NCBI GenBank assembly: GCA_017617065.1
Contig: JAFZWP010000004.1
Span: forward strand, 1 to 64,000
DNA length: 64,000 nucleotides
Direction of reading: 5' to 3'
From: Bacilli bacterium
GTDB taxonomy: Bacteria > Bacillota_I > Bacilli_A > ML615J-28 > CAG-698
Part shown: in pieces, positions 1 through 64,000 of the stretch
How the letters are laid out: the number at the start of each line of letters is the position of its first letter
Position numbering within the stretch: the stretch's first letter is position 1
Notes under the pieces: generated by a model
Seen by the model: the letters and a program-made list of their open reading frames with translations, nothing else
Databases searched by the model: none
What the model was told of the DNA's origin: nothing
Made by a program: the position numbers and the translations under genes

Positions 1-1
1 A

Positions 2-1444
<1,443 letters not shown>

Positions 1445-1462
1445 TAATAAAGTAGGATAACG

Positions 1463-2578
1463 ATGGCTACAAAAAGAGATTATTATGAAGTCTTAGGTGT
1501 AAGTAAAACTGCAACTGATGACGAGATCAAAAAGGCCTATCGTGCATTAGCTAAAAAATACCATCCAGATGTATCCACTGAACCGGACGCTGAAGAGAAA
1601 TTTAAAGAGGTTCAAGAAGCATATGATGTTTTAAGTGATCCTCAAAAAAGAGAGCAATACAACCAATTTGGTCATGAAGGACCAAATATGGGTGGAGCTG
1701 GCTTTAGCGGATTCGGTGGTGGTGGCTTTGGAGGTTTTGAAGATATCTTTTCTTCATTCTTTGGCGGAGGAGCTCGTCAATCAAGTGCAGGCGGACCTGA
1801 ACGTGGTAGAAATTTAAGAGTTACTCTAAATTTAACCTTTGAAGAAGCAATCTTTGGTGTAGAGAAAGAGATTAGTGTAAACAAACTCGATACATGTAAA
1901 GATTGTAGCGGAACAGGTGCTCAATCAAAGAGTGATATTAGCGTATGTACAGAATGCCACGGCACTGGTCGTGTAACAGTTGAACAAAACACTTTGTTTG
2001 GACGTATTAGAACTGAAGGCGTATGTTCTAAATGCGGAGGAACTGGTAAAATTATTAAGAACAAGTGTACAACTTGTCATGGTGAAGGTAGAATTAAGAC
2101 AGTTTCTAAAATCAAAGTTCGTATTCCATCAGGCGTTGAAGATGGCCAAACTTTAACTGTATCTGGTAAGGGTGAGGCAGGCGTAAATGGTGGAATGGCA
2201 GGAGATTTATACATTGTAGTTAATGTTAAACCTCATGAATTATATGAACGTGATGGCTTAGATTTATATATGGAAATGCCTATAACATTTTCTCAAGCAG
2301 CTCTAGGTGCTAACTTAGAAATCCCAACTACTACAGGCAAAGGTAATTTAAAGATTCCAGCTGGAACGCAAACTGGAACTAAGTTTAAGATTGCTGGCCG
2401 TGGTATTACGAATGGTAGAACTGGCCAAACTGGTCATTTATATGTTATCGTTCGTGTTGTAACACCATCTAAGTTATCAGCAGAGCAAAAAGATTTGTTT
2501 ACAAAGCTTTCTAAAACTAATGAAACACAAGAGACTATCTTCGATAAGATTAAAAAATTCTTTAAAGGTAATAAATAG
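1463..2578 (+). CDS. dnaJ: Chaperone protein DnaJ (Hsp40)
   Basis: Cochaperone that stimulates DnaK ATPase and delivers unfolded substrates. The 371-residue protein has the complete type I layout. The J domain (about 5-70) carries the HPD motif (YHPDVS). A Gly/Phe-rich linker follows (about 75-110). The zinc-finger region (about 145-215) has four CxxCxGxG repeats ([32 protein letters not shown]), and the C-terminal peptide-binding beta domains end the protein. The length is normal for the family. It lies directly after dnaK and 8 bases before the PHP gene, so all three may share a transcript that ends at the 3331 hairpin. Confidence 0.98.
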
Positions 2579-2586
2579 GTGAAGAT

Positions 2587-3324
2587 ATGTTATTTAAATA
2601 CGAAACACATTGTCATACAAGTCAAGTAAGTAAATGCGCTAAATCAACAGGCGCAGAAATGGCTCGTAAATATAAAGAAATAGGATATACTGGAATAATA
2701 GTTACTGATCATTTCTTTAATGGTAATTGTGCTGTTCCTAAAGATTTACCTTGGAAAGAAAGAATTGATATGTATTATGCTGGATATGAAGATGCTAAAG
2801 CTGAGGGTGATAAAATTGGTCTACAAGTATTCTTTGGCTTAGAATGGACATATCATGGAATTGACTTTTTGACATTTGGGGTTGGAAAAGAATTCTTATA
2901 TGCTCATCCAGAAATCGAAACGATGCAACCAGCCCCATATATTGATTTGGTTCATGAAGCTGGTGGATTTATAATCCATGCTCATCCATTTAGAGAAGCT
3001 CATTACATTCATGAATTCATCTTGGCTCCTTATCAAGAAGATGCAGTAGAAGTATATAATACTTCACATAGTCAAAAAATTATTGATGATAGAGCTAAAT
3101 GGTATGCTAAATCATATAATAAGATTTGGACATCAGGCTCTGATGCTCACGAAACTGGTAAAATCTCTGGTGGTGGTGTTTACTTTGACCACAAAGTTAA
3201 AGATTTGGATGAAATTATTGAGTTGATTAAAACAAAACAAATTAAAAAACTAGGTAAAAGAACACTTAAATATATGGATCCAGAAATCAAAGCAAAATAT
3301 CATGGCAAGAAATATCATAAATAA
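2587..3324 (+). CDS. PHP-domain metal-dependent phosphoesterase
   Basis: A 245-residue PHP-superfamily protein, probably a cytosolic phosphatase or phosphoesterase with a multinuclear metal site. Metal-ligand motifs in order are HCHTS near residue 8, TDHFFNG near 40, an acidic GLEWTYHG, HAHPFREAH near 137 and SGSDAHE near 188, which match the scattered His/Asp ligands of PHP enzymes. There is no signal peptide. It is the last gene of the dnaK-dnaJ group. The family includes histidinol phosphatases and generic phosphoesterases; the substrate cannot be told from sequence, and no histidine operon is nearby. Confidence 0.85.
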   Translation: MLFKYETHCHTSQVSKCAKSTGAEMARKYKEIGYTGIIVTDHFFNGNCAVPKDLPWKERIDMYYAGYEDAKAEGDKIGLQVFFGLEWTYHGIDFLTFGVGKEFLYAHPEIETMQPAPYIDLVHEAGGFIIHAHPFREAHYIHEFILAPYQEDAVEVYNTSHSQKIIDDRAKWYAKSYNKIWTSGSDAHETGKISGGGVYFDHKVKDLDEIIELIKTKQIKKLGKRTLKYMDPEIKAKYHGKKYHK

Positions 3325-3330
3325 AAATAT

Positions 3331-3365
3331 AGGCTTTTAGCATTGCTAGAAGCCTTTATTTTTTA
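3331..3365 (+). terminator. Rho-independent terminator after the PHP gene
   Basis: Near-perfect hairpin with arms AGGCTTTTAGCA and TGCTAGAAGCCT around a short loop, followed by a T-rich run. It lies 7 bases after the PHP stop codon. Confidence 0.85.
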
Positions 3366-3425
3366 TTAGATATATTAGTATATGTTTTATAAAAAATAAT
3401 GAATTTTTATACTACTTTGCCTTAA

Positions 3426-3454
3426 TTGACATTGACAAATCTTTTAAGTACAAT
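3426..3454 (+). promoter_or_regulatory. Sigma-A promoter of the Na/Pi transporter
   Basis: Perfect -35 TTGACA (3426-3431), 17-bp spacer, then -10 TACAAT (3449-3454). A second TTGACA directly adjoins the first. Transcription would start near 3461, upstream of the ATG at 3489. This rules out the in-frame TTG at 3426 as a start codon. Confidence 0.85.
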
Positions 3455-3488
3455 AAAACTAGTTAGATATCGATTTTTGGAGAGATAT

Positions 3489-5141
3489 ATGGAAGTAGTA
3501 AAACAAATTATATATTTACTGGTTGGACTAGTAGTCTTTGTTACTGGTATGAATTTTATGTCTAATGGACTAAAAACTTGTGCAGGAACATCGATTAGAA
3601 AACTATTTAGAAGGATAAAAGATAACAAGATTGCTTCAGCTTCAATTGGTGCAGGAACTACCGCTATTATTCAATCGAGTGGAGCAACAACAGTTATGGT
3701 TGTCGGTTTCTTAAGTGCTGGAGCCTTAACTTTTTCGCAAGGTATGTCATTAATGCTTGGAGCATTTGTGGGGACAACGATAACTGGTGTTTTAGTTGCT
3801 TTATCTTCATTTTCTTTTTCAATCTTTTTAATGTTACTAGCTTTTATTGGCTTTATTTTTGGCTTCTTTAAAAACGAAAACATTAAAAGTATTGGGGAAG
3901 TATTAGTTGGTTTTGGCATATTATTCTTTGGCCTAGAAGCCATGAAAGGGGCATTTTCCCTACAAGTTATTCAAGATGGAATCGTAGATCTATTAAGTAA
4001 TATTAATTTTCCTATATTATTAATGGTAATTGGTGCTTTACTTACAATGCTAACCCAATCATCTTCCGCCACAAACGGTATAGTTATTGTCATGGTTGGA
4101 ACTAACCCAAGCCTACTTTCATCTGGCTTTTATTTAGTACTCGGTGCCACAATCGGTGCCTTACTTCCTACATTCCTAGCTAGTCTAAAAAGTAATATGT
4201 TAGCAAAAAGAGTAACTAATTCCGTAATTATTGTAAGAAGCATGGGAGCAATCCTAGCTACAATTTTAATTTGGGCCGTGTCTAATCCTTTATTTAGTTT
4301 ACTAGCCCGCATTCCAAATGATGATGTAGCGATAATGTTAGCTTTGTTTACTGTAGTTTATAATTTAATATTTGTAACGATTGTTTTACCACTTACTAAA
4401 CCAATCGAAGTATTAGCAAATAAGGTATTTAAAGATAAACATAGCATTAAACAACAAGGGATCATCCATCACCTTGATAATAACTTAGTCAATACGCCAT
4501 CAGTAGCTATTATCCAAGTTAAAAAAGAAATTGAAGGCATGCTAGACTTAGCAGAAATTAATTTGTTCTTAGGAATTGATGCAATGTTACACCTAGATTT
4601 AAGTAAAGCTAAAGAAATAGAAGAAAGGGAAGAAGATATTGACTTTTTAAACAATACAATTTCTGAATACTTAATAAAGATTTCTTCTAAGGCAAGCTTG
4701 AGTGATGAAAAGAAGATTGGTGCTTATTACCACGTAATTAATGACATCGAACGTATTGGTGACCATGCTTGTAACTTCTTATCAATGGCTAAGAAGATGC
4801 AAGCTGAAGACTTAAAGTTTTCAAATATTGCTATCGAAGAATTTACTAATTACGCAAATATTTTAAAAGAAATGTTTAGTTTAGCTGATAAAATATTTAT
4901 GCTTCAAGATTACGAAGATTTAAAGAGACTTCATGAGTTGGAAGATGAAACTGATGATTTGAAAGAATTACTAAGTGATAATCACTTTAATCGCATTAGA
5001 AAGAATGAATGTAATAATGAATTAACACCATTCCATTCAAACCTACTTACTGAACTAGAAAGATGTGCTGACCACTTAACTAATGTTGGTTATTCAATTG
5101 TCAGCCCTACTGGTGATGATAATCAAAAAAACAAAGATTGA
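3489..5141 (+). CDS. Na+/phosphate cotransporter family protein (NptA/PhoU-like fusion)
   Basis: Sodium-dependent phosphate symporter of the Na/Pi-II type, 550 residues. The N-terminal half is a multi-pass membrane domain with the duplicated QSS signature of the family (IIQSSGATT near residue 62 and LTQSSSATN near 190). The C-terminal 200 residues are soluble and helical, resembling PhoU repeats (for example the IGDHACNFLS and CADHLTNVGY segments). I chose the ATG at 3489 because GGAGAG lies 5 bases upstream and the promoter at 3426-3454 overlaps any longer start. It is a monocistronic unit ending in the hairpin at 5133. Likely role: phosphate uptake or homeostasis. Confidence 0.92.
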   Translation: MEVVKQIIYLLVGLVVFVTGMNFMSNGLKTCAGTSIRKLFRRIKDNKIASASIGAGTTAIIQSSGATTVMVVGFLSAGALTFSQGMSLMLGAFVGTTITGVLVALSSFSFSIFLMLLAFIGFIFGFFKNENIKSIGEVLVGFGILFFGLEAMKGAFSLQVIQDGIVDLLSNINFPILLMVIGALLTMLTQSSSATNGIVIVMVGTNPSLLSSGFYLVLGATIGALLPTFLASLKSNMLAKRVTNSVIIVRSMGAILATILIWAVSNPLFSLLARIPNDDVAIMLALFTVVYNLIFVTIVLPLTKPIEVLANKVFKDKHSIKQQGIIHHLDNNLVNTPSVAIIQVKKEIEGMLDLAEINLFLGIDAMLHLDLSKAKEIEEREEDIDFLNNTISEYLIKISSKASLSDEKKIGAYYHVINDIERIGDHACNFLSMAKKMQAEDLKFSNIAIEEFTNYANILKEMFSLADKIFMLQDYEDLKRLHELEDETDDLKELLSDNHFNRIRKNECNNELTPFHSNLLTELERCADHLTNVGYSIVSPTGDDNQKNKD

Positions 5142-5165
5142 TGAATACCATCAATCTTTTTTTAG
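5133..5165 (+). terminator. Rho-independent terminator of the Na/Pi transporter
   Basis: Perfect 11-bp stem, AAAGATTGATG (5133-5143) against CATCAATCTTT (5149-5159), with a 5-base loop and a T tract. The stem begins before the TGA stop codon. Confidence 0.92.
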
Positions 5166-5192
5166 GCTTTTATTTATTTTAGTATTTAAAAA

Positions 5193-5201
5193 TGGTAAAA
5201 T
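5193..5201 (+). promoter_or_regulatory. Extended -10 promoter of the rsmE operon
   Basis: TGG-TAAAAT extended -10 element 33 bases before the rsmE start. No good -35 box is visible, as is common with extended -10 promoters. Confidence 0.5.
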
Positions 5202-5233
5202 GTTATTAGAGAAATGATGCAAAGAGGCTACTT

Positions 5234-5968
5234 ATGCAAAGATATTTTGTAAATGATAACCAACTTAATAATAACCATATCGTAATAAAGGGTAGTGATG
5301 TCCATCACATTAAAAATGTTATGCGCATGCAAATAGGCGATAAAGTCATTTGTGCGTGCTATCAAAAAGCATATTTGTGTGAAATTGAAGATATTAGCGA
5401 TACTGTAAATTGTCAAATCTTAGAAGATATTACTAAAAACACTAACCTAAATGGTAGAGTATCTATTGCCCATGGTCTAGTTAGAAGAGAAAAGACAGAA
5501 GAAGTTGTTAGAAGATTAACGGAGCTTGGCTGTAGTAAATATATCCCTTTAATAATGAAGCGTTCTATTATTAAACTAGATAAGATTAGTGATAATAAAA
5601 ACGATAGATTATTAAAGATTGTGAAAGAAGCAAGTGAACAATCCCAAAGAAATGATTTGATGGAAATATCAAGTATTTTATCAATAAATGATTTAATTAA
5701 AACACTAAAAGATTATGATTTATTGTTACTTGCTGATGCTAATGAAGAAAACTTCATGCTTAAAGATATCGATTTTTCTAATAATTACCATAATATTTTA
5801 GTCGTAATTGGACCCGAAGGTGGGTTTGATGATGAAGAAAAGAGAGTGCTTGTTAAAAATGGGTTTAAAGTTGTAAGCTTTGGAAATAGAGTTCTAAGAA
5901 CAGAAACCGCACCACTTTATGCAATGAGTGTTTTAGGGTTTATTTTAGGTGAAAAAGATGAAGATTAG
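5234..5968 (+). CDS. rsmE: 16S rRNA m3U1498 methyltransferase RsmE
   Basis: SPOUT-class methyltransferase that methylates N3 of U1498 in 16S rRNA. The 244-residue protein has an N-terminal PUA-like RNA-binding part (about 1-70, with HHIKNVMRMQIGD) and a C-terminal trefoil-knot SAM domain. Knot signatures are VVIGPEGGFDDEE near residue 195 and LGNRVLRTETA-like FGNRVLRTETAP near 217. It opens an operon with mtaB, the helicase, nfo and a pseudouridine synthase, most of which act on RNA. Its 3' end overlaps the start of mtaB by 11 bases. Confidence 0.95.
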   Translation: MQRYFVNDNQLNNNHIVIKGSDVHHIKNVMRMQIGDKVICACYQKAYLCEIEDISDTVNCQILEDITKNTNLNGRVSIAHGLVRREKTEEVVRRLTELGCSKYIPLIMKRSIIKLDKISDNKNDRLLKIVKEASEQSQRNDLMEISSILSINDLIKTLKDYDLLLLADANEENFMLKDIDFSNNYHNILVVIGPEGGFDDEEKRVLVKNGFKVVSFGNRVLRTETAPLYAMSVLGFILGEKDED

Positions 5969-7268
5969 TTTTTGCTCTTTAGGCTGTAAAGTAAACCAAT
6001 ACGAAGTAACAGCAATCATTAATCAATTTTTAGATGAAGGATGGGAACTTGTCCCATTTGATAAGATTAAAGATATTAATGTGGATGCTATAATTATTAA
6101 TACATGTAGCGTGACTGATACATCTGATGGAAAATCTAGAAAAATGATTCACCGCGCAGTTAAATATGCACCAGATGCAATAATTGCTGTTATGGGGTGT
6201 TATAGCCAATTAAATAGTGAAAAAGTAGCATCTATTAAAGGCGTCAGTATTGTAATTGGTACATCTAACAGAGATAAATTACATGATATGATTTTAGATA
6301 AACTAAATCATAAGGGCTTAAATATAGTTAATAATACTAGCGATATAATGAAACAGAATTGTTATGAAGAATTAAAAGTTCACCATACTAATGATAAAAC
6401 TAGAGCATTTGTTAAGATTCAAGATGGATGTAACAATTTTTGTTCATATTGTACAATTCCTTATGCAAGAGGCTTAGTTAGAAGTAGAAACAAAGATAAT
6501 GTTATTGAAGAAATACAAATCTTATCTAATAATGGCGTTAAAGAAATAGTATTAACTGGTATTGATACTGGCTCATATGGAAAAGATTTTGATGATTATG
6601 ATTTAGCTAACTTGCTTGAAGATATTTGTTTAAATGTAAACAATTTAGGTAGAATTAGAATATCTTCAATTGAAAATAGTGAAATAAGTGTTAAGTTATT
6701 AAATGTAATTAAAAAATATCAAGAACATTTTTGTATGCATTTACATATTCCTCTTCAAGGAAGTAGCGATAAAGTCTTAAAGAGAATGAATCGTAAGTAT
6801 ACAATGGCTCAATATTTGGAAAAGATTGATCTAATTTATTCAATGTTTCCGGATATTAATATTACTACTGATATTCTAACTGGTTTTTGCTCAGAAGATG
6901 AAGAAGACTTTTTAAACGGCTTAGATGTTATTAAAAAAGCCCACTTTGGGGAGATGCATGTATTTCCATATTCTAGAAGGCCAAAAACTATTGCTTATAA
7001 ATACACAGATCAAGTAGATGAAGCAACAAAGCATAAAAGAGTATTAAAGATTTTAGAATTAAACGAAGAAATGGCTCTAAATTACCGAAAAAAGTTTATT
7101 GGTAAAGAGTTAGATGTAATTTGTGAAGTAAATAAAGATGGATGGTGGCATGGTCATACATCTAATTATATTGAGATTAAGTTTAAAGGTGATTTTAATT
7201 CTAATGATTTAGTAAAAGTTAGAATGACCAGTGCAAATTATCCAGAAAGTATTGGGGAAGTATTATGA
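5958..7268 (+). CDS. mtaB: tRNA t6A37 methylthiotransferase MtaB
   Basis: Radical-SAM enzyme that converts t6A37 to ms2t6A37 in ANN-decoding tRNAs. The 436-residue protein has three domains. The N-terminal MTTase domain starts CSLGCKVNQYE and carries a second Cys in NTCSVTD and a third in MGCYSQ. The radical-SAM core has the CxxxCxxC cluster motif CNNFCSYCTIP near residue 155. A short TRAM-like end follows. The CKVNQYE motif is characteristic of the MtaB branch rather than MiaB. I prefer the ATG at 5958 (AGGTG 6 bases upstream) over the GTG at 5949. It overlaps rsmE and the next gene (ATGA), so translation is probably coupled. Confidence 0.94.
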   Translation: MKISFCSLGCKVNQYEVTAIINQFLDEGWELVPFDKIKDINVDAIIINTCSVTDTSDGKSRKMIHRAVKYAPDAIIAVMGCYSQLNSEKVASIKGVSIVIGTSNRDKLHDMILDKLNHKGLNIVNNTSDIMKQNCYEELKVHHTNDKTRAFVKIQDGCNNFCSYCTIPYARGLVRSRNKDNVIEEIQILSNNGVKEIVLTGIDTGSYGKDFDDYDLANLLEDICLNVNNLGRIRISSIENSEISVKLLNVIKKYQEHFCMHLHIPLQGSSDKVLKRMNRKYTMAQYLEKIDLIYSMFPDINITTDILTGFCSEDEEDFLNGLDVIKKAHFGEMHVFPYSRRPKTIAYKYTDQVDEATKHKRVLKILELNEEMALNYRKKFIGKELDVICEVNKDGWWHGHTSNYIEIKFKGDFNSNDLVKVRMTSANYPESIGEVL

Positions 7269-8596
7269 AATTTAGTGATTATGGATTTAAGAAATATATC
7301 AATGATGGCCTAGCTGAACTTGGCTTTTTTGAGGCTACCCCAATTCAAGAAATAGTTATACCTAAAGCTATTAGTGGAGAGAGCTTAATTGGTAAAAGTG
7401 CTACTGGTACTGGTAAAACTCATGCCTTTTTATTACCAATTCTCCAAAAATTAAAAGTAGAACAAAAAGAAATTCAAGCTGTTATTATTTCACCTACTAG
7501 GGAGTTAGCAACCCAGCTATACGAAGAAGTATGTAAAATCACAAAATTTAACTCTGAAATTGATGTTAAGTTATATGTGGGGGGAACTGATAGAGAGAAT
7601 GAAGTTAGCTGGCTAGAGAAAAAACAACCACAAATTGTGGTATCTACGATTGGTAAACTTAAAGATTTAGCAGTTGATACTAATGTACTTAAAATCTATA
7701 CAGCTAAAATGGTTGTTATTGATGAAGCTGATATGGTTTTTGAATCTAGTGAAATGGAAGTAGTTGATGCAATCTTTTCTTTATTTGAAGAATATGTCCA
7801 AACTCTTGTTTTTTCTGCTACTATTTCAAAGCAACTTGTTGCTTTCTTAAATAAATATTTATCAAAGAGTCCACTTTATGATTTAAGTGAAAAGAAGATT
7901 AGTAAAGATTCAATTGAACATATCTTTATTCCCGCAAAGAACAAAAACAAATTCGAACTACTTTATAGTTTACTTCAAACATTTACTCCATATCTTGTAT
8001 TAATATTTGCTAATACGAAAGAAAAAGTAGCTGAAATTGCTACGTTTTTAGCAAGCCGTGGCTTACAAGTTGTTAAGTTATCTGGAGATTTAGAAGCAAG
8101 AGAAAGAAAACAAGTATTAAAAAGAATCAAAGATGGTAAAGTTCAATATGTAGTAGCTAGTGACTTAGCAGCACGTGGTATGGATATAACTGGAGTAAGC
8201 CATGTTATTAACTTCGAACTGCCTAAAGATATTGAGTTTTATACTCATAGAACGGGTAGAACTGCTAGATTTGATGGAACAGGACAAAGTATTTCTTTTT
8301 ATGAATTTAGTGATGACACATATTTACATAAATTAGAAGCTAAAGGCTTGAAGTGTGTCTATATGGCTATTAAAGATGGCGCTTTAGTCCCTACAAAAGA
8401 ACGTAATAAGATTATCCGTAAAGCTAGTGCGGTTAAAAGAATGGAAGAACAACTTCATTATGCTACACCAATGCCTAAAAAGGTAAAACCTGGTTATAAG
8501 AAGAAACGAAAAGAAGAAATTGAACGTAAATTAAAGAAATTTAAACGTAAGCGTATTGAAGAAATATATAGAAAGAAGAATAAAAAGAATGATTGA
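7265..8596 (+). CDS. DEAD-box ATP-dependent RNA helicase
   Basis: A 443-residue RNA helicase. Motifs run in order: Q motif (FFEATPIQE), Walker A-like SATGTGKTHAF (motif I), PTRELA (Ia), DEAD as IDEADMVF (II), SAT as FSATIS (III), then the C-terminal RecA-like domain with DLAARGMDI (V) and HRTGRTAR (VI). The tail after residue 390 is strongly basic (KKVKPGYKKKRKE and similar), which suggests non-specific RNA binding, as in CshA/CshB-type helicases for ribosome assembly or mRNA decay. It overlaps mtaB by 4 bases (ATGA) and nfo by 8, so it belongs to the same operon. Confidence 0.94.
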   Translation: MKFSDYGFKKYINDGLAELGFFEATPIQEIVIPKAISGESLIGKSATGTGKTHAFLLPILQKLKVEQKEIQAVIISPTRELATQLYEEVCKITKFNSEIDVKLYVGGTDRENEVSWLEKKQPQIVVSTIGKLKDLAVDTNVLKIYTAKMVVIDEADMVFESSEMEVVDAIFSLFEEYVQTLVFSATISKQLVAFLNKYLSKSPLYDLSEKKISKDSIEHIFIPAKNKNKFELLYSLLQTFTPYLVLIFANTKEKVAEIATFLASRGLQVVKLSGDLEARERKQVLKRIKDGKVQYVVASDLAARGMDITGVSHVINFELPKDIEFYTHRTGRTARFDGTGQSISFYEFSDDTYLHKLEAKGLKCVYMAIKDGALVPTKERNKIIRKASAVKRMEEQLHYATPMPKKVKPGYKKKRKEEIERKLKKFKRKRIEEIYRKKNKKND

Positions 8597-9482
8597 TAAA
8601 TTAGGCTGCCATGTAGGGAATAATGGGGATGAAATGTTAGTAGGTAGTGTTAATGAAGCACTTAGCTATAATGCTAATTGTTTTATGCTATACCTTGGCG
8701 CTCCCCAAAATACTTTGCGTAAACCAATGTATACATTTAGAATCCCTGAGTATTTACAAATTCTAAAAGAAAACAGTATTGATCCAGCTGATGTCATCAT
8801 TCATGGCCCATATATTTTAAACTTTGCCCAACCTGATCCCCTAAAACGTGATTTTGCGGTTGAATTCATGAGTGAAGAAGTTAAAAAAGCTCATCAAATG
8901 GGGGCTAAATATGTGGTGTTTCATCCTGGTGCTCATGTAGGGCAGGGGAGTGAGGCTGGCTGCAACTTAATTTCGTTAAGCATTAAAAGAGTTTTAGATA
9001 ATACAAAAGATGTACCAGTTACATTATTATTAGAAACAATGAGTGGTAAAGGTAGTGAATGTGGATGCACATTTGAAGAAGTAGCATATATTTTAAATAA
9101 AGTTAATAATGATCGTTTAAAAGTATGCTTAGATACTTGTCATATTTACGATGGTGGATATGATATTGTTAATGATTATGATAGTGTTATGGAAAAATTA
9201 GATAGGATCATTGGAATTAAAAATATCAAATGTATCCACTGCAATGATTCAAAAAATACTTTAGGATCTCATAAAGACCGCCACGAAAACATCGGCTTTG
9301 GTAATATTGGTTTTGATACATTACTAAAAGTATGTAGTGATACTAGATTTCAAGGAATTCCTAAGATTTTAGAGACTCCATATGTAGATAAAGATTATCC
9401 ACCATATAAATATGAAATAGCCATGTTAAGAAGTGGTAAATTTGATCCATCTTTAATCACTAAGATTAAAGAACAGGCATAA
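8589..9482 (+). CDS. nfo: Deoxyribonuclease IV (AP endonuclease, Nfo)
   Basis: Zinc-dependent endonuclease IV that cleaves DNA at abasic sites in base-excision repair. The protein is 297 residues from the ATG at 8589 (MIDKLGCHVG); an earlier in-frame ATG at 8556 would add basic residues lying inside the helicase gene. Metal-ligand segments are IHGPYILN near 71, VFHPGAHVG near 110, LLLETMSGKG near 148, CLDTCHIYDGGYD near 182 and HCNDSKN near 218, followed by HENIGFGNIG. The length matches the family. It starts inside the helicase gene and ends 2 bases before the pseudouridine synthase. Confidence 0.95.
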   Translation: MIDKLGCHVGNNGDEMLVGSVNEALSYNANCFMLYLGAPQNTLRKPMYTFRIPEYLQILKENSIDPADVIIHGPYILNFAQPDPLKRDFAVEFMSEEVKKAHQMGAKYVVFHPGAHVGQGSEAGCNLISLSIKRVLDNTKDVPVTLLLETMSGKGSECGCTFEEVAYILNKVNNDRLKVCLDTCHIYDGGYDIVNDYDSVMEKLDRIIGIKNIKCIHCNDSKNTLGSHKDRHENIGFGNIGFDTLLKVCSDTRFQGIPKILETPYVDKDYPPYKYEIAMLRSGKFDPSLITKIKEQA

Positions 9483-9484
9483 TT

Positions 9485-10147
9485 ATGCGCTTATATTTAT
9501 ATGTAAAGAATGCTCTTGATATTACAAGAAGCGAAATTACTAAGCTACATAAAGAAAAAAGAATCTTAGTAAATGATTCTTTTGTTAATCTGACTTATGA
9601 TGTTATTGATTCTGATAAAGTAAGTGTAGATGGTAAGATCATAAAAAAAGTACCATTTGTTTATTATTTATATAATAAACCAATTGGTATTGTCTGCACT
9701 AACAATAAAGAAGTAGCTGATAGCATAAGAAATAATTTAGATATACCATTTAGAGTATATCCAATAGGACGCTTAGATAAAGAATCAAGAGGACTATTAA
9801 TACTAACTAATGATTCTAATTTTACTAATAAAGTTTTATCTACACATTATGAAAAAGAATATATTGTGAAAGTAAAAGATAAAATTAGCGATGAGTTTAT
9901 TGCTAATATGCCTAAAAGTATGGTCTTAAGGGGTATAGATACATTGCCTTGCAAAGTAGAAAAGATAGATGATTACGAGTTTAAGATTATTCTAAATGAA
10001 GGTAAATACCATCAAATTAGAAGAATGGTCGTAGCTAGAGGCAATAAAGTAGTAGACCTAAAAAGAATTAGAATTGGTAATATAAAACTAAATGATTTAG
10101 AAGAAGGAAATTATCTAAAAATTGATAAGTTGCCTTTCATAATATAA
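9485..10147 (+). CDS. RsuA/RluB-family pseudouridine synthase
   Basis: Isomerises specific uridines in rRNA. The 220-residue protein has an N-terminal S4 RNA-binding domain (about 1-55, with the segment ITKLHKEKRILVND). The catalytic domain follows, with the signature GRLDKESRGLLILTND near residue 98, whose Asp is the conserved catalytic residue, and the C-terminal motif EGKYHQIRRMV. The target (16S U516 or a 23S site) cannot be decided from sequence. It ends the rsmE operon before a strong terminator. Confidence 0.9.
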   Translation: MRLYLYVKNALDITRSEITKLHKEKRILVNDSFVNLTYDVIDSDKVSVDGKIIKKVPFVYYLYNKPIGIVCTNNKEVADSIRNNLDIPFRVYPIGRLDKESRGLLILTNDSNFTNKVLSTHYEKEYIVKVKDKISDEFIANMPKSMVLRGIDTLPCKVEKIDDYEFKIILNEGKYHQIRRMVVARGNKVVDLKRIRIGNIKLNDLEEGNYLKIDKLPFII

Positions 10148-10210
10148 ATAGTATAAATATTAAATGCGAGGTCTGTAATAGTTCACGAAATATCAATAGC
10201 TTAGGCTAAT

Positions 10211-10245
10211 TCTTTGTTACTTTTACAAAGTAACAAAGATTTTTA
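10211..10245 (+). terminator. Strong Rho-independent terminator of the rsmE operon
   Basis: Perfect 13-bp stem, TCTTTGTTACTTT (10211-10223) and AAAGTAACAAAGA (10227-10239), loop TAC, followed by a T tract. Confidence 0.95.
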
Positions 10246-10257
10246 TTTATAATAAGG

Positions 10258-10263
10258 TATAAT
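10258..10263 (+). promoter_or_regulatory. -10 box of the XRE-LRR gene
   Basis: Consensus TATAAT 27 bases before the ATG at 10290. The -35 region overlaps the preceding terminator and is not clear. Confidence 0.5.
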
Positions 10264-10289
10264 GTAATTGATAAAAGAGGTGTTTATCT

Positions 10290-12242
10290 ATGTTTAAAGA
10301 TAAACTTAAACAATTAAGAGAAAAAGAGAATCTTTCTCAACAAGAATTAGCAGACATTATATTTGTATCAAGAAGTGCTATTGCTAAATGGGAAAATGGA
10401 AACGGGCTACCAAGTAATGTTAATATCAAAGCAATTTGTGACCATTTTAATGTTAATGAAGAATGGTTAATTGAAAGAAAAGAATTAAAAGAAAATATTG
10501 AAAAATCGTATGATAAAGAAAAAAATATAAAAATTATATTTTTTGCATCTACCGCTTTTATGTTGCTGTTTTGTTTGCTAATTGGTGGAAGATATTGGCT
10601 TCATCGAATTGCAATAATTCTAACTGCAATTTATTTAATTTTCAAACTTCTTTTGAGTAATAACAAAGCTAATAAAATTATATGTATTTGTGCCGCTATT
10701 TTTAGTTTAATTATTAGCATTATTAATTGGTTAATTACAGCAATTCCTGAGCCATCAAACTTATTTAGAATATTTAGTTTATTTTCTAATAATGATAAAA
10801 TAAGCATTAATAATTTAAATATGACATTATCGCAATTATCATCAATATTAAATATTTTGATGCTAACGAGCGTTAATATATTATTCTTTATTATTTATAA
10901 AGATAAAAAAAGAAATAATATGAGTATGCCAGTTTTAATACTTATGTCAATTATTATTATGACAGGTGTATTTGCATCTATAGTTTTAAAAGAAAATAAT
11001 TACTATGAACTAATTATTCTTAGTGAAATATCAATAATTGAAGAAGAACAATATAGTTATAGAACTGATATTAAAAGTATTGTTTTAAATGATAATATTA
11101 CTACAATTAAAGATAATGCGTTTTATGAATGCACAGGTTTAGAAAGCATTACTATTCCAAGTAATGTAAAGAGTATTGGTAATTATGCTTTTTATAATTG
11201 TTCTAGTTTAAAAAGTATAGTTATTCCTAAAAGTGTAACAAAAATTGGTTTTAATGCATTTGCTGGCTGCGATAATTTAACTAGTGTAGTTATTGAAAAT
11301 GGGAATGAAGTATATGATTCAAGGGATAATTGTAATGGAATAATAAAAACAAGTAATAATTGTTTAATTATGGGGTTTTCTTCAACTGTTATACCAGATA
11401 CAGTTACATCGATTGAATCGTTTGCATTTTTTAATTGCAGAAGTCTTAAAAGTATTATTATTCCTGATAGCGTTACTTTGATACATGATTATGCATTTGC
11501 AGGTTGTAGCGGGCTAGAAAGTGTTATTCTTCCAAATAAAATAACAACGTTACCAGGTTATATGTTCCGAGATTGTACATCACTGAAAAGTATAACAATG
11601 CCAAATAACATAATGGTTATCGGAAATGGCGCATTTACTAATTGTAGTAGTTTAGTTGATGTTAAAATGCCTAATGACATTATCTCTATTCTTAGTTCTA
11701 CATTTTATGGATGCGAATCTTTAGAGAACATCAATATTCCAAATAGTGTAACTACAATATATGAATATGCATTTGGAAAATGCTCGAGTTTAAAGAATTT
11801 ATATATTTCAGCTTATGTTAACTCAATTGATCCATCTGCATTTGATGGATGCATTGGTCTTGAAAGTATTATTGTTGATGAAAACAATAAAGTGTTTGAT
11901 TCGCGCAATAATTGTAATGCAATCATTCATACTAGTTCTAATGCTTTATATGTTGGTTGCTCTAGTACAATTATTCCAGATTCTATTACGCAAATTAGAT
12001 ATGCTGCATTTATGGGACGCAGCAATTTAACTACTATTATTCTTCCAGAAAGCATAAAAGCGATTGGCAATTGTGCTTTTAGTGATTGTACTTTGCTTGA
12101 AACAATTATTTACAATGGAACTCAAGATCAATGGAATAAGATTAGGCTTGATGAACTATGGATACAAGGGGTAGAAGAGTTATTGATAATATGCACTGAT
12201 GCTAATATATCAATAAATGAAAATGGACAAATAAATGGTTAA
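10290..12242 (+). CDS. Membrane-spanning XRE-HTH / BspA-like leucine-rich-repeat fusion
   Basis: A 650-residue protein with three parts. Residues 1-65 are a canonical XRE/Cro helix-turn-helix (NLSQQELADIIFVSRSAIAKWENG). Residues about 78-235 hold five hydrophobic segments (starting IIFFASTAFMLLF, IAIILTAIYLIF, ICICAAIFSLII, ILNILMLTSVNILF and LILMSIIIMTGVF). Residues about 265-630 are some 12 BspA-type LRR_5 repeats of the form AFxxCxxLxSIxIPxSVxxI. With the HTH inside, five membrane passes place the repeats outside, so this may be a one-component sensor that binds an extracellular ligand and DNA. A nested duplication exists: the YDSRDNCNGII unit recurs as FDSRNNCNAII. The gene stands alone between its own promoter and a 149-base spacer. 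No function is demonstrated. Confidence 0.85.
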   Translation: MFKDKLKQLREKENLSQQELADIIFVSRSAIAKWENGNGLPSNVNIKAICDHFNVNEEWLIERKELKENIEKSYDKEKNIKIIFFASTAFMLLFCLLIGGRYWLHRIAIILTAIYLIFKLLLSNNKANKIICICAAIFSLIISIINWLITAIPEPSNLFRIFSLFSNNDKISINNLNMTLSQLSSILNILMLTSVNILFFIIYKDKKRNNMSMPVLILMSIIIMTGVFASIVLKENNYYELIILSEISIIEEEQYSYRTDIKSIVLNDNITTIKDNAFYECTGLESITIPSNVKSIGNYAFYNCSSLKSIVIPKSVTKIGFNAFAGCDNLTSVVIENGNEVYDSRDNCNGIIKTSNNCLIMGFSSTVIPDTVTSIESFAFFNCRSLKSIIIPDSVTLIHDYAFAGCSGLESVILPNKITTLPGYMFRDCTSLKSITMPNNIMVIGNGAFTNCSSLVDVKMPNDIISILSSTFYGCESLENINIPNSVTTIYEYAFGKCSSLKNLYISAYVNSIDPSAFDGCIGLESIIVDENNKVFDSRNNCNAIIHTSSNALYVGCSSTIIPDSITQIRYAAFMGRSNLTTIILPESIKAIGNCAFSDCTLLETIIYNGTQDQWNKIRLDELWIQGVEELLIICTDANISINENGQING

Positions 12243-12391
12243 AACAATTAAACCTCATTATTTGTTTAATAGTTCTAATTTTCTACACAGTCATTGTTGT
12301 TAAGATTATTAATTGATTCTTTATTATTTTGATACTTCACTTTTTTAAAAAGAAGAATGCTGTTTAATAGATGATTTTAAATGGAGGATAT

Positions 12392-13258
12392 ATGAAAAAA
12401 TATTTTATATTTTTATTATTGTTTTCATCTTTAGTACTTATTGGATGTTCTAGTCTTAGTATTACTAGTCCACTTGTTCAATTTGATGTAGATGAATATG
12501 TTGGTAGAAGCATTTATCCAGATGACTCAATGATTGGGAGTCTACAAGTCGAGTTGAAAGAGACAAAAATTAGAATTGGCGGTGAAAATGGCACTTACAA
12601 GTCATTTGAAGAATTAAAAATTCCAAGTAAATCATTTGAGGGAGTATTAGATAAAGATTATTTAGGATATAACACTATTAGAGGATTGCACTATACTAGT
12701 TTCACTGATGAAGAAGGTAATATTCGTGGAGGTTTTCTTTTTAATAGCAAAGAAAATGATTTATTATTAGCTGGCTATTCATATAATAATAAAGAATATA
12801 CAATTCTAACATGTTATAGGTTATTTAAAAAAGAATTCAAAAGACCAAGTGATTTTGAATTAGAATTTTGGATCGAAGAAGTTATTAATACAACTGAAAT
12901 TGGTAAACATGATTATTTTACTGATGATTATCATTATCCAGGATTTGAAATTCTTGATAAAGCATATTGTGCTAATTATCAAGGAACTGCAAAAGTTAGA
13001 CCTGATTATTATGTTTCTTATTGTATGGATTATCCAGAAGGAAAGACCGCAAAGATTGAAAAAATTGTAATTACTGATCCCGCTATTTCTATTTATGGAT
13101 TTAATGTGGGTATGACATATGAAGAGTTTGTAAAAATCTTTAAAAATCTAGGATTCGATGGTAGTGGAAATACAATGAGTCTTGGCAAATATATCATAAC
13201 TGTAGATCTTTGGGGAGGACATAAAATATCTATATCGTTATCGCCATATTCTAAGTAA
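12392..13258 (+). CDS. Hypothetical lipoprotein
   Basis: A 288-residue protein with a signal peptide and lipobox (LIGC, Cys19), so it is probably anchored to the outer face of the membrane. I recognise no domain. The ATG at 12392 is chosen because GGAGG lies just before it and the signal peptide begins with MKKYFIF; the in-frame ATG 7 codons earlier lacks these. The mature part is acidic and mixed alpha/beta, ending in a GYxxGMxYEEF-like segment (YGFNVGMTYEEF) that recalls small adaptor or PepSY-like folds, but I would not name it. It lies between the XRE-LRR gene and a convergent terminator shared with rpmG. Confidence 0.75.
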   Translation: MKKYFIFLLLFSSLVLIGCSSLSITSPLVQFDVDEYVGRSIYPDDSMIGSLQVELKETKIRIGGENGTYKSFEELKIPSKSFEGVLDKDYLGYNTIRGLHYTSFTDEEGNIRGGFLFNSKENDLLLAGYSYNNKEYTILTCYRLFKKEFKRPSDFELEFWIEEVINTTEIGKHDYFTDDYHYPGFEILDKAYCANYQGTAKVRPDYYVSYCMDYPEGKTAKIEKIVITDPAISIYGFNVGMTYEEFVKIFKNLGFDGSGNTMSLGKYIITVDLWGGHKISISLSPYSK

Positions 13259-13274
13259 ATATGAGAATTAAAAA

Positions 13275-13300
13275 AGTCACATCTTAATGATGTGACTATT
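13275..13300. terminator. Bidirectional terminator between the lipoprotein gene and rpmG
   Basis: Perfect 9-bp stem, AGTCACATC (13275-13283) and GATGTGACT (13289-13297), flanked by A-rich sequence on the left and T-rich on the right. It can serve both convergent genes. Confidence 0.85.
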
Positions 13301-13306
13301 TTAAAA

Positions 13307-13462
13307 CTATTTTTTAGTTTTCTCTTTATGTAATGTTTGTTTTCTGCAACGAGGACAGTACTTCATAACTTCTAAACGATCTGGATCGTTTTTCTTGTTC
13401 TTTTCTGTTAAGTAGTTTTCCTCACCGCATTCACTACACTTCAATAGGAATGTAACACGCAT
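13307..13462 (-). CDS. rpmG: 50S ribosomal protein L33 (zinc-binding form)
   Basis: Reading the minus strand from ATG (13462) gives 51 residues beginning [17 protein letters not shown] and ending in a basic KEKTKK tail. It contains two CxxC pairs (C9/C12 and C36/C39, in KCSECG and YCPRCR) that bind zinc in the Cys4 form of L33. A GGAGAG ribosome binding site precedes it, and the promoter is at 13500-13528. It is a single-gene unit facing the lipoprotein gene and diverging from the HTH-ispG unit. The short length explains why simple gene finding may miss it. Confidence 0.95.
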
Positions 13463-13499
13463 GATAATTCACTCTCCTTAATAACATTTACCTAATACG

Positions 13500-13528
13500 A
13501 TTATACAAGAAAACGCCTCATTATGCAA
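13500..13528 (-). promoter_or_regulatory. rpmG promoter
   Basis: On the minus strand: TTGCAT (13528-13523), 17-bp spacer, TATAAT (13505-13500), about 38 bases before the start codon. Confidence 0.8.
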
Positions 13529-13574
13529 TAAAAAAATGCAAAATGTATATTTCCTAGTTTTATTTGCAAAAGAA

Positions 13575-13603
13575 TTGCAAAAAAAAAGGTATTATAATAT
13601 AAT
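13575..13603 (+). promoter_or_regulatory. Promoter of the HTH-ispG unit
   Basis: TTGCAA (13575-13580), 17-bp spacer, TATAAT (13598-13603). An overlapping second TATAAT is at 13593-13598. The spacer starts within a run of nine A. Confidence 0.75.
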
Positions 13604-13645
13604 GTAAGTATGAAATAATTGATTAGCAAATTAAAGGAGAATTAT

Positions 13646-14083
13646 ATGGAAGAACAAGTATTTATTGTTGAAGAAGTCGTTAAAGCGCCTCATTTAACTA
13701 AAGATGAAAAGAAAAAACTTAGAGTAATCAAAAGATTAATCAACAAAGAAATAAAAGGTCCACGCGCGGCTAAACTACTTGGAGTTACTACTAGACAAGT
13801 ACGTAACCTTAAAAGACAAGTTTTAGCTGAAGGCGATCAAGGAATTATTCATCGTAATAGATATAATAAACCAGTTAATACATATGATGAAGAAATTAGA
13901 TTAGAACTTGCTCATATTTATAGAACTGAATATAAAGGTATGAATTTTTCGGAATTTGCTCGCATTATGCAAGATGAAAGAGGATATGAACAATCACGTA
14001 GTACAATTTATAATATCTTAAGACAAAAACGTATTCGTTCTCCTCAAAGAAAAACAGTTAAAAGAGTTAAAAAAGAAGCATGA
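13646..14083 (+). CDS. Small HTH protein resembling a transposase DNA-binding N-terminus
   Basis: A 145-residue basic protein. Residues about 25-65 form a helix-turn-helix with the motif RAAKLLGVTTRQVRNLKRQV, as in the N-terminal DNA-binding part of IS481/IS3-like transposases. A second helical part (about 75-135) has a SRSTIYNILRQKRI segment like the second HTH of such transposases. There is no DDE catalytic core and no inverted repeats are seen around it. GGAGA lies before the ATG at 13646. It overlaps ispG by 4 bases (ATGA), so the two are translationally coupled. It could be a domesticated regulator or an IS remnant kept in frame. Confidence 0.7.
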   Translation: MEEQVFIVEEVVKAPHLTKDEKKKLRVIKRLINKEIKGPRAAKLLGVTTRQVRNLKRQVLAEGDQGIIHRNRYNKPVNTYDEEIRLELAHIYRTEYKGMNFSEFARIMQDERGYEQSRSTIYNILRQKRIRSPQRKTVKRVKKEA

Positions 14084-15147
14084 TTAATAGAATTTTAAAA
14101 AAAGAAATAAAGATTGGTAATTTGTTTATTGGAACAAATCATCCAATTGCTATCCAATCAATGACTAACACGCCTACTAAAGATGTTAGCCTAACTGTTA
14201 AACAAATTGGTGATTTGTTTAAAGCTGGTTGTAACATCGTTCGTGTGGCATGTCTTGATATAGATGATGCTAAAGCAATAAAAGATATTAAAGAACAGCT
14301 ACTAAAACAAAGCATTGATATTCCAATTGTAGCTGATATTCATTTTGATTATCGAATTGCAATTGAAGCCATTAACGCTGGATGCGATAAAGTAAGAATT
14401 AATCCAGGTAACATTGGTGATATTGATAAAATCAAGATGGTAGTTGATAAGTGTATAGAGCATCATATCCCCATTAGAATTGGGGTAAATACGGGCTCAA
14501 TGGATTCTGAAATCCTAGCTAAGTATGGACGTAGTGCATATGGCCTAGTTATGAGCGCTAAAAAGCATGTGGATATATTAGAATCACTTGGCTTTTATGA
14601 TATCGTATTATCAATGAAAGCAAGTGATGTTAATATGATGATAGAAGCATATACGATAGCATCAAACATGTTTAATTATCCACTTCATTTAGGAGTGACT
14701 GAAGCTGGTACATTTTTAGCAGGAAGTGTTGCTTCCTCAATTGGTATTGGTAGTCTTCTTTATAATGGCATTGGTGATACTATTAGGGTATCTTTAACTG
14801 ATGATCCTGTTAAAGAAGTAATAGTAGCTAAAGAGATACTAGGAAGTCTTGGCTTAATTAATAAACCAAAACTAATATCTTGCCCGACTTGCGGAAGAAC
14901 TAAATATGACATGATGCCAATAGCAAAAGAAATAGAAGAATTTCTAAATTCACTAGGTAACGTAAGAATTACAGTAGCCATTATGGGGTGTGCTGTAAAC
15001 GGCCCAGGCGAAGCTAAAGATGCTGACATTGGTATAGCTGGGGGCGTAAATGAAGCCTTATTATTTAAAAAGGGTGAAGTTGTTAGAAAAATAGCCCAAG
15101 ATGATATTGTTGAAGAGTTAAAAAAAGAAATACTTGCTATGATTTAA
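14080..15147 (+). CDS. ispG: 4-hydroxy-3-methylbut-2-enyl diphosphate synthase (flavodoxin/ferredoxin-dependent)
   Basis: Iron-sulfur enzyme of the MEP isoprenoid pathway that converts MEcPP to HMBPP. The 355-residue protein has the N-terminal TIM barrel (IGTNHPIAIQSMTNTPT near 18; VADIHFDYRIA near 86; RINPGNIG near 106) and the C-terminal 4Fe-4S domain with CPTCGRTKYDM (Cys near 268 and 271) and MGCAVNGPGEA (Cys near 304). The length is that of the short bacterial form. Its presence shows that isoprenoids are made by the MEP route. It is coupled to the upstream HTH gene and ends in a hairpin overlapping its stop. Confidence 0.97.
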   Translation: MINRILKKEIKIGNLFIGTNHPIAIQSMTNTPTKDVSLTVKQIGDLFKAGCNIVRVACLDIDDAKAIKDIKEQLLKQSIDIPIVADIHFDYRIAIEAINAGCDKVRINPGNIGDIDKIKMVVDKCIEHHIPIRIGVNTGSMDSEILAKYGRSAYGLVMSAKKHVDILESLGFYDIVLSMKASDVNMMIEAYTIASNMFNYPLHLGVTEAGTFLAGSVASSIGIGSLLYNGIGDTIRVSLTDDPVKEVIVAKEILGSLGLINKPKLISCPTCGRTKYDMMPIAKEIEEFLNSLGNVRITVAIMGCAVNGPGEAKDADIGIAGGVNEALLFKKGEVVRKIAQDDIVEELKKEILAMI

Positions 15148-15166
15148 TCATATCAAGTATTTATTA
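15128..15166 (+). terminator. Likely terminator overlapping the ispG stop codon
   Basis: Long hairpin: AAATACTTG (15128-15136) and TATGAT pair with ATCATA and CAAGTATTT (15154-15162), with one C/T mismatch, followed by a T/A-rich stretch. The stop codon lies in the loop. The T tract is modest. Confidence 0.6.
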
Positions 15167-15212
15167 TTTAGAAAAACAAACTATGTATTTGTTTTAATAT
15201 AGAGGTGATTAT

Positions 15213-16538
15213 ATGTATATTAAAAAAATATTTGTTTTATCTTTTTTGTTTTTATTAGTATTTTTAAGTGGTTGTGTAGCTAGTGTTTCTTTATCAAAGA
15301 TGACCCTTTTACGTAGCCCTGAAGGTTTGAGCCATGAATATGATTATAAAGAAACAAAAGAAGATGATTATTTAATTTTTAAAGAAAAGATGCAACAATA
15401 CGCTTCTAAATTATCTGCTTATATTAATAAAGCAAATTATCAAGAAGGTAAAAATATAGCTTGTGCACCAATTTCAATCCAAATGTGCTTAGGCTTAGCC
15501 GCATCAGCAGCTAGTGGAGAAACTAGGGCCGAACTAATTAATGCTTTTGAAATCGATTATGATACTTTTTCTAAATATTATAAATTATATTTTAATGAAT
15601 TATGTTTAGAAATAATCAATGAATCTAAACAAGTAGAAGCAAAAATAGATTTAACTAACTCAATATGGATTGATAATGATGTCTCTTTATATGAAAAAGG
15701 ATTAGATGATCTTAAAGATAATTATTATTGTTATGCATATGAAGCTGATTTTGATGGTGATAATAAAACAACTAATCAAGCCATGAGAGAATTTATTAGA
15801 GAAAAGACTAATAAATTATTAGATCCAGAAATGAATATTGATGAAGACACAATGTTTGTTTTGATGAATACTTTATATCTAAAAGATTTATGGAATGATT
15901 TAGGTAATGACTTAAATTATGCAGATAGTAAATATAAATTTACTAATGTAGATGGAAGTGTATCAAATAACAAATTACTTGATGGTTATTATTTTGATGG
16001 AAGAACGATGAAAAATGATGATTATAGTGCTTTTTACACTAAAACTAATCATGGATTTAAACTTCATTTCATTAAAGCCAATGATACTAAATCTATTAAA
16101 GATTTATTTACACCAAAAATTATTAATTATGTAGTTAATTCAACTAATTATGTTTATCAAGATGATGAATTAATGGAAGAATATAAAACAAAATGTATAT
16201 TTCCAGAATTCAAAGCAGGCTGTGATTTAGATATTACTAAAATACTAGAAGAACAATTCTTAATTAAAACTATGTTTATTAATGGTGAGTGTGATTTTTC
16301 TAATCTTACAGATAATAAATATGGCTGTAGCGAAGTTAGACATATTTCTAAACTAGAAGTTACTAAAAAAGGAATTGAAGGCGCTGCTGTAACTTATATT
16401 GCCAAGGCTGGTGCCGCTGGACCCGGACCATATAAAACAGTATATGAAGAATTTGTAGTAGATAAAGAATTTGGATTCGTCTTAACATATCATGATATTA
16501 TTTTATTTAGTGGTATTGTAACTAATATTGATAAATAG
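15213..16538 (+). CDS. Serpin-family protease inhibitor, lipoprotein
   Basis: A 441-residue protein with a signal peptide and lipobox (LSGC, Cys21), so it is displayed on the cell surface. The serpin fold is indicated by NIACAPISIQMCLGLAASAA (81-100, the NxxxSPxSI helix-B region), ASGETRAEL just after it, the segment IDLTNSIWID, the beta-strand motif FVLMNTLYLKDLW near 223, a reactive-loop hinge EGAAVT (389-394) and the closing strand IILFSGIVTNI. The loop after the hinge is Ala/Gly-rich (AKAGAAGPGP), so the P1 residue is uncertain. The small hinge residues suggest an inhibitory serpin. Bacterial serpins in gut species are known to inhibit host or microbial serine proteases. It is followed 8 bases later by an SGNH hydrolase. 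Confidence 0.88.
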   Translation: MYIKKIFVLSFLFLLVFLSGCVASVSLSKMTLLRSPEGLSHEYDYKETKEDDYLIFKEKMQQYASKLSAYINKANYQEGKNIACAPISIQMCLGLAASAASGETRAELINAFEIDYDTFSKYYKLYFNELCLEIINESKQVEAKIDLTNSIWIDNDVSLYEKGLDDLKDNYYCYAYEADFDGDNKTTNQAMREFIREKTNKLLDPEMNIDEDTMFVLMNTLYLKDLWNDLGNDLNYADSKYKFTNVDGSVSNNKLLDGYYFDGRTMKNDDYSAFYTKTNHGFKLHFIKANDTKSIKDLFTPKIINYVVNSTNYVYQDDELMEEYKTKCIFPEFKAGCDLDITKILEEQFLIKTMFINGECDFSNLTDNKYGCSEVRHISKLEVTKKGIEGAAVTYIAKAGAAGPGPYKTVYEEFVVDKEFGFVLTYHDIILFSGIVTNIDK

Positions 16539-16546
16539 GAGAAAAT

Positions 16547-17176
16547 ATGAAAAAAATAATCTTTTTTGGTGATAGTATTACCGATATGGGTAGAAATAGA
16601 GATGATGATTCTTCATTTGGTTGTGGATACCCAAGCTACGTAGTTAAGAAGCTGGGATCTTTATATCCATCTAAATATTTATTATTAAATAGAGGAATAA
16701 GTGGAGATAGAATTGTAGATTTATATGCCAGAATTAAAAAAGATGTTTGGAATGAAAAACCTGATTATTTATTTATCTTAATTGGTGTTAATGATGTATG
16801 GCACGAAATTGATGCTAAAAATGGAGTTGATATCAAAAGATTTGAAAAAGTATATCGTATGCTAATTGAAGATACGCTAAATGTTTTAAGAAATGTAAGG
16901 ATTATTTTATTCGAACCATTTGTTTTATATGGTGAAGCTACAAAAGAACACTATGATAAGTTTTTAGAAGTAAAAGATTATGCGAAAGTTGTTAAAAGAA
17001 TAGCTAAAGATTTAAATTTATCATTTATTCCATTACAAGAAAGATTAGATGAAGGAGTAAATAATCTTGGAATAGAAAAAGTTGCTAGAGATGGTGTCCA
17101 CCCTGATTATGAAGGGGCAACAATCATAGCTGATGCTTTTATGGATTACTTTTATAAAGAAATTGAAAAAAAGTAG
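16547..17176 (+). CDS. SGNH/GDSL-family hydrolase (esterase)
   Basis: A 209-residue cytosolic esterase or lipase of the SGNH superfamily. Block I is FGDSITDMG (Ser near residue 9), block II RGISGDRIVD (Gly), block III IGVNDVW (Asn), and block V DGVHPDYEG with the catalytic Asp and His near 190. There is no signal peptide. The substrate is unknown; such enzymes deacylate phospholipids or acetylated carbohydrates. It is in one transcription unit with the serpin gene (8-base gap) and ends at the hairpin shared with the convergent rarA gene. Confidence 0.85.
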   Translation: MKKIIFFGDSITDMGRNRDDDSSFGCGYPSYVVKKLGSLYPSKYLLLNRGISGDRIVDLYARIKKDVWNEKPDYLFILIGVNDVWHEIDAKNGVDIKRFEKVYRMLIEDTLNVLRNVRIILFEPFVLYGEATKEHYDKFLEVKDYAKVVKRIAKDLNLSFIPLQERLDEGVNNLGIEKVARDGVHPDYEGATIIADAFMDYFYKEIEKK

Positions 17177-17194
17177 GATGAAAATCCTACTTTT
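17169..17194. terminator. Bidirectional terminator between the SGNH gene and rarA
   Basis: Stem AAGTAGGAT / ATCCTACTT with loop GAAA, A-rich on the left and T-rich on the right. It overlaps the 3' ends of the SGNH gene and rarA. Confidence 0.85.
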
Positions 17195-18425
17195 TGTTAT
17201 TTTCTTTGGCTTTTTTTATTGCATAATATCTTTCACCTAACATCTTTTCGTATTGTGATGTATCTTGTGGGTGATAATATGATGCATCTTTAATCGCATC
17301 TGGTAAGTATTGTTGATCTACCCAATGGCCTGGAAAGTCATGAGGATATTTATATTTACCTTGTGATGGATCAAATGAATATTGATTTTTTAAGTGAAGT
17401 GGTAGATTGCCACTTTTTCCTGCTTCGATATCGGCTAATGCGGCATCAATTGCTAAGATTGTAGAGTTTGATTTAGGTGATAAAGCCATATCACACACTA
17501 CGTTAGCTAGGGGAATTCTTGCTTCAGGCATACCTAAGTCAAGGGCAGCCTCACATGCTGCTCTAACGCGTGGACCAATTGAAGGATTAGCTAGGCCAAT
17601 ATCTTCATAAGCAATTACTTGTAATCTTCTAACTAGTGATGGAAGATCATCCATTACTAAAAGTTTAGCCAAATAATGAATAGAAGCATCTACATCTGAT
17701 CCTCTAATTGATTTTTGTAAACCACTTAGAGTATCAAAATAATTATCAGTATTTTTATCAATATTAATTGATGGTTTCTGAATGATTTGTTTGGCTAAAT
17801 GCAAATCAATTAGCTTAGTATTTGATGTATTTGTTAAGGCTTCTAAGATATTTAGAATATATCTAACTTCACCATTAGCCATTTGAATGATATATTCTTT
17901 AGCATCATCAGTAATTTCTAAGTTAGAATCAATCTTTTTTAGTGAATCAACTAATAGTTTTCCTAAATCTTCATTACTTAAATCATTTAACTTATAGATG
18001 ATTGTGCGGCTTCTAACAGCAGGATTAACAGAATGATATGGATTAATTGTAGTCAAACCGATTAAGATTACATCCCCTTTTTCTACAAATCCAAGTAGAT
18101 AATCTTGGATATCGCGTTTCATACGATGTATTTCGTCGACAATCAATACAAATCTATCATATGTTAAAGCTTTATCGATGATTTCTTTTAGGCGAGCTTT
18201 ATTATCATTTGATGCATTAAATTGTTCGTAAGGAATATTTAATTCATTACAGATACATAAAGCTAGTGTTGTTTTACCAATTCCTGGGTTACCATAAAGA
18301 ATCATTGATTGAAGCTGATTGTTAGCAATCATTTTACGGATTACTCCGTTTGGTCCAACTAGGTGAAGTTGACCATAAATATCATCAATTTTAGTTGGCC
18401 TTAAGGCGTATGCTAATGGTTTCAT
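17187..18425 (-). CDS. rarA: Replication-associated recombination ATPase RarA (MgsA)
   Basis: Clamp-loader-like AAA+ ATPase acting at stalled replication forks. The 412-residue protein has the start MKPLAYALRPTKIDDIYGQ, Walker A GNPGIGKTTLA near residue 45, Walker B VLIVDEIHRM near 95, sensor 1 ILIGLTTINPYHSVNPAVRSR and the C-terminal helical/tetramerisation domain, including LVMDDLPSLVRRLQVIAYEDIG. GAGG lies before the start. It is the only gene of its unit on the minus strand here and is expressed from the promoter at 18447-18475. Confidence 0.96.
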   Translation of the reverse strand: MKPLAYALRPTKIDDIYGQLHLVGPNGVIRKMIANNQLQSMILYGNPGIGKTTLALCICNELNIPYEQFNASNDNKARLKEIIDKALTYDRFVLIVDEIHRMKRDIQDYLLGFVEKGDVILIGLTTINPYHSVNPAVRSRTIIYKLNDLSNEDLGKLLVDSLKKIDSNLEITDDAKEYIIQMANGEVRYILNILEALTNTSNTKLIDLHLAKQIIQKPSINIDKNTDNYFDTLSGLQKSIRGSDVDASIHYLAKLLVMDDLPSLVRRLQVIAYEDIGLANPSIGPRVRAACEAALDLGMPEARIPLANVVCDMALSPKSNSTILAIDAALADIEAGKSGNLPLHLKNQYSFDPSQGKYKYPHDFPGHWVDQQYLPDAIKDASYYHPQDTSQYEKMLGERYYAIKKAKENNKK

Positions 18426-18446
18426 TTTATTTACCTCTGTAAATAG

Positions 18447-18475
18447 ATTATAAAAAAAATAGTAAATGTTTTCAA
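18447..18475 (-). promoter_or_regulatory. rarA promoter
   Basis: On the minus strand: TTGAAA (18475-18470), 17-bp spacer, TATAAT (18452-18447). Confidence 0.75.
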
Positions 18476-18519
18476 GACATATTATCTTTTCTAAAAAAAT
18501 TTATTATAGATTTAAATTG

Positions 18520-18528
18520 TGATATAAT
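18520..18528 (+). promoter_or_regulatory. Extended -10 promoter of apt-relA-dtd
   Basis: TGA-TATAAT extended -10 about 20 bases before the apt start. The -35 is weak. An in-frame ATG at 18527 lies inside this element and so is not the start. Confidence 0.65.
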
Positions 18529-18547
18529 GGATTATACGGAGGTCGTT

Positions 18548-19069
18548 ATGGATTATAAAAAATATATTTCAACAATTCCTAATTTTCCAAAAGAAGGAAT
18601 AATGTTTCGTGATGTTACTAGCTTACTTCAAAATGGAGAAGCTTATAAAGCAGCATGTAGTGAATTAACTGAATATGCAAAGGAGTTAGGAGCAGAAGTG
18701 ATTGCAGGTCCTGAATCAAGAGGATATTTCTTTACTTGCCCAGTTGCTCATAATCTTGGATGTGGTTTTGTACCAGTTAGAAAACCTGGTAAGCTTCCAC
18801 GTGAAGTAATTACTGAATCATATTCACTTGAATATGGTACAAATGTTTTATGTATGCACAAAGATGCAATTATTCCTGGCCAAAAAGTAATGGTAATTGA
18901 TGACTTACTTGCTACTGGTGGAACAGTTAAAGCTACTATTAACTTAATTGAAAGATTAGGTGGAATTGTAGTAGGTTGTGCATTCTTAATTGAACTTGTT
19001 GACCTTAAAGGTCGTGAAGTAATTGGAAATTATCCAATTAAGAGTCTTGTTGAATACGAAGGAGAATAA
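18548..19069 (+). CDS. apt: Adenine phosphoribosyltransferase
   Basis: Purine salvage: adenine + PRPP gives AMP. The 173-residue protein begins [20 protein letters not shown], the usual Apt start. It carries the FRDVTSLL segment, the GPESRGYFF loop, [10 protein letters not shown], and the PRPP-binding motif [13 protein letters not shown] near residue 117. The start at 18548 is set by a GGAGG site and by the promoter position. Apt directly followed by RelA is a common Firmicutes arrangement. Confidence 0.97.
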
Positions 19070-19106
19070 TTTATAATCTAAAAATATATAAGGAAAGGAG
19101 TAAGCC

Positions 19107-21320
19107 ATGGAAAGAGCACTAGATAGCACTAAAAAAGCAACAATTGAACTAGTAATGGAAGAAGCCGGCAAATATATTCATAATGCAGATTCTTTAGCGA
19201 TGATTAGTAAAGCTTATGAAGTAGCTAAAAAGTATCATGAAGGTCAATTCCGTAAATCTGGTGAGCCATATCTTCAACATCCTCTTGAAGTTGCATTCAT
19301 GCTTGCTTCTTTAAGAGTAGGACCAGCAACCATTGCGGCTGGATTTTTACACGATGTAGTAGAAGATACACCTTACACTCTAGATCAACTTAAAGCTGAT
19401 TTTAATGATGATGTAGCAAGTATTGTAGATGGTGTTACTAAAATCGGACAACTAAAATATTTAACGCAAGAAAAAGCTTTAGCTAAAACTCATCAAAAGA
19501 TACTACTTGCTATGGCCAAAGATGTCCGCGTTATTTTAGTAAAACTAGTTGATAGGGTCCACAACATGCGTACAATCGAGTTTCAACCAGATGAAAAGCG
19601 CCGTCGTATTTGTCAAGAAACGCTTGATTTATATGCACCACTTGCTCATAGGCTTGGTATGTACCGCATAAAAGCGGAACTAGAAGATAGAAGCTATATG
19701 TATTTAAATCCAGAAAAGTATAGCGAAATCCAAGAATTAATAAATAAACGTCAAACATTATGCGAAGAAGATATTTCGCATATGGAAGAAGGCTTAAAAG
19801 AATTATTAGATCATAACCATATTCAAAATTATCAAATCAAAGGTCGAATTAAAAATATATATAGTGTTTGTAAAAAGATGGAAACTAAACATCTTGAATT
19901 TGACCAAATCTATGATTTGTTAGCTTTAAGAATATTAGTTAATTCGGTTGAAGAATGCTATAGGGTATTAGGATTGGTCCATGGTCAATGGTCACCAATT
20001 CCTCGCCGTTTTAAAGATTATATTGCGATTCCTAAACCTAACCTTTATCAGTCGCTTCATACTACAGTAGTTGGACCAAATGGTAAGATTTATGAAATTC
20101 AAATTAGAACTTACGAAATGGATAGTGTAGCTGAACTCGGTGTTGCGGCACACTGGGCATACAAAGAAGGTAGTTACACTCCTCAAGCTGAACAACTTGA
20201 AATTGCTAATAAGCTAAAATGGTATAAAGATTTACTAGTTTATGCAGAACAAGGTGAAGAAGAAGATAAAGACCCATTAAGTAATATTCAAAACGATATA
20301 TTTAGTGCCAATGTATATGTATTTACCCCTAGAGGAGATGTATTTGATTTTCCAAATGGAGCAACGCCACTTGATTTTGCGTACCGTATCCATACTGAAA
20401 TCGGTAATCATACAGTTGGCGCTATTGTAAATGGTAAAATTGTACCACTTACATATAAACTAAAAACTGGTGATGTTATTGAAATCAAGACTAATAAGAG
20501 TTTCAATGGACCTAATGAGGCTTGGTTAAAAATCGTCGCCACATCACATGCTCGTCACAAAATTATTGCTATTTTAAATAAACAAAAACGTGATGAATAC
20601 ATTGAACGTGGTAAAAACGAGCATATGGAACTTTGTAAATTAGAAAATGTGGCTACTGATTCTGATTTCTATAAATTATCAGATAAGATTGTATCAGAGA
20701 TGTTTTCTAAGATTGGTGTTAATACATTAGAGGACTTATATTATGAAGTTGGTAAAGGCACAATTTCTATTCGTAATGTATACAATAGAATGTGTGGTAA
20801 TACGATAACTGATGAAGAAGCATTAATTAAGCAATATAATGAAAATCAATCACGTGCTAAACTTAGTGCCGCAAACTTCAAGAGTGCAGTAATTGTAGAA
20901 GGATTTCCAAAAGCACATGTTAAGTTTGCTAATTGTTGCCACCCGGTAATGGGTGATCCAATTGTAGGCTATGTTTCTAAGAGTAGTGGCATAATAGTTC
21001 ACCGTATCGAGTGTCACAATAATAACAATTCGCAATCAGAAAGAATGATTAATTGTTATTGGAACCCTGATTATGAATCAACTTATGAATCAGTTTTGCA
21101 TATATTCTCATTTGATAGACGTAATATTGTAGCTGAAATTATCAATGTATTAAATGCTTGTTCAATTACAATTGTTAAGATTTCATCTGGCAAAAATAAA
21201 AATGGGGACTTACTGACTAAAGTAGTTATCAAAGTAAAAGATGCTGATGCAATTGAAAATGCATCTGTCAACTTAATGAAAGTTTCAGATATTTATGAAA
21301 TTGAAAGGGCTATGAAATAA
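19107..21320 (+). CDS. relA: Bifunctional (p)ppGpp synthetase/hydrolase (Rel)
   Basis: Stringent-response enzyme of 737 residues with all domains. The hydrolase HD domain (about 35-190) has FLHDVVEDT. The synthetase domain (about 230-350) has RRFKDYIAIPKPNLYQSLHT and YEIQIRT. TGS (about 395-455) has VYVFTPRGDVFDFPNGAT. The helical/zinc-finger region has FANCCHPVMGDPIVGY, and a C-terminal ACT domain (about 660-737) ends the protein. HDxxED is intact, so both activities are likely. AGGAAAGGAG precedes the ATG. It sits between apt and dtd, the latter overlapping by one base (TAATG). Confidence 0.97.
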   Translation: MERALDSTKKATIELVMEEAGKYIHNADSLAMISKAYEVAKKYHEGQFRKSGEPYLQHPLEVAFMLASLRVGPATIAAGFLHDVVEDTPYTLDQLKADFNDDVASIVDGVTKIGQLKYLTQEKALAKTHQKILLAMAKDVRVILVKLVDRVHNMRTIEFQPDEKRRRICQETLDLYAPLAHRLGMYRIKAELEDRSYMYLNPEKYSEIQELINKRQTLCEEDISHMEEGLKELLDHNHIQNYQIKGRIKNIYSVCKKMETKHLEFDQIYDLLALRILVNSVEECYRVLGLVHGQWSPIPRRFKDYIAIPKPNLYQSLHTTVVGPNGKIYEIQIRTYEMDSVAELGVAAHWAYKEGSYTPQAEQLEIANKLKWYKDLLVYAEQGEEEDKDPLSNIQNDIFSANVYVFTPRGDVFDFPNGATPLDFAYRIHTEIGNHTVGAIVNGKIVPLTYKLKTGDVIEIKTNKSFNGPNEAWLKIVATSHARHKIIAILNKQKRDEYIERGKNEHMELCKLENVATDSDFYKLSDKIVSEMFSKIGVNTLEDLYYEVGKGTISIRNVYNRMCGNTITDEEALIKQYNENQSRAKLSAANFKSAVIVEGFPKAHVKFANCCHPVMGDPIVGYVSKSSGIIVHRIECHNNNNSQSERMINCYWNPDYESTYESVLHIFSFDRRNIVAEIINVLNACSITIVKISSGKNKNGDLLTKVVIKVKDADAIENASVNLMKVSDIYEIERAMK

Positions 21321-21757
21321 TGAAAGTAGTTGTTCAAAGAGTAGTTGACGCTAGTGTAACAGTTGATGGTAAAATAGTCGGTAAAATTGATAAAGGTTAT
21401 ATGCTACTAGTTGGTTTTACGCATACAGATACATTCTCCAACTGTGAAGCAATGGCGAAAAAGATAAAAAACTTGCGCATTTTTGAAGATGATAATGGAA
21501 AAATGAACTTAAATTTAGCTTCAATTGATGGCAAAGTATTATCTGTATCACAATTTACTTTATATGGTGATGCGTCTGATGGCAATAGACCATCATTTGT
21601 GAAGGCTATGGGGCCAGATGAAGCTAAAAAGTTATATTTATATTTCAATGAATGTTTAAGAAATTTAGATGTAATTGTGGAAGAAGGAATATTCCAAGCA
21701 GATATGAAAGTAAAATTTACTAATGATGGTCCTGTTACTATCATTTTAGAGAACTAA
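21320..21757 (+). CDS. dtd: D-aminoacyl-tRNA deacylase
   Basis: Removes D-amino acids and glycine mischarged onto tRNA. The 145-residue protein is full length for DTD. Motifs: MKVVVQRVVDASVTVDG start, SVSQFTLYGD near residue 75 (the SQFTL active-site motif) and NDGPVTIILE at the end (equivalent to the NxGPVT cross-subunit motif). It is the last gene of the apt-relA-dtd operon; the start codon overlaps the relA stop. Confidence 0.97.
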   Translation: MKVVVQRVVDASVTVDGKIVGKIDKGYMLLVGFTHTDTFSNCEAMAKKIKNLRIFEDDNGKMNLNLASIDGKVLSVSQFTLYGDASDGNRPSFVKAMGPDEAKKLYLYFNECLRNLDVIVEEGIFQADMKVKFTNDGPVTIILEN

Positions 21758-21780
21758 AGACTCGTAAGAGTCTTTTTTTA
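21756..21780 (+). terminator. Terminator of the apt-relA-dtd operon
   Basis: 8-bp stem, AAAGACTC (21756-21763) and GAGTCTTT (21768-21775), GTAA loop, T tract. Confidence 0.92.
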
Positions 21781-21784
21781 TTGG

Positions 21785-21813
21785 TTGTAAAAAAAGGAAA
21801 ATGTTAGTATAAT
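21785..21813 (+). promoter_or_regulatory. Promoter of the TPR-GAF-PAS gene
   Basis: TTGTAA (21785-21790), 17-bp spacer, TATAAT (21808-21813), 27 bases before the ATG. Confidence 0.75.
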
Positions 21814-21839
21814 CTAGTTAGATTATTTAGGAGTATTTT

Positions 21840-24701
21840 ATGGCAATTAAAGATGTTTATACTGAACTTAATAAGATGCCTGCCTCAATTGAAACATTAA
21901 GAGCATATCTAGATTTAAGAAAAGATTCATTACTTGAAAGTAATAATGAATATTTTTATTTATGCGGTTTAAAGATTGCTGATATTTATCTAGAACTTGG
22001 AAATATCAATGCTAGCATTGATATTTTATCTAAAGATTTAGAAAAGATTGATCCTGTTACTTTTAAAAATATATATGTAGCATCTTTAGAGCGAATCATT
22101 TATGCTTATATTAAAAAAGGTAATTTTAAATTAGCTTATAAATTTATAAGTGAAAAAAGAAAATATATAGATAACCGTGATCATGAAAAAGTAAATAGAT
22201 GGTATTTAGAAATGGCTTATGTTTATGGAGAAATGGGACAAGCTAATAAAGCTTTGTCCTGCCTAAATGCTATTAAAGAGAACTTACCAGATGATGATAC
22301 TTTATCTTATACATTAAGTAATATTACTAAAATCTATATTGACCAAAACTTACTAGAAGATGCGAAAAGATCACTTCAAGAAGCTTTACGCATCACTCAA
22401 GATAGTGAAGGTATTAGATATTGTAATTATTTATTAGCAAAAATATTATTAATGGAGGGAAATTACCCTCAAGCTAGTGAATTATTTGATTCCATATTTG
22501 ATACTGATATAGTGGAAGAAGATTATTTAGGTATTGCTAATGAATATATAGCAGAACTTTTAAAACATAAAGATTTACAAAAAGCTAAAGAATTATTAAA
22601 GAAAACTTCAAAAGATGTTGCTAAATGTAATGATGATCGAATCAAGAAATATTATTTACTTAATAAAGTAAAATATATTGCTTTATCTTTAGAACTTAAC
22701 AATATCGTTGATATTGTTAGTGAAATCGATCGTCTAGAGAAAACTATCTCAAACAATGATTCAGTTAATTTACTAGAAGCTTTAGAAGATGAAAAAGCAT
22801 TCGAAGTGAATGAAAAATTAACTAGGCTTGTTAATAACTTAGATAAAGTTAATTCACTTAATAGTTTTAGTTTTACTGAACTTACCCTAAGAGATAATAT
22901 TTATAATTACTTAAGAAAGTTAGAAGAATTAATAAGTTACGAACAAGTTAGTATTTGTTTATTTGATAAACCAACAAGACTTGCTTTTATTAATCATAAT
23001 AATGATTTTTATACATATGATTATCATAAACTAAGATTATATGAAAGAAGCCTAGATTATAATGCTATTAATGGAACAATCTTAGAAAAACTAATCAATA
23101 ATAATGATTGCTTAACTTTTGATTTACGTAATGTTAATTTACCAATTATTGACTTTAATACTAATAAATCACTTCAAGAAGAACAAATAAATTATTGTTT
23201 AGCTATTCCTTATACAAAAGATGATAGTATAAGTAGTGCTATCATATACTATGCTAAATTCCTTGATTTAACATCTATTGAAAATGAAATCATTTTAAAA
23301 GTAGCATCAACTATATTAGTTAATAAAATCAATGAATTTAAAATGCGTGATGAGGAAAAATTTGACCTAACTATTAATAATTATTTAGATAATAATTCTT
23401 ATGCATTATTCCATTATCAAGATAAGATATATTTAAATAAAAAGTTAGCTAATATGTTAGGATATAAACCAGTATCTAGATATACAGAAATTGATGTTAA
23501 TAGTTATATTAACTTTATAACTAGAAATTCAAACATTAATTATCTAGATTCATTTAGTTTAGGGGATAATATAGTAAATATTAATTATTCTCTTAAAACT
23601 AACACTAAAATAGTTAATGTTACTGAGGATGCTAGGATTATTAATTATAATAATTATAAACTATATTATTCTATTATCTTAGTAGAAGATGGAAGAAGCG
23701 CCCCTGTAACAGTAGATAATCAAAATGATCAAATGTTATTTAATGAATATCTTAAATCAATTGAACCTAAGACTAAAGATATCGAATATAAATTTTCATT
23801 TATTAGGTTAGCATCTAGCGCATCAGTTGATGCTGTCAAGTTGCAGGTTAAAAATGCAACTGGGGCTAATTGTTATCATTTAGATGATAATACTTATGCA
23901 GTGGTTTTAGAAAATGAAGTAAATCAAAGAACACTAGATAGAATCGTAAAAGATTTAGGAATGGATGCGGGAATTGTAAGGTTCCCTCGTGATTTAGTTG
24001 ATTTAGATGATATTGTTAAGTTTTCTAAGATTTGTTTAGAATCAAATGAAGTTTATTTTTCTGATGATGTTTATCAAGGTTTCTTAAATAAACAAACAAT
24101 TTCAAGGATTGTTAACAATCAAATTGATAACAATTTAGATTTTATGTTTATGATGTTAGGCACATTTAAAGATAGTAGAGCATTTGAAGTTAGATTAAAC
24201 ATCCCTGGAATTGATCCTGATCAAGATGTGAGAAGCTTAATAGATGCAACTAGTCTACATAAATATGAGTTAAAACTATTAGAAGAATTTAAACCAGTTA
24301 AAATGACTGATCAATACTATCTATGTGTATCATTTGATACATTAGATGATTACATCAATAATTCTGATAAAATCAGAATTTATCAAAATGTAATTTATGT
24401 TGTGGATGGGTATAGTGAGAAGTATGAAAAACTATTAAGGATTCTAAAGAAACAACATATTAACTTTATTACAGATTATAAAGTATTAGATTATATGCCA
24501 ACTAATGCATTCTTAGAAAGTGGTGTATTAGGGGTTGCCATCTTTAGTGGTTTAGATCAAGAATATAGACATTGTTTAATTGATTTCTTAACAAAACTAG
24601 ACCTACCAGTTTATGCTAATTATCAATTCTTAGATTACGATAAATGTATTTATCGTAAAAATGTAATGTTATCTTCAGGAGATATAGGTGATGGAGAATA
24701 A
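21840..24701 (+). CDS. TPR / GAF-like / PAS-like protein with degenerate GGDEF-EAL-like C-terminus
   Basis: A 953-residue soluble protein. Residues about 15-300 are helical repeats with TPR character (for example LEMAYVYGEMGQANKALSCL). Residues about 345-505 look like a GAF domain (YEQVSICLFDKPT onwards). Residues about 515-635 look like PAS (LFHYQDKIYLNKKLANMLGY). Residues about 650-780 resemble a GGDEF fold in which the catalytic loop has become YHLDDNTYAVVL. About 780-945 resembles an EAL barrel without an EAL motif. So any c-di-GMP activity is probably lost and the protein may act as a sensor or scaffold. These domain calls are by eye and weak for the last two. The next gene starts inside its 3' end. 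Confidence 0.65.
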   Translation: MAIKDVYTELNKMPASIETLRAYLDLRKDSLLESNNEYFYLCGLKIADIYLELGNINASIDILSKDLEKIDPVTFKNIYVASLERIIYAYIKKGNFKLAYKFISEKRKYIDNRDHEKVNRWYLEMAYVYGEMGQANKALSCLNAIKENLPDDDTLSYTLSNITKIYIDQNLLEDAKRSLQEALRITQDSEGIRYCNYLLAKILLMEGNYPQASELFDSIFDTDIVEEDYLGIANEYIAELLKHKDLQKAKELLKKTSKDVAKCNDDRIKKYYLLNKVKYIALSLELNNIVDIVSEIDRLEKTISNNDSVNLLEALEDEKAFEVNEKLTRLVNNLDKVNSLNSFSFTELTLRDNIYNYLRKLEELISYEQVSICLFDKPTRLAFINHNNDFYTYDYHKLRLYERSLDYNAINGTILEKLINNNDCLTFDLRNVNLPIIDFNTNKSLQEEQINYCLAIPYTKDDSISSAIIYYAKFLDLTSIENEIILKVASTILVNKINEFKMRDEEKFDLTINNYLDNNSYALFHYQDKIYLNKKLANMLGYKPVSRYTEIDVNSYINFITRNSNINYLDSFSLGDNIVNINYSLKTNTKIVNVTEDARIINYNNYKLYYSIILVEDGRSAPVTVDNQNDQMLFNEYLKSIEPKTKDIEYKFSFIRLASSASVDAVKLQVKNATGANCYHLDDNTYAVVLENEVNQRTLDRIVKDLGMDAGIVRFPRDLVDLDDIVKFSKICLESNEVYFSDDVYQGFLNKQTISRIVNNQIDNNLDFMFMMLGTFKDSRAFEVRLNIPGIDPDQDVRSLIDATSLHKYELKLLEEFKPVKMTDQYYLCVSFDTLDDYINNSDKIRIYQNVIYVVDGYSEKYEKLLRILKKQHINFITDYKVLDYMPTNAFLESGVLGVAIFSGLDQEYRHCLIDFLTKLDLPVYANYQFLDYDKCIYRKNVMLSSGDIGDGE

Positions 24702-25641
24702 TAATACTAAGAAAAGAATTGATTTTAAAACATTTATGTTAATGGTTTGGATCTTTATCAAAGCCTTAGTTATCCCTAAATTTGCTTATAGATTTAGAAA
24801 CATGGTAATAATCTTTCCAATTATTTTATTAATAATTGCTTGGATTTTGTTACCTATTCCAATTCAAACCTATATGGGGCAAAATGGTAGGGCTGAATTT
24901 CAAAAGCAAAACATTAATAATGTAAACTTACTTTATCAAATGGAAGATACTGAATTTGAAAAGATTAAAGATTTAGGTTTACGTTTTGATTTAAAAATAA
25001 TGTATGAAGAAACAACAGAAATTGATGCGAAAGAGACAATCATTAATGTAGGTAACGACAAATTATATGTAGTAGTTGATCTTGTGGAAGAAGATCAAAT
25101 TAAAGGTGCATCAACACATTATGATTATGTTAACTTCTTCGATACTTACGTTAATGAAGAAGGTAATAATACATTACTAGTACTGTATAATTCTAGATAT
25201 TTAGTTAGATCTAATAATCCTAAACATAGTTTTAGTAATTATTATGAATATAATATGGATACATTTAAAGTAAGCGAAGTAGATAAATCTACTTTTGCTA
25301 ACTTTATAACTGATGGAATGATTAATGTAATCATTAATACATACGGATGGTATGCAGCATTATATACAATTATCATTCCTCTAGCTATTAGCCTATTTTG
25401 TTTCATAATATTTAGAAGTACTAGTAGAATTAAAAGATTCAAAAATTATTTGAATGTGGCAGGAATTGTATCAATTGTTCCTAGTTTATTAATATTTATA
25501 TTCTCTTGGATCTTTCCAAATTTATCTTTAATTCAATACTATGTACCTGTATACATTGCTTATTATTTCTTCTTTATAGCTATAATTAGCTTTAAAAAAG
25601 AAAAAGTAATAAAAGTAGAAGATGAAGTGAAGGCTGATTAA
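24691..25641 (+). CDS. DUF1189-like integral membrane protein
   Basis: A 316-residue protein with one N-terminal transmembrane segment (MVIIFPIILLIIAWILL, about 38-55), a long extracytoplasmic region (about 60-220) and four C-terminal membrane segments, ending in a charged tail. This topology and the opening motif (FKTFMLMVWIFIKALVIPKFAYRFR) resemble DUF1189 proteins, of which the Bacillus maltodextrin-locus member YvdJ is one. I am not certain of the family. AGGAG lies 9 bases before the ATG at 24691; a GTG 3 bases earlier is possible. It overlaps the previous gene by 11 bases, so both are probably made together. Confidence 0.6.
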   Translation: MENNNTKKRIDFKTFMLMVWIFIKALVIPKFAYRFRNMVIIFPIILLIIAWILLPIPIQTYMGQNGRAEFQKQNINNVNLLYQMEDTEFEKIKDLGLRFDLKIMYEETTEIDAKETIINVGNDKLYVVVDLVEEDQIKGASTHYDYVNFFDTYVNEEGNNTLLVLYNSRYLVRSNNPKHSFSNYYEYNMDTFKVSEVDKSTFANFITDGMINVIINTYGWYAALYTIIIPLAISLFCFIIFRSTSRIKRFKNYLNVAGIVSIVPSLLIFIFSWIFPNLSLIQYYVPVYIAYYFFFIAIISFKKEKVIKVEDEVKAD

Positions 25642-25659
25642 TTGATCAGCCTTTTTTTT
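25631..25659 (+). terminator. Terminator after the DUF1189-like gene
   Basis: AGGCTGAT (25631-25638) pairs with ATCAGCCT (25645-25652), followed by eight T. The stop codon is in the loop. Confidence 0.9.
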
Positions 25660-25782
25660 GATAGCAATATTTATAAAAAAGAAGAAAGAAGATAGATTAA
25701 TAATTAATAGATTATAATGTTTATAAAAATATAAGTAGATAAATATGATAAAGTATTTTTGTTTTACTATGAGTTAAGTTTA

Positions 25783-25791
25783 TGATAAAAT
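25783..25791 (+). promoter_or_regulatory. Extended -10 promoter of nusB-xseAB-recN
   Basis: TGA-TAAAAT extended -10 element, 27 bases before the nusB ATG. The in-frame ATG at 25782 overlaps it and would lie upstream of the transcript start. Confidence 0.6.
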
Positions 25792-25817
25792 GGATTAGTA
25801 GAAAAGGTATAGATATT

Positions 25818-26234
25818 ATGAAAAGAAATGAAACTAGAGTTTTAGCAATGCAGTGTTTATATAATTATTCAGTAAGTAAAGTGTTAGATATTGATTCTAT
25901 CCTTGAGATGAATGAAGATTTAAAAGAATATGATAAAGATTATTTAAATGAATTAATTACTATCGTAATTAATCATTTGAGTGATATTGATTATGAAATT
26001 GCTAAATGTTTAGATAATTATTCTATTGATAGACTTAATTTAGTTGATCTTAATTTAATTAGGATTGCTATCGCTGAGGTTAGTTATTTAAACATTCCTA
26101 TTAATATTGCTATTAATGAATGTTTAGAGATATCTAAGTTATATAGTGAAACCGAAGACACGAAAACATCTAAATTTAATAATGCTCTTTTAGATAAAAT
26201 ATTTATTGATTTAGGATTTAAAGATGGAAAATAA
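25818..26234 (+). CDS. nusB: Transcription antitermination factor NusB
   Basis: RNA-binding helical protein that, with NusE/S10, promotes rRNA antitermination. The 138-residue protein starts MKRNETRVLAMQCLYNY, the typical NusB opening, and contains LNLVDLNLIRIAIAEVSYL and IPINIAINECLEISKLYSETEDTKTSKFNNALLD, the conserved C-terminal segments. The start at 25818 is preferred because the longer reading begins in the promoter. It heads an operon with xseA, xseB and recN, common in Firmicutes, and overlaps xseA by 11 bases. Confidence 0.94.
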   Translation: MKRNETRVLAMQCLYNYSVSKVLDIDSILEMNEDLKEYDKDYLNELITIVINHLSDIDYEIAKCLDNYSIDRLNLVDLNLIRIAIAEVSYLNIPINIAINECLEISKLYSETEDTKTSKFNNALLDKIFIDLGFKDGK

Positions 26235-27567
26235 ATATTTAACAGTATCAGCTGTTAATAAATATATTAAATATAGATTTGATAATGATGCGAGTCTTAA
26301 AAATATATTTATTAAAGCTGAAATTTCTAATGTTAGGAAATCTAAAGGGTTTTTATATTTCATCTTAAAAGATGAAGAAAGTGAAATGCCAGCTATGATG
26401 TTTCCTAATAATATTGCTAGATTAAAAATAGATGTAGTTGATGGAATGCAAGTTATAGTGCTTGGTAGTGTAGAAGCATATGTTAAACGTGGTAATTATA
26501 TGTTTATTGCTAACACTATTGAAGAAGTAGGAATGGGACAAGCATATCTTGATTTCTTAAGATTAAAAGAAAAACTAGCAAAAGAAGGATTATTTGAAGA
26601 TAAATATAAAAAGAAGATTCCTTTATATGCTGAACGTATTGGTGTTATAACTAGTGCAACAGGGGATGCCATTAACGATATTATATTTACATTTAATAAT
26701 AGGTTTCCACTAGCTAAAATTTATTTATATCCAGCTTTAGTACAAGGACAAGATGCTCCAGCTAGTTTAATTAAAGCTCTAAATAAAGCAAACAAAGATA
26801 ATTTAGTAGATTTAATAATAATAGGTAGAGGTGGAGGATCTTTAGAAGATTTATCTTGTTTTAATGATGAAGGATTAGCTAGAGCGATCTTTGCATCGCG
26901 CATTCCTATTATTAGTGCAGTTGGGCATGAAGCTGATTATTCAATTTGTGATTTTGTGGCTGACTTAAGAGCTCCAACTCCGACTGGTGCTGCAATGCTA
27001 GCTAGTATATCAAAAGAAGATATATATGCAAATTTATATAATATAAATAAGCATTTAAGTACATCTATTAAAAATACATTAAGTGATAAATATTATAAAT
27101 TAGATTTACTTAATAATAGTTATGTATTATCTAGATTTGGTGATTTAATAGATAAAAAGAGACTAGAACTTGATGCCATCAGTGTAAGACTAAATAGTGC
27201 CTCACCTATAAATAAACTAAGTGAATATATTAAACTTGCTGATAGCTTAAGTTTAAGATTAGGCTTATTAAGTCTAGATACAAAGATAAATGAAAAAATA
27301 GATTATATTAATAAAATAAACCTAAACTTAAATAAGAATTTAAGCTTGTTAGTAGAAAAGAATGATAAAGAAATAGAAGGGGTCATTAATAAATTAATAT
27401 TATTAAACCCACTTAATGTTTTAGCTAAAGGGTATTCACTAACTTATTTAGACAGCAAGTTAGTTAAAAGTATAAATGATGTTAAGGAAAATGATGAGAT
27501 TAATATAAAAGTAAGCGATGGAACAATTGATGCTTATGTAAAGAGGGTTAAAGATGGAAGAAAATAA
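26224..27567 (+). CDS. xseA: Exodeoxyribonuclease VII large subunit
   Basis: Catalytic subunit of the single-strand DNA exonuclease. The 447-residue protein has an N-terminal OB fold (about 5-100, with FIKAEISNVRKSKGFLYFIL), the catalytic domain with ERIGVITSATGDAINDI near 138, IIIGRGGGSLEDL near 199 and SAVGHEADYSICDFVADLRAPTPT near 236, and a coiled-coil C-terminus (about 270-400). It overlaps nusB and xseB, consistent with coupled production of the XseA-XseB complex. Confidence 0.97.
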   Translation: MENKYLTVSAVNKYIKYRFDNDASLKNIFIKAEISNVRKSKGFLYFILKDEESEMPAMMFPNNIARLKIDVVDGMQVIVLGSVEAYVKRGNYMFIANTIEEVGMGQAYLDFLRLKEKLAKEGLFEDKYKKKIPLYAERIGVITSATGDAINDIIFTFNNRFPLAKIYLYPALVQGQDAPASLIKALNKANKDNLVDLIIIGRGGGSLEDLSCFNDEGLARAIFASRIPIISAVGHEADYSICDFVADLRAPTPTGAAMLASISKEDIYANLYNINKHLSTSIKNTLSDKYYKLDLLNNSYVLSRFGDLIDKKRLELDAISVRLNSASPINKLSEYIKLADSLSLRLGLLSLDTKINEKIDYINKINLNLNKNLSLLVEKNDKEIEGVINKLILLNPLNVLAKGYSLTYLDSKLVKSINDVKENDEINIKVSDGTIDAYVKRVKDGRK

Positions 27568-27748
27568 GAAATTTGAAGAATTATTAACGGAGTTAGAAAA
27601 TATTGTTAAGGAATTAGAAGGTGGAAATCTATCTTTAGAAGATTCAATAGAAAAATATAAAAAAGGGATGGAACTTTCTAATCTTTGTAAAAGATTGCTA
27701 GAACAAGCAAAAGAAGTTGTTGTAAAACAAATGGACGAATCTAAATAA
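27554..27748 (+). CDS. xseB: Exodeoxyribonuclease VII small subunit
   Basis: A 64-residue helical partner of XseA. It contains the family pattern FEELLTELENIVKELEGG followed by LSLEDSIEKYKKGMEL, almost the whole consensus. Its start overlaps the xseA end by 14 bases, and recN follows 13 bases later. Confidence 0.97.
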   Translation: MEENKKFEELLTELENIVKELEGGNLSLEDSIEKYKKGMELSNLCKRLLEQAKEVVVKQMDESK

Positions 27749-27761
27749 TTAGGAGAAAAAG

Positions 27762-29414
27762 ATGTTAGTTAACTTAAATGTTAAGAATTTCGCAATAATC
27801 GATAACATTAATGTTACCTTTAAAGATGGAATGACAGTCTTAACAGGTGAAACAGGCGCTGGTAAATCATTAATAATTGATGCAATTGGCCTTTTATTTG
27901 GCAAAAGAGCATCGATGGATATGATTAGATCTGGGGAAGACAAAGCAACTATTGAAGGAACGTTTAGCGATTATGATAGTGAGATTACTAAAATATTAGA
28001 TGAAATTGGTATCGATTATCAAGATGAAGAATATTTGACCATAAAAAGAGAAATTTATGCGAGCGGTAAAAGTGTTTGTAAAATCAATAATCAAACATGC
28101 AATTTAAGTCAGCTAGCAGAGATTTCCGAATTTATTGGCGATATACACTGTCAAGAAGATACAATAGGTTTAATTAATCCAAAGAATTATTTAAGATTCT
28201 TAAATAATAATGATATTGAAAAAAAAGCAGATGAATACGCTAAATCATATAATGAATATAAAGCTAATCTAGCTAGTTACAAAGAATTATTAAAGAAAAG
28301 TGAAGAATCTAAAGAAAAAGAAGATTTTCTTAAATATAATTTAAAAGAATATAACAATGCAAAACTAGATGTTAATGAAGAAATAAACTTAAAGCAAGAA
28401 GCTTCAAATATGGCTAATTATGAAAAAATGGTTAGTGATGTGAAAGAAATTAATGATGTTTATAATAGTGATTCATTATCTAGTTTATATCAAGTTGTCA
28501 AATCACTTGATAGACTTGCTAAATATGATGAAGCATATTTAGAATTAAAAAAGAATTTTGAAGAAGCTTATTATAATTTAGAAGCTATTTTTGAAGATGA
28601 TAAACTTAGACTATCTAATTTTGAATATGATGAAGATAGATTAGATCAAATCAATAATAGATTATTAGTTTATTCTGATTTTAAACGCAAATATAAAAAA
28701 GATATTCCAGAGTTAATTGAATATTTTGAAGGAATTAAAAAAGAATTAGATTTTATTGAAAATTATGATGTTTATTTAGAAGATGCTAAAAATAAATTAG
28801 ATTTGAGTCTAACTAATACTTATAATTTAGGATTAAAGCTTCATGATGCAAGAAGCCAAGTTGCTAAATTGTTAGAAGAAGATGTGAAAAATAATTTAGT
28901 TGATTTACAACTTAAGAATGCTTTGTTTGAAATTAGATTTAATGAGATTAGTAAAGATAATTTATATAAAGATGGACTAGATCAAATTGATTTTTTGGTA
29001 ACTTTTAATAAAGGTGAGCCATTAAAGCCATTATCAAAAGTAGCATCTGGTGGTGAACTTTCTAGATTTATGCTAGCTATTAAGACTAGTTTAGGAAAAT
29101 CATTACCACTTCAAACTAAAATTTTTGATGAAATAGATCATGGAGTAAGTGGAGCAGTTGCTTTTGCAATTGGCAAAAAGATTTCTTCAATTGCTAAGTC
29201 TAGTCAAGTTTTATGTATTACCCATCTTCCACAAGTGGCTTCCATTGCTAATCATCAATTGAATATCTCTAAATATGTAGATGAAAATAGAACATATAGC
29301 GTTGTAAATGAGTTGACGGACGAAGAAAGAATAATTGAAATTGCTAAGATGATATCAAATGGAAATGTTACTAATGCTAGTATTGAGACAACTAAAGAAT
29401 TATTAAATAATTAA
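27762..29414 (+). CDS. recN: DNA repair protein RecN
   Basis: SMC-like ATPase for double-strand-break repair, 550 residues. The N-terminal ATPase half has LTGETGAGKSLIIDA (Walker A, about 28-42). Long coiled-coil arms run through about 160-370. The C-terminal half has the ABC signature ASGGELSRFMLA near 430, Walker B-like KIFDEIDHGVSG near 455 and ITHLPQVAS near 486. The length is family-typical. It ends the nusB-xseA-xseB-recN operon at the hairpin after 29416. Confidence 0.97.
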   Translation: MLVNLNVKNFAIIDNINVTFKDGMTVLTGETGAGKSLIIDAIGLLFGKRASMDMIRSGEDKATIEGTFSDYDSEITKILDEIGIDYQDEEYLTIKREIYASGKSVCKINNQTCNLSQLAEISEFIGDIHCQEDTIGLINPKNYLRFLNNNDIEKKADEYAKSYNEYKANLASYKELLKKSEESKEKEDFLKYNLKEYNNAKLDVNEEINLKQEASNMANYEKMVSDVKEINDVYNSDSLSSLYQVVKSLDRLAKYDEAYLELKKNFEEAYYNLEAIFEDDKLRLSNFEYDEDRLDQINNRLLVYSDFKRKYKKDIPELIEYFEGIKKELDFIENYDVYLEDAKNKLDLSLTNTYNLGLKLHDARSQVAKLLEEDVKNNLVDLQLKNALFEIRFNEISKDNLYKDGLDQIDFLVTFNKGEPLKPLSKVASGGELSRFMLAIKTSLGKSLPLQTKIFDEIDHGVSGAVAFAIGKKISSIAKSSQVLCITHLPQVASIANHQLNISKYVDENRTYSVVNELTDEERIIEIAKMISNGNVTNASIETTKELLNN

Positions 29415-29415
29415 T

Positions 29416-29451
29416 TAAAAAAAAGTGTAATCTATATCGATTACACTTTTT
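29416..29451 (+). terminator. Terminator after recN
   Basis: 13-bp perfect stem, AAAAAGTGTAATC and GATTACACTTTTT, with loop TATATC; the T tract forms part of the right arm, so it can work in either direction. Confidence 0.88.
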
Positions 29452-29510
29452 TAAATTTATTAAGAAAAATCGAGTATTTAAGATAAATATATTATTGGAG
29501 GAAATACACA

Positions 29511-30476
29511 ATGGATAAAGAGATAATTGATTTAAGTAGTGATGTTATTAACAATATGATTTATGAAATTAGAGGACTAAGAGTGATGTTTGATTTTGAC
29601 TTAGCAAGGATATATGGATATGAGACAAAAAGATTTAACGAACAAGTAAAGAACAATATTGAGAAGTTTCCAGAGAGATTTAGATTCCAATTAAATAAAA
29701 GTGAAATTGATTATTTGGTGAGGTCGAAAAAATCGACCTCTGCCTTATGGGCATCAGGAGGAGGTGGTAGAGGGTACTTACCATACGTATTCACCGAACA
29801 AGGAATATATATGTTAATGACTGTTTTAAAAGGTGATTTAGCTACAAAACAAAGTATTGCTTTAATTGATGCTTTTAAACAGATGAAGGATTTTATTATT
29901 GAGAATAATAGTCTGTTAGTTAATACGAATTCATATTTAGAATCTAAATTTGCTACATATGATAAAAGATTTGAAGTGGTAGAAGATAAAATTGATTCTA
30001 TTATGGAAAACTTTACTGTTGAATCTACATATAAACATATATTGATACTAAATGGACAACGAATAGAAGCAGATATAGCATATCAAAAGATATATGATCT
30101 AGCTAAGAAATCAATTTATATTATTGATGATTATATTGATATTAAAACTTTACAATTATTAAAATTATGTAAAGCTGAAATAAATATTGTAATAATAACA
30201 GATAATAAAGCTAAAAATAGAATTAATGATGTTTTTATAGCTGATTTTAAAAAAGATACAGGGTTAAACATTATGTTTAAAGAAAACAATGGATTATTTC
30301 ATGATAGGTATATTGTAATTGATTTTGATTCTAGTAATGAGACTATATATCATTGTGGTGGATCATCAAAGGATGCTGGAAAAAGGATAAGTACAATCAA
30401 CAAGATTGAAGAAGCAGTTATATACAAAAATGTTATAAAAGAAGTTTTAAATCACAATGAATTAAATATCAAATGA
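29511..30476 (+). CDS. ORF6N-domain protein with PLD-like C-terminus
   Basis: A 321-residue protein. The N-terminal ORF6N domain (about 10-100; IRGLRVMFDFDLARIYGYET, FPERFRFQL and YVFTEQGIYML) is a DNA-binding domain found in phage antirepressors and bacterial relatives. Residues about 115-165 are helical or coiled. The C-terminus (about 185-310) has a phospholipase-D-like element: HDRYIVID fits HxKxxxxD with Arg for Lys, followed by CGGSSKDAG (GSS). Only one HKD-like motif is visible, so a dimer would be needed for an active site. GGAGG precedes the ATG. It lies alone between recN and the pectin locus; phage origin or a defence or regulatory role is possible. Confidence 0.75.
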   Translation: MDKEIIDLSSDVINNMIYEIRGLRVMFDFDLARIYGYETKRFNEQVKNNIEKFPERFRFQLNKSEIDYLVRSKKSTSALWASGGGGRGYLPYVFTEQGIYMLMTVLKGDLATKQSIALIDAFKQMKDFIIENNSLLVNTNSYLESKFATYDKRFEVVEDKIDSIMENFTVESTYKHILILNGQRIEADIAYQKIYDLAKKSIYIIDDYIDIKTLQLLKLCKAEINIVIITDNKAKNRINDVFIADFKKDTGLNIMFKENNGLFHDRYIVIDFDSSNETIYHCGGSSKDAGKRISTINKIEEAVIYKNVIKEVLNHNELNIK

Positions 30477-30505
30477 TCGAAATAATATGTTATTGCCTAC
30501 AAAAG

Positions 30506-30519
30506 TTCGTATGTACGAA
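30506..30519. promoter_or_regulatory. Inverted repeat TTCGTA-TG-TACGAA
   Basis: 6-bp arms TTCGTA (30506-30511) and TACGAA (30514-30519) with a 2-base spacer, in the gap before the pectin-locus promoter. It shares the TTCG-N6-CGAA pattern with the site at 39733. Candidate operator; the protein is unknown. Confidence 0.45.
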
Positions 30520-30555
30520 TAGATATAATCTTTTAAATATTATCTTTTTTTATAC

Positions 30556-30584
30556 TTGACAAAAACGTTTACATTACTTAAAAT
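30556..30584 (+). promoter_or_regulatory. Pectin-locus promoter with LacI/cre-like core in the spacer
   Basis: Perfect TTGACA (30556-30561), 17-bp spacer, TAAAAT (30579-30584). The spacer contains the self-complementary AAACGTTT (30563-30570), a core typical of LacI-family operators including CcpA cre sites. A bound protein would occlude RNA polymerase. The same arrangement recurs at 59648-59676. Confidence 0.75.
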
Positions 30585-30598
30585 GAATCTGTATGATA

Positions 30599-30623
30599 TA
30601 TTTACGAACTATGTTCGTAAATA
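30599..30623. promoter_or_regulatory. Perfect palindromic operator downstream of the pectin-locus start site
   Basis: 11-bp arms TATTTACGAAC (30599-30609) and GTTCGTAAATA (30613-30623) with spacer TAT. It lies about +9 to +33 relative to the expected transcription start and before the GGAGG of the lipoprotein gene. Likely a repressor site; the ACGAAC half-site recurs before the transporter genes. It could also fold as an RNA hairpin. Confidence 0.7.
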
Positions 30624-30643
30624 CGCACACACAGGAGGAAGTT

Positions 30644-33600
30644 ATGCGCGTTTTTAAAAGAAGTTTAATTTTTGTAATTACGTTAGTAGTTGCATTGTTT
30701 GCACTTGTTGGTTGTGGAGACAAAGAAGTGCAAAGTATTAGTATTGATACTTCTAACTTAACGTTAGAAATCAATGAAGGAGAAACATTTAATTTTGAGA
30801 ACTTAAAAGTAGTTGCTCATTATCTAAAAAAAGATTTAGATATCGATTTAAGTGAAGTGACAATTGATACTTCATTAGTTGATACTACTAAAGCTGGTGA
30901 ATACTCAGTTACTGTTAAATATGGAGATTTTGAAGAATTCTTCAAAGTTAAAGTAAAAGCAGTTGTTAGATTAACCGATATTGAAGTTGATACATCAGCT
31001 TGCACATTATCTATAAAAGAAGGCGAAAGTCTTGATTTATCTAAAATTAAAGTTAAAACTGTTTATTCTAATGGTAATAAAGAAGAATTAGCAGCTAATG
31101 ATTATACTTTAGATCAAAGCGCTGTTAGACTTGATACAGCTGGATCTTATATTGTAAAAGTAACATATCAAGGAATTGAAAAATCATTTACTGTAACTGT
31201 ATCTAAAGAAGATGCTCCAGTTTTAGAAAGCATCGCAGTAAGTGGAGCAAAAACTAACTTCATGTTAGGTGAAGCTTTCACTACAACTGGTTTACAAGTT
31301 ATGGCTCATTATTCTAAAGGAGCAGATAAAGATGTTACAGTTTCAGCTACTGCTAGCCAAGTTGTTATTGAAGAAGAAGGTGACTACACTGTAACTATTA
31401 GTTATACTGAAGGTGGCGTTACTAAAACTGATACATACACTATTACTGTAGTTGATAAGATTGCAAGTATTGCAGTAGTTGTTGGCGATGGTAAAGTAGA
31501 ATATGCTCCAGGAGAAGAACTAGATATTTTAGGTGTAAGTGTAGTTGCTACACTTAAAGATGACACAACTTTAGAGTTAGTTGGTTGGGCTGCTTCATTA
31601 TATGATTTAGAAGGTAATGTAGTTGCTAATAACGTATTAGCTAAGACTGCTGATTATGTAGTTAAAGTTACTTATGGTAAACATGAAGCACAATATACTG
31701 TATCAGCTAGAGTTGGTGGATATATTAGTATCTCTACAGTAGAAGAATTCTTAGCAATGAGAGATCATAGTGGAGCAATTACAGATAAATATATCTTAAC
31801 TGCCGACTTAGATTTTGATGGCGTAGAGTTAAGTGAAGCTTTAGGTGGAGAATTTAAAGGTGAACTTAATGGTGATGGCCATAAATTATCTAACATTGTA
31901 TTTAATACTGCTACAGCTAAAGTTGGCGCATTATTTAATACAATTAATGGTGGAACTGTTAAGAATCTAACTCTATTCTCATGCTATGCTTCAAGCAGCG
32001 CAGAATCACTTGGTTTAATAGCTGGTTTATGTACAAATGGTACATTTGAAAATATTGAGTTTTCTTGTTGTACAGTTGCATCAACATCTTCATCTGGTTA
32101 TGCCGCATTAATCGCTGGTAGAAATGCTAGTGCTGGAACTATTTCAATGAGTAAGATTACAGTTAAGAATTTAACATCTGTAGCTGGTGTTAAATACGTT
32201 GGTGGCCTAATCGCTGACTTAACTAAAGGCACTACAATCACAATTAGCGATGTAGATGTAAATGTTACTTGTACATCAGGAAGCCAAATGGCAGCTTTAG
32301 TTGGTAGAGCAAGAAGTGGATCAATCGTTAATGTAAAGAACGCTATTATTAGATTTGAAATTGGCGTTGCTAATACAACTAATAAGACTGGTGCATTAAT
32401 CGATGGTGCTGACACAGCAACATTAAACGCAGAAAACGTGATTGTTGCAAGTAACACTTGCTTATTAGCTCAAACTAACCTAACTCAATCAGGCTTATTT
32501 AAAGGTCAAGGAAAAGCAACTGTCGCATTAAAGAATTGCTTCTATGTAGGTTTACCTGCTTTAGCTAATTATACTAAGACAACTGATACTGAATTAAATG
32601 CAAGTAAACAATATTATGAAGTTGTTAGTGGCGCTTATGTAGGTGTTGCTACACCAGATGTAGCAAATATTGCTAACTACTTTGAAATGTCAATTGATGG
32701 CGGAACACAATATGTAATTGGTGAAGCTGTATTAACTGATTTAGCAGGTCTTGGATTTGATTTAACTAATGTTTGGGAAGCAGATTCTAGATTTGTAGTT
32801 AAACTAAAAGATGCATCAGCTAACACACCAGCTGAAGATGCTACTGTTGTTAGACTTCAAGTTAATGCAAATAATGCTAAGACTCAATATTACGCTCTAG
32901 ATTCATTTGATCCAACTGGAATTATCGTAATCGCTACATATTCAGATGGCGTTGTTATTCCTCTAAATGAAAGTCAATATGGTGTTAAGATTTTATCTGA
33001 TGGTAATGATGTAACTGAGGATTTCGTTAACTTAGCAGTTGGTAAATATACTGTAGAAGTTGAAGCAGGAAGTGCTAAAGCAAGTTATAACATTGATATT
33101 GTTCAAGAAGTTGGCGTAGAAGTAATCGCTAGTGAAGGTAAGACAGTTTACCGCGTTGGTGACACACTTGATACTAAAGGAATCATTTCATTTATTTTAA
33201 TTTCTGATAATACTAAGAAATTAGCAACATCAGGACAAGTTACATTCACTGTTGTTAATGCAGATGAATCAACTCAAGCAGCAGATGTAGCATTAACTGC
33301 TAATGCAAAATTTGTAAAAGTAACTAGAGTTGTTAATGGAGAAGAATTATCTGACACATATCCAATTTATGTATTAGATAATGAATATAGCGATACATTA
33401 GTAGTAGTATATGTTAAACCACAAACTAATGGCTTAGTTGATGGTAAGATGTATTTTGAAAATGTTAATTTAGCTCTTAACTACTTAAGAAGCTTAAGCT
33501 TATCTAATGATACTATTAAAGAAATTAGACTTGCTAAAGGTACTTATACTGGTGCATTAACTATTGATATGGCTAATGTTAGAATCGTAAAAGATAGTGC

Positions 33601-35185
33601 TGAAGACAAAGCATCCGAAGTAGTAATTGCTTGCGGAAATGCTGCAGATACATTCAAACTAGATTTGAGTGCTACATTTGGAACAGAAGGCAGTGCAACT
33701 GTTACTGTTAAATCAAATGCTGTTGGATTCTATGCATATGGAGTTACATTTGCTAATACATTTGATTATCGTAATTCTACATTTGCTAACAAGCAAGCTT
33801 TAGCATTACTTTGTCAAGCAGATAAAGCAGAATTCGTAGAATGTAGATTCTTAGGTGTTCAAGATACATTAGAACCTAAGAATGGTCGTCAATATTATAA
33901 AGATTGTTACATTGAAGGTGCTGTAGACTTTATCTTTGGTAACAATGCAACAGTTTTATTTGAAGGATGTGAAATTCATTCAGTTACAAGATATAAGAGT
34001 GGAACAAATACTCCTGAAACTAACCAAGGTTACATTTGTGCTCCTAAAGGATTCTCAAGCGGAGCTACAACTGATGCTGTAACATATGGATATGTATTCT
34101 TAAGTTGTAACTTTACAGCTGATAGTGATATCCCTGCTGGTAGCGTTTCAATTGCTCGTCCATGGGGCGATCAAGCAAAAGTTGCTATTCTAAATTCTAC
34201 TTTAGGCGCTCATATATCTACACTTGGATATGATGGAACTGCTAAATCACGTTATGCAGATATGAGTGGAAATAAGCCAACTGGAGAAGGAGTTGTATTT
34301 GCAGAATACAACAACACTGGTGATGGTGCAATCAACACTGCTGTAGCTGGTGCTACAATCTTAACAGAAAGTGAAGCTGCAAATTACACAGCTGCTAAGA
34401 TCTTCGCTGCTACAAACGGACTTGTTAAATATGATGCAGCTTGGACATTACCTGATTTAGAAAATGGTTACTATGTATTACTTGGACTAGTTGCCAACTT
34501 ATCAGTTGGTGGCCAGTTTGATACACCTACTTTAGTTCATGTAGGTAAAACTGCTGCTACGGTAGAACTAGCTACATTTGAAGTTTATAATGTGATAGAA
34601 GAAGAAAATATCGAATTAGATGACTTAACAGTAGCTGCTGGAACTTTTGAATTAAGAGTATTTGTTGGAGAAACAAAAGTATTAAGTGCTGAAGTTGTTG
34701 TAAGAGCAGGAAGTGGACAAGTAGAAGTTAATACTTATTCATTTAATGCGTCAGATATGGAAAATGGTGATTATACAGCTGATTTTGCTGCTGGCACATC
34801 TGATTACTTCACAGTTCATTGTACTTCTGGTAAGAAATATACAGTTGATGGCAATAGTAAATCAATTGATGGTATGGACTTCACTAAGAGATTAAAATTC
34901 AATGGAGCTTCTGGAACATTCTCAAGTGAAAGATTTATTGAATTTGAAGTTGAAGGAACTGCTCATGTTAAGGTTTATGCATTATCATCATCTTCAAGCG
35001 ATAATACTAGAAAAGTTGTTTTATATGATAGCATCGGAACTAACGTTGGTGAATCTACAATTGATGGTAAGACAATTGCTGCTTATGAATTTGATTTAAC
35101 AGAAGCAGGAACATACTACATTGGTTGTGAAGTAAATGGTATCAATATTTACTATATCGAAGTAGTAGATACAGTAACTAAATAA
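30644..35185 (+). CDS. Surface lipoprotein pectin methylesterase (CE8) with Ig-like and GLUG-like repeats
   Basis: A 1513-residue lipoprotein (lipobox LVGC near residue 23). In order: four Ig-like domains (about 27-358), a GLUG-like repeat region (about 362-600), two more Ig-like domains (about 735-910), a CE8 pectinesterase domain (about 919-1220) and a C-terminal beta domain (about 1364-1513) resembling modules attached to pectinases in gut Firmicutes. The CE8 active site is complete: QALAL at 1051, QDT with Asp1074, DFIFG with Asp1095 and RPW with Arg1172. It removes methyl esters from pectin at the cell surface, preparing it for the PL9 lyase two genes downstream. The start at 30644 follows AGGAGG; the earlier in-frame ATG lies in the operator region. 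Confidence 0.92.
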   Translation: MRVFKRSLIFVITLVVALFALVGCGDKEVQSISIDTSNLTLEINEGETFNFENLKVVAHYLKKDLDIDLSEVTIDTSLVDTTKAGEYSVTVKYGDFEEFFKVKVKAVVRLTDIEVDTSACTLSIKEGESLDLSKIKVKTVYSNGNKEELAANDYTLDQSAVRLDTAGSYIVKVTYQGIEKSFTVTVSKEDAPVLESIAVSGAKTNFMLGEAFTTTGLQVMAHYSKGADKDVTVSATASQVVIEEEGDYTVTISYTEGGVTKTDTYTITVVDKIASIAVVVGDGKVEYAPGEELDILGVSVVATLKDDTTLELVGWAASLYDLEGNVVANNVLAKTADYVVKVTYGKHEAQYTVSARVGGYISISTVEEFLAMRDHSGAITDKYILTADLDFDGVELSEALGGEFKGELNGDGHKLSNIVFNTATAKVGALFNTINGGTVKNLTLFSCYASSSAESLGLIAGLCTNGTFENIEFSCCTVASTSSSGYAALIAGRNASAGTISMSKITVKNLTSVAGVKYVGGLIADLTKGTTITISDVDVNVTCTSGSQMAALVGRARSGSIVNVKNAIIRFEIGVANTTNKTGALIDGADTATLNAENVIVASNTCLLAQTNLTQSGLFKGQGKATVALKNCFYVGLPALANYTKTTDTELNASKQYYEVVSGAYVGVATPDVANIANYFEMSIDGGTQYVIGEAVLTDLAGLGFDLTNVWEADSRFVVKLKDASANTPAEDATVVRLQVNANNAKTQYYALDSFDPTGIIVIATYSDGVVIPLNESQYGVKILSDGNDVTEDFVNLAVGKYTVEVEAGSAKASYNIDIVQEVGVEVIASEGKTVYRVGDTLDTKGIISFILISDNTKKLATSGQVTFTVVNADESTQAADVALTANAKFVKVTRVVNGEELSDTYPIYVLDNEYSDTLVVVYVKPQTNGLVDGKMYFENVNLALNYLRSLSLSNDTIKEIRLAKGTYTGALTIDMANVRIVKDSAEDKASEVVIACGNAADTFKLDLSATFGTEGSATVTVKSNAVGFYAYGVTFANTFDYRNSTFANKQALALLCQADKAEFVECRFLGVQDTLEPKNGRQYYKDCYIEGAVDFIFGNNATVLFEGCEIHSVTRYKSGTNTPETNQGYICAPKGFSSGATTDAVTYGYVFLSCNFTADSDIPAGSVSIARPWGDQAKVAILNSTLGAHISTLGYDGTAKSRYADMSGNKPTGEGVVFAEYNNTGDGAINTAVAGATILTESEAANYTAAKIFAATNGLVKYDAAWTLPDLENGYYVLLGLVANLSVGGQFDTPTLVHVGKTAATVELATFEVYNVIEEENIELDDLTVAAGTFELRVFVGETKVLSAEVVVRAGSGQVEVNTYSFNASDMENGDYTADFAAGTSDYFTVHCTSGKKYTVDGNSKSIDGMDFTKRLKFNGASGTFSSERFIEFEVEGTAHVKVYALSSSSSDNTRKVVLYDSIGTNVGESTIDGKTIAAYEFDLTEAGTYYIGCEVNGINIYYIEVVDTVTK

Positions 35186-35204
35186 ACTATAATTAAATAA
35201 GAAA

Positions 35205-35232
35205 TAGAGACTAAGTGAAAGCTTAGTCTCTA
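35205..35232 (+). other. Intercistronic RNA hairpin without a T tract
   Basis: 11-bp perfect stem, TAGAGACTAAG (35205-35215) and CTTAGTCTCTA (35222-35232), loop TGAAAG, between two lipoprotein genes. No run of T follows, so it looks more like an mRNA-stabilising or processing structure than a terminator. Confidence 0.6.
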
Positions 35233-35259
35233 GTAAATAAAAAAATAAGGAAACAAAAC

Positions 35260-36168
35260 ATGAAAACTTTAAAGAAACTAATAATTTCTATTTTCATTGC
35301 TCTATTTTGCGTTACTTTGGTAGCTTGTGGAGAAGAGCCATCTACACCTAAATCAGTAACTGGTATTAGACTAGATACCGAAAATGTTAAAAAAGAATAC
35401 ATTGTAGGTGAAACATTCACATCAGATGGTATTAAAGTATATGCAGTATATGATGATAACAGTGAAAAAGAAGTACAAAATTATAGCTTAATTAGTAATG
35501 ATTTCAATGCTAACCAAGTTGGTGAGTATGATATCGTTATTAAGTTTAGTAATAGCGGTAATCTATATGAATTATCTTATAAAGTTAATGTAATTGAAGA
35601 TCCTAATAAAGTAAAACTAACAGAGATTACTATTAACACCGAAAGTGTTAAAGTAAGTTATGTTTTAGGTGAAGATTTTGATAGTACTGGTTTAGTAGTA
35701 ACTGCTAATTATTCAGATAATACTAATAAACAAGTAACTAACTATACAATTGATTCAAGCAGTTTTAATAAAGATAAAATTGGTACATATCGTATTCTAG
35801 TTAGTTATTCAGAAGATGGTATTGATGATGTAAAGGTATTTAACGTAACTGTTAAAGACGTATTATCAACTACTAATTATTTAATTGGTATAGAAGTTAG
35901 CCCAAGAAATGAATATTTCTTAGTTGGTAGTGACTATTCTAGTGCTAATGTAGTGGTATTAGCAGTATATAGTGATGGCTCAAAAGTAGATGTTACTAAT
36001 AAAGCTAATATTAATTCATCTAAATATAATAAGAATGAAGTTGGTGTTTATGAGATAATCATTGATTATCAAGAAACATATGGATCAGGCGAACACGCTA
36101 TAACTATTTATTGGGATTCATTCTATTTTGCTAGAGTCGTAACTAGCCTACCTGAGGGAGGTGAATAA
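35260..36168 (+). CDS. Lipoprotein with three bacterial Ig-like domains
   Basis: A 302-residue lipoprotein (lipobox LVAC, Cys23). The mature part is three related Ig-like (Big_3-type) units at about 33-112, 117-198 and 205-300. Each has the pattern of a hydrophobic xVGExFxxxGxxVxAxYxDxS strand pair (VGETFTSDGIKVYAVYDD, LGEDFDSTGLVVTANYSD, VGSDYSSANVVVLAVYSD) followed by xxxVGxYxxxxxY. There is no catalytic domain. The same units occur in the neighbouring pectinesterase. It probably works as a surface spacer, adhesin or polysaccharide-binding protein. It lies 2 bases before the pectate lyase gene, so the two are coexpressed. Confidence 0.8.
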   Translation: MKTLKKLIISIFIALFCVTLVACGEEPSTPKSVTGIRLDTENVKKEYIVGETFTSDGIKVYAVYDDNSEKEVQNYSLISNDFNANQVGEYDIVIKFSNSGNLYELSYKVNVIEDPNKVKLTEITINTESVKVSYVLGEDFDSTGLVVTANYSDNTNKQVTNYTIDSSSFNKDKIGTYRILVSYSEDGIDDVKVFNVTVKDVLSTTNYLIGIEVSPRNEYFLVGSDYSSANVVVLAVYSDGSKVDVTNKANINSSKYNKNEVGVYEIIIDYQETYGSGEHAITIYWDSFYFARVVTSLPEGGE

Positions 36169-36170
36169 TT

Positions 36171-39100
36171 ATGAAAAAAGGAATTAGTATTTTTGTAATT
36201 ATTATTACCTTAGCTTGCTTGTTCTTTACATTAACTACTAAAGTTAATGCAAGCGATGTAGTAGAAAAGATAGAAGGAAAGACTTATTATATTGCTCCAA
36301 ATGGGCAATCTAGTAACGATGGATTAAGCGAAGCAACTCCTAAAGATTTCTATTCAGCAATGTTATCACTTCGTGCAGGTGATACACTAAATGCCCTACC
36401 TGGCACATATGATTGCCCTGATAGAATTACTTTAACAGAATCGGGAAATGCTTTCTCGCAAATTAAAGTAATTGGTACACCGGGACAGGTTATCTTTGAT
36501 TTTAGTAAACAAGCATTTGATTCCACAAACCGTGGAATTCAAATCAATGGTAATTATTGGTATTTCTATGGAGTTCATATTAAAGGTGCTGGTGACAACG
36601 GAATGTATGTTGCTGGTAGTCATAACTTTATTGAAATGTGTGAATTCTATAATAACCGCGATAGTGGTCTTCAACTTGGCCGTGGAGCAGGATCAGATAC
36701 TATTGTTAGCCAGTGGCCAAGTTATAATACAGTTAAAAACTGTATGTCTTATAACAATTATGATGATGAAACATACGGAGAAAACGCTGATGGGTTTGCC
36801 GCAAAGCTAACTGTAGGTTACGGAAATGTATTTGATGGCTGTATCGCTTTTAGAAATAGCGATGATGGCTGGGATTTATATGCTAAATCAGATACTGGTA
36901 ATGTTGGTACTGTAATAATTATGAATTGTATCGCCTTTGAAAATGGTTGGTTACTTGATGGATCAACTACACGTGATGGCGATGGAATTGGCTTCAAACT
37001 TGGTGGAAGCAATATGGAAGGCGACGTAATCGTTAAAAACTGTATGTCTTGGAATAACCGCTTACATGGTTTTAGCGATAACTCAAACCCTCGTACAATG
37101 TTGCTTTACAATTGTACAGCTTACAATAATTCGGTAGCAGTAGCAAATGGCACAGGAAGCCTTGGTTATAGCGATGGCGGAAGTACTAACTTCAATATGG
37201 CTAGATCTAATCAAAGCTATAATGGTTATTACGGACTATTATCATATTGTACTAACCTAACAGCTTCTAATATTGATTATGAAGTAGGCGATGATTACCT
37301 AGGTTCTGCCGCATATTGTATTTTCCATGTAGCTAAAGGTGAATATAGAAGTATTACAAGCTTTATGGATGCTTCATCTTATGAAAAGGAAAAGATTGGT
37401 TCAGTATATACTGGTTTAAATGATAATTGCTTTGCTTCAGTCACATGGAACTATTCTCAAGAAGATTATCCTAAACTAAATAGCCTACTTCGTAATGAAG
37501 ATGGATCAATTAATGTAGGTAATATGTTAGATGTTACCGATTCAAAACTATTAACGTTCTGTAATGGTAGTCAAATCGGTGCTAAACTTAATAAATCATC
37601 ATGGGATGAATACGAACATTATGAATACAGCAATCCAACCCTTGGTGCTACGCAAGATGAAATTGATGTATTAGCTGCTAAAGATGCTCTAGAAGTAATG
37701 TGTAACAAAGAAGCAGTTTACCAAAACTTCCCAATTTGGATTAATCTAAATGAATGTAAAATTAGCTGGTCTTCAAGTGATACATCATTATTTAATTTTG
37801 GAACTAGTGAAACTAGATCATTTAGTAATGTTGTATATGTAGATGGTATTGTTCATAGATCAAGTGTATCTGATAAACAAGTTACTCTAACTGCTACAAT
37901 CACTAAAGGAAATGCAAGCTTAACTAAAGAATTTACTTTAACACTTAAAAAAGATAACCCAATGATTGGTAAAATCAAAGGATTAGAAGAAGTATATATT
38001 GTAGATTTATATTCTAGATTCACAGATCCTGTAATTACAGTAACTAATAAGAGTTCTTATTCAGATCAGGCCTTAAAATTTGATGTAGATTATGGTGTAA
38101 AGAAGACATATGAATACGCAGAAACTAATACTTCTGAATTTAACCAAGTAAGTAAAGTTTATACATCAGTTCCTGGTGTATATAGAGTAACTTACACAGT
38201 TAAATCATATTCAAATGCAAATGATACTTTAAGCCAATCATTCTTAGTATATGTAGTAAGCCCTACAAATGAAATTGATTTTGTGGATTACAAAGGATAT
38301 GAATTCTATGTTTGTCAACAAGGTGTTCATATCATCGGAGAACTTACTAATGTATCAGGAAAATTATATGCATATTTAAGTGAAAACCCTACTGAGACAG
38401 CAGATACTGTAAAAGAAAACGGTACTTTGTACACTATTACATCAGATAAGATTGATGTATTAGCTCTAAATGATAATGATGGTAAATATTATATCCATGT
38501 AATTATTGTTAATAATGGTGGAAATTACACTAGTCAAGTATATACAAAAGAAGTACTAATATCTGAAATATCTACTTGCCAAGAATTTTATGATTTTGCA
38601 AATGGATCTACATCATCAGTAACAATTTATTTATTAAAGAATGATATTGATTTTAAAGATTATAACTGGGTTGTATCAAGTTCTACAGATTCACTAAAAG
38701 GATTATTAAATGGTAATGGTCATACTATTTCTAATTTAACAATCCAATCTGAAAGTGATAAACGTAATAACATATTCTATAAACTATCTGGTGGAACAAT
38801 TATGAATATTGGTTTCCATAACATTAAGTTACTAGGTGATCTTGGCAAATCTAAGAATGTGGCAATAGTAGGTCAAATGGTTGGCGGATATATACATAAC
38901 GTTAAATTAACTGAAATTACTGCAACAGGTTACCAAACTGTTGGTGGAATGGTTGGTCAAGTATGCGGAGGCGATAACTTCGTATCTCAAGTTAGTCTAG
39001 TTAATGAATATAAGTTTGATAATAATTATAAATTATTAGATGGTTATGCTTATATGAGCGTTACTACTAAGTATTGTGGAGGAATTGTATCTAATATCCA

Positions 39101-39662
39101 AAAAGATACAGCAGAAGAATATGTAAATTGTCAAGTATCTAATTGCTATGCTGATGCTTACATTGGAACAGGTACTGATAGTGGCGGATACATCGGTGGA
39201 ATTGTTGGTCGTATTAAAAATGATTTAACAGTATATAATATATCGATTCGTACATGTCTATTTGAAGGCGTTGTAGAATGTTTAAAGAACTATACTGGTG
39301 GAATTGTTGGTGGATGTGAAAGCGGTGCTGGCGTAGTTTACATTATTGGTAATGTATCTAAACCTGTTATCATATTTGGATCAACAAGATCTATAATTGA
39401 TGGTGTAACACTAGATCCATACACTGGTATGGCAAGCGTAGCTCATAAGACTGGTAGCCCAATCATTGGCCGTTACACTGCTGGAACAGGAACATACTTC
39501 TGTATGAACAACTTTGGATCATTTGATGATTACAATAGTGCAGCCGGAAGCAGTTCAGAAGAAGACATGGATAATGTAGAATTCTTTAGAAATGTTGGCT
39601 TCTCACCAGAAATTTGGCGTTTTGATGAAGAAGCTAAATCAGTACGATTAATCTTCAAATAA
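36171..39662 (+). CDS. Secreted PL9-family pectate lyase with GLUG-like C-terminal region
   Basis: A 1163-residue secreted protein with an N-terminal signal peptide (cleavage probably near NAS-DV, residue 27) and no lipobox. Residues about 35-430 form a right-handed parallel beta helix with the PL9 signature: ENADGFAAKLTVGYGN followed by NSDDGWDLYAKS, which carry the calcium-binding acids and the catalytic Lys, then DGDGIGFKLGGS. The C-terminal half has beta-sandwich segments (about 510-760) and a GLUG-like repeat part (about 800-1110; LNGNGHTISNLTI, VGGMVGQV, GGIVGR). It should cleave polygalacturonate by beta-elimination, producing the 4,5-unsaturated ends used by GH105 and Kdu enzymes encoded downstream. 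Retention on the cell may depend on the repeats. Confidence 0.88.
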   Translation: MKKGISIFVIIITLACLFFTLTTKVNASDVVEKIEGKTYYIAPNGQSSNDGLSEATPKDFYSAMLSLRAGDTLNALPGTYDCPDRITLTESGNAFSQIKVIGTPGQVIFDFSKQAFDSTNRGIQINGNYWYFYGVHIKGAGDNGMYVAGSHNFIEMCEFYNNRDSGLQLGRGAGSDTIVSQWPSYNTVKNCMSYNNYDDETYGENADGFAAKLTVGYGNVFDGCIAFRNSDDGWDLYAKSDTGNVGTVIIMNCIAFENGWLLDGSTTRDGDGIGFKLGGSNMEGDVIVKNCMSWNNRLHGFSDNSNPRTMLLYNCTAYNNSVAVANGTGSLGYSDGGSTNFNMARSNQSYNGYYGLLSYCTNLTASNIDYEVGDDYLGSAAYCIFHVAKGEYRSITSFMDASSYEKEKIGSVYTGLNDNCFASVTWNYSQEDYPKLNSLLRNEDGSINVGNMLDVTDSKLLTFCNGSQIGAKLNKSSWDEYEHYEYSNPTLGATQDEIDVLAAKDALEVMCNKEAVYQNFPIWINLNECKISWSSSDTSLFNFGTSETRSFSNVVYVDGIVHRSSVSDKQVTLTATITKGNASLTKEFTLTLKKDNPMIGKIKGLEEVYIVDLYSRFTDPVITVTNKSSYSDQALKFDVDYGVKKTYEYAETNTSEFNQVSKVYTSVPGVYRVTYTVKSYSNANDTLSQSFLVYVVSPTNEIDFVDYKGYEFYVCQQGVHIIGELTNVSGKLYAYLSENPTETADTVKENGTLYTITSDKIDVLALNDNDGKYYIHVIIVNNGGNYTSQVYTKEVLISEISTCQEFYDFANGSTSSVTIYLLKNDIDFKDYNWVVSSSTDSLKGLLNGNGHTISNLTIQSESDKRNNIFYKLSGGTIMNIGFHNIKLLGDLGKSKNVAIVGQMVGGYIHNVKLTEITATGYQTVGGMVGQVCGGDNFVSQVSLVNEYKFDNNYKLLDGYAYMSVTTKYCGGIVSNIQKDTAEEYVNCQVSNCYADAYIGTGTDSGGYIGGIVGRIKNDLTVYNISIRTCLFEGVVECLKNYTGGIVGGCESGAGVVYIIGNVSKPVIIFGSTRSIIDGVTLDPYTGMASVAHKTGSPIIGRYTAGTGTYFCMNNFGSFDDYNSAAGSSSEEDMDNVEFFRNVGFSPEIWRFDEEAKSVRLIFK

Positions 39663-39672
39663 CAATTAAATA

Positions 39673-39707
39673 TTTAGAGAGCATAGATATGCTCTATGCT
39701 CTCTAAA
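39673..39707 (+). other. Long intercistronic hairpin without a T tract
   Basis: 14-bp perfect stem, TTTAGAGAGCATAG (39673-39686) and CTATGCTCTCTAAA (39694-39707), 7-base loop. What follows is A/T mixed rather than a T run. It could be a weak terminator, or a 3'-end stabiliser separating the extracellular part of the locus from the catabolic genes. Confidence 0.6.
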
Positions 39708-39732
39708 ATTATATAAATAATACCGAAAGGGG

Positions 39733-39746
39733 TTCGCAATTGCGAA
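39733..39746. promoter_or_regulatory. Perfect 14-bp palindrome before the HAD gene
   Basis: TTCGCAATTGCGAA is fully self-complementary. It separates a strong GAAAGGGG (39725-39732) from the ATG at 39757. It shares TTCG-N6-CGAA with the repeat at 30506. Operator or translation-control element; undecided. Confidence 0.45.
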
Positions 39747-39756
39747 TAAAACAAAA

Positions 39757-40560
39757 ATGATTGATTACAAATTAATAGCAGTAGATATGGATGGGACATT
39801 ACTCACTGATAATAAAGAGATAACCCAATCTACCTTAAAAGGAATTAACAACTTAATAAAAGAAAATAAGATTTTTTGTATATCTACAGGTAGACCATTT
39901 TATGGTGTTAAACCTTATTTAGATATAATCGAAGGAGATATTCCGCTTATTCTATATAACGGAGCCATTGTTACTTTTTCTAAAACTAAAAAGGTATTAT
40001 TATCTTGTAACCTTACAAGTGATCAATCAACTAAGATATTAAATATCATTAATAAGTATGATGGAACTTTTATTTTTTGGTCAGATGAAAAATTATATGT
40101 TAATAAAATAAATGATTATACGACTAAATATTTTGGTATATCGAAAGCACAACCTATTTTATTAAATAAGAAAATAACAATTCCTCATGGAAATATTACC
40201 AAAATTATATGGTTTGATGAAAACAAGAATTTAGTAGAATACCAAAAAACAGTTTTAAAAGAAATTAACGATGTGAACTTTTTCACATCACAACCAGTTT
40301 TCTTAGAATTTGTAAGCCAAGGTATTTCTAAAGCAAAAGCAATGGAAGTAATTGGTAATTATTATAATATAAAAGCTAGCGAAATGATTGCTGTTGGCGA
40401 TGGATGTAACGATATCCCGATGCTTGAATATGCAGGTTTAGGAGTTGCTATGGCAAACGCTAGTGATGATGTAAAAGATAATGCAGACTATATAACACTA
40501 TCTAATGAAGAAGATGGTGTACTTAAAGTAATTAATGAATTTATGTTAAGAAGAAGGTAA
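39757..40560 (+). CDS. HAD-superfamily (Cof-type) sugar phosphatase
   Basis: A 267-residue cytosolic phosphatase of the HAD IIB (Cof) subfamily, acting on sugar phosphates or related metabolites. Motif I is AVDMDGTLLTD near residue 7 (nucleophile Asp), motif II the Ser/Thr in ISTGRPFYG near 43, motif III a Lys in GISKAKAME near 190, and motif IV VGDGCNDIPMLEYAG near 209. It is the first gene of the uronate operon, 4 bases before uxaE. A role in dephosphorylating accumulated sugar-acid phosphates would fit but is a guess. The ribosome binding site is unusually far (24 bases) from this ATG; see the findings. Confidence 0.88.
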   Translation: MIDYKLIAVDMDGTLLTDNKEITQSTLKGINNLIKENKIFCISTGRPFYGVKPYLDIIEGDIPLILYNGAIVTFSKTKKVLLSCNLTSDQSTKILNIINKYDGTFIFWSDEKLYVNKINDYTTKYFGISKAQPILLNKKITIPHGNITKIIWFDENKNLVEYQKTVLKEINDVNFFTSQPVFLEFVSQGISKAKAMEVIGNYYNIKASEMIAVGDGCNDIPMLEYAGLGVAMANASDDVKDNADYITLSNEEDGVLKVINEFMLRRR

Positions 40561-40564
40561 TAAA

Positions 40565-42028
40565 ATGATTTGTAAATTTAAAGTTAAGCGCCTATTAAAT
40601 AAATATTTTAATGTTTATCCTTTATCAGTTAATCAAACTGAAGAAGGTATTATAGCAATGGCTAAGAATGAAAAAGAAAGAATCTTAGTTATTCATGGAT
40701 TTGAAAATTACGGCTTTAGTGGTGAAGAAGTAACCATTAAAGGGATTAAATATAGAATTTGTGGATTGAATCATGAAAATGCAGTAGCTTTAAGAAAAGC
40801 TTTGCCATTTACAGCTCCATCTAGAGTTTTAAGAGAACAAAGAAGTTTTGGACTTGGGGATAGATTAGGAATTGCCACTCATGGTCATATTAAATTATTT
40901 AAAAAATATGATGCTTGTCCAATCTTTGCTCAACAATCCATTCGAGAATTAAACTTAACAGAAAGAACTTATGAAGATGTTCTAGATTGTGTAAGCTTTA
41001 ATGTTCTTCAAGATGGATTTAAGAAGCCTTGGGGAGCAGATGGAGATCATCTAAAACATGAAGATGAAATTAGATATGCTTTATCACTTGGCTTTACTAT
41101 GTTAACACTTGATTGTAGCGAACATATTAAAACCGATGTACTTAATATGAGTGATGGCGAAGTATTAAGTAAAGCTAATATAAGTGAAGAATTAAAGAAT
41201 AAATACTTAAATGATGTAATTAAAGTAGAAGATAAGACAATTACATTTAGTGAAGTAGAACTTGCTAGATGCGTCCTAACTTACACCGAGACTATTGAAT
41301 TTGCAAAAAAGATTTATTTCGATTATGTAGATGGAAAAGAAGTTGATTTTGAATTATCAATTGATGAAACATCAACCCCAACTCTACCTGTTGAACACTA
41401 CTTTATTGCAAGAGAACTAAGTGAAGCTGGTGTAAAACTAGTAACTGTTGCTCCTAGATTTTGTGGAGAATTCCAAAAAGGAATTGATTATATCGGTGAT
41501 TTAGCTCAGTTTGAAGCCGAAATGAAGATTCATGTAGCTATTGCTAATCATTTTGGATACAAATTATCAATTCATTCTGGATCTGATAAGTTCTCTGTAT
41601 TTGAAATAATAGGTAGAGAGACAAATGGTCATTTCCATGTAAAGACAGCAGGAACTAACTGGTTAGAAGCAATGAAAGTTGTTGCTAAGTGTGATGCAAG
41701 TTTATATAGAGAAGTACATAAATTTGCTTTAAGTATGTTTGAAGAAGCTAAGAAATATTATCATGTAACTACTAATTTAAATAATATTCCTGATGTAGAT
41801 AGCATTGAAGATAATAAATTAGTTGAATTATTTGATAATAATGATTGTAGACAATTAATACATATTACTTATGGATTTATTTTAACTAGTAAAGATAGTA
41901 AAGGTAATTATGTATTTAAGAATAGATTATATGATTTATGGGATAAAGAAAGTGAAGAATATGCTAATATGTTAGTTAAACATATTGGTCATCACTTAGA
42001 ACTTTTATATAAAGGAATGGGTAAATAA
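40565..42028 (+). CDS. uxaE: Tagaturonate epimerase (UxaE)
   Basis: Epimerises D-tagaturonate to D-fructuronate, replacing the UxaB/UxaA route for galacturonate. The 487-residue protein matches the tagaturonate epimerase family known from Thermotoga: an N-terminal domain, then RSFGLGDRLGIATHGHI near residue 92, FNVLQDGFKKPWGADGDHLK near 145, FTMLTLDCSEHI and APRFCGEFQKGIDYIGDL. There is no signal peptide. It fits between UxaC (encoded at 51710) and the fructuronate reductase (44571). It is separated by 1 base from the next kinase gene. Confidence 0.85.
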   Translation: MICKFKVKRLLNKYFNVYPLSVNQTEEGIIAMAKNEKERILVIHGFENYGFSGEEVTIKGIKYRICGLNHENAVALRKALPFTAPSRVLREQRSFGLGDRLGIATHGHIKLFKKYDACPIFAQQSIRELNLTERTYEDVLDCVSFNVLQDGFKKPWGADGDHLKHEDEIRYALSLGFTMLTLDCSEHIKTDVLNMSDGEVLSKANISEELKNKYLNDVIKVEDKTITFSEVELARCVLTYTETIEFAKKIYFDYVDGKEVDFELSIDETSTPTLPVEHYFIARELSEAGVKLVTVAPRFCGEFQKGIDYIGDLAQFEAEMKIHVAIANHFGYKLSIHSGSDKFSVFEIIGRETNGHFHVKTAGTNWLEAMKVVAKCDASLYREVHKFALSMFEEAKKYYHVTTNLNNIPDVDSIEDNKLVELFDNNDCRQLIHITYGFILTSKDSKGNYVFKNRLYDLWDKESEEYANMLVKHIGHHLELLYKGMGK

Positions 42029-42029
42029 G

Positions 42030-43106
42030 ATGTTAGAATTAAGAAAAAACGCTAAATATAACTTAATCGTACCAACTAGTATGGGTGTAAGAATTACCCC
42101 AGTTGATCGCCAAGTTGTTCAAACTTCTAATATGTATAGAATGCAAGCAACTAGTGCCGAATCAAATGTATTAAATGTAGCTAGTTCTTTAGGTAAATCT
42201 ACTTTAGTTATGACTACATTTGTTAAGGATTCTCCAATTGCTTTATTTATTAAAGCAGAATTAAGAAAAAGAAATATTGCCTACATTGGAAAAGATGTAG
42301 AACAAGGTGGACCTTGGGGCTATAGACATCAATTCAATATTGCGGATAGTGGATATGGCTTACGTGGACCAAGAGTAGCTAATGATAGAGCAGGAGAAGT
42401 TGGTAGAACATTAAACGTTAAAGATTTTGATTTAAATCAAATCTTTAATGTAGATGGTGCCCAAATTCTTCACTTATCTGGCTTAGTTGCTGCTTTATCA
42501 AAAGAAACAACTGAATTTTGCTTAGAACTCGCTAGATTTGCTAAGAAAGCAGGTACAAAAATTTCTTTTGATTTAAATTATAGAGCTAGTTTTTGGAAAG
42601 GTCGTGAAGAAGAATTATCTAGAAGCTTTTCAGAAATTGCATCTTTAGCTGATATTTTAATTGGTAATGAAGAAGATTTCCAATTATCACTAGGCATTAA
42701 AGGACCTGATGCAGGTGGAAAAGATATCGCTAGTAAGATTGAAGGCTTTAAAGGCATGATTGAATGCGTTAAGAAAGCTTATCCAAATGTTTCATATTAT
42801 GCCACTACTTTAAGAGAAGTAAAGAATGCTAATGAACATTTATGGGGAGCTATATCATATGGTGATGGTAAGTGGACAGTAATTGATCCTCGCCCAATTC
42901 AAGTATTAGATCGAATTGGTGGCGGTGATGGATTTGTAGCTGGCTTACTTTATGGAATTATCAGTGAATTTGATATTGAAAAAGCAACACAGTTTGGTTG
43001 GGCAAGTGGAGTACTTGCTACTACAACTTTAGATGATTATGCAACTCCAGCTGACGAAGATCAAATTTGGAGTATTTGGAAAGGAAATGCGAGGGTAAAG
43101 AGATAA
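42030..43106 (+). CDS. PfkB-family sugar-acid kinase (possible gluconate or KDG kinase)
   Basis: A 358-residue ribokinase-family kinase, closest in look to 2-keto-3-deoxygluconate kinases. Conserved parts are SAESNVLNVASSLGKST near 42, FDLNYRASFW near 186, IGNEEDFQLSLGI near 213 and the ATP/anion-hole motif LDRIGGGDGFVAGLLYG near 290, whose Asp is the catalytic base. It is a distant paralogue of the kdgK product at 56335. Its position, between UxaE and 6-phosphogluconate dehydrogenase and one base from the latter (TAATG), suggests that its product may feed Gnd, so gluconate is a candidate substrate. A KDG kinase role cannot be excluded. Confidence 0.8.
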   Translation: MLELRKNAKYNLIVPTSMGVRITPVDRQVVQTSNMYRMQATSAESNVLNVASSLGKSTLVMTTFVKDSPIALFIKAELRKRNIAYIGKDVEQGGPWGYRHQFNIADSGYGLRGPRVANDRAGEVGRTLNVKDFDLNQIFNVDGAQILHLSGLVAALSKETTEFCLELARFAKKAGTKISFDLNYRASFWKGREEELSRSFSEIASLADILIGNEEDFQLSLGIKGPDAGGKDIASKIEGFKGMIECVKKAYPNVSYYATTLREVKNANEHLWGAISYGDGKWTVIDPRPIQVLDRIGGGDGFVAGLLYGIISEFDIEKATQFGWASGVLATTTLDDYATPADEDQIWSIWKGNARVKR

Positions 43107-44557
43107 TGAAAAAAGCAGATATTGGTTTAATTGGACTTGGTGTTATGGGTGAAAACCTTTTGATGAATATGGAATCAAAAGGATTCACAGTAGCTTGTTT
43201 TAATAGAACTACTTCAAAAGTAACTGATTTTGTAGAAGGTAGAGCAAAAGGTAAAAACATCATTGGTTGTTATTCTTTACAAGAATTAGCAGATAATCTT
43301 GCTAAACCTCGTAAAGTAATGATCATGGTTAAAGCTGGTGCTCCAGTTGATTCTACAATTGATTCATTACTTGAAATACTTGAAGTTGGTGACATCATCA
43401 TCGATGGTGGAAATTCACACTTCCCAGATACCATGGCAAGATGTGCTAAAGTTGAAGCAAAAGGCTTACGTTACATCGGTATGGGTGTATCAGGTGGTGA
43501 AGAAGGTGCTTTAAACGGCCCATCTTTAATGCCTGGAGGAAGCAAGGATGCTTGGCCATATGTTAAAGATATATTTACTAAAATTAGTGCAGAACTTGAA
43601 GATGGCAGTCATTGTTGCACTTGGATTGGTGAAAATGGTGCTGGTCACTTCGTTAAAATGGTTCACAATGGTATTGAATATGGTGATATGCAATTAATTT
43701 GTGAAGCATATGATTTAATGAGAAAACTACTTGGCTTATCAAATGATAAAATGCATGAAGTATTTTCTAAATGGAACGAAGGCGAACTTGATAGTTATTT
43801 AATTGAAATAACTAAAAATATTCTAAACTTCAAAGATGAAGATGGCAGTTTCTTAGTAGAAAAAATCTTAGATACAGCTGGTCAAAAAGGTACTGGTAAA
43901 TGGACTAGTATTGCAGCTCTTGATCAAGGTGTTCCACTAACACTAATTAGTGAGGCCGTATACGCTAGATGCTTATCAGCAATTAAAGAAGAAAGAGTAG
44001 AAGCAAGCAAACATTTTAGCCATATTAAACCTGAATTCAAAGGTAATTTAGATGAATTTATTGAAGATATCAAAAAAGCATTATATGCCGCAAAGATTAT
44101 ATCTTATGCTCAAGGATATTCTTTAATGAGAGCAGCTGCTAAAGAATATGGTTGGAACTTAGAATATGGTAATATCGCTTTAATTTGGCGTGGTGGTTGT
44201 ATCATTAGATCACGCTTCTTAGGTAAGATTAAAGAAGCATATGATAAGAATCCAGATTTAGCTAACTTAATGTTAGATGATTACTTCAAGAAGACATTAG
44301 AAGATGCAAGTACATCATTTAGAAAAGTAGTAGCTATGGCAACCTTAAATGGTATTCCAGTACCAGCTATGTCATCAGCTTTAGCTTACTTTGATGGATA
44401 TAAATCAGCTAACTTACCAGCTAATCTACTTCAAGCTCAAAGAGATTATTTTGGAGCTCATACATATGAAAGAGTAGATGGCGCAAGAGGCGATTTCCAT
44501 CATACAAATTGGACAGGACACGGTGGTAAGACTTCCGCATCCACATATAACGCATAA
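43106..44557 (+). CDS. gnd: 6-phosphogluconate dehydrogenase, NADP-dependent, decarboxylating
   Basis: Converts 6-phospho-D-gluconate to ribulose-5-phosphate, CO2 and NADPH. The 483-residue length is that of the full bacterial Gnd. Visible are the Rossmann motif IGLIGLGVMGENLLMNME, IDGGNSHFPDT near 105, the substrate-binding loop GVSGGEEGALNGPSLMPGG near 129, catalytic KMVHNGIEYGDMQLI near 183 (Lys and Asn) and the C-terminal GARGDFHHTNWTGHGG. The start is ATG at 43106, overlapping the kinase stop by one base. Gnd in a uronate operon is unusual and suggests that 6-phosphogluconate is formed here. Confidence 0.95.
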   Translation: MKKADIGLIGLGVMGENLLMNMESKGFTVACFNRTTSKVTDFVEGRAKGKNIIGCYSLQELADNLAKPRKVMIMVKAGAPVDSTIDSLLEILEVGDIIIDGGNSHFPDTMARCAKVEAKGLRYIGMGVSGGEEGALNGPSLMPGGSKDAWPYVKDIFTKISAELEDGSHCCTWIGENGAGHFVKMVHNGIEYGDMQLICEAYDLMRKLLGLSNDKMHEVFSKWNEGELDSYLIEITKNILNFKDEDGSFLVEKILDTAGQKGTGKWTSIAALDQGVPLTLISEAVYARCLSAIKEERVEASKHFSHIKPEFKGNLDEFIEDIKKALYAAKIISYAQGYSLMRAAAKEYGWNLEYGNIALIWRGGCIIRSRFLGKIKEAYDKNPDLANLMLDDYFKKTLEDASTSFRKVVAMATLNGIPVPAMSSALAYFDGYKSANLPANLLQAQRDYFGAHTYERVDGARGDFHHTNWTGHGGKTSASTYNA

Positions 44558-44570
44558 GGAGATAAAAACT

Positions 44571-45413
44571 ATGTTTGAACATGAATTTAAAGATAAAGTT
44601 GTAGTAGTAACTGGCGGATCTGGTGTACTATGTTCTTATTTTTGTAAAGAATTAGCTAGACGTGGAGCAAAAGTATGTATCTTAAGTTTAGATGAAAAAA
44701 GATTAGCTGACTTGGAAGCTGAAATTAGAAATGATGGTGGTGAAGCTACAAGTTATCTATGTAATGTATTAGATAAAGAAGTAGTTAAAAATGTTCACAG
44801 TCAAATCCTAGAAAAATATGGTAAAGTTGATATTCTAATCAACGGAGCTGGCGGAAATAATCCAAAAGCAACTACAAATGATGAATTCTATGATTTAGCA
44901 AATGCAGACTTACCTAACAAAAAAGATTTCTTTGATTTAGATTTAGATGGAATTAATTTTGTATTTGGACTAAACTTTTCAGGAACTCTAATCCCTACTC
45001 AAGAATTTGCTCCTGATATGGTAGGCCGCGATGGCACTACAATATTAAACATTAGTTCGATGAATGCATTTACTCCATTAACTAAAATACCTGCATATTC
45101 AGCTGCTAAAGCTGCTGTATCTAACTTTACTAAGTGGTTAGCTACATATTTTTCTAAAGTTGGTATTAGAGTTAATGCAATTGCTCCAGGCTTTTTCTCA
45201 ACAGCGCAAAATAGAGCTCTTTTATGGAATGAAGATGGAAGCCCTACAGCTAGAACTAAAAAGATTTTAAATAATACACCAATGGGTAGATTTGGTGAAC
45301 CAGAAGAATTAGTTGGAGCAGTTTTATGGTTACTTGATAGTAAGGCTAGTAGCTTTGTAACTGGTGTAGTTCTACCAATCGATGGTGGATTTAGCGCATA
45401 TAGCGGAGTATAA
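44571..45413 (+). CDS. D-mannonate oxidoreductase / fructuronate reductase, SDR type
   Basis: Reduces D-fructuronate to D-mannonate. The 280-residue short-chain dehydrogenase resembles the Bacillus YjmF (UxuB) type. It has the cofactor motif VVVTGGSGVLCSYF, NGAGGNNPKAT near 91, catalytic Ser in NISSMNAF and YSAAKAAVSNF (Tyr and Lys), and the C-terminal family hallmark NTPMGRFGEPEEL then VLPIDGGFSAYSG. AAGGAGAT precedes the ATG at 44571. It lies between gnd and the LarA-like gene, so product mannonate could pass to the epimerase. Confidence 0.88.
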   Translation: MFEHEFKDKVVVVTGGSGVLCSYFCKELARRGAKVCILSLDEKRLADLEAEIRNDGGEATSYLCNVLDKEVVKNVHSQILEKYGKVDILINGAGGNNPKATTNDEFYDLANADLPNKKDFFDLDLDGINFVFGLNFSGTLIPTQEFAPDMVGRDGTTILNISSMNAFTPLTKIPAYSAAKAAVSNFTKWLATYFSKVGIRVNAIAPGFFSTAQNRALLWNEDGSPTARTKKILNNTPMGRFGEPEELVGAVLWLLDSKASSFVTGVVLPIDGGFSAYSGV

Positions 45414-45415
45414 AG

Positions 45416-46678
45416 ATGGATATTTTTGTAAAAGCTAAAAGTGATTCCTTAACAAAACAAGAAATCGTTAATGCTTTAGAAAAATCAATCGAAGGTAAAT
45501 CTTTAAAAAAAGTATTATTACTACCTCCTGATTTCACTAGATTTTATTCTAATGCGGGATTAATCACTAATTATTATTACCATGCATTAAACAATCACTG
45601 TCGCGTTGATATTTTACCGGCTCTAGGTACCCATGAAGCGATGAGTAGGCAGCAGTGTGAAGAAATGTTTGGTGATATTCCATATGATGCCTTTATTTAT
45701 CATAACTGGCGAAGCGATGTAGTAAAAATTGGTGAAGTGCCTGGTGAATATATTTCTAGTATTACTGATGGGTTGTGGAAAGATTCAGTAGATGTAGAAG
45801 TTAATAAATTAATCATGGACCCATCATATGATTTAATCATATCAATTGGTCAAGTTGTTCCCCATGAAGTAATTGGTATGGCCAACCACTCAAAGAACTT
45901 ATTTGTTGGTTGCGGGGGGAAGAGAATGATTAATGCGAGCCATATGATTGGCGCAGTTTACGGAATGGAAAGAATGATGGGTAAAGATCATACACCAGTT
46001 CGTAAAGTGTTTGATTATGGCTGTGAGCACTTTTTAAAAGATCGACCTATAATGTATGTTTTAACTGTAACTACAAACCCAGGTGGAGTAATTCATACTC
46101 ACGGCCTATTTATTGGTATGGGACGCAAATGCTTAGAAGAAGCAATCGCTCTAGCCCAAGAAAAAAACATTAGTTTTGTGGATACAGGAATTAAAAAATG
46201 TGTAGTTTATCTAGAACCTAAAGAATTTAGAAGCACTTGGCTTGGTAATAAAGCCATCTATAGAACCAGAATGGCTATAGCCGATGGCGGTGATTTAATC
46301 ATTTTAGCTCCGGGAGTTACTAAATTTGGTGAAGATTTAGGTGTTGATAAACTAATTAGAAAATATGGTTATGTCGGCCGTATGAAAGTTTTAGAATTAT
46401 TTAAAGAAAATGCTGACTTACAAGAAAATATGGGGGCTGCTGCGCACTTAATTCATGGATCAAGTGATGGTAGATTCAATATTACATATTGTGTAAAAAA
46501 TATTTCTAAAGAAGAAATCGAGTCAGTTAACTTTAAAGCTATGGATTATGATGAAGCAGTAAAGCTATATGATCCAAATAAACTTAAATTCGGTTATAAC
46601 ACATTAGAAAACGGAGAGACTATATATTTTATTCCAAATCCAGCTTTAGGATTATGGATTAACAAAGAAAAATTTTAA
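45416..46678 (+). CDS. LarA-family (nickel-pincer nucleotide) racemase/epimerase homologue
   Basis: A 420-residue DUF2088/LarA-superfamily protein. Known members are nickel-pincer-nucleotide enzymes that racemise or epimerise 2-hydroxy acids; one described activity is D-gluconate 2-epimerase (gluconate/mannonate). Key residues, compared with L. plantarum LarA from memory (D72, R75, H108, H174, K184, H200), line up here as D39/R42 (DFTR), H73 (GTHE), H150 (VVPH), K160 (NHSKN) and H176. The H150-K160-H176 spacing of 10 and 16 is exactly that of LarA. Position two bases after the mannonate-forming SDR suggests mannonate as substrate. The cofactor genes larB, larC and larE are not in this window. 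Confidence 0.82.
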   Translation: MDIFVKAKSDSLTKQEIVNALEKSIEGKSLKKVLLLPPDFTRFYSNAGLITNYYYHALNNHCRVDILPALGTHEAMSRQQCEEMFGDIPYDAFIYHNWRSDVVKIGEVPGEYISSITDGLWKDSVDVEVNKLIMDPSYDLIISIGQVVPHEVIGMANHSKNLFVGCGGKRMINASHMIGAVYGMERMMGKDHTPVRKVFDYGCEHFLKDRPIMYVLTVTTNPGGVIHTHGLFIGMGRKCLEEAIALAQEKNISFVDTGIKKCVVYLEPKEFRSTWLGNKAIYRTRMAIADGGDLIILAPGVTKFGEDLGVDKLIRKYGYVGRMKVLELFKENADLQENMGAAAHLIHGSSDGRFNITYCVKNISKEEIESVNFKAMDYDEAVKLYDPNKLKFGYNTLENGETIYFIPNPALGLWINKEKF

Positions 46679-46695
46679 ATTAGCGAGGGCAGCAT

Positions 46696-48081
46696 ATGAA
46701 AAAAATCAAATTAGCTTATATTGGTGGAGGCTCAAAAATGTGGGCAAATATATTCATGAGCGATCTATCTTTACAAAAAGACCTAAGTGGTGAAATTTGT
46801 TTATATGACATTGATTATTTTGCTGCCCTTCGTAATCAAAAATTAGGAAATATCATTAATAATTGTGATAATGTAGTTACTAAATGGGTCTATACTGTTG
46901 CTCGCGATATCGATAGCGCCCTAATTAATGCTGATGTAGTGGTAATATCAATACTACCCGCTACATTTAAAGAGATGGCAAGCGATGTGCATACTCCAGA
47001 AAAGTATGGCATTTACCAATCAGTTGGTGATACAACCGGTCCTGGCGGAATCTTAAGAGCCATGAGAACCGTTCCTATTTTTGAATTCTTCGGTAAGAAG
47101 ATTAAAGAATTATGTCCAGATGCAATCGTAGTTAATCTAACTAACCCACTTGCTATCTGTGTTAAAACTCTTTATTCTGTTTACCCAAGAATAAAAGCTT
47201 TTGGCTGTTGCCATGAAGTATTTAATACCCAAGAATTCTTATGTAAAGTAATAGAAAAAGAATTAGGGGTATTACCTTCTAGAAAAGATTTAAATTGTAA
47301 TATAACAGGCGTTAACCATTTCACATGGATGACTAGATGTTATTATGGTCACTATAATGTCTTTAATTTATTAAAGAAGTTCATAAAGAAACACTTTGAT
47401 GAAGGTTTATATGAACATGGTAATCCTGATGATTATAAAACTAACCCATTTGCCTATGGTAATTTAGTAAAGATGGACTTATTTAAAAAATATGGCATCT
47501 TACCTTGTGCAGGGGATAGACATTTAGTAGAATTCATGGATCCTAAATTATATATAGCGTCACCTGAAGATGTAGATAAATGGCATTATGCGCTAACTAG
47601 TGTAGATTACAGAATCAAAAAAGCTAATGAAAAAATAGAATACTTAAATGATGTAATTAGCGGTAAAGTTAAATTTGAATTAAAGAAATCAAATGAAGAA
47701 GCAGTAGAATTAATTAAAGCATTATTAGGACTTGGCGATGTTAAATCAAATATCAACATGCCTAATTGTTGCCAAGCAACATATTTACCACTTGGTAGTG
47801 TAGTGGAATCTAATTGTTTATTCTCTAAAGGCTTATTTAAACCAGATAAAACAACAGCAGACTTACCTGATGAAGTAGCAGAGATGATAAACCTAAATGC
47901 GAAAAATCAAATTAAACTACATTTAGCAATTCTATCACGTGATTTAGATGCTATTTATGATGTATTTAAAGCAGATCCGCTATGTAAATATTTAGATGAA
48001 GCAGATTGTAAAGCTTTATTTAAAGAAATGGTTGAAAATACTAAAGAATATTTAGAACCATATTATGATTTAAGAGGCTAA
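46696..48081 (+). CDS. GH4 alpha-galacturonidase, LplD-like
   Basis: NAD- and metal-dependent glycosidase of family GH4. The 461-residue protein has an N-terminal Rossmann motif (LAYIGGGSKMW), the DTTGPGG loop near 115, the NLTNPLAI segment near 150, the metal-binding Cys in CHE (172-174) and ITGVNHFTW near 206, with AGDRHLVEF near 272. In Bacillus the related LplD is encoded with the lplABC transporter and releases galacturonate from unsubstituted oligogalacturonides; the same transporter type is encoded at the end of this window. No signal peptide, so it acts in the cytosol. Alternative: another GH4 specificity. Confidence 0.82.
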   Translation: MKKIKLAYIGGGSKMWANIFMSDLSLQKDLSGEICLYDIDYFAALRNQKLGNIINNCDNVVTKWVYTVARDIDSALINADVVVISILPATFKEMASDVHTPEKYGIYQSVGDTTGPGGILRAMRTVPIFEFFGKKIKELCPDAIVVNLTNPLAICVKTLYSVYPRIKAFGCCHEVFNTQEFLCKVIEKELGVLPSRKDLNCNITGVNHFTWMTRCYYGHYNVFNLLKKFIKKHFDEGLYEHGNPDDYKTNPFAYGNLVKMDLFKKYGILPCAGDRHLVEFMDPKLYIASPEDVDKWHYALTSVDYRIKKANEKIEYLNDVISGKVKFELKKSNEEAVELIKALLGLGDVKSNINMPNCCQATYLPLGSVVESNCLFSKGLFKPDKTTADLPDEVAEMINLNAKNQIKLHLAILSRDLDAIYDVFKADPLCKYLDEADCKALFKEMVENTKEYLEPYYDLRG

Positions 48082-48082
48082 T

Positions 48083-49075
48083 ATGGAAAACATATTATTT
48101 ACTCTTAACGCGGTAGCACCACTTATATTACTAGTAGCTCTTGGCTATTTATTAAAAAAGATTAAATTCTTTAGTCCTGAATTTCTCCAAATAGCTAATA
48201 AGTTTTGCTTCTATGTAGCACTACCCGCTTTGCTATTTAAGAATTTATATGATTCAGACCTAGATAGTCTTCCTTGGAAACTAGTTATATTTAGTGTAAG
48301 TGCGATAATTATTATATTTTTATTAGCATTATTATATGCAATCATATTCGTAAAAGATAACACTAAAAAAGGGGTAATGATTCAAGGTATAATGCGATCA
48401 AATTATGCTTTTATTGGTATCCCTCTTGCCACATCCTTATTTAGCGATAATGAATTAATCGCAAAAACTGGGGTAACGGTAGCCTTAATGAGTATCTTTT
48501 GTATCCCACTATTTAATATGTTATCAGTAGTAGCGTTATCGATATTTGTAGATAAAGATGAAAATACTAACCATTTTAAGAAAGTATTATTAGGAATTAT
48601 TAAAAACCCTTTAATAATTGCCATATTTAGTGGTTTATTAGTATTAATATTTAGACTAATAATTCCATCTAGTGCATTTATTATGAGGGATAATGTTAAC
48701 TTTTTATATAAAACCTTAGATTCTTTAGCTAAGATTGCATCACCTCTAGCTTTAATTATTGTAGGTGGACAATTTGAATTTAGTGTAAATAGTGAATCTA
48801 AAGGATTATTAATAACAGGTGTAATCGTAAGAATGGTAGTTGTACCAGTAGTAGTATTTTTAGTGGCAACACTTTGCTTTAATTTCGCTAATTACGAATT
48901 CGCCACATTAATTGCCATCTTCGCTAGCCCTATAGCCGTGGTGAGTGCTATTATGGCTAAAGAGATGAATAACGACCATATTCTCGCTAGTCAGCTAGTA
49001 GTATGGTCAACCATAGTATCAAGTATTACTATATTTATAATCGTACTAACCCTAAAGAGTTTGGGATATTTATAG
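48083..49075 (+). CDS. AEC-family transporter (auxin efflux carrier-like permease)
   Basis: A 330-residue integral membrane protein with about ten hydrophobic segments and the internal pseudo-repeat of AEC/BART carriers (opening FTLNAVAPLILLVALGYLLKK; second half IMRDNVNFLYKTLDSLAKIASPLALI, then ANYEFATLIAIFASPIAVVSAIMA). Bacterial relatives carry malate and other organic anions. Placed 1 base after the GH4 gene, it may move a uronate or a fermentation product such as an organic acid. The direction of transport is not evident. Confidence 0.85.
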   Translation: MENILFTLNAVAPLILLVALGYLLKKIKFFSPEFLQIANKFCFYVALPALLFKNLYDSDLDSLPWKLVIFSVSAIIIIFLLALLYAIIFVKDNTKKGVMIQGIMRSNYAFIGIPLATSLFSDNELIAKTGVTVALMSIFCIPLFNMLSVVALSIFVDKDENTNHFKKVLLGIIKNPLIIAIFSGLLVLIFRLIIPSSAFIMRDNVNFLYKTLDSLAKIASPLALIIVGGQFEFSVNSESKGLLITGVIVRMVVVPVVVFLVATLCFNFANYEFATLIAIFASPIAVVSAIMAKEMNNDHILASQLVVWSTIVSSITIFIIVLTLKSLGYL

Positions 49076-49084
49076 AGGTAAAAT

Positions 49085-49909
49085 ATGCGCTTTAATATCG
49101 GTATCAGAGGTCATGACTTACCAAATGCTCCATTTTTAAATGTGGATGACTTTATCAATACATTTAAACAATATGATTTGGATTATTTACAACTTGTAAT
49201 TAGTAAGGCCTTTAAAGATTTTGAATTTAATAAAGATAATTTAACTAGTTTAGCAAACAAATTAAAAGCTAACGATATTAAAGTAGCAATGATTGGTGCC
49301 TATTTTAATATGATTCATCCAGACAAAGTTAGGCAATCCAAAGGGATAAATTACTTTAAGGATTGTATGAAGTATGCATATTTGTTTGATACTAAATATG
49401 TCGGTAGCGAAACCGGATCTCTAAATGGGGATAAATGGATATATGTAGATGGTAATCACACACTTGAATCATTTAATACCGTAAAAGAAGTAATTAAAGA
49501 TTTAAAAAATAGTGAACGCAATGCATCCCCTTTAATTGAAGGTGCATGGAACCATGTAGTATATAAACCAACCCTACTTTATGAATTATTAAATGATTTG
49601 AATCTAGATGCTTGTACAGTTGATTTATATAATTATTTAAATATCGATAATTATAAAGACCATTTAGATATCTTTAAAGAATGTATCAATCTCTTTGGTG
49701 AAAAAATTAAAGTAATACATATTAAAGATTTTATAGTAGAAGATAATAAACTAGTTCAAGTAGGAATTGGCAAAGGCTTAATGAATTATAAAGAAATTAT
49801 GCCATTAATAAAAAAACACCTTCCAAATGTAATATTAGTTTTAGAAGGTGTAAAAGAAGCAGATATTGTATCTAGTATAAAATATTTGAGGAGTTATGAA
49901 GATGAATAA
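49085..49909 (+). CDS. Sugar phosphate isomerase/epimerase-like TIM barrel
   Basis: A 274-residue cytosolic protein of the xylose isomerase-like TIM barrel superfamily. Segments with acidic or His residues at strand ends (VAMIGAYFNMIHP near 76, YVGSETGSLNG near 105, SPLIEGAWNHV near 149, ACTVDLYNYLN near 180, IKVIHIKDF near 210 and VILVLEGV near 255) suggest a divalent-metal site. Substrate unknown; relatives include hexulose and inosose isomerases. Its place among uronate genes suggests a keto-sugar-acid substrate. It overlaps the GH105 gene by 8 bases. Confidence 0.75.
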   Translation: MRFNIGIRGHDLPNAPFLNVDDFINTFKQYDLDYLQLVISKAFKDFEFNKDNLTSLANKLKANDIKVAMIGAYFNMIHPDKVRQSKGINYFKDCMKYAYLFDTKYVGSETGSLNGDKWIYVDGNHTLESFNTVKEVIKDLKNSERNASPLIEGAWNHVVYKPTLLYELLNDLNLDACTVDLYNYLNIDNYKDHLDIFKECINLFGEKIKVIHIKDFIVEDNKLVQVGIGKGLMNYKEIMPLIKKHLPNVILVLEGVKEADIVSSIKYLRSYEDE

Positions 49910-50957
49910 AGAAATTATTAATTACATCGATAACTATATTGATAATTTTAAACCTTATAAAAATGGAAGATGGTGTTATGAAGATGGAATCTTAATGACA
50001 GCAATTTACGATTTATATAAAGTTACAAATAATAAAAAATATTATGATTTTGTGTATAGTTTTTATGATAACCATATTGATGCTGATGGAACAATTAAAA
50101 ATTATAAAGTAGATGAATATAATATCGATAATATTTGTAGCGGAAATACGCTTATAGATTTATACCTAGATACAAAATTACCTAAATTTAAAGAAGCAAT
50201 AGATATTTTAGTAAGCCAGATAAGGCTTCATCCAAGAACTAAAGAAGGAAGTTTTTGGCATAAACAAATATATCCTAACCAAGTATGGATGGATGGAATC
50301 TATATGGGACTAGTATTTTATGCAAAATATGCTAAATATTTTGGCGATGGAGAAGATATTCTAGATATCAAACATCAACTAAATAATCTAATTAATCGTT
50401 TATATGATAATGATAGACACCTATTTACTCATGCATATGATGAAGCAAGATTAATGCAATGGGCAGATAGCAAAACTGGTAAGTCTCCTAATGTATGGAG
50501 CAGAGCTTGTGGATGGGTGGCAATGGCCATGGTTGATATTTATGAAGTATTAGAACTTGATGAAGCTAAAAGTGTATTTAATTTATTAGTTGATGGACTG
50601 TCTAAATATTTAGATGAAGGAATGTTATATCAAGTGGTAGATAGATTAGACTTTCAAGATAATTATTTAGAAACATCAGGATCTGCCATGCTCGCTTATG
50701 CTATTTTAAAAGCTAAAAGAATTAAAATGGCAGATTATAATGATTTAGGTAATAAAATATTTAATACAATTTTAGAAAAGAAATTTGATGGAAGTCATTT
50801 AAATGGTATTTGTAGAGTCGCGGGACTTGATAATACTAGAAGAAATGGAAGTATAGAATATTATATGTCAGAAGATATAGTAGCTGATGAAGTAAAAGGT
50901 GTTGCTCCATTTATCATGGCATATAGTGAATTGGAGGCTAAAGATGGCAATCAATAA
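49902..50957 (+). CDS. GH105 unsaturated uronyl hydrolase (YteR-like)
   Basis: Removes the 4,5-unsaturated galacturonyl residue left by pectate or rhamnogalacturonan lyases. The 351-residue protein is an (alpha/alpha)6 barrel; seen are GRWCYEDGILMTAIYDLY near 20, the segment HKQIYPNQVWMDGIYMG containing the likely catalytic Asp131, and SPNVWSRACGWVAMAMVD near 198. There is no signal peptide, so it acts after uptake. GAGGAG stands 8-9 bases before the ATG at 49902. It releases unsaturated uronate that becomes the KduI substrate. The IclR gene starts inside its end. Confidence 0.9.
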   Translation: MNKEIINYIDNYIDNFKPYKNGRWCYEDGILMTAIYDLYKVTNNKKYYDFVYSFYDNHIDADGTIKNYKVDEYNIDNICSGNTLIDLYLDTKLPKFKEAIDILVSQIRLHPRTKEGSFWHKQIYPNQVWMDGIYMGLVFYAKYAKYFGDGEDILDIKHQLNNLINRLYDNDRHLFTHAYDEARLMQWADSKTGKSPNVWSRACGWVAMAMVDIYEVLELDEAKSVFNLLVDGLSKYLDEGMLYQVVDRLDFQDNYLETSGSAMLAYAILKAKRIKMADYNDLGNKIFNTILEKKFDGSHLNGICRVAGLDNTRRNGSIEYYMSEDIVADEVKGVAPFIMAYSELEAKDGNQ

Positions 50958-51726
50958 ATCAGCAGAAAAAACATTAAAGATTTTAGAACTAATTGCAAAA
51001 TATCCAGAAGGTATTACACTATCTGAAATTTATAAAGCACTAGATATGCCTAAAGCATCAGTTTATGATATTTTGCAAGCTTTATATAAAGAAGATGCAA
51101 TTTATTATAAAGATCCAAGACAAAAAAATTATGTAATTGGATCTAAAGTGTTTGCAATTGGACAAGCTTATACTAAAAATTCTAATTTTATCAATTTTGC
51201 ATCTCCATATTTAAGAAAGTTTGCGGATAAATATGGCGTAACTGTCTTTGCTTGTAAAAGACTAGGTGATAAATTAGTATTTATTTATAAATATGAAGCG
51301 CCTAATACAAAGATTCAAACTACAGATGTCGGCCTTCAACAGCCTCTTTATGAAAATATAGCAGGTAGGGCGTTACTTGCTTTTGCGAGTCCTGAGCGTC
51401 AAGAAGAATTATTATCTAGTATTTTAAGAAATGATTTTGGTGGAATTAAGAATTTTTATTATGAAGAATTACTTAATGATATTGCTAACATTAAAGAAAC
51501 AGGATATGGAGTAGATGATGGTAAATCGTTATCTTATATGTATTCTTTAGCAATACCTGTATTTAATCATGAAGGTAAAGCAAGTGGAGCTATATTATTT
51601 AGTAGAGTAAAAGATAATGAAGATGAGAAAGTTGTAGAAGCAGAAATCAAAGAATTTAAAGATATAGCATCGTTTGTAAGTGCTAAACAAGGTTATAAGG
51701 GGGAAGCAAATGTATCTAGGAGATAA
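50944..51726 (+). CDS. IclR-family transcriptional regulator
   Basis: A 260-residue regulator with an N-terminal winged helix (about 1-65, KTLKILELIAKYPEGITLSEI and MPKASVYDILQAL) and a C-terminal IclR effector domain (about 75-245, ending before the short tail). GGAGG precedes the ATG at 50944. IclR proteins such as KdgR of enterobacteria control pectin catabolism in response to keto-deoxy acids, so this is the best local candidate for binding the ACGAAC-type sites at 30599 and 59695. It overlaps GH105 by 14 bases and uxaC by 17, embedding the regulator in the catabolic operon. Confidence 0.92.
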   Translation: MAINKSAEKTLKILELIAKYPEGITLSEIYKALDMPKASVYDILQALYKEDAIYYKDPRQKNYVIGSKVFAIGQAYTKNSNFINFASPYLRKFADKYGVTVFACKRLGDKLVFIYKYEAPNTKIQTTDVGLQQPLYENIAGRALLAFASPERQEELLSSILRNDFGGIKNFYYEELLNDIANIKETGYGVDDGKSLSYMYSLAIPVFNHEGKASGAILFSRVKDNEDEKVVEAEIKEFKDIASFVSAKQGYKGEANVSRR

Positions 51727-53113
51727 TTATTTAATTAAATCGAAAACTGGTTTAGTTTTATACAATAAATATGCAAAAGATATGCCTATTTTTGATTATC
51801 ATTGTCATTTGAATCCAAAAGAAATATATGAGAATAAACCATTTGCTAATTTAACAAAAGCGTGGTTAGTTGAAGGTCATTATGGAGACCACTACAAATG
51901 GAGAAGTATGCGTGCAAATGGCGTAAGTGAAGATTATATAACTGGAAATAAGAGTGACTATGAAAAGTTCTTAAAATGGGCTGAAACTGTTCCTTATACA
52001 ATTGGTAATCCTTTATATACTTGGACACATATGGAACTTGTTAAATACTTTGGGGTAGATAAAGAGTTATCACCAGCTACGGCTAAAGAAATCTATGATT
52101 TAGCGAGTGAATTACTAAAGAGCTTAACACCTCGTAAGATGATTGAAATGAATAATGTTAAGGTGTTATGTACAACTGATGATCCTGTAGATAGTTTAGA
52201 ATACCATAAATTATTAAAAGAAGATAAATCATTTAAAGTAAAAGTATTACCTGCTTTTAGACCTGATAAGGCTGTTAATATTGAACTTGATTGGTTTAAT
52301 GAATGGGTAGATAGATTAGAAGAGGTAGTTGGTTATAAATTAACTGATTTAAGTTTATTCACTAAAGCATTAAAAGAAAGAATAGAGTTTTTTAACCAGA
52401 TGGGTTGTAAGATTAGTGATCACGCCCTAGATACTCTTAAATATTTAGATTATGAAGAAGATGAAGTTAATTTAGCTTATATTGAGAAAAGAAATGGTAA
52501 GAAATTAACTGAAGATCAAATAAATAAATACCGTAGTTACATGTTGGTATTCTTTGGTAAAGAATATGCAAGGTTAGGCTGGAGCCAACAGTACCATTTA
52601 TGTGCTTTAAGAAACAATAGTGAAAGAATGCTAAGCTTAATTGGACCAGATACTGGATTTGATGCAATTAATAATAGTGTAGACATTAATGCTTTACAAA
52701 AATTAATGGCAAAACTTGATTCTACAAATTCACTTCCTAAAACTATTTTATATTCTTTAAACCCTAATGATAATGAAGCACTAATAGCTCTAGCTGGATG
52801 TTTCCAAAATAATACTAAAGGAAAGATTCAACTAGGATCAGGTTGGTGGTTTAATGATCAAAAAGATGGCATTAAAAGACAACTTGCTGCTTTATCTTCA
52901 ATGGGGTTAATTAGTAATTTTGTTGGGATGTTAACTGATTCTAGAAGTTTCTTATCATATCCTAGACATGATTATTTTAGAAGAATTGTTTGTGACTTCT
53001 TAGGCGAATTAATCGATAATCACGAGTATCCTAATGATTTAGAATTTGTGGGGAAGATTGTACAAAATATCTGCTTTAATAATGCAAAAGAGTATTTTGG
53101 AGTAGATGAATGA
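51710..53113 (+). CDS. uxaC: Uronate isomerase (glucuronate/galacturonate isomerase)
   Basis: First step of free hexuronate catabolism: D-galacturonate to D-tagaturonate (or glucuronate to fructuronate). The 467-residue amidohydrolase-fold protein has FDYHCHLNPKEIYENK near residue 26 (metal His pair), then LVEGHYGDHYKWRSMRANG near 53, CTTDDPVDSLEYH near 165, LPAFRPDK near 184 and LTDSRSFLSYPRHDYFRRI near 407. GGGGG lies before the ATG at 51710. It connects galacturonate released by GH4/GH28 to UxaE in the upstream part of the operon. Confidence 0.96.
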   Translation: MYLGDNYLIKSKTGLVLYNKYAKDMPIFDYHCHLNPKEIYENKPFANLTKAWLVEGHYGDHYKWRSMRANGVSEDYITGNKSDYEKFLKWAETVPYTIGNPLYTWTHMELVKYFGVDKELSPATAKEIYDLASELLKSLTPRKMIEMNNVKVLCTTDDPVDSLEYHKLLKEDKSFKVKVLPAFRPDKAVNIELDWFNEWVDRLEEVVGYKLTDLSLFTKALKERIEFFNQMGCKISDHALDTLKYLDYEEDEVNLAYIEKRNGKKLTEDQINKYRSYMLVFFGKEYARLGWSQQYHLCALRNNSERMLSLIGPDTGFDAINNSVDINALQKLMAKLDSTNSLPKTILYSLNPNDNEALIALAGCFQNNTKGKIQLGSGWWFNDQKDGIKRQLAALSSMGLISNFVGMLTDSRSFLSYPRHDYFRRIVCDFLGELIDNHEYPNDLEFVGKIVQNICFNNAKEYFGVDE

Positions 53114-53805
53114 GAATAATCCTTTTTGGTGATTCCACAATGCAATATAATGATGCATCGACTTATCCCCAAATGGGATGGGGACAGATGCTACCATTAT
53201 TCTTTAATAAAGAAGTAAAAATCTTAAACTTTGCAAAAAACGGATGTAGCACAAAAAGCTTTATTGATTTAGGCATCTATGATTTAGCTATCAAAGAAGT
53301 AAAAGAAGGCGATTATGTAGTAATACAATTTGGTCATAATGATCAAAAGCCCGATAAGATAGAAAGATATACAACTGTATTTGGTACTTATCAAGAAAAC
53401 TTACGAAAAATGGCTAAAGATGTAATAGCAAAAGGTGCTACACCAATCTTTTGTACATCAATTTATCGTAGATTTTTTGATAATGGAATAATTCGAGATA
53501 ACGTTCATGGTGATTATCCGCTATCTATGATACAAGTAGCTAAAGAATTAAAAATAGAATGTATTGATATGACATCTATTACTAAAGATTTATATGCAAA
53601 ATTAGGTGATAATGAATCAAAAAGATTCTTTATGATCTTTGATAAGGATATTTATCCTCATTACCCAAGTGGAATGTATGATAATACTCATCTAAGAGCT
53701 GATGGGGCTTATGAAATGGCTAAAATATTTACAGAAGAATTAAAAAAGATAAATCATCCATTAGCTAAATATTTAGTAGACACATCATTTGTGAAGGAAA
53801 ATTAA
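53110..53805 (+). CDS. CE12-like rhamnogalacturonan/pectin acetylesterase (SGNH)
   Basis: A 231-residue SGNH esterase that removes acetyl groups from pectic oligosaccharides. Motifs are FGDSTMQ (catalytic Ser9), QFGHNDQKP near 76 (the CE12 form of block III), and DNTHLRADG with Asp191 and His194. There is no signal peptide, unlike most secreted rhamnogalacturonan acetylesterases, so substrates must be imported first. It overlaps uxaC by 4 bases (ATGA) and is the last gene before the bidirectional terminator. Confidence 0.88.
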   Translation: MRIILFGDSTMQYNDASTYPQMGWGQMLPLFFNKEVKILNFAKNGCSTKSFIDLGIYDLAIKEVKEGDYVVIQFGHNDQKPDKIERYTTVFGTYQENLRKMAKDVIAKGATPIFCTSIYRRFFDNGIIRDNVHGDYPLSMIQVAKELKIECIDMTSITKDLYAKLGDNESKRFFMIFDKDIYPHYPSGMYDNTHLRADGAYEMAKIFTEELKKINHPLAKYLVDTSFVKEN

Positions 53806-53835
53806 AATAAGGCACAGGAGTGCCTGTGCCTTATT
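53806..53835. terminator. Bidirectional terminator between the CE12 and CE8 genes
   Basis: 13-bp perfect stem, AATAAGGCACAGG (53806-53818) and CCTGTGCCTTATT (53823-53835), loop AGTG. It serves both convergent genes; the CE8 stop codon lies in the right arm. Confidence 0.88.
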
Positions 53836-54694
53836 TATTAATCCAATCTACACGTTTGAAGATGTGATTATCAATATATTTAGAGTTTATTTCATAAAAC
53901 CTAGCTGTTTTATCGCGAGATGAGTCATTCCATTTATCAAATCCTTCATCAATTATATGGTTTTCATATAAACAATCTTTAAATGTAACTTTACCGTAGT
54001 CACGCCATGGACGGGCTAGGTATGTATTAGAGACTATCTCCCCTGTGAATTTACATTTATCAAAGAAAAAGCCTTCATCATCATTTGCTTCGGTTGCGGG
54101 AGCGCAAACGAATCCTGCACGTGATTTAGAATGAATGGTACAATTTGTAAAGTGCCCACTACCTGCGCCAAAGATGAAATCTACATCTCCAGATATAATG
54201 CTATTATTAAAATATACTTTATGATCTTTAGGATATACTAATTCATCTTTTTCTAAGAAATTAGCATATCTATCGATTAAATCTAGGGGAAGTGGACCAA
54301 CAAATACGGTATCTTGATATGCATCAAACATACAATTATTAAAGTTAATGTTATTTCCTATAACTGATAAAGCTACTGCTTGACCATATAATCTACCATC
54401 ACCACTTGAATTAATTACTTTAATGTTTGATACATTGATATCTTCACCGATTAATTCTAAAGTATAAGTTCTAAATGTATTATATTCTAATCCATCTTTA
54501 TGTTTTTTAAGAGCATAATCGTTATTAGAAATCATGACATTACCAATTCCTTTAATAGATATATTAGACAAAGCAATTTTTACTTTTTCTAAATATAAGC
54601 CTTCATGGATTTCTAATGTGTCACCTTTCTTTAATAAAGATATACCTTTATTAATTGTATTAATATCACTTTCTTTATCTACAATTACTACCAT
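53831..54694 (-). CDS. Intracellular pectin methylesterase (CE8)
   Basis: Demethylates methyl-galacturonate units in imported oligosaccharides. The 287-residue protein is just the CE8 beta helix: QAVAL (105-109), QDTVFVG with Asp128, DFIFG with Asp172 and ARPWRDYG with Arg228. No signal peptide or lipobox is present, in contrast to the lipoprotein CE8 at 30644. GAGG precedes the start, and a TATAAT lies at 54719-54714 on this strand. It is the only pectin gene in the locus on the minus strand, divergent from the GH28 gene, so the two may share control. Confidence 0.92.
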   Translation of the reverse strand: MVVIVDKESDINTINKGISLLKKGDTLEIHEGLYLEKVKIALSNISIKGIGNVMISNNDYALKKHKDGLEYNTFRTYTLELIGEDINVSNIKVINSSGDGRLYGQAVALSVIGNNINFNNCMFDAYQDTVFVGPLPLDLIDRYANFLEKDELVYPKDHKVYFNNSIISGDVDFIFGAGSGHFTNCTIHSKSRAGFVCAPATEANDDEGFFFDKCKFTGEIVSNTYLARPWRDYGKVTFKDCLYENHIIDEGFDKWNDSSRDKTARFYEINSKYIDNHIFKRVDWINK

Positions 54695-54713
54695 TTGTTA
54701 CCTCACTAGTAGC

Positions 54714-54719
54714 ATTATA
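54714..54719 (-). promoter_or_regulatory. -10 box of the intracellular CE8 gene
   Basis: TATAAT on the minus strand, 20 bases before the start codon. No clear -35. The 97-base divergent spacer is very A/T rich and has neither the AAACGTTT nor the ACGAAC element. Confidence 0.55.
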
Positions 54720-54791
54720 ACAAATTTATTAATATTTTAAAGTTTAAAAAGACTTTTAAATTTTAAAATGTTAATAAGATCGGAGGATTTT

Positions 54792-56324
54792 ATGGCAAAA
54801 ACAAGTCGAAATATCTTTAAATTGGTTCACGTTAGTTACTTTAGTGCTACGTTTGAACTTGTATGTGAACATCCATATTTTTCTAGTTGGGAATATGATG
54901 TTTATTTAGATGATAAACTAGTATTAAAGAATAACAAGAAAAATGTATTCACATTGTTTAATCTAAAACCTGATACTAGTTATATGGTAAAAGTAGAAAC
55001 TAGTGAATTTGTGGACGTTGTATACATTAAAACACCAGCCCCATCTAAGGTTTATAATGTTTTAGATTATAATATCGATAATTCGGGTAGAAGTTTAGTA
55101 AGCAGTGCTATCCAGGATTTAATTAATAAAGCGGATGTAGATAGTTGCTTATATTTTCCAAAAGGTGTTTATTTAATTACACCTTTGTTTGTGAAATCTA
55201 ATTTAACAATTTATCTAGAAAAAGATGCTGTTTTGCTTGGTGAAGTGGACCGAAATAAGTATCCTATTATTCCTTCACTAATTGAAGATGCCCCAGGCGG
55301 AAGCTGGGAAGGAGTTAGTGCACCAAACTATGCAAGCTTAATTACTGCAATTAACGTTAGGAGTTTTAGTTTAGTAGGAGAAGGTGTAATTGATGGAAAT
55401 GCCCAAAATAGTGATTGGTGGATCAATCATAAAGTTATGAGAGGGGCATGGAGGCCACATGATATCTTTATCAACCGTTCGAGTAATATAGATATTATAG
55501 GTGTTACTGTTAGAAATAGTGCATCGTGGACAATTCATCCATATTATTCTAGTCATTTAAGATTTATAGATCTAAAGATTGAAGCTGATAAATCTAGTCC
55601 AAATACTGATGGAATTGATCCAGAAAGCTCAGATAATGTATTAATTTTAGGAGTTAAGTTTAATACAGGTGATGATTGTATAGCTATAAAATCGGGTAAG
55701 ATTGAAATGGTTAAAGATCATTATAAGCCTACAACAAACGTAATAATTAGAAATTGCTATATGGGTGATGGCCATGGAGGAGTCGTATTTGGCAGTGAAG
55801 CAAGCTGCGGAATTGAGGAAGTTAATGTCAGCAAATGCTATTTTGATGGCACAGATCGGGGCTTTAGAATTAAAACTAGACGTGGTAGAGGAAATAAAGC
55901 AGTTATTAAGAATGTAGTATTTGATAATATTTATATGAATAATGTAGGCAGTGGTTTAGTTATTAATATGTTTTATTATTGTGATGCAGATGGTAAAAGC
56001 GAATATGTACAATCAAAACTAGCCCTACCAGTAGATAACAGAACTCCACATTTAGGAAGCTTTACATTCAAAAATATGCAATTAATTAATACGCGTATTT
56101 GTGCAGGTTACTTTTACGGGTTACCAGAAGCTAAAATTGAAGAGATCAATTTAGAAAATATTAAAGTAACTTATACTGATAAAGATGTAGATAAAGCAAC
56201 TCCGGCTATGATGCTAGATTGTGATGAATTAGCAAAAGGTGGATTCTATTTTAGAAATGTAGATAAAGTAAATATTAAGAATGTAGATATAAATGGCCAA
56301 AATGGCGAAGTATATAATTATTAA
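54792..56324 (+). CDS. GH28 polygalacturonase, probably exo-acting and intracellular
   Basis: Hydrolyses alpha-1,4 linkages of (oligo)galacturonate. The 510-residue protein has an N-terminal beta-sandwich of FN3 type (about 5-82) and a right-handed beta helix (about 90-500) with all GH28 catalytic motifs: NTDGID (271-276), GDDC with Asp294/Asp295, GHGG with His328 and RIK (359-361). The N-terminal FN3-like module is common in exo-polygalacturonases. No signal peptide is found (start MAKTSRNIFK after GGAGG), pointing to action in the cytosol. It heads the GH28-kdgK-kduI-eda-kduD operon. Confidence 0.92.
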   Translation: MAKTSRNIFKLVHVSYFSATFELVCEHPYFSSWEYDVYLDDKLVLKNNKKNVFTLFNLKPDTSYMVKVETSEFVDVVYIKTPAPSKVYNVLDYNIDNSGRSLVSSAIQDLINKADVDSCLYFPKGVYLITPLFVKSNLTIYLEKDAVLLGEVDRNKYPIIPSLIEDAPGGSWEGVSAPNYASLITAINVRSFSLVGEGVIDGNAQNSDWWINHKVMRGAWRPHDIFINRSSNIDIIGVTVRNSASWTIHPYYSSHLRFIDLKIEADKSSPNTDGIDPESSDNVLILGVKFNTGDDCIAIKSGKIEMVKDHYKPTTNVIIRNCYMGDGHGGVVFGSEASCGIEEVNVSKCYFDGTDRGFRIKTRRGRGNKAVIKNVVFDNIYMNNVGSGLVINMFYYCDADGKSEYVQSKLALPVDNRTPHLGSFTFKNMQLINTRICAGYFYGLPEAKIEEINLENIKVTYTDKDVDKATPAMMLDCDELAKGGFYFRNVDKVNIKNVDINGQNGEVYNY

Positions 56325-56334
56325 GGAGACAATT

Positions 56335-57357
56335 ATGAAAAAAGTCGTAACAATGGGTGAAGTAATGCTTAGACTATCACCTGATAACTACAAACGAATT
56401 GTTCAAAGTGATTCATTATCTGTAGAATATGGGGGAGGAGAAGCTAATGTAGCGGTTAGTTTAGCAGCCTTTGGGGAAGATGCTTATTTTGTTACTAAAG
56501 TACCTGCTCATGAAGTAGGACAAGCTGCTATAAATTCACTTCGTAGATTTGGTGTTAATACAGATTATATTGCTAGAGGCGGAGATAGACTTGGTATATA
56601 TTTCTTAGAAACTGGAGCAGGTTTGCGTGCTAGTAAAGTAATATATGACCGCAAACACTCTGCAATATCAGAAGCAAAAGAGTCTGATTTTGATTTTGAT
56701 CAAATATTTAAAGATTGTAGCTGGTTCCATTTCACAGGAATTACACCTGCAATATCTAAAGAAGCAAGAGATTTAACTTTTGCCGCTTTAAAGAAAGCTA
56801 AAGAACATGGCGTAATGGTAAGTTGTGACCTAAATTATAGAGGTAAACTTTGGAGCGTAGATGAAGCAAGAAGCACCATGAGCGAGTTAATGAAATATGT
56901 GGATGTATGCATTGGTAATGAAGAAGATGCGGATAAATGTTTGGGATTCAAACCTGAGGGCACAAGCGTTACTAGTGGTAAGCTTGATCTAGAAGGTTAT
57001 AAAGCTATCTTTAAACAAATGAAAGAAAAATATGGCTTTAAATATATAGCTACATCACTTCGTGAAAGCCATTCGGCTAGTGATAATGGTTGGAGTGGAC
57101 TTTTATATGATGGTAAAGAGTTTTATTTATCACGCCATTATGAAATTAGGATTGTAGATAGGGTTGGTGGAGGAGATAGCTTCGCAGCTGGCCTAATTCA
57201 CTGTCTACTAAATGGAGAAAGTGCCCAAACTGCTATCGATTTTGCAGTTGGTGCTAGTGCGTTAAAGCAAACAATTCCAGGTGATTACAATATGGTATCA
57301 CTAGAAGAAGTATATAAATTAATCAAAGGCGATGCTTCAGGTCGTGTACAAAGATAG
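56335..57357 (+). CDS. kdgK: 2-keto-3-deoxygluconate kinase
   Basis: Phosphorylates KDG to KDPG. The 340-residue PfkB-family protein opens MKKVVTMGEVMLRLSPDNYK and has YGGGEANVAVSLAAFGED near 34, DLNYRGKLW near 170, IGNEEDADKCLG near 197 and the catalytic VDRVGGGDSFAAGLIH near 272. Context decides the substrate: eda follows two genes later and kduI immediately. It is homologous to the kinase at 42030 but in a different operon. Confidence 0.92.
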   Translation: MKKVVTMGEVMLRLSPDNYKRIVQSDSLSVEYGGGEANVAVSLAAFGEDAYFVTKVPAHEVGQAAINSLRRFGVNTDYIARGGDRLGIYFLETGAGLRASKVIYDRKHSAISEAKESDFDFDQIFKDCSWFHFTGITPAISKEARDLTFAALKKAKEHGVMVSCDLNYRGKLWSVDEARSTMSELMKYVDVCIGNEEDADKCLGFKPEGTSVTSGKLDLEGYKAIFKQMKEKYGFKYIATSLRESHSASDNGWSGLLYDGKEFYLSRHYEIRIVDRVGGGDSFAAGLIHCLLNGESAQTAIDFAVGASALKQTIPGDYNMVSLEEVYKLIKGDASGRVQR

Positions 57358-57366
57358 GAGAATAAT

Positions 57367-58203
57367 ATGAAACTAGAAACTAGATACTCAAATCATCCAA
57401 ATGATGTAAAACATTACACAACAAGTGAGTTAAGAGAACATTTCTTAATCGAACAAGTATTTATTCCTAATGAAATTAATTTAGTTTATTCACACAATGA
57501 TCGCATCATTGCTGGGGGCGCAATGCCGATTGATAAACCTTTAAGTTTAGGATCTTGTAAAGAGCTTGCCAGTGATTATTTTCTTGAATTAAGAGAAATG
57601 GGTGTAATCAATATTGGGGGTAAAGGTAAGATTATTTTAGATGGTAAAGAATATGATATGAATTACCAAGATGGCTTATATGCTGGTCGTGGTATTAAAC
57701 AAGTAGAGTTTGTATCGCTTGATGCTAATAACCCAGCAAAGTTTTATATTAACTCAAGCCCCGCTCATAGAAGTTGTCCTACTGTTCATATTCCACTTGA
57801 AAAAGCAAGAAAAGTTCATTTAGGCGAAGCTGAAAACTTAAATGTGCGTACAATTAATCAATATGTTCATCCTGCTGTATGCGAAAGCTGTCAACTAGTT
57901 ATGGGAATGACAATTTTAGCACCAGGTAGTGTATGGAATACAATGCCATGTCACACACATGAAAGAAGAATGGAAGTATATTTATATTTCAATTTAACTG
58001 AAAATGATTTTGTATGTCATTTCATGGGTCAAGGTGATGAAACTAGACATATTTTAATGCACAATGAACAAGCTGTAATTTCTCCAAGTTGGTCAATTCA
58101 TTCAGGCTGTGCAACTCGTAATTATATATTTATTTGGGGAATGTGTGGTGAAAACCAAACATTTACCGATATGGATGATATTTTAAATAAGGATTTAAAA
58201 TAA
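57367..58203 (+). CDS. kduI: 5-keto-4-deoxyuronate isomerase
   Basis: Converts 5-keto-4-deoxyuronate, formed from unsaturated uronate, to 2,5-diketo-3-deoxygluconate. The 278-residue double-cupin protein begins METRYSNHP-like (MKLETRYSNHPNDVKHY) and has the zinc-binding motif MPCHTHERRMEVYLYF near 197, RHILMHNEQAVISPSWSIHSG near 228 and FIWGMCGENQ near the end. The length is standard. Its substrate comes from the lyase and GH105 branch. The stop overlaps eda by one base. Confidence 0.97.
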   Translation: MKLETRYSNHPNDVKHYTTSELREHFLIEQVFIPNEINLVYSHNDRIIAGGAMPIDKPLSLGSCKELASDYFLELREMGVINIGGKGKIILDGKEYDMNYQDGLYAGRGIKQVEFVSLDANNPAKFYINSSPAHRSCPTVHIPLEKARKVHLGEAENLNVRTINQYVHPAVCESCQLVMGMTILAPGSVWNTMPCHTHERRMEVYLYFNLTENDFVCHFMGQGDETRHILMHNEQAVISPSWSIHSGCATRNYIFIWGMCGENQTFTDMDDILNKDLK

Positions 58204-58814
58204 TGAACGTATTAGAACAAATTAAAGATATAAAACTTGTTCCAGTTGTTACTTTTAAAAATATTGAAGAAGTGTCTCCAATTCTAGATGCTTTAGTAGC
58301 TGGCGATGTAAACTGTGCAGAAATTTGTTTTAGAACAGAGTGCGCAAAAGACGCTATTAAACTAGCAATCAACAATTATCCAAATATGTTAATTGGAGCA
58401 GGAACTGTTATTAATAAAACACAAGCGCTAGATGCCATTAAATTAGGTGTAAAATTTATTGTATCACCAGGATTTAGTGAAGATGTATATCTTGCATGTT
58501 TTGAAAACAATGTACCATACTTACCAGGAGTAGTCACACCTACTGAAATAATGAATGCAATAGATCACAAGATTAGCGTAGTAAAATTCTTTCCAGCTGG
58601 TGTATATGGTGGCTTAAAAGCCATTAATGCATTAGGCGCTGCCTTTCCTCAAGTAAAATTTATGCCAACTGGTGGAGTTGATAATAATAATTTAGCGGAA
58701 TTTGTATCAAATAATAAAGTTTGGGCATGCGGAGGAAGCTGGTTAGTTAAAGGAAATAGTGAAGAGATTAAAAATATATGCTTACAAGCAAGAAAGATAG
58801 TTAAAGGAGAATAA
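58203..58814 (+). CDS. eda: KDPG/KHG aldolase
   Basis: Splits 2-keto-3-deoxy-6-phosphogluconate into pyruvate and glyceraldehyde-3-phosphate. The 203-residue class I aldolase has KLVPVVTFKNIEEV near 9, AEICFRTECAKDAI near 40, GAGTVINKTQA near 65, the SPGFSEDV segment, and the Schiff-base Lys in VVKFFPAG near 129, followed by MPTGGVDNNNL. It is the last step of the KduI-KduD-KdgK route. The start overlaps the kduI stop (TAATG), so translation is coupled. Confidence 0.95.
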   Translation: MNVLEQIKDIKLVPVVTFKNIEEVSPILDALVAGDVNCAEICFRTECAKDAIKLAINNYPNMLIGAGTVINKTQALDAIKLGVKFIVSPGFSEDVYLACFENNVPYLPGVVTPTEIMNAIDHKISVVKFFPAGVYGGLKAINALGAAFPQVKFMPTGGVDNNNLAEFVSNNKVWACGGSWLVKGNSEEIKNICLQARKIVKGE

Positions 58815-58815
58815 A

Positions 58816-59595
58816 ATGATTAATTTTAGATTAGATGGTAAAGTTGCATTAATTACAGGAGCATCTTATGGAATCGGTTTTGCCATTGCAAAAGGATTTA
58901 GTGAAGCTGGTGCTACAATTTGTTTTAATGATATTAATCAAGAATTAGTTGATAAAGGGTTAAAAGCATACGAGGAAGTTGGTATTAAAGCTCATGGTTA
59001 TGTGTGTGATGTAACTTGCGAGGATGCTGTTAACGAACTTGTGAAGAAAATTGAAGAAGAAGTTGGTGTTATTGATATTTTAGTTAATAATGCAGGAATT
59101 ATTAAACGTATTCCAATGATTGAAATGGCTGCATCAGATTTTAGAAAAGTAATCGATGTAGATTTAAATGCCCCATTTATCGTATCAAAAGCTGTTATTC
59201 CTTCAATGATCAAAAAAGGCCATGGTAAAATCATTAACATTTGTTCAATGATGTCAGAACTTGGAAGAGAAACTGTATCAGCTTACGCTGCTGCTAAAGG
59301 CGGACTAAAGATGTTAACTAGAAATATTGCATCAGAATATGGTGAATACAATATCCAATGCAATGGTATTGGCCCTGGTTATATTGAAACTCCTCAAACT
59401 GCACCTCTAAGAGTAGAGGGACATCCATTTAATAGTTTTATTATCTCAAAAACTCCAGCTGCAAGATGGGGAAAAACTGATGATTTAATGGGCCCTGCTA
59501 TCTTTTTAGCAAGTGATGCATCTAATTTTGTTAATGGCCATATCTTATACGTAGATGGTGGAATATTAGCTTATATCGGAAAACAACCTAAATAA
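58816..59595 (+). CDS. kduD: 2-deoxy-D-gluconate 3-dehydrogenase / DKI reductase
   Basis: Reduces 2,5-diketo-3-deoxygluconate to KDG. The 259-residue SDR has the cofactor motif ALITGASYGIGFAIAKGF near 11, NNAGIIKR near 90, catalytic Ser in NICSMMSELG and YAAAKGGLKML near 155 (Tyr and Lys), and the C-terminal VDGGILAYIGKQP. It belongs to the gluconate 5-dehydrogenase/KduD group; the kduI and eda neighbours favour KduD. It ends the operon. No terminator hairpin is seen in the 174-base gap that follows. Confidence 0.9.
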   Translation: MINFRLDGKVALITGASYGIGFAIAKGFSEAGATICFNDINQELVDKGLKAYEEVGIKAHGYVCDVTCEDAVNELVKKIEEEVGVIDILVNNAGIIKRIPMIEMAASDFRKVIDVDLNAPFIVSKAVIPSMIKKGHGKIINICSMMSELGRETVSAYAAAKGGLKMLTRNIASEYGEYNIQCNGIGPGYIETPQTAPLRVEGHPFNSFIISKTPAARWGKTDDLMGPAIFLASDASNFVNGHILYVDGGILAYIGKQPK

Positions 59596-59636
59596 AAAAA
59601 AGAAGAATTTATCTAACAAATTTAAATAAATAAATT

Positions 59637-59662
59637 AACGTTTTGCATTGACTGAAAACGTT
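59637..59662. repeat. Inverted repeat AACGTTTT-N10-AAAACGTT around the -35 box
   Basis: 8-bp arms AACGTTTT (59637-59644) and AAAACGTT (59655-59662) flank the -35 of the transporter promoter. Candidate double operator of a LacI-type regulator. Confidence 0.55.
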
Positions 59663-59676
59663 TGTTGTGTTAAAAT
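59648..59676 (+). promoter_or_regulatory. Transporter-operon promoter with the same spacer operator as at 30556
   Basis: TTGACT (59648-59653), 17-bp spacer GAAAACGTTTGTTGTGT, TAAAAT (59671-59676). AAACGTTT lies 2 bases after the -35 box, nearly the same place as in the 30556 promoter. The segment TGAAAACGTTTGTT is close to a CcpA cre consensus. Confidence 0.75.
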
Positions 59677-59694
59677 GGTTTGTAAATAAGTAAA

Positions 59695-59723
59695 TATACG
59701 AACGTAGTATGTATATACGAACG
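59695..59723. promoter_or_regulatory. Direct repeat TATACGAACG downstream of the transporter promoter
   Basis: Two exact copies at 59695-59704 and 59714-59723, 19 bp apart, that is about two helical turns. They contain the ACGAAC half-site of the palindrome at 30599-30623 and lie at a similar distance from the start site. Candidate binding site for the same regulator. Confidence 0.6.
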
Positions 59724-59769
59724 AAAGTTTATTATGTCTACCATATGACAATCTAGAAAGGATTAATCT

Positions 59770-60852
59770 ATGTCAAATCTAGTTTTAAAAGGAATCAATA
59801 AAGTATATCCAAATGGTTTTCAAGCTGTTTATGATTTTAACTTAGAAATTAAAGATGGAGAATTCATCGTACTTGTAGGGCCTAGTGGCTGCGGAAAGAG
59901 TACGACTTTAAGAATGATCGCTGGACTTGAAGACATTACTAAAGGTGACTTTTATATTGATGGAAAGTTAGCTAATATGTTATCACCTCGTCAAAGAGGA
60001 GTAGCGATGGTATTCCAAAGCTATGCTTTATATCCTAACTTAACAGTTTATGAAAATATTGGATTTGGTCTTGAATTACTTGGAATTGATGAAGAAGTAA
60101 TCGAACAAAAAGTAATTAAAACAGCTAAGATTTTAGGACTAGAAGAATACTTAGATCGTAAGCCAAGAGAGTTATCAGGTGGACAACGTCAAAGAGTAGC
60201 CGTAGGTAGAGCAATTATTAGACACGTTGATGTATTCTTGATGGATGAACCATTATCAAATCTAGATGCTAAACAACGTGTAACAATGAGATCAGAAATT
60301 ATCGATATTCATCGTAAGATTGGCGCTACAACGATTTATGTAACGCATGATCAAACAGAAGCTATGACAATGGCTGATAGAATCGTAGTTATGAAAGATG
60401 GCTATATTCAACAAGTCGGTACACCATACGAACTATATTTTAGTCCAGTAAATGTATTCGTAGCGGGATTTATTGGTGAACCACCAATGAATTTTGTTAA
60501 GGGTGAAGTCAATGATAACGTATTAGATTTAAATCAAACTGATGTTAATATTCCTCTTAACAATTTCGAATCAGTTAAGAATCATAAAAATGTTATCTTT
60601 GGCTTTAGACCAGAAGCAGCAATTCTAGAAAAACATGTTAAGGATGAAGAAGGTATCATGATTGAAGCAATAGTAGAAGTAAGTGAATTACTTGGTGATA
60701 ATACTAATGTTTATGCTAAGATTGGTGATAATAATATCGTTATTAAGATTGATCCACATGATACACCTAATATGGGAGATACTATTAGATTCTTAATTCC
60801 ATATAATTCAATGTATTTCTTTGATCAAGAAGATGAAAAGGTAATTAAATAA
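59770..60852 (+). CDS. Sugar ABC transporter ATP-binding protein (MsmX/UgpC type)
   Basis: Energises oligosaccharide import. The 360-residue protein has Walker A VGPSGCGKSTTLRM near 36, Q-loop VFQSYALYPNLTVYENI near 80, signature LSGGQRQRVAVGRA near 134, Walker B VFLMDEPLSNLD near 154 and the H-loop VTHDQTEAMTMADR near 190. A C-terminal TOBE domain (about 235-355) matches MsmX/UgpC proteins, which can serve several CUT1 transporters. It is the first gene of the importer operon, directly after the two candidate operators. Confidence 0.95.
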   Translation: MSNLVLKGINKVYPNGFQAVYDFNLEIKDGEFIVLVGPSGCGKSTTLRMIAGLEDITKGDFYIDGKLANMLSPRQRGVAMVFQSYALYPNLTVYENIGFGLELLGIDEEVIEQKVIKTAKILGLEEYLDRKPRELSGGQRQRVAVGRAIIRHVDVFLMDEPLSNLDAKQRVTMRSEIIDIHRKIGATTIYVTHDQTEAMTMADRIVVMKDGYIQQVGTPYELYFSPVNVFVAGFIGEPPMNFVKGEVNDNVLDLNQTDVNIPLNNFESVKNHKNVIFGFRPEAAILEKHVKDEEGIMIEAIVEVSELLGDNTNVYAKIGDNNIVIKIDPHDTPNMGDTIRFLIPYNSMYFFDQEDEKVIK

Positions 60853-60861
60853 TTAAAAATT

Positions 60862-61455
60862 ATGAAAAAAGGATTATCGATTAGAGGATATCGAGCAATT
60901 GATATTGGTATATTTAGCGTAATCTTATTCTTAATTGAATTCTTTGCTACCTATTTTACTAATAATATATTTACGATATCTTTATTAATTCCAATTGTAT
61001 TAATTGTATTAATGCGATGGGGATTATATGCATCTATTACTATTGTAATTGGATCAGTTGCATATGTGTATGCAATATCATTACATAGCGATGGAATAAC
61101 TTATAAAAACTATTTAGTCTATATTTTAGGTAATCTATTAATCTTAATAAACATGTTATGGTTTATTAAAGGTAAAGTTAAAGTAAAAAAGAATTTATTT
61201 ATATCAATTGGTTATGTAGTTAGTGCCTTTTTATTAATAGAACTAGGCAAAACTATATTTTCTGTCATATTTTTAGGCGGAGATTTCATAAGAATCTTAA
61301 TTGGATTCTTAGGAAGTGATGCCTTAAATGTAGCGATCGGATTAGTAATTATATTAATTGCTAGACTTCAAAATGGTATTTTTGAAGATCAAATCGCTTA
61401 CATTAAAAGAATAAAAGAAGAAACGGAGGGGGAAAGCAATGAAATTCCAACTTGA
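60862..61455 (+). CDS. Uncharacterised integral membrane protein of the importer operon
   Basis: A 197-residue protein with about six hydrophobic segments (for example IFSVILFLIEFFATYF, ISLLIPIVLIVLMRWGLYA and LNVAIGLVIILIARLQNG) and a short charged C-terminal tail. Size and topology resemble S components of ECF transporters, but I see no diagnostic motif. It lies between the ATPase and the LplB-type permease and overlaps the latter by 17 bases, so it is coexpressed with the importer. It could be an accessory subunit or an unrelated passenger. Confidence 0.6.
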   Translation: MKKGLSIRGYRAIDIGIFSVILFLIEFFATYFTNNIFTISLLIPIVLIVLMRWGLYASITIVIGSVAYVYAISLHSDGITYKNYLVYILGNLLILINMLWFIKGKVKVKKNLFISIGYVVSAFLLIELGKTIFSVIFLGGDFIRILIGFLGSDALNVAIGLVIILIARLQNGIFEDQIAYIKRIKEETEGESNEIPT

Positions 61456-62491
61456 TGAACATATTAAGTTAGATCAAGAGACTAATAAGTATGTCATGGA
61501 TAAAGAGCAAGTTGTTCGCGATAACGTTGAGAAAGATCATTGGAAAATTGTTCTTAGAACAATTTTGAAAGATTGGCGTTTATACTTGATGCTTGTTCCG
61601 ATGCTGTTCATTTTTATTTGTTGGCGATATCTACCAATGTATGAATTGCTTACAGCCTTTAAGTCTAACTTAAATGGAGCAGCAGTTAGTGCAAGTGACC
61701 AATACTTTAATGGTTTTGCTAATTTCCAAACAGTTTTATTTGGTGGATATAGTTCAAAGTTTTGGATGGCTTTTAGAAATACATTTGTTTTAAGTTTCTA
61801 TGGATTATTATTTGGCTTTCCTGTGCCAATCGTAATCGCTTTATTCTTCAATGAAATTAAATCAAATGCTTATCGTAGTGTATTACAAGTATTAACATAC
61901 TTACCAAAATTTATCTCAATTGTAGTTATGACTACACTTGTATGGTTATTATTATCAGGAGCTAACACAGTTGTAGGTGGAAGCGCTGGTGTAGTTGCTC
62001 AACTACTAGCTAAACTCGGCTTAGTAGAAAAAGAAGTAACTGAAGCTGGTATGATGTATAATGCTCAATATTTTAGACCAGTTTACATAATTTCAGGTAT
62101 TTGGGAAGGTGCAGGCTATGGCTCAATTGTATATTTTGCTGCTGTTATAGCAATAAACCCAACAAGTTATGAAGCTGCTCAAATCGATGGAGCTGGTAAA
62201 ATGGCACAAATGAGATATGTAGTATTACCTGCGATGTTATCTACAATCGTAATTATGTTAATCGTTCGTATTGGATCATTACTATCAATTGGATACGAAC
62301 AAGTAATTCTACTTAAAACTACTTATACAGAAGTTACTGCTCAAGTAGTATCAACTCTAGCCCTCGATTGGCAAGAGAGTGGTTTAGCATTTTCAACAGT
62401 TCCAGAATTTGTAAATAACATTACAAGTATGGTACTAGTAATTGGTGCTAACCTAATTAGTAAGAAAGCAACGGATACTTCGTTATACTAG
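61439..62491 (+). CDS. ABC permease, LplB type
   Basis: A 350-residue CUT1-family permease with six membrane segments after a charged N-terminus of about 45 residues. LplB-like features are the long first loop with PMYELLTAFKS, and the EAA motif for ATPase contact, YEAAQIDGAGKMAQMRYVVLPAM near 240. It pairs with the LplC-type permease 8 bases downstream. LplB/LplC systems import oligogalacturonides or related poly-uronides and other glycans; the surrounding pectin genes support the former. GGAGGGGG precedes the start. Confidence 0.9.
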   Translation: MKFQLDEHIKLDQETNKYVMDKEQVVRDNVEKDHWKIVLRTILKDWRLYLMLVPMLFIFICWRYLPMYELLTAFKSNLNGAAVSASDQYFNGFANFQTVLFGGYSSKFWMAFRNTFVLSFYGLLFGFPVPIVIALFFNEIKSNAYRSVLQVLTYLPKFISIVVMTTLVWLLLSGANTVVGGSAGVVAQLLAKLGLVEKEVTEAGMMYNAQYFRPVYIISGIWEGAGYGSIVYFAAVIAINPTSYEAAQIDGAGKMAQMRYVVLPAMLSTIVIMLIVRIGSLLSIGYEQVILLKTTYTEVTAQVVSTLALDWQESGLAFSTVPEFVNNITSMVLVIGANLISKKATDTSLY

Positions 62492-62499
62492 GTGATAAT

Positions 62500-63399
62500 A
62501 TGAAACGTAGATTAGAAGTATCAGAACTAATATTTAAGATTTTAGCGTATACATTGCTTACAGCCTTCGCAATTTGTTGCTTGTATCCATTCATATACGC
62601 TATATCATCAGCCATCTCTGGAAGGGATGTAGTAGATAACAATGCAATTATCTTACTTCCTAAAGATATTCAGTTTGCAGCATTCGCCGAAATCTTTAAG
62701 AATAATGCTTTCTGGATTAGTTATGCTAACACATTATTCTTAACATTCTATGGAACTGTATTTTCACTGTTTGTAGCAATACTAGGTGGATATGCTTTAA
62801 GTAAGAAGAGATTATTATTTAGAAAAGGTTTCAACTTTATTTTAGTATTCACAATGTGGTTCTCAGCAGGTGTTGTTCCTCAATACCTAAATTATAAAAA
62901 GACTTTAACAGTATTTAATAGTATCGGTATTCAAGATACTAAATGGATGATTGTTATTGCCATGGGTATGGCAGCAATGAACATAATTTTGTTGAGAAAT
63001 GCATTTGAAGGCGTTCCTTCAGAAATTGAAGAAGCAGCCATAGTCGATGGAGCTACTGAGCTTCAAGTATTGACTAAAGTTTATGTTCCAATGAGTAAGT
63101 CAACAATTGCAACTGTCGGCTTGTTCTTCGGAATTTCTAGGTGGAATGGTTATTATTGGGCACAAAGAATGATTCCAGCAAATCATTCGTTCGAATGGCC
63201 ATTACAAGTTTATATCCGTAGATATCTAGAAGATAACATTTGGAATTCAGACCAAGGAGCAATAAACGTAGAAGTTTACTCTTTGAATTCAATTGTTTAT
63301 ACGATGGTTATCTGTGCGATAATTCCAATTTTGATTATTTACCCTTATATCCAAAAGTATTTTGCAAAAGGCGTAAATATGGGTGGTGTAAAGGAATAA
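62500..63399 (+). CDS. ABC permease, LplC/YtcP type
   Basis: A 299-residue partner permease with six membrane segments. The EAA loop is EIEEAAIVDGATELQVLTKVYVPMSK near residue 175 and the C-terminus ends in YIQKYFAKGVNMGGVKE, characteristic of the LplC/YtcP group. It forms the heterodimeric channel with the LplB-type gene. The binding lipoprotein gene follows 41 bases later. Confidence 0.92.
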   Translation: MKRRLEVSELIFKILAYTLLTAFAICCLYPFIYAISSAISGRDVVDNNAIILLPKDIQFAAFAEIFKNNAFWISYANTLFLTFYGTVFSLFVAILGGYALSKKRLLFRKGFNFILVFTMWFSAGVVPQYLNYKKTLTVFNSIGIQDTKWMIVIAMGMAAMNIILLRNAFEGVPSEIEEAAIVDGATELQVLTKVYVPMSKSTIATVGLFFGISRWNGYYWAQRMIPANHSFEWPLQVYIRRYLEDNIWNSDQGAINVEVYSLNSIVYTMVICAIIPILIIYPYIQKYFAKGVNMGGVKE

Positions 63400-63440
63400 T
63401 ATAAAAAAGAATAAAGGAAAAAAGAGGAGGAAATTATTAA

Positions 63441-64000
63441 ATGAAAAGATTTTTAACTTATTCTTTATTATTTTTACTTGTTTTAGTCCTTGTTGGATGC
63501 GGAAAATGTGTTCATAAATGGGATCAAGGTCAAGTAACAAAAGAAGCTACATGCACAGAAGATGGCGTTAAGACATTTACTTGTGAAAAATGTGGCGAAA
63601 CTAAAACTGAAGTTATCAAGGCTAAAGGTCATGATTATCTAGATGGTGTTTGTACTGTTTGTGGTGAAAAAGACCCTGAAGCTAAAGTTTTAGAATATGC
63701 TGATAATACAGAACTTAGATTAGCAGTTGCTCATAACTCGACAGCTACAACTATTACATTCCAAGATGAAAATGTAGTTGGTGATGGTTTATTACTAGCA
63801 GATGGTAAAACATATGTTAAGAATGACTTAAAACCAGTTTGGGCAGAATTAGAAAAATTATTAAAGGTTAAGTTCAATAATGTATACACTGGTGCATCAA
63901 GTGCAGCTAATGAATACAAAGCTTGGAGAACAGATAACTTTGAAGGTGTTGATATCGTTGTTGGTAACGCAAGCGATATGGCAGCAGATGGTAAAGTTGG
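63441..64000 (+). CDS. ABC substrate-binding lipoprotein with Cys/His-rich N-terminal module, 3' end missing
   Basis: The gene starts at 63441 after GAGGAGG and runs off the window; about 186 residues are visible. A signal peptide with lipobox LVGC (Cys20) anchors it to the membrane. Residues about 23-73 form a Cys/His-rich module with spaced pairs (ATCTEDG, FTCEKCGE, KGHDYLDG, CTVCGE) of the kind seen in surface proteins of gut Firmicutes. From about residue 76 the solute-binding protein proper seems to begin. Position after lplB/lplC indicates LplA-type capture of pectic oligosaccharides, but the diagnostic core lies outside the window. Confidence 0.75.
   Translation, partial: MKRFLTYSLLFLLVLVLVGCGKCVHKWDQGQVTKEATCTEDGVKTFTCEKCGETKTEVIKAKGHDYLDGVCTVCGEKDPEAKVLEYADNTELRLAVAHNSTATTITFQDENVVGDGLLLADGKTYVKNDLKPVWAELEKLLKVKFNNVYTGASSAANEYKAWRTDNFEGVDIVVGNASDMAADGKV

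Follow-up and report, generated by a model that had tools for sequence, protein, structure and literature searches.

For BcrR (PMC3968067) and for transmembrane transcription regulators (PMC10269533), the way in which a membrane-bound factor reaches its DNA and acts there is described as an open question. The locus described here raises it in a particular form: does a single chain that begins with an XRE-type HTH domain and ends in a BspA-type LRR array connect the cell surface directly to a promoter, and to which promoter? The gene lies in a 64,000-nucleotide stretch of a Bacilli genome, referred to below as the window, and its host is a gut bacterium.

Architecture and topology of the chain

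A sequence-only reading had described an XRE HTH, five membrane segments and BspA-type repeats in one polypeptide. The open reading frame, Pfam, hydropathy and AlphaFold2 all agree with this description. The features of the chain are:

10290..12242, +, coding sequence of the XRE HTH, five-TM, BspA-type LRR protein; an intact single ORF of 650 aa
10305..10469, +, HTH_3 domain, residues 6-60 (Pfam E 4e-14; pLDDT above 90)
10368..10397, +, recognition helix SRSAIAKWEN, residues 27-36, identified by family covariation of helix residues with the promoter half-site
10527..10586, +, TM1, residues 80-99 (hydropathy and AlphaFold2)
10596..10655, +, TM2, residues 103-122 (hydropathy and AlphaFold2)
10674..10742, +, TM3, residues 129-151 (hydropathy and AlphaFold2)
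10836..10898, +, TM4, residues 183-203, aligned with the last helix of a 208-aa relative in genome G019
10926..10991, +, TM5, residues 213-234 (hydropathy and AlphaFold2), not in the G019 relative
11076..12170, +, residues 263-627, BspA-type LRR array with about 14 repeats, each 23 residues long (Pfam, AlphaFold2 and fold matches)

The hydropathy profile has five peaks, at approximately residues 80-98, 104-122, 131-149, 184-202 and 215-233, which match AlphaFold2 helices at 63-97, 103-122, 126-151, 180-208 and 213-235. Both approaches thus give five passes, not an even number. The AlphaFold2 model (pLDDT 80, pTM 0.60) combines a confident HTH, five helices and a regular LRR solenoid; the membrane region is of low confidence, mostly 50-70. 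Modelling the N-terminal part alone gave a pLDDT of 62 and added no insight.

The C-terminal part has the LRR_5 repeats and the 23-residue period of BspA-type proteins. Four LRR_5 stretches (Pfam E 9e-87) cover most of the C-terminal 390 residues, and solenoid strands recur every 23 residues in the model (263, 286, 309, 332, 388 ... 605). About 12 repeats had been counted previously; the modelled strands instead give about 14, and the array also holds two 'YDSR(D/N)NCN..I' inserts. Fold comparison matches the solenoid to the solved BspA-type LRR structures 4gt6, 4fs7, 4cp6 and 6mlx.

The earlier placement of the HTH inside and the repeats outside stands as a prediction. An N-in/C-out orientation is consistent with five TM segments and with the charge distribution, with four K/R residues in the loop preceding TM5 and seven acidic and two basic residues directly after it. 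The N-terminal secretion signal of BspA-type proteins is absent, the N-terminus being the HTH, and export of the LRR array would use TM5.

In 43 genomes of the order, the sole relative of the membrane region outside the protein's own genome is found in G019, which belongs to another genus of the same family. It shares 62% identity with the window protein over residues 1-205. With an HTH and four TM segments, it is complete at 208 aa, its sequence stopping at ...HNKINAKKK just past TM4. At this point the window protein reads ...YKDKKRNN and continues into TM5 and the LRR array, which are therefore an added part. The positive charge of the ends agrees with an N-in/C-in topology for the four-TM form, so that TM5 would place the LRR array outside. 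Among the loci examined, neither a donor nor a homologue was found for the TM5-LRR junction. The third-position GC is equal in the two halves of the gene (0.152 and 0.150) and thus gives no compositional sign of a recent join. Clostridia proteins with four TM segments align poorly with the window protein over the TM region, and we therefore restrict the claim of TM homology to the G019 relative.

The membrane-tethered XRE family and its predicted operator

Across 395 genomes of the class, many XRE proteins were found to have TM segments right after the HTH. Some have four TM segments in about 200 aa, some a single TM segment and an outer domain of 100-550 aa; other layouts occur too. The window HTH belongs to this membrane-tethered Bacilli/Clostridia family. 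In all complete members examined with the helix SRSA[IV]AK[WY]E, the HTH adjoins a membrane helix, and the remainder is either a TM bundle only or an outer part that differs greatly between members.

Family genes encoding the helix SRSA[IV]AK[WY]E have pairs of GTAAC half-sites, 10-11 or 20-22 bp apart, in their own promoters. Counted as a direct pair with a spacing of 9-11 or 19-22 bp in a 160-nt stretch, the motif is present at 17 of 19 such genes of the discovery set and at 0 of 43 XRE genes whose helix differs (Fisher 2e-13); dinucleotide shuffling predicts 0.018 of 19. A separate contig scan provided a held-out set, in which 386 relatives were reduced to 80 loci and 66 members not previously used. 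The pair recurs in 57 of these 66 SRSA[IV]AK[WY]E members. The promoter counts overstate independence because family members are related by descent, but common descent by itself does not explain why the site should change when the helix does. Helices with KWE[N/S/A] go with GTAAC (75/81), those with KWEQ or KWEL with GTATC pairs (5/6), SRSV with AGAAC (2/2) and SRST with GGAAC (1/1), and none of these classes has cross hits with the other half-sites. This covariation is the strongest sign that the family HTH reads DNA.

The promoter geometry is also constrained. In 49 of 52 clear cases the proximal GTAAC lies 27-28 or 38-40 bp ahead of the best TATAAT, with 5.4 expected under a uniform distribution, and the two distance classes differ by one helical turn. 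The -35 boxes of family promoters are mostly poor.

Several other loci were noted during the survey. At L050:1501-2322 (+) and L077 (genomes G038 and G039), an XRE HTH of the same type is joined to a methyltransferase-like domain, has no TM segment, and is preceded by promoter GTATC repeats 20 bp apart. Tandem XRE-TM family genes occur in L051/L136, L127 and L157, each with its own GTAAC pair except for one L127 and one L157 copy. L082 (G039) encodes another odd-numbered layout, with an XRE HTH, five TM segments and an LRR-free outer domain roughly 400 aa long.

Promoter, segment and proposed mechanism

The window gene has its own promoter, as the sequence-only reading had stated, but it does not stand alone: a lipoprotein gene follows on the same strand within a shared, insertion-like segment. 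The relevant features are:

10153..13265, +, 3.1-kb segment of the window genome, which the colinear same-genus genome G021 lacks at this site
10211..10239, unstranded, perfect inverted repeat TCTTTGTTACTTT-TAC-AAAGTAACAAAGA with GTTAC at 10216-10220 and GTAAC at 10230-10234; probable operator, also terminator-like
10258..10263, +, -10 element TATAAT; GTAAC starts 28 bp ahead of it, at 10230, in a distance class common to the family
10276..10282, +, ribosome-binding-site-like AGAGGTG, assigned from sequence
12371..13258, +, second of the segment's two genes, encoding a lipoprotein (12392 is an alternative start); an ORF with no Pfam or NCBIfam match
13275..13297, unstranded, hairpin terminator; ancestrally it ended the pseudouridine synthase gene that lies upstream, and it also serves rpmG on the opposite strand

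The window dyad has 13-bp arms and carries its GTAAC/GTTAC pair 14 bp apart and inverted, where the family arrangement is usually direct; it is the sole copy of its kind in the genome. The hairpin could alternatively act as a terminator. At the corresponding place, the G019 promoter has the usual direct GTAAC pair with 10 bp spacing, and the 10-mer AAAGTAACAA is common to both promoters. The predicted DNA binding by the HTH, as proposed earlier, is supported by this site in the gene's own promoter together with the helix-site covariation.

The flanks of G021 are colinear with the window on both sides at about 85% DNA identity, and what is missing there is exactly the XRE-LRR and lipoprotein genes. 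In G021 the pseudouridine synthase gene runs straight into the hairpin shared with rpmG, while in the window the same hairpin follows the lipoprotein gene; the two genes therefore behave as one segment, which was either gained in the window genome or lost in G021. We found no terminator between the two genes and no homologue of the lipoprotein gene in 27 other family genomes.

Elsewhere in the window, positions 13619-14083 hold a 154-aa ORF that resembles the N-terminal part of ISNCY-type transposases and ends at the ispG start. It is 96% identical in G021, compared with 86% for ispG, and thus looks maintained. A Serpin with a lipoprotein-like signal (15213-16538; PF00079, E 3.6e-32) occupies the same place in G021. 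A 1530-aa protein (30593-35185) with a pectinesterase domain and four Big_3 domains suggests pectin use. In the same genome (G000:C20, L006:139-1776, -), a 545-aa ORF joins an XRE HTH (residues 5-63) to a complete PGM_PMM I-IV phosphoglucosamine-mutase-type enzyme.

Pattern searches of the genome (G000) found no direct-pair GTAAC site elsewhere, and other dyads occur at control level. The other matches to a half-site plus -10 element that we examined there lie within or overlap genes, and none is promoter-placed. In 14 relatives, sites with 10 or 20-22 bp spacing are mostly at the genes' own promoters, the remainder being near control level. Many family members are solitary; the downstream gene is not conserved and is often on the other strand, and no common downstream effector gene was found in the family. 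The target is therefore probably the gene itself or its segment rather than a regulon: the window protein probably regulates itself or its own small gene cassette.

We regard it as reasonably probable that the protein is a membrane-tethered autoregulator with a BcrR-like base, an added TM5-LRR part and a GTAAC operator. It would act as a one-component regulator with the HTH and four-TM base plan of BcrR, and a fifth membrane helix would bring the BspA-type LRR array out of the cell. The HTH, held at the membrane, would bind GTAAC half-sites by the -35 region of its own promoter and thereby control the two-gene segment, the regulator and the lipoprotein presumably being co-transcribed. A ligand or state of the LRR array, as a putative sensor, or of the membrane bundle would set the activity of the regulator. 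Activation seems favoured over repression because the distance from site to -10 element is conserved and helically phased and the -35 boxes are poor, a promoter geometry that appears to resemble that of activators contacting RNA polymerase.

Alternatively, it may be the LRR array, together with the lipoprotein, that does the work, such as adhesion or binding, with the HTH and anchor only limiting copy number and no outside signal being read. About one chance in four seems a fitting weight for this account, in which the own promoter is the only promoter-placed site found, other BspA-type proteins with matching folds are surface proteins, and downstream genes are unconserved around members that are often solitary. 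However, the HTH-TM unit is kept across members with very different outer parts, as expected of sensors, and BcrR, which has the same base plan, is a sensor-activator (PMC3968067).

TM5 could also be an internal signal peptide, in which case the LRR array would be released or held apart and the four-TM HTH part would work alone like its G019 relative, which is complete without LRR. A signal-peptidase-like (-3,-1)-type site, VFA|S, indeed lies in TM5 after residue 229, and the positive KDKKRNN stretch precedes the hydrophobic segment. We consider such processing rather improbable, as Pfam finds only LRR and HTH, with no cell-wall anchor or other retention domain at the LRR C-terminus, and as three other XRE-TM-LRR proteins connect HTH and LRR via one TM segment.

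An assembly or binning chimera of two genes is very improbable, even though the draft genome has 24 contigs and an estimated contamination of 5%, and the exact architecture was seen once: the junction is in frame, the third-position GC is the same in both halves, both flanks of the gene are colinear with G021, and the contig is 162 kb long. RodZ also consists of an HTH, one TM segment and an outer domain, but an HTH that serves as a protein-binding module for the cytoskeleton and does not bind DNA is scarcely credible here, given a recognition helix that covaries with the promoter motif across the family, an HTH_3 rather than RodZ-type HTH_25 Pfam match, and five TM segments rather than one.

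Comparison with known systems

Together, these observations raise the possibility, to which we would give a little under even chances, that a large, essentially unstudied membrane-tethered XRE family of Bacilli and Clostridia reads a common half-site (GTAAC, changing in a predictable way with two residues of the helix), does so almost exclusively at its own promoters, and exchanges its outer part freely. The window protein would then be the case in which an LRR array serves as the receptor in a kinase-free LRR-to-DNA chain. The family has hundreds of members. Since its operator is predicted, a code links helix to site and the promoter geometry is fixed, binding, activation and signal input are testable together. 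In the window protein a modular LRR ectodomain comes on top; in other systems such scaffolds recognise ligands.

The kinase-free surface-to-DNA receptor of the sequence-only reading is of the correct kind, but that kind is already known. A catalogue of 50,302 transmembrane transcription regulators (TTRs), in which HTH domains are most frequent (Demey et al., PMC10269533), together with BcrR, establishes the idea. Like ToxR, CadC and TcpP, the window protein combines a DNA-binding domain with at least one TM segment, in this case five, in one chain without a kinase; LRR domains are not mentioned in the main text of that study (PMC10269533). In the library of papers searched by phrase, nothing relevant turned up on XRE with LRR or on membrane-bound XRE proteins. 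Characterised proteobacterial TTRs have a winged helix and one TM segment. PADLOC, which detects defence systems, gave only generic HTH matches for the window protein, and viral relatives amounted to 20 weak HTH matches.

The BspA-type surface proteins TpLRR (6mlx), PcpA (4cp6) and that of F. prausnitzii (4gt6) share the repeat consensus and solenoid fold of the window protein but lack an HTH head. LRR tails are rare in the family, occurring besides the window in L052 (G383), L078 (G039) and L081 (G038). These three share the HTH-TM-LRR order and have own-promoter repeats that match their HTH type. In contrast to the window protein, each has one TM segment and no TM bundle. L078 and L081 have the helix SRSVIAKWE with AGAAC repeats, and the L078 array matches LRR_5 at E 7e-63; the L052 array is degenerate, seen by phmmer but not by Pfam at E 0.01. 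The different membrane layout, and in two cases the different helix type, suggest separate origins of the LRR tails.

A characterised parallel in layout is BcrR, the bacitracin sensor and activator of Enterococcus faecalis, which reportedly regulates bcrAB on its own (PMC3968067). Its gene surfaced in a tblastn search against plasmids, and the HTH domains are homologous, with 35% identity over residues 3-109 (E 3e-18). The recognition helix of BcrR is SRTAISKWES. The BcrR operator is reported as GACA-N7-TGTC, and a dyad of this type is visible in the sequence. The bcrR gene adjoins an ABC transporter, and BcrR has neither LRR nor a fifth TM segment; the window gene lacks the GACA-N7-TGTC operator and the bcrABD neighbours, having GTAAC sites and pseudouridine synthase and lipoprotein genes instead. 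Both are membrane-bound one-component proteins in which an XRE HTH is followed by a hydrophobic four-TM region (BcrR is 204 aa long). The window protein has a base plan like that of BcrR-type regulators, which consist of an XRE HTH and a four-TM bundle of about 200 aa; the likeness in the TM part is one of layout, and a fifth TM segment and an LRR array are added.
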